This document shows positions 1 through 14,637 of a stretch of 14,637 bases of DNA, piece by piece. Position numbers and translations under genes: made by a program. The stretch comes from Acidobacteriaceae bacterium. GTDB taxonomy: Bacteria; Acidobacteriota; Terriglobia; Terriglobales; Acidobacteriaceae. Position 1 is the stretch's first letter. Every line of letters starts with the position of its first letter. Below the pieces are notes generated by a model. That model was given only the letters and a program-made list of their open reading frames with translations, made no database searches and was not told where the DNA came from. The stretch covers positions 5,120 to 19,756 of the forward strand of contig PMTP01000151.1 of the NCBI GenBank assembly GCA_003167305.1. Direction: 5' to 3'.

Positions 1-200
1 CCGTCGCGCACCGGGCCGGGCACGCCAAAGCAGGCCGCGGTCACCTTGAATGCGCCCAGAAACTCTTTTACGATCTCTTCCAGGCCGGAGTAATCCTTGG
101 CCGGAAACCGCTCGTCGCGGGAGTATTCCAGTTTTCCATTGATAAAGTCATACAGCGCCAAATGAACCTTGGTGCCGCCTACGTCGCCCGCCAGAATCAT
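1..200 (-). CDS. glk: Glucokinase, N-terminal part (runs off the window)
   Basis: Cytoplasmic ATP-dependent phosphorylation of glucose to glucose-6-phosphate. Only about 66 N-terminal residues are in the window. The protein begins MILAGDVGGTKVHLALYDF, the glycine-rich phosphate-binding motif (DVGGTK) of the Glk branch of the hexokinase/actin fold, and the fragment ends at a VPGPV motif that also fits glucokinases. The ATG at 200-198 overlaps the TGA of pgl (197-199) as ATGA, and a GGAGAG ribosome-binding site sits about 7 bases upstream, inside the end of pgl. Translation is therefore probably coupled to pgl. Together the two genes would feed glucose into the oxidative pentose phosphate route. 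A ROK-type kinase is the alternative, but the N-terminal motif fits Glk better. Confidence 0.85.
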   Translation of the reverse strand, partial: MILAGDVGGTKVHLALYDFINGKLEYSRDERFPAKDYSGLEEIVKEFLGAFKVTAACFGVPGPVRD

Positions 201-994
201 CTTTCTCTCTCCAAAACTCCACAGCCTTCCTCATCCGTTGCGGGAAGAAGCGCGGCTGCGGCCTTATCCAATATAAAGGTAAGTATACCGCTTGCGGGCC
301 ATATCAGTTGGCTGGGTAACCGTTCCGGATCACACGGCCCTGTCAGTACTTCATTCAAAATGGAGGCTTTATCCTCTCCGGCGGCGAGAAAGAAGACCGA
401 ACGGGCGTGGTTGATGACCGGCCAGGTGAGGGTGACGCGCCAGGCCTCACGCTGCGGGACGTGGTTGGCGGTGACCAGGCGGCTGATTTCGTGAACGGCG
501 TCGGTGTGCGGGAAGATCGAGGCGGTGTGGCCGTCGCCGCCGATCCCCAGCGCCACCAGATCGAAGCGCGGGCTTTCGGCACCCTCCAGGTGGAAGTTGT
601 TTCGCAACTCCGACTCGTAGCGGGCCGCGGCTTCGTCCGGCTCCAGCTCGCCCTCGATGCGGTGAATCTGCTCAGGGCGGAGGGGCGCGTGGTCCAGCAG
701 AGCTTCGCGAGTCATGCGGTAGTTGCTGGCGGGGTCATCGGGAGAAACGCAGCGCTCGTCCACCCAATAGAGGTCGAGCATATCCCAGGGCATACGGCTG
801 CGCCACGGCTGGTCGGGGTCGGCCAAGGCTGCAAAGACGGCACGGGGTGTGGAGCCGCCGCTGATGGCGATCCGCGCGTAGCCCTGCGCGGCCACCGCTT
901 CTCCGGCCATCTCGACAAAGTACTGCGCCGCCCGACGAGCCAGCGCCGGTGTATCCGGTTCGACGTAGTACATGATCTGGAGCTGCCTGGACAT
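197..994 (-). CDS. pgl: 6-phosphogluconolactonase
   Basis: Hydrolyses 6-phosphogluconolactone to 6-phosphogluconate, the second step of the oxidative pentose phosphate pathway, in the cytoplasm. The 265-residue protein has the usual length of the DevB/Pgl family. Diagnostic motifs are SGGSTP at residues 45-50 (phosphate binding), VDER at 78-81 and GIGGDGHTASIFP at 150-162, which holds the conserved GDGH core. The start is an ATG at 994 with a GAAGGA stretch rather far upstream (about 13 bases); a second in-frame ATG at residue 8 (MYYVEP) is possible. The stop overlaps the glk start by 4 bases, so the two form an operon. A 99-base gap with an inverted repeat separates it from the upstream channel gene, which suggests a promoter of its own. 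Confidence 0.93.
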   Translation of the reverse strand: MSRQLQIMYYVEPDTPALARRAAQYFVEMAGEAVAAQGYARIAISGGSTPRAVFAALADPDQPWRSRMPWDMLDLYWVDERCVSPDDPASNYRMTREALLDHAPLRPEQIHRIEGELEPDEAAARYESELRNNFHLEGAESPRFDLVALGIGGDGHTASIFPHTDAVHEISRLVTANHVPQREAWRVTLTWPVINHARSVFFLAAGEDKASILNEVLTGPCDPERLPSQLIWPASGILTFILDKAAAALLPATDEEGCGVLERER

Positions 995-1019
995 GCGTGC
1001 GAGTAATCCTTCATTTCTA

Positions 1020-1039
1020 TATTACGGTCAAAGGTAATA
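1020..1039. promoter_or_regulatory. Inverted repeat upstream of pgl-glk, possible operator
   Basis: TATTAC, 8 bases, then GTAATA: a perfect 6-base inverted repeat centred about 36 bases before the pgl ATG. On the pgl strand it overlaps a possible -35-like TTGACC. It lies in the only sizeable gap of the pgl-glk side, where a sugar-responsive regulator could bind. No T-tract follows it, so it does not look like a terminator. Function is inferred from position only. Confidence 0.3.
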
Positions 1040-1093
1040 CAAAGGCTGTGCTATGCGACTCACGCCGGCTGGGAGCGCCGCGCACATCTACAA

Positions 1094-2647
1094 TTACCTG
1101 CCCAGATACGTCCGGTATTGCTGCTCAATGATGCCGGCGGCGCGAGCCAGCACCAGCTTCGATAGGTTGTATTGGTAGAGGCTCTCGACCAGATTGCTTT
1201 GCGCGGCGGCCAGCGTGGCTTGCGCGGTGACCAAAGGCAGGTTGTCGTCCACGCCGGCGTTAACGCGGTCGGTCTCGTCGGAGAGGGCGCGGGTGGCGAG
1301 ATCGACGTTGGAGCGGGCGACCTCGACCAGCCTGGCCGTCGCATTCAAGTCGAGCAGAGCCGTACGGACTTGCTGGTCGATGCGGCCGCGCAGGTCGTCG
1401 AGCTGGGCGTTGACGGCGTCCAGATTCGCCTGGGCAGCTTCCGTGTCGCCGCGCAGCTTGGCCTCGCGGAAGAGCGGCAGGCTGAGCGTGCCTACGGCGG
1501 CGAAGTTGCCGTGCGAGCCGGCGCCGCCTACCTGGCTGACCCCGTAATAGCCGCCGAAGCTGAGGCTGGGCAGCCGCTGGCTGCGATAAGCGGCGTGGAT
1601 GGCCTTCATTTCAACGGCCTGATTTTGCAGTGTCTGGTAGTCCTGGCGATTCTTATAAGCAATGGCCCTGACCTCCTCAGGCGTCTGCGCGGCCAGATCG
1701 CTGTAGGGAGCCGGGTCGGTGAGGGCGATCCTCTGGCCGGGGTCGATGCCGATCTCGCGCTTGAGCAGGATCAGGTTCTTTTCGAGGGTGTTCTGGGCGG
1801 CGAGGAGGGCCAGCTCCTGAGCCTGAAGCTGCACCCGCGCCCGCAGTTCGTCCAGATTGGCAGCTACACCGGCCTCGTGAGCCTCGTGGGCATGGCGGAC
1901 TAGCACCTGGTCCGCCGCTTCCAGGGCCCTGGCGTTGTCCACCTCGCTCGCAGCGGCGATAGCGTGCAGATAGGCCGAGGCCACCTGCTGCACTACCTCG
2001 CCGCGAGCCGACATCCTGGCAAAGTGGGCGGCGCGTTCCGCCGCGCCGACTGCCTTCCAGCCGGCGATGACCGGGCCTGAGAAGAGCATCTGGCCAAATT
2101 GAATTTTGCCCTCGGTCAGGTCGTCGCGAGTGATCTCGGAGAACCCTGGGGGCAACGTCCCGCCGGGAAAGAGCGACGAGAACATTTTGATTGTGCCGGG
2201 ACCGAAGCCCATCGCGGCCAGGTTTTGCTGGTGTACGCCGAGGTCGCCGGTGAGAGCGATGGTGGGCAGAAAGTATTGTAGGGCCTCGTTTTTTTGCCCC
2301 TGGAGCGATTTCTCGCCGTTTTCGGCTTCCTTGAGGCCCAGATTGTTCTTGAGGCCGAGAACGATGGCTTCGTCGAGCGAGAGCTTTAGAACCTCGTCGG
2401 TTGCTGGATGGGCGGTCAAGCTGCCGAAGAAGGCGTTGGCGGCGGAAGTGGGGTTGGGTGCCTGGGAGTGGAGCGCCATAGACGCGCCCGCCAGAATCAG
2501 GCCCGCAAGAAGGCCCGGCGCCGCCGTCCGCCGGAAGAGAGAATGATGCGCTCGATTCACTCCTCTTATTCTCTCAGATGAACGAGGCAGCGTGAAGATA
2601 CCGCGAGCGGAGGGAAGACGATCCGCGACAGAACCGGGAAGGTTCAC
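1094..2647 (-). CDS. TolC-family outer-membrane efflux channel protein
   Basis: Outer-membrane exit duct for a tripartite pump or type I secretion system. Two outer membrane efflux protein (OEP) repeats are recognisable. The first begins near LSLDEAIVLGLKNNLGLKEAE; the second covers the C-terminal half, including the region PSLSFGGYYGVSQVGG and the helical LFREAKLRGDTEAAQANLDAV. The N-terminus holds a signal peptide (basic RRTAAP, then hydrophobic GLLAGLILAGASMA). The longest frame starts at a GTG at 2647 that overlaps the trpF TGA (GTGA). However, its first 29 residues look non-coding, and an in-frame GTG at 2560, giving 488 residues with a more usual signal peptide, may be the true start; neither has a well-spaced ribosome-binding site. 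No adaptor, RND or ABC gene is adjacent, so its pump partner is unknown. Confidence 0.85.
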   Translation of the reverse strand: MNLPGSVADRLPSARGIFTLPRSSERIRGVNRAHHSLFRRTAAPGLLAGLILAGASMALHSQAPNPTSAANAFFGSLTAHPATDEVLKLSLDEAIVLGLKNNLGLKEAENGEKSLQGQKNEALQYFLPTIALTGDLGVHQQNLAAMGFGPGTIKMFSSLFPGGTLPPGFSEITRDDLTEGKIQFGQMLFSGPVIAGWKAVGAAERAAHFARMSARGEVVQQVASAYLHAIAAASEVDNARALEAADQVLVRHAHEAHEAGVAANLDELRARVQLQAQELALLAAQNTLEKNLILLKREIGIDPGQRIALTDPAPYSDLAAQTPEEVRAIAYKNRQDYQTLQNQAVEMKAIHAAYRSQRLPSLSFGGYYGVSQVGGAGSHGNFAAVGTLSLPLFREAKLRGDTEAAQANLDAVNAQLDDLRGRIDQQVRTALLDLNATARLVEVARSNVDLATRALSDETDRVNAGVDDNLPLVTAQATLAAAQSNLVESLYQYNLSKLVLARAAGIIEQQYRTYLGR

Positions 2648-3363
2648 GAGGCAGGATTCCCGCTCCTTGCGCGGCGAATAAACTCTCGCACCTTGGCAGG
2701 ATCCTTGCGGCCCGGCGCGGTTTCCACGCCAGAGACCGCATCCACGCCCCAGGGGCGCAGCATGGCAATGGCTTCGGCCACGTTGGCCGGGGTCAGCCCG
2801 CCGGCGGCAACGATGCGCATCGGCGCTCCGGTGTTTTGAAGAAGCGTCTTGCGCGCCGCCTCCCAGTCGAAGGCCAAGCCGGTGCCGCCGACCGCCGTGG
2901 CCGTGCGCGAGTCCATCAGCACCGCGTCCACGTGCGGATTGCGTGCGTGTTCAGCGATCTGGGCCGCGTGCTGCGCGGCACTCTCCGCGCTGAAGTGGAC
3001 CACCCGCAAGACGCGCAACTCCGGCCCCAGGCGCTCGTGCAGCCGGGCGGGCAGTTCGGGCTCCGCGTCAAAGTGCAGTTGCACGCCGGTCAGGCCGCAG
3101 AGTTGAACCGTCGAGACGATCTCCTCCAACCCGGCATCAACGAAGACGCCGATCTTCTCGACGGTGGCCGGCAGGTGTGGCGTGATCGCAGCGACTTCGG
3201 CCGGCGTCACGCGGCGCGGACTGGGCGCAAAGACGAAGCCCACCGCGTCTGCCCCGGCTTTCCACCCCACAGACGAAGACCTGTCTGCGGGGACCCCGGC
3301 TTCGACAGCCACGAGCGCGTCCTCCAGCGAGGTGTTGCCGCAGATTTTGATCCAGATGCTCAT
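2644..3363 (-). CDS. trpF: Phosphoribosylanthranilate isomerase with a 14-residue in-frame insertion
   Basis: Amadori isomerisation of phosphoribosylanthranilate to CdRP in tryptophan biosynthesis; a cytoplasmic TIM barrel. Family signs are KICGNT with the general-base Cys8, the FVFAPSPRRV segment, VLMDS with the probable general-acid Asp151, GGTG (159-162), AAGGL (186-190) and the phosphate-binding VSGVE (210-214). The usual KICGIT reads KICGNT here. At 239 residues it is longer than typical TrpF (about 200-215). Residues 24-37 (VPADRSSSVGWKAG) interrupt the normal VEAG-ADAVGFVF join between helix 1 and strand 2; at DNA level this is a 42-base hairpin insertion between direct repeats. ATGA overlap with trpC and GTGA overlap with the TolC gene indicate coupled translation. 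The core motifs are intact, so it is probably functional. Confidence 0.93.
   Translation of the reverse strand: MSIWIKICGNTSLEDALVAVEAGVPADRSSSVGWKAGADAVGFVFAPSPRRVTPAEVAAITPHLPATVEKIGVFVDAGLEEIVSTVQLCGLTGVQLHFDAEPELPARLHERLGPELRVLRVVHFSAESAAQHAAQIAEHARNPHVDAVLMDSRTATAVGGTGLAFDWEAARKTLLQNTGAPMRIVAAGGLTPANVAEAIAMLRPWGVDAVSGVETAPGRKDPAKVREFIRRARSGNPAS
3252..3302. repeat. 42-base hairpin insertion in trpF with 9-base flanking direct repeats
   Basis: On the plus strand the 9-mer CCCCGGCTT occurs at 3252-3260 and again at 3294-3302, exactly 42 bases apart. Between them lies a hairpin: arm CCCCACAGAC (3265-3274), 8-base loop (3275-3282), arm GTCTGCGGGG (3283-3292). The arms pair at 9 of 10 positions, the exception being a G:T wobble. 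Removing one 42-base unit gives the uninterrupted codons for VEAGADAVGFVF, the standard TrpF sequence. The direct repeats may be a target-site duplication or the ends of the element; the single copy cannot decide. Confidence 0.85.
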
Positions 3364-4181
3364 CGGGCTGCTCCGATCACGACGGCTCCGGCCAACAGAG
3401 CCTTGAGCGCCGCGCCGGGGTCGGGCTGGCGCATCAAGCTTTCGCCGATCAGGAAGGCGTCAAATCCCGCTGCGCGCAGCCGGACCAGGTCTTCGGGCGT
3501 CGCGATTCCGCTCTCGGTCACGCGTACCACTGCGGGCGGTATCCGCGCAGCAAGTTCTAGCGAGGTTTCCAGGCGGACCTGAAAGGTACGAAGGTCGCGG
3601 TTGTTCACACCGATGGCGTCGGCCCCGCTCTCGCCCAGCGCGTTGAGGACACGGTCAAGCTCATCAGCTGTGTGCACCTCGACCAGCACGTCAAGGTTGA
3701 TTGCTCGCGCTGATTCCGCGAAGCGCTTGAGTTCGCCATCGGTGAGCGCGGCGGCGATCAGCAGGATGGCGTCTCCGTGGTGAGCGCGAGCTTCGACGAT
3801 CTGGTACTCATCGACCGTGAAGTCCTTGCGCAGGCAGGGCAGCGGAACCGCGGCAGAAGCCAGCTCCAGGTTGCACAGGCTGCCCTGAAAAAACGGCTCG
3901 TCGGTCAACACGGAAAGCGCCGCCGCGCCGCCGGTAAAGTAGCTCCGCGCCAGCTCAGCCGCGTCAAAATCCGCGCGAATCAGCCCCTTGGAGGGCGAGG
4001 TCTTCTTGATCTCGGCGATGACGGCGGGGCCGGTGGCGGCCTTCCTGCGCAATGCCGCCGCCCATCCGCGCGGCTGATGCAGAGCGGCCAGCCGCTCCAG
4101 CTCCGTTACGGGCACGGACGCCTTGGCCGCGGCCACGGTGGCCCGCGTCGTCGCCAAAATGTTGTCCAGATGAGAAGACAT
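3360..4181 (-). CDS. trpC: Indole-3-glycerol phosphate synthase
   Basis: Converts CdRP, the product of TrpF, to indole-3-glycerol phosphate, with loss of CO2 and water; cytoplasmic TIM barrel. From the ATG at 4181 the protein has 273 residues, the normal family length. Motifs are VIAEIKKTSPSKGLI (about 54-68, with the catalytic Glu and Lys), PCLRKDFTVDEYQI with the catalytic Lys, a VEVH strand end, GVNNRDLRTF, VTESGI and FLIGESLM (phosphate binding). An in-frame GTG at 4217 would add 12 residues (VAAAFLVYSTQG) that do not look conserved, so the ATG is preferred although its ribosome-binding site is weak. Its TGA overlaps the trpF ATG as ATGA. It heads the trpC-trpF-tolC group. Confidence 0.93.
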   Translation of the reverse strand: MSSHLDNILATTRATVAAAKASVPVTELERLAALHQPRGWAAALRRKAATGPAVIAEIKKTSPSKGLIRADFDAAELARSYFTGGAAALSVLTDEPFFQGSLCNLELASAAVPLPCLRKDFTVDEYQIVEARAHHGDAILLIAAALTDGELKRFAESARAINLDVLVEVHTADELDRVLNALGESGADAIGVNNRDLRTFQVRLETSLELAARIPPAVVRVTESGIATPEDLVRLRAAGFDAFLIGESLMRQPDPGAALKALLAGAVVIGAAR

Positions 4182-4192
4182 ACCCTGAGTTG

Positions 4193-4229
4193 AGTATACG
4201 AGGAAAGCAGCGGCCACAACCTATACGAG
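4193..4229. promoter_or_regulatory. trpC upstream region: -10-like box and repeated TATACGAG
   Basis: The octamer TATACGAG occurs at 4195-4202 and 4222-4229, 27 bases apart, in the 99-base gap between the divergent trpC and VWFA-type genes. On the trpC strand TATACT (4198-4193) resembles a -10 box, with TTGTGG 15 bases upstream as a poor -35. If used, it would leave a leader of only about 5 bases before the ATG at 4181, which would fit the weak ribosome-binding site there. Whether the repeated octamer is an operator or chance cannot be told from one locus. Confidence 0.25.
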
Positions 4230-4280
4230 TACACTGAGACAATTGCGATAGCCATCTCTTCGCAGCGGCGTCAAAACCAT

Positions 4281-5405
4281 ATGAAGCACAAGCGGCTGAT
4301 CTTGAACTTAGTCTTTTTCTTGGCGTTTGTGTGCTTACCGGCGGCGCCGGCCCAGACTCCCGCTCCTTCCCTCCCCCAGGCTCCCGTTCTGAGTACACGC
4401 ACGACTCTGGTTCTTGTTCCCGCTCTGGTCAGGACCAAAGACGGAGCGCCGGTTTTCACGCTCACCGCGAAGGATTTCGTTCTTACCGACGATGGCATTG
4501 AACAGAAGATCACGATCGATGAAGAGACGGGCAGCGAGCCACTAGCGCTGGTGGTTGCGGTTGAAACCGGCGGCGCCAGCTCTCGCCAACTCGAAAAATA
4601 TCGCAACCTGGGCGCCTCGATCGAGGCGGTCATCGGCGGCGTCAGTCACGAGGTTGCGGTGGTGGAGTTCGACAGCGAAGCTCGGCTGGCCCTGGCCTTT
4701 ACCCCTGATTTGAATGCGGTGGGAGAGGCCCTGCGTGGCCTTGAGCCGGGAGATCGCGGCGCTGCCATCCTCGACGGCCTGCGATTCTCCGTCGATCTGT
4801 TGCGCAGGCAGCCGCCCTCCTATCGCCGCGCCATTCTGCTCATCAGCGAAACGGTGGACCATGGCAGCAAGGCGAATCTGGAGCAAGCTCTGCATGACGT
4901 GAGCGACACCAATACGGCGATCTACAGCCTGAACTTCTCTTCCGCCAAGTCCGCTGCCAGCCACGAGATCGCCTTGATCTACCACGACCCGACCCCCGGC
5001 CCGGCTGGCGGTTGCATGAGCCGTGGCCCGGATGTGGACTTGAGTAAAAGCCGTCTGGAACAGGCCTACGATTGCCTGGGCTTGCTGGCTCCGCCGCTTC
5101 GGCTGGCTAAGGCAGCGGCAATCGCAGCCGCAGACGGGCTCAAGCACAATGCGGCGGAGAGCGTGGCGCAGTTGACGGGAGGCGAGTCTTTCAGCTTCAA
5201 GGACGCGCGCAGCCTGGAGCGCGATGTGCAGGCCATCTCCCACCATCTGCCGAATCGCTATCTTCTGAGCTTTTATCCCATCGCTCCTCATGCGGGCTTT
5301 CATGCCATCGGATTGCGCCTGACAGAGTATCCAAATCTGGTGATCACGGGTAGGAATGGCTATTGGGCTGACGAAGCAACATCGGCGGGAAACAGTCCCA
5401 GGTAA
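4281..5405 (+). CDS. Secreted VWFA-related acidobacterial-family protein
   Basis: A 374-residue exported protein of the VWFA-related family typical of Acidobacteria (TIGR03436-like by recognition). The signal peptide covers about residues 1-24 (MKHKR, hydrophobic core, then PAAPAQ). A beta-rich N-terminal segment (LVLVPALVRTKDGAPVFTLTAKDFVLTDDG) precedes the von Willebrand A-like domain from about residue 87. The metal-site position reads VVAVETGGASS instead of DxSxS, so metal binding is doubtful. The stretch YDCLGLLAPPLRLAKAAAIAAADG and the C-terminal YLLSFYPIAPHAGFHAIGLRL are characteristic of the family. The role is not established; extracytoplasmic protein binding is the usual guess. It starts at an ATG with no strong ribosome-binding site, is divergent from trpC and converges on the LOG gene with a 45-base gap. 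Confidence 0.85.
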   Translation: MKHKRLILNLVFFLAFVCLPAAPAQTPAPSLPQAPVLSTRTTLVLVPALVRTKDGAPVFTLTAKDFVLTDDGIEQKITIDEETGSEPLALVVAVETGGASSRQLEKYRNLGASIEAVIGGVSHEVAVVEFDSEARLALAFTPDLNAVGEALRGLEPGDRGAAILDGLRFSVDLLRRQPPSYRRAILLISETVDHGSKANLEQALHDVSDTNTAIYSLNFSSAKSAASHEIALIYHDPTPGPAGGCMSRGPDVDLSKSRLEQAYDCLGLLAPPLRLAKAAAIAAADGLKHNAAESVAQLTGGESFSFKDARSLERDVQAISHHLPNRYLLSFYPIAPHAGFHAIGLRLTEYPNLVITGRNGYWADEATSAGNSPR

Positions 5406-5450
5406 ACGTGTCGTGGGCAACGGACCTTGATGCGGAAACCTGGATTTCAT

Positions 5451-6011
5451 TCAGCCCTCAACCGCCATGCGCACCGCTTCTTCGGCATTGGCGGCCACGC
5501 GCAGCAGCTCGCGGTTCTTCTGCTTGATGAAGCCCGCCGCCACGGCGGAATCGAGGAAAGCCAGCAGCCCGTCCCAGTAGCCGGCGGTGTTGATCACGAT
5601 GCAGGGTTTGGCGTGCAGACCGAGTTGCGCCCAGGTGACCACCTCCAGCAGCTCTTCCAGCGTGCCGTAGCCGCCGGGAAGCACGAGAAAAGCGTCGGCC
5701 AACTCGACCATGCGCGCCTTGCGATCGTGCATGGTGGGAACCAGCTCGAATTGCGTCAGCCCGTCGTGGGCGATCTCGCGGCCTGCCAGCACCTCGGGCA
5801 GAACGCCAATGGCATGCACGCCCAGGGCGAGCGCTGCATCGGCCACCGCGCCCATCAGCCCGATATTGGCCCCGCCATAGACCAGCCCCAGTCCGGCTGC
5901 GGCAATCGTCGCGCCTAGCGCGCGAGCCTCGGCGAAATAGGCGGGATTGCTTCCGACGGCCGATCCGCAGTAGACGGCCACGCGGCGAACAGGTTGAAGA
6001 GAATCTGTCAT
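5451..6011 (-). CDS. LOG-family (TIGR00730) nucleotide 5'-monophosphate phosphoribohydrolase
   Basis: LOG-family (lonely guy) proteins release a base from nucleoside 5'-monophosphates; in plants and some bacteria this activates cytokinins, otherwise the role is housekeeping nucleotide turnover. The 186-residue Rossmann-like protein has the diagnostic PGGYGTLEE at residues 112-120, the conserved MHDRKARM segment before it, and YGGANIGLMG at 45-54. The ATG at 6011 (MTDSLQP) has AAGAGA just upstream and is preferred over an in-frame TTG at 6038. It is divergent from the helicase gene, with 86 bases between the starts, and convergent with the VWFA-type gene. Family assignment is firm; the physiological substrate is not known. 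Confidence 0.9.
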   Translation of the reverse strand: MTDSLQPVRRVAVYCGSAVGSNPAYFAEARALGATIAAAGLGLVYGGANIGLMGAVADAALALGVHAIGVLPEVLAGREIAHDGLTQFELVPTMHDRKARMVELADAFLVLPGGYGTLEELLEVVTWAQLGLHAKPCIVINTAGYWDGLLAFLDSAVAAGFIKQKNRELLRVAANAEEAVRMAVEG

Positions 6012-6097
6012 TGTCTCTTCAGGATAGCGCGCAGCCAAGGAGAACTAACCAAGAAACGGTACACTAGACGCAGGACTCTTCCCCCCTGGACGCCATC

Positions 6098-8983
6098 TTG
6101 CCGCCGCAGCTCACCAACCTGAATCCCGAACAGCGCGCCGCCGTCGAGGCCACCGAAGGCCCTCTGCTGATTCTCGCCGGAGCCGGCTCGGGCAAGACAC
6201 GGGTGATCACAAGCCGCATCGCCTGGCTGATCCGCGAAAAGGGCGTCGCGCCGGAGTCGATTCTGGCTGTCACCTTCACCAACAAGGCGGCCAGCGAGAT
6301 GGCCGAGCGCGTGGACCGGCTGCTCGACCACTCCTCGCTGGCCAAGCCGCTGCTGTGCACCTTCCACTCCTTTTGCGTGCGCATTCTGCGCCGCGACATC
6401 GAGGCGTTGAAAGTGGGCAAGGAGGGGCTGACCCGCGACTTTGCCATCTACGACGAGAACGACCAGCAGGCCATCGTCAAGCAGATCATGAAGCGCATGG
6501 GCCTGGACACCAAGCAGCTCACACCGCGCACCGTCCTGGGCCGCATCTCATGGGCCAAGAGCCACATGGTCGATCCGCAGGAGTATTACCTCAGCTCCAG
6601 GGATCCCAACAGCGAACGCATCGCCCACATCTTCAAGGGCTACCAGGCCGAGCTGCTCAAATGCAACGCCCTCGACTTCGACGACCTGCTGCTGGAGGCC
6701 GTTCGCCTGCTCAAAGTCTCCACGGAAGCCCGCGAGCGCTACCAGCGCCGCTACCGCTATCTGCTGGTCGATGAGTACCAGGACACCAACCGCCCCCAGT
6801 ACGAGTTGATGAAGCTGCTCGCCGGCGAGCGAAAGAACGTCTGCGCGGTGGGCGACGAGGACCAAAGCATTTATTCCTGGCGCGGCGCCGACATCCGCAA
6901 CATTCTTGAATTTGAGAAAGACTTTCCCAACGCCCGCATCGTCAGGCTGGAGCAGAACTACCGCTCCACTCAGGTGATTCTGGAGGCCGCTGGCGCGGTG
7001 GTCGCCAACAACATCAAGCGCAAAGGGAAGAAGCTGTGGACCGACCGCCAGGGCGGCTCGCTGATAGGCTTCTACGAAGCTCCCGACGGCGAAAACGAGG
7101 CGCTCTTCATCGCCGACCGCATTCAGACCTTCTTGCGCGCGGGAAGCTCGTCCGATACCCAAGAGGCCGGAGGGCATTGCGCGGTGCTCTACCGCACCAA
7201 CGCCCAGTCCCGGCTGGTGGAGGAGGCGCTGCGCCGCTACAACATCCCCTACACTATGGTCGGCGGCTTCAGCTTTTACGAGAGAGCCGAAATCAAGGAC
7301 CTGCTATCTTATCTTCGTTTGATCCGCAACCCCCATGATTCGATGGCCTTGCAGCGGGTCATCAACACTCCCGCCCGCGGCATCGGCAAAACCTCATTGG
7401 AGACCCTGGAGCGGCTGGCTCTGGAGACCGGCGTCTCCACCTGGGAGGCCCTCAGCGCCGCCATCTCGAACCGCCTCATTCCCACCCGCGCGCTGATGGC
7501 CATTGAGTCCTTCCGCCAACTGATTCTCGACGCGCAGGCGATGATGGACCCCGACTTTGCCGGCAAGCTGGCGGCCGACGTGGCTGCCGAGGCGGAATCC
7601 GATGAAGAGGCCGACACCGGCTTTGCCTTTGGCTCAGCCGAGGCCGACTCAGCCAGCGCCGAGTCTGCTACCAGCTTTGATTTTGGCGGCGGCGAGACCT
7701 TTCAGCCTCCGCTTCTCGACGCCGCCAGCATCTCGCCCTTTGCTGCTCAGTCTAAGCGGCCCTTTCTGACCATGCCGAAAAAGGACCGAGTGCCCCAAGT
7801 CCCGATTTTGGGACCTGGGATCGACGATCCGAAATTCGAATCGGAATCCAGCGAAGAAGCGCAAGAAATGCCCGCCTTTCGCAAACCCGGAGACGCGGCC
7901 ACCCTGCCGGAGCTGATCCGCTTCCTCATCGACCGTACCGGCTACATCAAAGCCCTGGAAACCGAAGGCTCGCCAGAGGCTTTCAGCCGCATTGAAAACC
8001 TGAAGGAACTGGCCAACGCCGCCCACGACGCCGAAGCCCGCGGCGAGACTCTGGGCGAGTTCCTCGACCACGCGGCTCTGGCCTCTGACACCGACCAGTT
8101 CGACCCCGAGGCCCGCGTCACGCTGATGACCCTGCACGCCGCCAAGGGGCTGGAGTTTCCGCTGGTCTTCCTCACTGGTCTGGAAGAGGGCCTCTTTCCC
8201 CACTCGCGCACGCTGAACAACCCCGACGAACTGGAAGAAGAGCGCCGCCTCTGCTACGTCGGCATGACCAGAGCGATGAACACCCTCATCCTCAGCCGCG
8301 CGCATTATCGGAGAAGATACGGCAACGACTCCCCGGAGATGAGCATCCCCTCCCGGTTTCTCGAGGAAGTCCCCAGCCAGCTGATCGAAAATCTCGGAGG
8401 CCGGCCCCAATCCTCATCATGGGCCACTCCCGGCTACCCCAAGAGCTACGGGCGCCGCCCCGGCGCTTCAGACGACTTTGCCGACAAGCACTACAACTAC
8501 GAAGACGAAAACCAGGAAGCCTTCGCGGCCGGCGAAAAGCGCTTCGCGCGTGATGGCAATCAGAGCGATGGAGCCAGCGCCAATCGCTCTTCTTCCCAGC
8601 CCATTGCCGCCTCATGGATGACGGCCAAGACTCAACCTGCTTCTACGAGACCAGAATCAGAACCAAAAGTGGTATGCGCGGGAGAGCCGCCGGAAGCGCC
8701 GCGCTCCATCGACAACATTGCACGCTTCTTTGCAGGCAAGTCAGGCCACGGCAAACCCGGCTCGCTTCCCCGTCCAGCATCGGCTCATCCGGCCATGGAG
8801 CAGCCCCAATCCAGCGGCGCTGTCAATTTGAAAAAAGGCCAGCGCGTGCGCCACTCCAAGTACGGCGAAGGCACCATCCTGCTGCGCGAAGGCGACGGCG
8901 AAGACGCCAAGCTCACGGTCCTTTTTTCCCAGTACGGCATGAAAAAGCTGATGGAAAAATTCGCCAATTTGCGCAAGGTTTAG
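6098..8983 (+). CDS. pcrA: PcrA/UvrD-type 3'-5' DNA helicase with acidic insert
   Basis: Superfamily 1A helicase for nucleotide excision repair, mismatch repair and replication-fork clearance. In order: Q motif LNPEQRAAV (8-16), Walker A AGAGSGKT (27-34), TFTNKAASEM, TFHSFCVRILRR (88-99), DEYQD (225-229), VGDEDQSIYSWRGAD, LEQNYRS, TLHAAKGLEF (678-687) and RRLCYVGMTRA (716-726). Residues 909-961 form a Tudor-like C-terminal domain (HSKYGEGTI and GMKKLMEKF), the RNA polymerase-binding module of PcrA/UvrD. At 961 residues it is much longer than the usual 720-780. About 115 acidic, low-complexity residues (485-601) interrupt domain 2 before LPELIRFLIDRTGYIKALE, and residues 770-905 are a disordered linker. 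The start is a TTG; the next ATG (residue 65) would destroy Walker A. It could equally be called uvrD. Confidence 0.93.
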   Translation: MPPQLTNLNPEQRAAVEATEGPLLILAGAGSGKTRVITSRIAWLIREKGVAPESILAVTFTNKAASEMAERVDRLLDHSSLAKPLLCTFHSFCVRILRRDIEALKVGKEGLTRDFAIYDENDQQAIVKQIMKRMGLDTKQLTPRTVLGRISWAKSHMVDPQEYYLSSRDPNSERIAHIFKGYQAELLKCNALDFDDLLLEAVRLLKVSTEARERYQRRYRYLLVDEYQDTNRPQYELMKLLAGERKNVCAVGDEDQSIYSWRGADIRNILEFEKDFPNARIVRLEQNYRSTQVILEAAGAVVANNIKRKGKKLWTDRQGGSLIGFYEAPDGENEALFIADRIQTFLRAGSSSDTQEAGGHCAVLYRTNAQSRLVEEALRRYNIPYTMVGGFSFYERAEIKDLLSYLRLIRNPHDSMALQRVINTPARGIGKTSLETLERLALETGVSTWEALSAAISNRLIPTRALMAIESFRQLILDAQAMMDPDFAGKLAADVAAEAESDEEADTGFAFGSAEADSASAESATSFDFGGGETFQPPLLDAASISPFAAQSKRPFLTMPKKDRVPQVPILGPGIDDPKFESESSEEAQEMPAFRKPGDAATLPELIRFLIDRTGYIKALETEGSPEAFSRIENLKELANAAHDAEARGETLGEFLDHAALASDTDQFDPEARVTLMTLHAAKGLEFPLVFLTGLEEGLFPHSRTLNNPDELEEERRLCYVGMTRAMNTLILSRAHYRRRYGNDSPEMSIPSRFLEEVPSQLIENLGGRPQSSSWATPGYPKSYGRRPGASDDFADKHYNYEDENQEAFAAGEKRFARDGNQSDGASANRSSSQPIAASWMTAKTQPASTRPESEPKVVCAGEPPEAPRSIDNIARFFAGKSGHGKPGSLPRPASAHPAMEQPQSSGAVNLKKGQRVRHSKYGEGTILLREGDGEDAKLTVLFSQYGMKKLMEKFANLRKV
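7794..7819. repeat. Hairpin repeat inside the helicase gene, loop GATTTT
   Basis: Left arm CCCAAGTCCC (7794-7803), loop GATTTT (7804-7809), right arm GGGACCTGGG (7810-7819); nine of ten positions pair. It lies in the codons for VPQVPILGPGI (about residues 565-575), within the non-conserved acidic insert. The hairpin after recA at 10748-10773, read on the minus strand, has the same arm length, the identical GATTTT loop and a preceding GTGCCC. The two therefore look like copies of one element. Confidence 0.75.
7826..7848. repeat. Second imperfect palindrome next to the in-gene hairpin
   Basis: GATCCGA, then 8 bases, then TCGGAATC forms an imperfect inverted repeat (one unpaired base), with a further palindrome ATTCGAAT in its centre. 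It follows the GATTTT hairpin by 6 bases in the helicase insert, codons DDPKFESES. It could be part of the same composite insertion, or could arise by chance from Glu/Ser codons. Confidence 0.3.
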
Positions 8984-9014
8984 TTTCTATCGCCCCATGA
9001 ACACAAAAACGGAG

Positions 9015-9049
9015 GGCATGGTCATGCCGAAGCCAAAATGGGTACCCAT
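9015..9049. repeat. Two short palindromes after the helicase gene
   Basis: GGCATG, 2 bases, CATGCC (9015-9028) is a 6-base stem, and 9 bases later lies the perfect 12-base palindrome ATGGGTACCCAT (9038-9049). They sit in the 153-base gap between the helicase stop and the next start. The first stem is 31 bases after the stop codon but has no T-tract, so a factor-independent terminator is not clear. A repeat-element remnant is an alternative. Confidence 0.35.
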
Positions 9050-9136
9050 ATTTCGTTGAAGGGATAAGGAATTCTCTTGCATTTTCGCCACTTCTATCCC
9101 TGCTGCGCTACCATAATGTCAGGATTGGGATCGCTT

Positions 9137-9433
9137 ATGTTTGTTGTTGTCTGGCAGTTCGAGATTGCCGAGGAGCAGGTTGCCGCCTTTGAGGCCGCCT
9201 ATTCGCACGAGGGTGCCTGGGCGCAACTCTTCCGCGCCTCGCCCGAGTATCAGAGCACCGAGTTGCTGCGCGACGCCTATATCCCCGGCGTCTACCTCAC
9301 CATCGACCGCTGGAGCAGCGAAGAGGCATTCCGCGCCTTCCGCAAGGATCACGACGCCGACTACGAGGCGCTCGACCGCGCCTGCGACGCGCTGACCAGC
9401 CGTGAAACCCGCATCGGCGCTTATACCGTTTGA
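9137..9433 (+). CDS. Small ABM-type dimeric alpha/beta-barrel protein
   Basis: A 98-residue soluble protein starting MFVVVWQFEIAEEQVAAFE and containing YIPGVYLTIDRWSSEEAFRAF. This pattern and length fit the antibiotic biosynthesis monooxygenase (ABM) superfamily of dimeric ferredoxin-like barrels: a first beta strand, a helix running against it, then the strand with a Trp before the next helix. Members include quinol monooxygenases and haem-degrading enzymes, but many have no known activity, and no haem or metal ligand set is evident. The ATG at 9137 is chosen because it begins the first strand, with GGGA 7 bases upstream. An in-frame ATG at 9116 and a TTG at 9077 with a well-spaced AAGGA would add non-conserved residues. 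It lies between pcrA and recA, apparently as its own unit. Confidence 0.7.
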   Translation: MFVVVWQFEIAEEQVAAFEAAYSHEGAWAQLFRASPEYQSTELLRDAYIPGVYLTIDRWSSEEAFRAFRKDHDADYEALDRACDALTSRETRIGAYTV

Positions 9434-9528
9434 GCTTCTGGTTGGGGTGCCCCGCGCCGGTCAACGCAAGAGAAGCAGAGGATTGTCAGAAATCCACCAG
9501 CTTTCACCATCTCTTCGCTTTTATTTTC

Positions 9529-9557
9529 TTTCATTGTCTGTTCAGCCCTGCTACAAT
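9529..9557 (+). promoter_or_regulatory. Candidate recA promoter
   Basis: TACAAT at 9552-9557 matches the -10 consensus at five of six positions. The hexamer 17 bases upstream (TTTCAT, 9529-9534) is a poor -35. It would give a leader of about 85 bases before the recA ATG. I found neither a CTGT-N8-ACAG nor a GAAC-N4-GTTC LexA-type box in the 213-base gap, so SOS control is not shown by a familiar operator. Confidence 0.4.
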
Positions 9558-9646
9558 CCCATCGAAATGCAATCCCGCCGCCGAGCCGTTTCCTGTGAGG
9601 ATTGCAGGAGCCGCGCAAGGCGAGCACACTTTCAGGAGAATCCCCC

Positions 9647-10723
9647 ATGGCAATCGCCGATGACCGCGCCAAGGCCGTAGAACTAGCGCTCGCACAGATC
9701 GAAAAACAGTTTGGTAAAGGGTCGATTGTCCGGCTCGGATCGAAAGAGGCGCTGGTGCCGATTGCCGTGATCTCCACCGGCTCAATCAGCTTCGACGCGG
9801 CGCTGGGCGTGGGCGGTATTCCCCGCGGCCGCGTGACGGAGGTCTTCGGCCCGGAGTCCTCGGGCAAGACAACCATCACGCTCCAGATCATCGCCGAAGC
9901 GCAAAAGGCGGGCGGTCTGGCCGCTTTCGTCGACGTGGAGCACGCTTTGGACCCCAGCTACGCCAAGAAACTGGGCGTGGACATCGATAACCTGCTGGTC
10001 TCGCAACCCGACAGTGGCGAGCAGGCATTGGAGATCACCGAAACCCTGGTCAGGAGTGGAGCCATCGACGTGCTGGTGGTCGATTCGGTGGCCGCGCTGG
10101 TGCCCAAGGCCGAGCTGGACGGCGAGATGGGCGACTCCCACATGGGCCTGCAGGCGCGGCTGATGTCTCAGGCGCTGCGCAAGCTCACCGGCACGGTCTC
10201 GAAATCCCGCACGGCGCTGATTTTTATCAACCAAATCCGCGAGAAGATCGGCGTGATGTTCGGCAACCCCGAAACTACCACCGGCGGCCGCGCGCTGAAG
10301 TTCTACTCCTCGGTGCGCGTGGACATTCGCCGCATCGCCGCGATCAAGGACGGCGACGCGGTCACCGGCAACCGGACCAAGGTCAAAATTGTCAAGAACA
10401 AGGTGGCCGCGCCCTTCCGCGAGGCGGAGTTCGACATTATTTACGGCGAGGGCATCAGCCGCGAGGGCGACGTGCTCGACCTTGCCGTGGCCAACAATAT
10501 TGTCGAGAAGTCCGGCGCCTGGTACGCCTACGCCGGCGAGCGCATCGGCCAGGGCCGCGAAAACACCCGCGCCTTCCTCAAGGAGAACAAGGATGTCTTC
10601 GCCAAGCTGGACGCCGAGCTGCGCAAGAAGCTGGGAATAGGCGGCGCCAAGGCCGACGTTCCCGAAGTCCCCACCGCCGGCCCCGCCGAAGCCAAGGAAG
10701 CCGTCCGGGGGCGCAAGGGATAG
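9647..10723 (+). CDS. recA: Recombinase RecA
   Basis: Forms ATP-dependent filaments on single-stranded DNA, drives strand exchange and triggers LexA self-cleavage in the SOS response. The 358-residue protein has the usual length. Walker A is GPESSGKT (68-75); Walker B ends [10 protein letters not shown] with Asp146; the conserved [21 protein letters not shown] and [26 protein letters not shown] segments include DNA-binding loops L1 and L2. The C-terminal tail is short and mixed in charge ([22 protein letters not shown] has both Asp/Glu and Lys/Arg). The ATG at 9647 has AGGAGA at a good distance (7 bases); the frame is open 45 bases further to a TTG, but that part is not RecA-like. It is monocistronic as far as seen, with a hairpin repeat 25 bases after the stop. 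Confidence 0.98.
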
Positions 10724-10747
10724 GGAATGCATTGCTTCTGGATGATT

Positions 10748-10773
10748 CCCAGGTCTGAAAATCCAGACCTGGG
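10748..10773. repeat. Intergenic hairpin repeat after recA, loop GATTTT on the minus strand
   Basis: Arms CCCAGGTCTG (10748-10757) and CAGACCTGGG (10764-10773) pair perfectly over 10 bases with a 6-base loop. It lies 25 bases after the recA stop, where a terminator would be expected, but no T-tract follows on either strand. Read on the minus strand it matches the in-gene hairpin at 7794-7819 in arm length, loop and 5' flank, so it is better described as a copy of a mobile or dispersed palindromic element. It may still act on recA mRNA 3' ends. Confidence 0.75.
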
Positions 10774-10827
10774 CACCCAGCCACCCACGAGTTTCACAAT
10801 TGGAATGTATATCAGATGCAAAATGAC

Positions 10828-10856
10828 TTGGCATGCGGACGTAAGAACTGTATCTT
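10828..10856 (+). promoter_or_regulatory. Candidate sigma70-type promoter of the lipoprotein operon
   Basis: TTGGCA (10828-10833) and TATCTT (10851-10856) are separated by exactly 17 bases. They match the -35 and -10 consensus at five and four of six positions. Transcription would start about 25 bases before the lipoprotein ATG at 10888. Confidence 0.5.
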
Positions 10857-10887
10857 CCCCACCGCAGCATGATCGAATGAGGTGACT

Positions 10888-11808
10888 ATGGCGCGTGGCG
10901 CGACGATTTACGCGGCAGGACTGGGGATGGCGCTCCTTATCGCCGGATGCTCGGTCTCGCCGCTGGTGAAAAATGCATCGAAGTTTGCGACGGAAGCGAC
11001 GGCAGCGTCGAAGGATGCAACCAACGCCTACCAGTTGGTCGAGCAGGAGCACTACAATGCGGAAGTGGAGCGGCTGGTCACGGACTTCGGAACCGCCAAA
11101 TTCGATCTCAACAGCATTCAGCCCTTCATGCCGCCCGATGAGATGGAAGCGCGGACCAAGCTCATCAAGGGCCTCAGCACGTACGCCGAGACACTCGCGG
11201 TGGTGGCCGGCGACCAGCCGCTCACCGATGTCGATACGCAGGCCGAGGCTGTCGGCAAGTCGCTCAAGGATTTGAGCACATCCGATGCGCTCGCCTCGAT
11301 GGTCAAAAAGGCGAAGATTGACACAACCAGCCTGAATGCGGTGACCACGGCGGTCGATGCCCTGGGACGGGCGATCATCAACCACCAGCGGAGTTCGGAG
11401 CTGCCCGCCCTGCTCAAAGAGGCAAAAACTCCCATCGCCACCATCTGCGCGCTGCTTCAGGCCGACATAGGAGACCCCGAGAAGAGCGGCCTGCGCAACC
11501 AACTCAAGAACGACTATCTGACCGAGATCGAGAAGCAGGAAAAGTTCATCAAGAATAATCCCACCCTCAGCCCCACCGACAGGCAAGCGGCAATCAAAGC
11601 GCTGGCCACGCTGGCCAAGGCGGCCAGGGACGGCGACAAGACGCTGGCGGCAACTCAGAAAGAGCTCGCGGATCTGGCCAAAACCAACGCCGCGCTGGCC
11701 GAAACAGACAAGAACAAGGACTCGCCCGCATTCAAGACCATGCTCTCCGAGCTGGTGAGCGACGGGCAGCAACTGCGTGGCTTCTATGAGAAGCTGCCAA
11801 CAAAGTAA
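10888..11808 (+). CDS. Helical lipoprotein of unknown function
   Basis: I do not recognise the family. The 306-residue protein has a lipoprotein signal peptide with the lipobox LIAGC (17-21), so it is probably lipidated on Cys21 and membrane-anchored. The rest is charged and rich in Ala, Lys, Asp and Thr, without further membrane segments; it looks almost wholly helical, with long amphipathic stretches (roughly 200-285: EIEKQEKFIKNN, LATLAKAARDGDKTLAATQKELADLAKTN). The ATG at 10888 has GAGG 5 bases upstream; a GTG 6 bases earlier is in frame. It is followed after 9 bases by the 117-residue gene and is probably co-transcribed from the promoter just upstream. A periplasm-facing helical scaffold or stress-related envelope protein is conceivable but unproven. 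Confidence 0.75.
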   Translation: MARGATIYAAGLGMALLIAGCSVSPLVKNASKFATEATAASKDATNAYQLVEQEHYNAEVERLVTDFGTAKFDLNSIQPFMPPDEMEARTKLIKGLSTYAETLAVVAGDQPLTDVDTQAEAVGKSLKDLSTSDALASMVKKAKIDTTSLNAVTTAVDALGRAIINHQRSSELPALLKEAKTPIATICALLQADIGDPEKSGLRNQLKNDYLTEIEKQEKFIKNNPTLSPTDRQAAIKALATLAKAARDGDKTLAATQKELADLAKTNAALAETDKNKDSPAFKTMLSELVSDGQQLRGFYEKLPTK

Positions 11809-11817
11809 GGAGACCCC

Positions 11818-12171
11818 ATGGCGGACGACGATACCCTCTCCATTCCGCAAGGCCACGATGCGCTGCAACAACTGAAGGAGAGCCTTTCTCAGCAATACGG
11901 TCAAACCCCCGCGGGGCCGGTCAGCGACATGATCGACGAGAGGCTCGACAAGATCGACGCCGCATTGACGGCCTTGGATCAGGCCGGCATGGCCTCGAAC
12001 ACTGTGGCAATCAACGCCGCCGCAGCCGCCATGACCAGCCCGCTCAAGGACCTTGACAAGCTGAAGGACCAAATTCAATCCATCGGTAAGGACATTGGAA
12101 ATGCGGCCCAGATTCTTGGCGAGGTAGATCAGTTCATCTCCGGCGTGACATCATTCTTCGGCATTAAATAG
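11818..12171 (+). CDS. 117-residue helical protein of unknown function, partner of the lipoprotein
   Basis: Not recognised. It has no signal peptide or membrane segment; the start MADDDTLSIPQGHDAL follows an AAGGAG ribosome-binding site at good distance. The middle is a run of short amphipathic helices with heptad-like Leu/Ile/Ala spacing (MIDERLDKIDAALTALDQAG, then LKDLDKLKDQIQSIGKDIGNA) and the C-terminus is hydrophobic (VDQFISGVTSFFGIK). With 9 bases between it and the lipoprotein gene it is almost certainly the second gene of the same operon. A shared helical, coiled-coil style suggests the two products could interact, although one appears cytoplasmic and the other exported. Confidence 0.7.
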   Translation: MADDDTLSIPQGHDALQQLKESLSQQYGQTPAGPVSDMIDERLDKIDAALTALDQAGMASNTVAINAAAAAMTSPLKDLDKLKDQIQSIGKDIGNAAQILGEVDQFISGVTSFFGIK

Positions 12172-12241
12172 CCGGACGCCCACCCTCGCCCAGTAGCGAA
12201 GGACGGGACGCTCGGTTTTCAAATAGCGGAGAGGTTGGCTA

Positions 12242-12754
12242 TCAACCGCCGATGAATGAAGCCAGCGCAGCATGCCAGCGCGCCAGTTTTTCTTCCCGCG
12301 TGATGCGCGCGCAGGCGGGACTGGTGGAGTCCAGCACCCGATGAGGAATCGGTCGAAGGTCAACAAGCAGCGGCGATGCCTTGCGGCGAAACAACTTCTC
12401 CGCCGGCTGGCCGTTGAAGCAGATGAGTTCAATGCGCGGATGTGCGCCGAGAAACGCGCGGAAATCGTTTGGCTCGACGGTCTCCATGCGAATCTCCGCA
12501 TCGCTGCTTCCGGCGCGCTCGGCGGCGCGGCAGACATCCCATAGTGCAATGCCGCTCTTGCGCAGCTTTTCTAATCGATCCGCGTATGACAGATCCGGCG
12601 TGGCGCCGACCAACTCGCCCATGATCCACCAGAAACTATTTCTGGGATGGGCATAGTATTCGCTCGCGGCGAGCGACTTTACGCTGGGGAGCGTTCCCAG
12701 GATTAGCACGCGCGCCTCCGGGGATTCAACCGCGTCGAAGCTGAACGATTTCAT
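12242..12754 (-). CDS. DNA glycosylase of the UDG superfamily, hypoxanthine-DNA glycosylase (family 6) type
   Basis: Probably removes deaminated bases (hypoxanthine, possibly uracil) from DNA in base excision repair. The 170-residue protein matches the small family 6 pattern: ILGTLPSVKSL (18-28) followed by YYAHPRNSFWWIM (33-45), whose Asn39 sits where the family has a catalytically important Asn, then ALWDVC and a C-terminal LDSTSPACA that corresponds to the second substrate-contact motif. The ATG at 12754 is preferred; the frame stays open for 30 codons upstream, but that part is the shadow of a membrane-peptide gene in another frame. It is convergent with the lipoprotein operon (70-base gap) and 34 bases downstream of the small membrane ORF. 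Family is fairly secure; the preferred substrate is not. Confidence 0.82.
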   Translation of the reverse strand: MKSFSFDAVESPEARVLILGTLPSVKSLAASEYYAHPRNSFWWIMGELVGATPDLSYADRLEKLRKSGIALWDVCRAAERAGSSDAEIRMETVEPNDFRAFLGAHPRIELICFNGQPAEKLFRRKASPLLVDLRPIPHRVLDSTSPACARITREEKLARWHAALASFIGG

Positions 12755-12788
12755 GGGCAGAATTCCATTCCTGGCAGTCAGGCCGCGC

Positions 12789-12917
12789 TCAGTGCCGCCC
12801 GTGGACAAAGGCCAGCAGCCGCAACAGCAGCAGCAAGACGGCAAACGCCACCACGCAGGCCAGGAACAGGCGACGGGGGCGCGGCTTTACGGGTCGAAAC
12901 TTCGCTTGACGGCTCAT
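12789..12917 (-). CDS. Putative 42-residue single-pass membrane peptide
   Basis: Translation gives MSRQAKFRPVKPRPRRLF followed by a hydrophobic segment LACVVAFAVLLLLLRLLAFV (residues 19-38) and the short tail HGRH. A basic N-terminus before one membrane helix predicts an N-in topology. It precedes the DNA glycosylase gene on the same strand by 34 bases. There is no convincing ribosome-binding site in front of the ATG, and the Leu-rich stretch rests on repeated CTG codons, so chance is possible. The clean basic-then-hydrophobic layout argues for a real small protein. No family recognised. Confidence 0.4.
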   Translation of the reverse strand: MSRQAKFRPVKPRPRRLFLACVVAFAVLLLLLRLLAFVHGRH

Positions 12918-13170
12918 GGGCAAGGCAAAAGGATGCGAAACCCATCTTACCGCGATTCGCACAAGGGATGCGCATTCGGGACGCTATCTTGCTTTCCGCT
13001 CAGAATACTCTGTTGAGAAAAATTAATGACATGGGGGTTTTGCCGCGTTGTTTTTTCTGCTAAAGCTCCGGCCCTGTCCGGACGATAGCCTCTGCATGTA
13101 AGCGTGATCGCGGCGTCCATGGAGGGCGATTGGAAGCCCTGCACGAGGAGATGCCGTAGGAGAAAACACC

Positions 13171-14124
13171 ATGAGAGGCAAGGTGCTGATTGTCGAGGAC
13201 GAACCCATTGTGGCTCTGGACCTGAAACAGGAGCTGGAGATGCTGGGGTGCGAGGTGCTGGGCGTAGCCGAGAGCGCCGACGAAGCGCTGGTGGCCGCCG
13301 GGGTTCACCGGCCCGACCTGGCGCTGATGGACGTGCGCATCGTGTGCAGTGTGGATGGGATTCAGACGGCCGGCCTGCTGCGCGCCGCCTACCAGATTCC
13401 GGTTGTCTTTCTGACCTCTTACAGCGACGAAACCACCATTGCACGGGCCGCGCGGGAGATGCCCTACGGGTACCTGACCAAGCCTTTCCAGAGCGGCGAG
13501 CTGAAAGCCACGCTGCAGGTGGCGCTGCACAAGGCCAAGGTGGACGCGCGCCAGGAGGCGGCGCACCGCAAATTGGCCGCCACCATCAGCGGAATGCGCG
13601 AGGGCGTGCTGATGGTCTCCACCGAGGGCCGGGTCGAGTTTATGAATGCCGCCGCCGAGGGGCTGGCCGGCTGGACGCTGGCTAAAGCCAAAGGCCGGAC
13701 GCTGCATGAGGTTTTGAAGCTGAACGACTGCAATCAACGCGCCGCGGACCTGCTCAGCAACCGCGAAGACGCGATTTCAGTGGAGGAGTTTGGCTGGACT
13801 CTGCAGCAGCCCGATGGCAAATCGGTGCGGGTGGATTTCAGCCTGGCGCCGCTGGCCGGCGTCTCCGGTTCGCGCAAGGGATTTGTGATCACCGTGCGCG
13901 ATGCCGCCCAGCGTATGCGCTCCCAGGCCATCGACGAAACGCTCGATGAGGCTCACTCCTTCGATCAGTCACCCACGGCCATGGTGCAGTTGGATGGAGA
14001 CGGCCGTATCGTGCGCGTGAACCAAGCGCTGCAGCGTGAGTCGGGAGTGTCGGCCGATAGCCTGGTGGGCCGTTCGCTGACCGGGCTCAGCATGGCCCGG
14101 ACCCGCGCATCGCCAAAGACTTGA
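13171..14124 (+). CDS. REC-PAS-PAS response regulator, apparently frameshifted and truncated at the 3' end
   Basis: A two-component receiver with sensory PAS domains. The REC domain (about 1-122) has the acidic pocket VEDEP (Glu9, Asp10), phosphoacceptor Asp54 in LALMDVRI, Thr82 in FLTSYSDE and Lys104 in YLTKPF. A helical linker leads to PAS 1 (about 133-240; GVLMVSTEGRVEFMNAAAE) and PAS 2 from about 264 (SPTAMVQLDGDGRIVRVNQAL). PAS 2 breaks off at residue 307: the frame ends ARTRASPKT, while the alternate frame continues as PDPRIAKDLMHTLLQGGTF to a stop at 14186. No output domain is present. The ATG has AGGAG 8 bases upstream. Cognate kinase and target are unknown; a histidine kinase or diguanylate cyclase end may have been lost. 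Confidence 0.85.
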   Translation: MRGKVLIVEDEPIVALDLKQELEMLGCEVLGVAESADEALVAAGVHRPDLALMDVRIVCSVDGIQTAGLLRAAYQIPVVFLTSYSDETTIARAAREMPYGYLTKPFQSGELKATLQVALHKAKVDARQEAAHRKLAATISGMREGVLMVSTEGRVEFMNAAAEGLAGWTLAKAKGRTLHEVLKLNDCNQRAADLLSNREDAISVEEFGWTLQQPDGKSVRVDFSLAPLAGVSGSRKGFVITVRDAAQRMRSQAIDETLDEAHSFDQSPTAMVQLDGDGRIVRVNQALQRESGVSADSLVGRSLTGLSMARTRASPKT

Positions 14125-14186
14125 TGCATACGCTGCTGCAAGGGGGCACGTTTCTGGGCACCGCGCGACCGCGCTCGGTGAATTGA
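14097..14186 (+). pseudogene. Out-of-frame continuation of the second PAS domain
   Basis: In the frame shifted relative to the response regulator, codons 14097-14183 read PDPRIAKDLMHTLLQGGTFLGTARPRSVN before TGA. This continues the PAS fold where the main frame turns to ARTRASPKT. Restoring one base near ATGGCCCGG (14092-14100) would join the frames and add about 29 residues, still leaving PAS 2 short. Either a real one-base deletion or an assembly error would give this. Confidence 0.55.
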
Positions 14187-14637
14187 ACTTGCTGCTTTGA
14201 AAGGGCATGACATTTCAGGCTGCTCGGGATTCCAGGTGAAATTGGCGGAAAGCATCCCTCCGGGGCTAAAGCCCGCGTAGATGTGTTGGCGTTATGTGGG
14301 GGTTGAAACCCCCGCCTCCCTCCGGATCAAGAACGTGGCGAGGGTAGGGTGCCTGGAGGCGGAGGATCGTCGCGGAGTGTTCCGTTTCAGGCCGCTTTGT
14401 CTTGATGTTCTTCGTTGGGACTCCATTTGATATTCCCAATTCATTCTGCATAAAGTTGCTCGCTTCTCGCTCTCCCAGGACGATAGTGTAATCATTGTGC
14501 TGCCCGCGCCTCTCTGATCGCAGTGCGGCATGAAACCGGGGGTTTGCTCGATCGCTGAAATCTGAACCCTGGGGGCATTGATGTCTTTCGTCGAGGGTCC
14601 GCAACCCGTTGATCCCATAACTGCCGGGCAGATTCCG
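14187..14637. other. Right end: no supported gene
   Basis: This 451-base stretch holds the double-hairpin element and nothing I can call as a gene. Two overlapping minus-strand frames of 108-112 codons are open, but they run through the hairpins, start without good ribosome-binding sites and encode compositions unlike the neighbours. The segment 14330-14637 is noticeably lower in GC and may be intergenic or a repeat remnant. Confidence 0.5.
14256..14325. repeat. Double-hairpin repeat element bounded by CCCTCCGG
   Basis: The octamer CCCTCCGG occurs at 14256-14263 and 14318-14325, 62 bases apart. Between them lie two hairpins: GGGCT-AA-AGCCC (14263-14274) and GGGGGTT-GA-AACCCCC (14298-14313). 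Tight hairpins of this GGCTAAAGCC and GGTTGAAACC type recall intergenic repeats common in acidobacterial genomes, but copy number cannot be checked here. It lies about 70 bases after the broken end of the response regulator. Confidence 0.65.

Follow-up and report, generated by a model that had tools for sequence, protein, structure and literature searches.

How a biosynthetic gene of a member of the Acidobacteriaceae came to carry a hairpin between two direct repeats inside its reading frame is the question raised by trpF in the 14,637-nt stretch of DNA analysed here, which we call the window. The gene, encoding phosphoribosylanthranilate isomerase (PF00697 in Pfam, 117.5 bits), is the 239-codon ORF at 2644-3363 on the minus strand, and trpC (indole-3-glycerol phosphate synthase, Pfam IGPS) lies directly upstream of it and overlaps it at 3360-4217 on the same strand. 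Read on the minus strand, the trpF frame is open throughout an in-frame insert of 42 nt, the 14 codons of which specify residues 24-37 with the peptide VPADRSSSVGWKAG. The direct repeat AAGCCGGGG occurs on the minus strand, in gene orientation, as an upstream copy at 3294-3302 and a downstream copy at 3252-3260 (ccccggctt at both places, with a start-to-start distance of 42), and the main stem-loop, recognised from the sequence and from the covariation of the stem in the family, is at 3265-3292 (minus strand). The arms of its 10-bp stem, CCCCGCAGAC and GTCTGTGGGG on the minus strand, form 9 Watson-Crick pairs and one G.T pair around the 8-nt loop AGGTCTTC. The whole palindromic element of 38 nt, CC-GGGGT-CCCCGCAGAC-AGGTCTTC-GTCTGTGGGG-T-GG, is at 3262-3299 (minus strand), where a covariance model with 66 distinct copies as its rows scored 62.9 bits, partly by construction as the trpF copy is one of these rows. 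This was the only strong match of the model in the window and there was none in trpC. A sequence-only reading of this DNA had described the 9/10-paired hairpin and the 42-base spacing, both of which stand, and had taken the duplication made on insertion to be 9 bases. The insertion repeat is, however, 6 bp (GAAGCC): in the downstream copy AAGCC is the repeated target and GGGG its continuation, and the repeat looks 9 bases long because these GGGG are also the first bases of the element, where they form part of the upstream copy. The folding energy of the trpF hairpin is unexceptional (z -1.9 as RNA, -1.4 as DNA), and a known RNA family was rejected since the window had no Rfam match at the gathering score.

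The insert is absent from most relatives. trpF was matched in 54 of 59 genomes of the genus, and among the 30 orthologous loci read at the site (23 further genomes having matches that were unread) G000, the genome of the window, has one unit, its sister G004 has two in tandem and 28 have none; the site is also empty in the G011 locus and in a second G060 locus. The two solved TrpF chains shown aligned likewise skip the 14 residues, the absence of which from related genomes was a check that the sequence-only reading had asked for, and removal of one unit from trpF gives VEAGADAVGFVF, the sequence found in many relatives, which agrees with its claim that such a deletion restores the usual TrpF join. 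In the predicted TrpF structure, a model of middling confidence (mean pLDDT 68) of which the insert is the poorest part, residues 23-35 have a pLDDT below 50 and lie between a helix at 13-21 and a strand at 40-44. TrpF with the insert presumably remains a functional enzyme. In G004 the gene reads GAAGCC-[36]-GAAGCC-[36]-GAAGCCGGGG, which sets the length of the repeat at 6 bp and that of the element at 36 bp, the preceding CC being common to the target and the foot of the element. The best 120 TrpF proteins from the database, among which unit-bearing matches rank high because the query carried the unit and one protein is without its N-terminus, had 0, 1, 2 and 3 units in 104, 10, 5 and 1 cases, respectively. 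On a tree of these 120 rows made with the insert left out, the presence of the insert (17 rows) switches at least 10 times and well-supported branches force 6 switches, which points to repeated gain, loss or both at one codon. A different in-frame repeat, with 75 nt between its matched parts, was seen at about codon 114 of trpF in L163 (G011 C27:44944-46687), and it consists of hairpin sequences (GGGCACGACTTC..., GGGGGCTTTAGCCCC) like those in which the element is nested in L021 and L025.

Filled and empty sites were found in other genes as well. GatB was matched in 55 of 59 genomes, and of the 30 loci read, matches in 25 genomes being unread, 7 were filled and 23 empty; the inserts measured 39, 42, 42, 42, 42, 54, and 39 nt, they occupy several positions in one loop, and their heads differ. 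In GatB of G000 the 13 added residues are missing from the one solved GatB chain shown. MurD has a 42-nt insert in G000, in G060 the same position holds a copy beside an assembly gap, and 18 of 20 loci were empty and one was not settled, with matches in 34 genomes unread. Lnt has 42 nt in both G000 and G004 and is empty in G010 and two others, these being the 5 of 30 loci that were resolved by motif. Every insert length measured in trpF, GatB, MurD, and Lnt is divisible by three. The mobility of the element is thus largely supported by the comparison of empty and filled sites rather than by observed transposition, and the earlier description of a mobile palindrome that inserted with duplication holds to that extent, with a duplication of 6 bp.

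When the own genome (2.48 Mb, 80% complete) was searched, the exact 28-mer with up to 3 mismatches gave 6 matches and its reversed pattern none, and the 14-nt core GACAGGTCTTCGTC gave 32 exact matches and 9 with one mismatch, 41 altogether, against none for the reversed pattern. With the covariance model at least 46 copies were found there at E <= 0.01, a few of them weak or of sister types, from 150 scored of 1961 first-look candidates. Dozens of copies against none in the reversed control led us to reject a chance hairpin, and these copies, some of them in frame in other genes, are what the sequence-only reading had expected of a mobile unit. They also bear on whether the trpF insert is just a local 42-bp VNTR in a tolerant loop and not mobile at all. 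The 0 to 3 units in TrpF proteins and the tandem arrays of exact 42-nt units in other genes are what a VNTR would give, but within one genome the same 36-38 nt recur with differing flanks in dozens of places, and these dispersed copies refute it as a full account and make it very improbable. Slippage covers the number of units and not their dispersal, and it is kept as a part of the explanation that we prefer, namely that of a mobile palindrome.

Across genomes, nearly all of which are MAGs or drafts, the pattern CCCC-N3-core-N3-GGGG was present in 34 of 60, all of them within the 36 of the same genus, and in none of the 24 sampled outside the genus. In the genus sample the exact pattern was found in 49 of 59 genomes, at 0 to 44 copies per genome. 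A scan of a named genome collection gave 66 DNA stretches, all with titles of Acidobacteria, Acidobacteriaceae or Granulicella; these loci were drawn with a pattern ending in GGGGTGGAA which biases their right flank, whereas the loci from the own genome and its relatives are free of that bias.

The family pattern of 38 nt is CCGGGGTCCCC-NNN-GACAGGTCTTCGTC-NNN-GGGGTGG, with GGGGTCCCC and GGGGTGG as the ends of the element, and 66 of 94 distinct copies align to it without gaps. The consensus of these 66 has a 10-bp stem, CCCCNNNGAC/GTCNNNGGGG, an 8-nt loop, and CC...GG ends paired at the foot, such that the outermost ends pair over 2 nt. Under this structure 94.7% of the cells in the 66-copy alignment are paired, a figure that is flattered because the alignment and the model omit 28 of the 94 distinct copies, including rows with out-of-register ends. 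In the 66 copies, 92 cells were altered on both sides of the stem compared to 35.8 in shuffles, and the covariation score was 0.309 compared to 0.115 in shuffles, with none of 500 shuffles as high and at most 0.055 in slid pairing registers; the number of pairs with a double change was not above that in shuffles (5 and 4.5). In the middle of the stem, two of three positions show five or six of the six standard pair types. With all 94 distinct copies, 93.6% of the cells were paired against 83.5% in shuffles (maximum 85.5%), and there were 122 double changes against 50 (maximum 64). That the hairpin is maintained by compensatory changes suggests that it is required, as DNA or RNA, while the element spreads. 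There are also sister types in which the ends are kept and the head of the hairpin differs: the fetched loci, 1.57 Mb in all, gave 175 places and 22 head types, with none in the reversed control, and the main head accounts for 152 of the 175, the loci having been picked for it.

When reading frames were called by codon usage on both flanks, with strict cut-offs on the score, 39 of 180 distinct sites were inside coding frames and 141 were not. trpF itself falls under the coding cut-off, so that the true number is probably higher than 39 of 180. The count left out sites whose flanks were short (one of 235 core places, duplicates included; in an earlier pass 8 of 148 were unscored). By frame, the 39 copies were 28 in s0, 4 in s1, 2 in s2, 3 in a0, and 1 each in a1 and a2, and in s0 the element encodes the peptide G-V-P-x-D-R-S-S-S-x-G-W. 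Of the 39, 34 are in sense orientation (binomial p 2e-6 for a null of one half) and 28 are in s0, where the phase of coding CCGG and random orientation would give 22% (p 6e-11), both values being for rows that are partly non-independent, as the 39 include the same Lnt insertion from two genomes (L035, L167) and the composite repeats L018, L047, and L193. A lack of stops does not explain the excess of s0 because 17 of 94 distinct copies do have a stop codon in this frame, where they end in GGGGTGA. Tandem units in frame s0 were spaced by 42 nt in five of five cases, whereas at sites not called coding the spacing was 41, 42, and 43 nt in 6, 5, and 2 cases, respectively; the spacing of only 42 nt in genes fits the survival there of multiples of three only. 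In putative viral contigs of IMG/VR the element is carried by 22 stretches (L358-L379) with 23 scored places. Those in L362, L366, and L378 look to be in frame s0 inside ORFs of 373, 258, and 701 codons, respectively, the others are short or doubtful, and one identical site is common to five stretches (L369, L372, L375, L376, L377).

A scan with NCBIfam covered 30 of the 39 coding-frame hosts, of which 17 reached the cut-off, 6 matched below it and 7 matched nothing. Those above the cut-off include, among others, GatB (two genomes), MurD, Lnt, transaldolase/glucose-6-phosphate isomerase, DusB (two), RNase R, a methylthiotransferase of the MiaB/RimO family, NAD+ synthase, TsaB, AlaS, ValS, IspE, RnpA, and an IS5 transposase, and those below it include a second RNase R, pyruvate dehydrogenase E1 alpha and an IS3 transposase.

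The choice of frame bears on two other explanations. Known bypass sites have a hairpin between matching codons, and here too direct repeats flank a hairpin, so that ribosomes might skip the element and make a protein without the insert. Every measured insert, however, keeps the frame (39, 42, 54 nt), and s0 was chosen although copies with an open reading exist for all six frames; such a choice of peptide frame is pointless for a piece that is skipped, and we give translational bypass practically no weight. The other explanation is that the element is mainly an intergenic transcription terminator or mRNA-stability hairpin and that the copies in genes are accidental. The 141 sites not called coding, 40 of them within longer hairpins, and the copies with an s0 stop are in its favour; against this, the coding count is held down by a cut-off that trpF failed, the clearest signature of insertion is that of the gene copies, and the role of a terminator says nothing of how copies dispersed. 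We therefore consider it unlikely and keep to a mobile palindrome that is filtered by selection in genes.

That signature is a short flanking repeat. In the coding-frame copies the 6 bases before the element and the 6 after it were 60% identical compared to 43% in shuffles (maximum 49%), in that register only, and 15 of 39 had a repeat of at least 5/6 matches, where 2000 shuffles gave a mean of 2.2 and a maximum of 8. Registers of 5 and 7 bp, when one mismatch was accepted, gave 2 and 0. Flanking repeats at other copies, which the sequence-only reading had asked about, do recur, therefore, with a length of 6 bp and not 9. At copies not called coding the repeat was weaker, with 13 of 141 at 5/6 or better (shuffles, mean 1.6 and maximum 7). 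CCGG stood at its expected place after the element in 9 of 39 coding-frame copies and in 7 of 141 others, the background being 0.9% per position. The copies not called coding are often within longer hairpins, 40 of 141 having at least 9 complementary flanking bases when 8 were expected, and this, together with their weaker repeat, makes a second mode of spread or co-duplication with composite repeats likely. The element is nested in hairpins with arms of the CCCAGGTC/GACCTGGG type in L018 and L027 and also, within ispE, in L193. The window has an inverted pair of a hairpin-like repeat with such arms at 7794-7820 and 10747-10773, one within a UvrD-like ORF and the other just past the ORF at 9602-10723.

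What moves the element was sought among Y1 transposases. The possibility that it is an ordinary REP moved by an IS200/IS605-like tyrosine transposase (RAYT), and that it lands in genes by chance, is in keeping with the presence of Y1 transposases in 58 of 59 genomes and with the distribution of one RAYT subfamily (E <= 1e-30), since copies of the element are more numerous in the 8 of 59 genomes that have it than in the remaining 51 (Mann-Whitney p 5e-4, kinship ignored). Yet three copy-rich genomes, G011 (30), G004 (24), and G029 (22), are without this subfamily, and a tie between the number of copies and that of Y1 transposases was rejected by a Spearman coefficient of 0.09 (p 0.49). Moreover, the RAYT genes of the subfamily in L238, L239, L241, and L246 are bordered on either side by short hairpins of a different kind, GTGCGGGCG/CGCCCGCAC or near variants. 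The 3' hairpin overlaps the end of the coding sequence, and these hairpins are probably the own REPs of the RAYT genes. In 21 Y1 loci, which amount to about 47 kb and a small fraction of the Y1 matches, the model had only one match, to a sister type inside a Y1 gene, and no transposase tied to the element was found in the Y1/RAYT loci examined. Target repeats are not expected from movement of the IS200/IS605 type, so the flanking repeats also speak against it, and this explanation seems to us doubtful, if conceivable. A sister-type element with the head GCACGAACTTTGTGC lies in frame, after YIHRNP, in the gene for a Y1 tyrosine transposase in G017 (L245:501-539, minus strand). In L005 (about 1435-1681, reverse strand; G000 C205) two tandem units edge a degenerate transposase remnant, reading ...WKGRWRDNVFVERIW, which we take to be IS3-like. 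This tandem pair hinted at a source for the element, but no transposase was recognised at the two other tandem loci read (G004 C3, G017 C94). The palindrome would rather be a non-autonomous one moved by an enzyme that acts in trans.

Among known systems, cyanobacterial short dispersed repeats are similarly tiny and dispersed with filled and empty sites, but these 'very small mobile repeated elements' belong to another phylum. With MITEs the element shares its non-autonomous nature and flanks that resemble target repeats, and as in those of the DDE type a short direct target repeat stands at both ends (6-bp register), but it is far shorter than the 70-300 bp, with terminal inverted repeats of 15-30 bp, given for MITEs in PMC3733652. 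The same paper describes GTAG- and CGTC-tagged REPs as palindromes of 20-40 bp, mostly intergenic and some in ORFs, singly or grouped, which is also true of this element; intragenic ones are reported from Opitutus terrae, Rickettsia conorii, Thauera and others, and the ORFs that bear them include those of tRNA synthetases and repair genes (PMC3733652). There CGTC families have stems of 8-9 bp with loops of 4-5 nt, a terminal CGTC (or TGTC/CCTC) tag and a CCA-like tail (PMC3733652), unlike the Acidobacterial element, which has neither tag and has a 10-bp stem with a CCCC/GGGG foot, an 8-nt loop and 6-bp flanking repeats. Accordingly, a CGTC-tagged REP was rejected on the consensus of the 66 distinct copies, with its stem CCCCNNNGAC, 8-nt loop and CC...GG ends, and a GTAG-tagged REP was rejected as the consensus CCGGGGTCCCC...GGGGTGG has no GTAG and the copies do not flank RAYT genes in the 21 Y1 loci. 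In PMC3733652 the phylum lists of the GTAG and CGTC groups omit Acidobacteria, which are named once, for transposases flanked by inverted repeats. The element is also like the Rickettsia palindromic elements (RPE), which in PMC10969869 and PMC3733652 are likewise palindromes without a transposase of their own that lie in frame in many unrelated genes and encode a conserved peptide. As the sequence-only reading had suggested, the element here is in frame in several unrelated protein genes and is missing from related orthologues. It differs in that an RPE is about 150 bp long (PMC10969869) and the Acidobacterial element is 36-38 bp with a 6-bp target repeat, in its tandem units of 42 nt and repeated use of one codon site in orthologues, and in its phylum, the two being likened by description and not by sequence. 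In the openly licensed literature searched on Acidobacteria and palindromes no description of the family was seen, and in PMC12306157 Granulicella aggregans appears in a table of counts. We conclude that this is a new family of protein-coding palindromes in Acidobacteriaceae that works like the Rickettsia palindromic elements.

The very likely explanation for the trpF insert is that a non-autonomous mobile palindrome entered an ancestral trpF with a 6-bp duplication and that selection and slippage followed. A palindrome of about 36-38 bp would have entered the site GAAGCC^GGGG, duplicating 6 bp of the target and adding 42 nt, or 14 codons, in the barrel loop that joins helix 1 to strand 2. Insertions in genes would survive if the frame is kept, and mostly if the orientation yields the hydrophilic GVPxDRSSSxGW, and slippage between the direct repeats, the presumed cause of gain and loss of units, would then duplicate or lose units to give 0-3 of them at the same trpF codon. 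A wider claim, for which we would put the chances at somewhat less than even, is that of a modular superfamily of mobile hairpins in which the ends, CCGGGGTCCCC...GGGGTGG, are constant and the heads swappable. Such hairpins may spread by a hitherto undescribed route with a 6-bp target repeat, prefer CC^GG and enter essential genes of sister species repeatedly at the same codons, and would thereby act as a natural inserter of in-frame peptide cassettes in free-living Acidobacteria.

Protein-coding palindromes are best known from Rickettsia, where tolerance of them is easily ascribed to reductive intracellular life. Here the same phenomenon is met with in Acidobacteria of soil and peat, in enzymes that are usually essential, and sister genomes retain the empty sites. 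This makes it testable now how hairpins without a transposase spread and how in-frame entry is filtered by selection, as well as at what rate such inserts lengthen protein loops and whether the added peptide is neutral. Caution is also called for in annotation, as lineage-specific insertions of 13-14 residues may be parasitic DNA.
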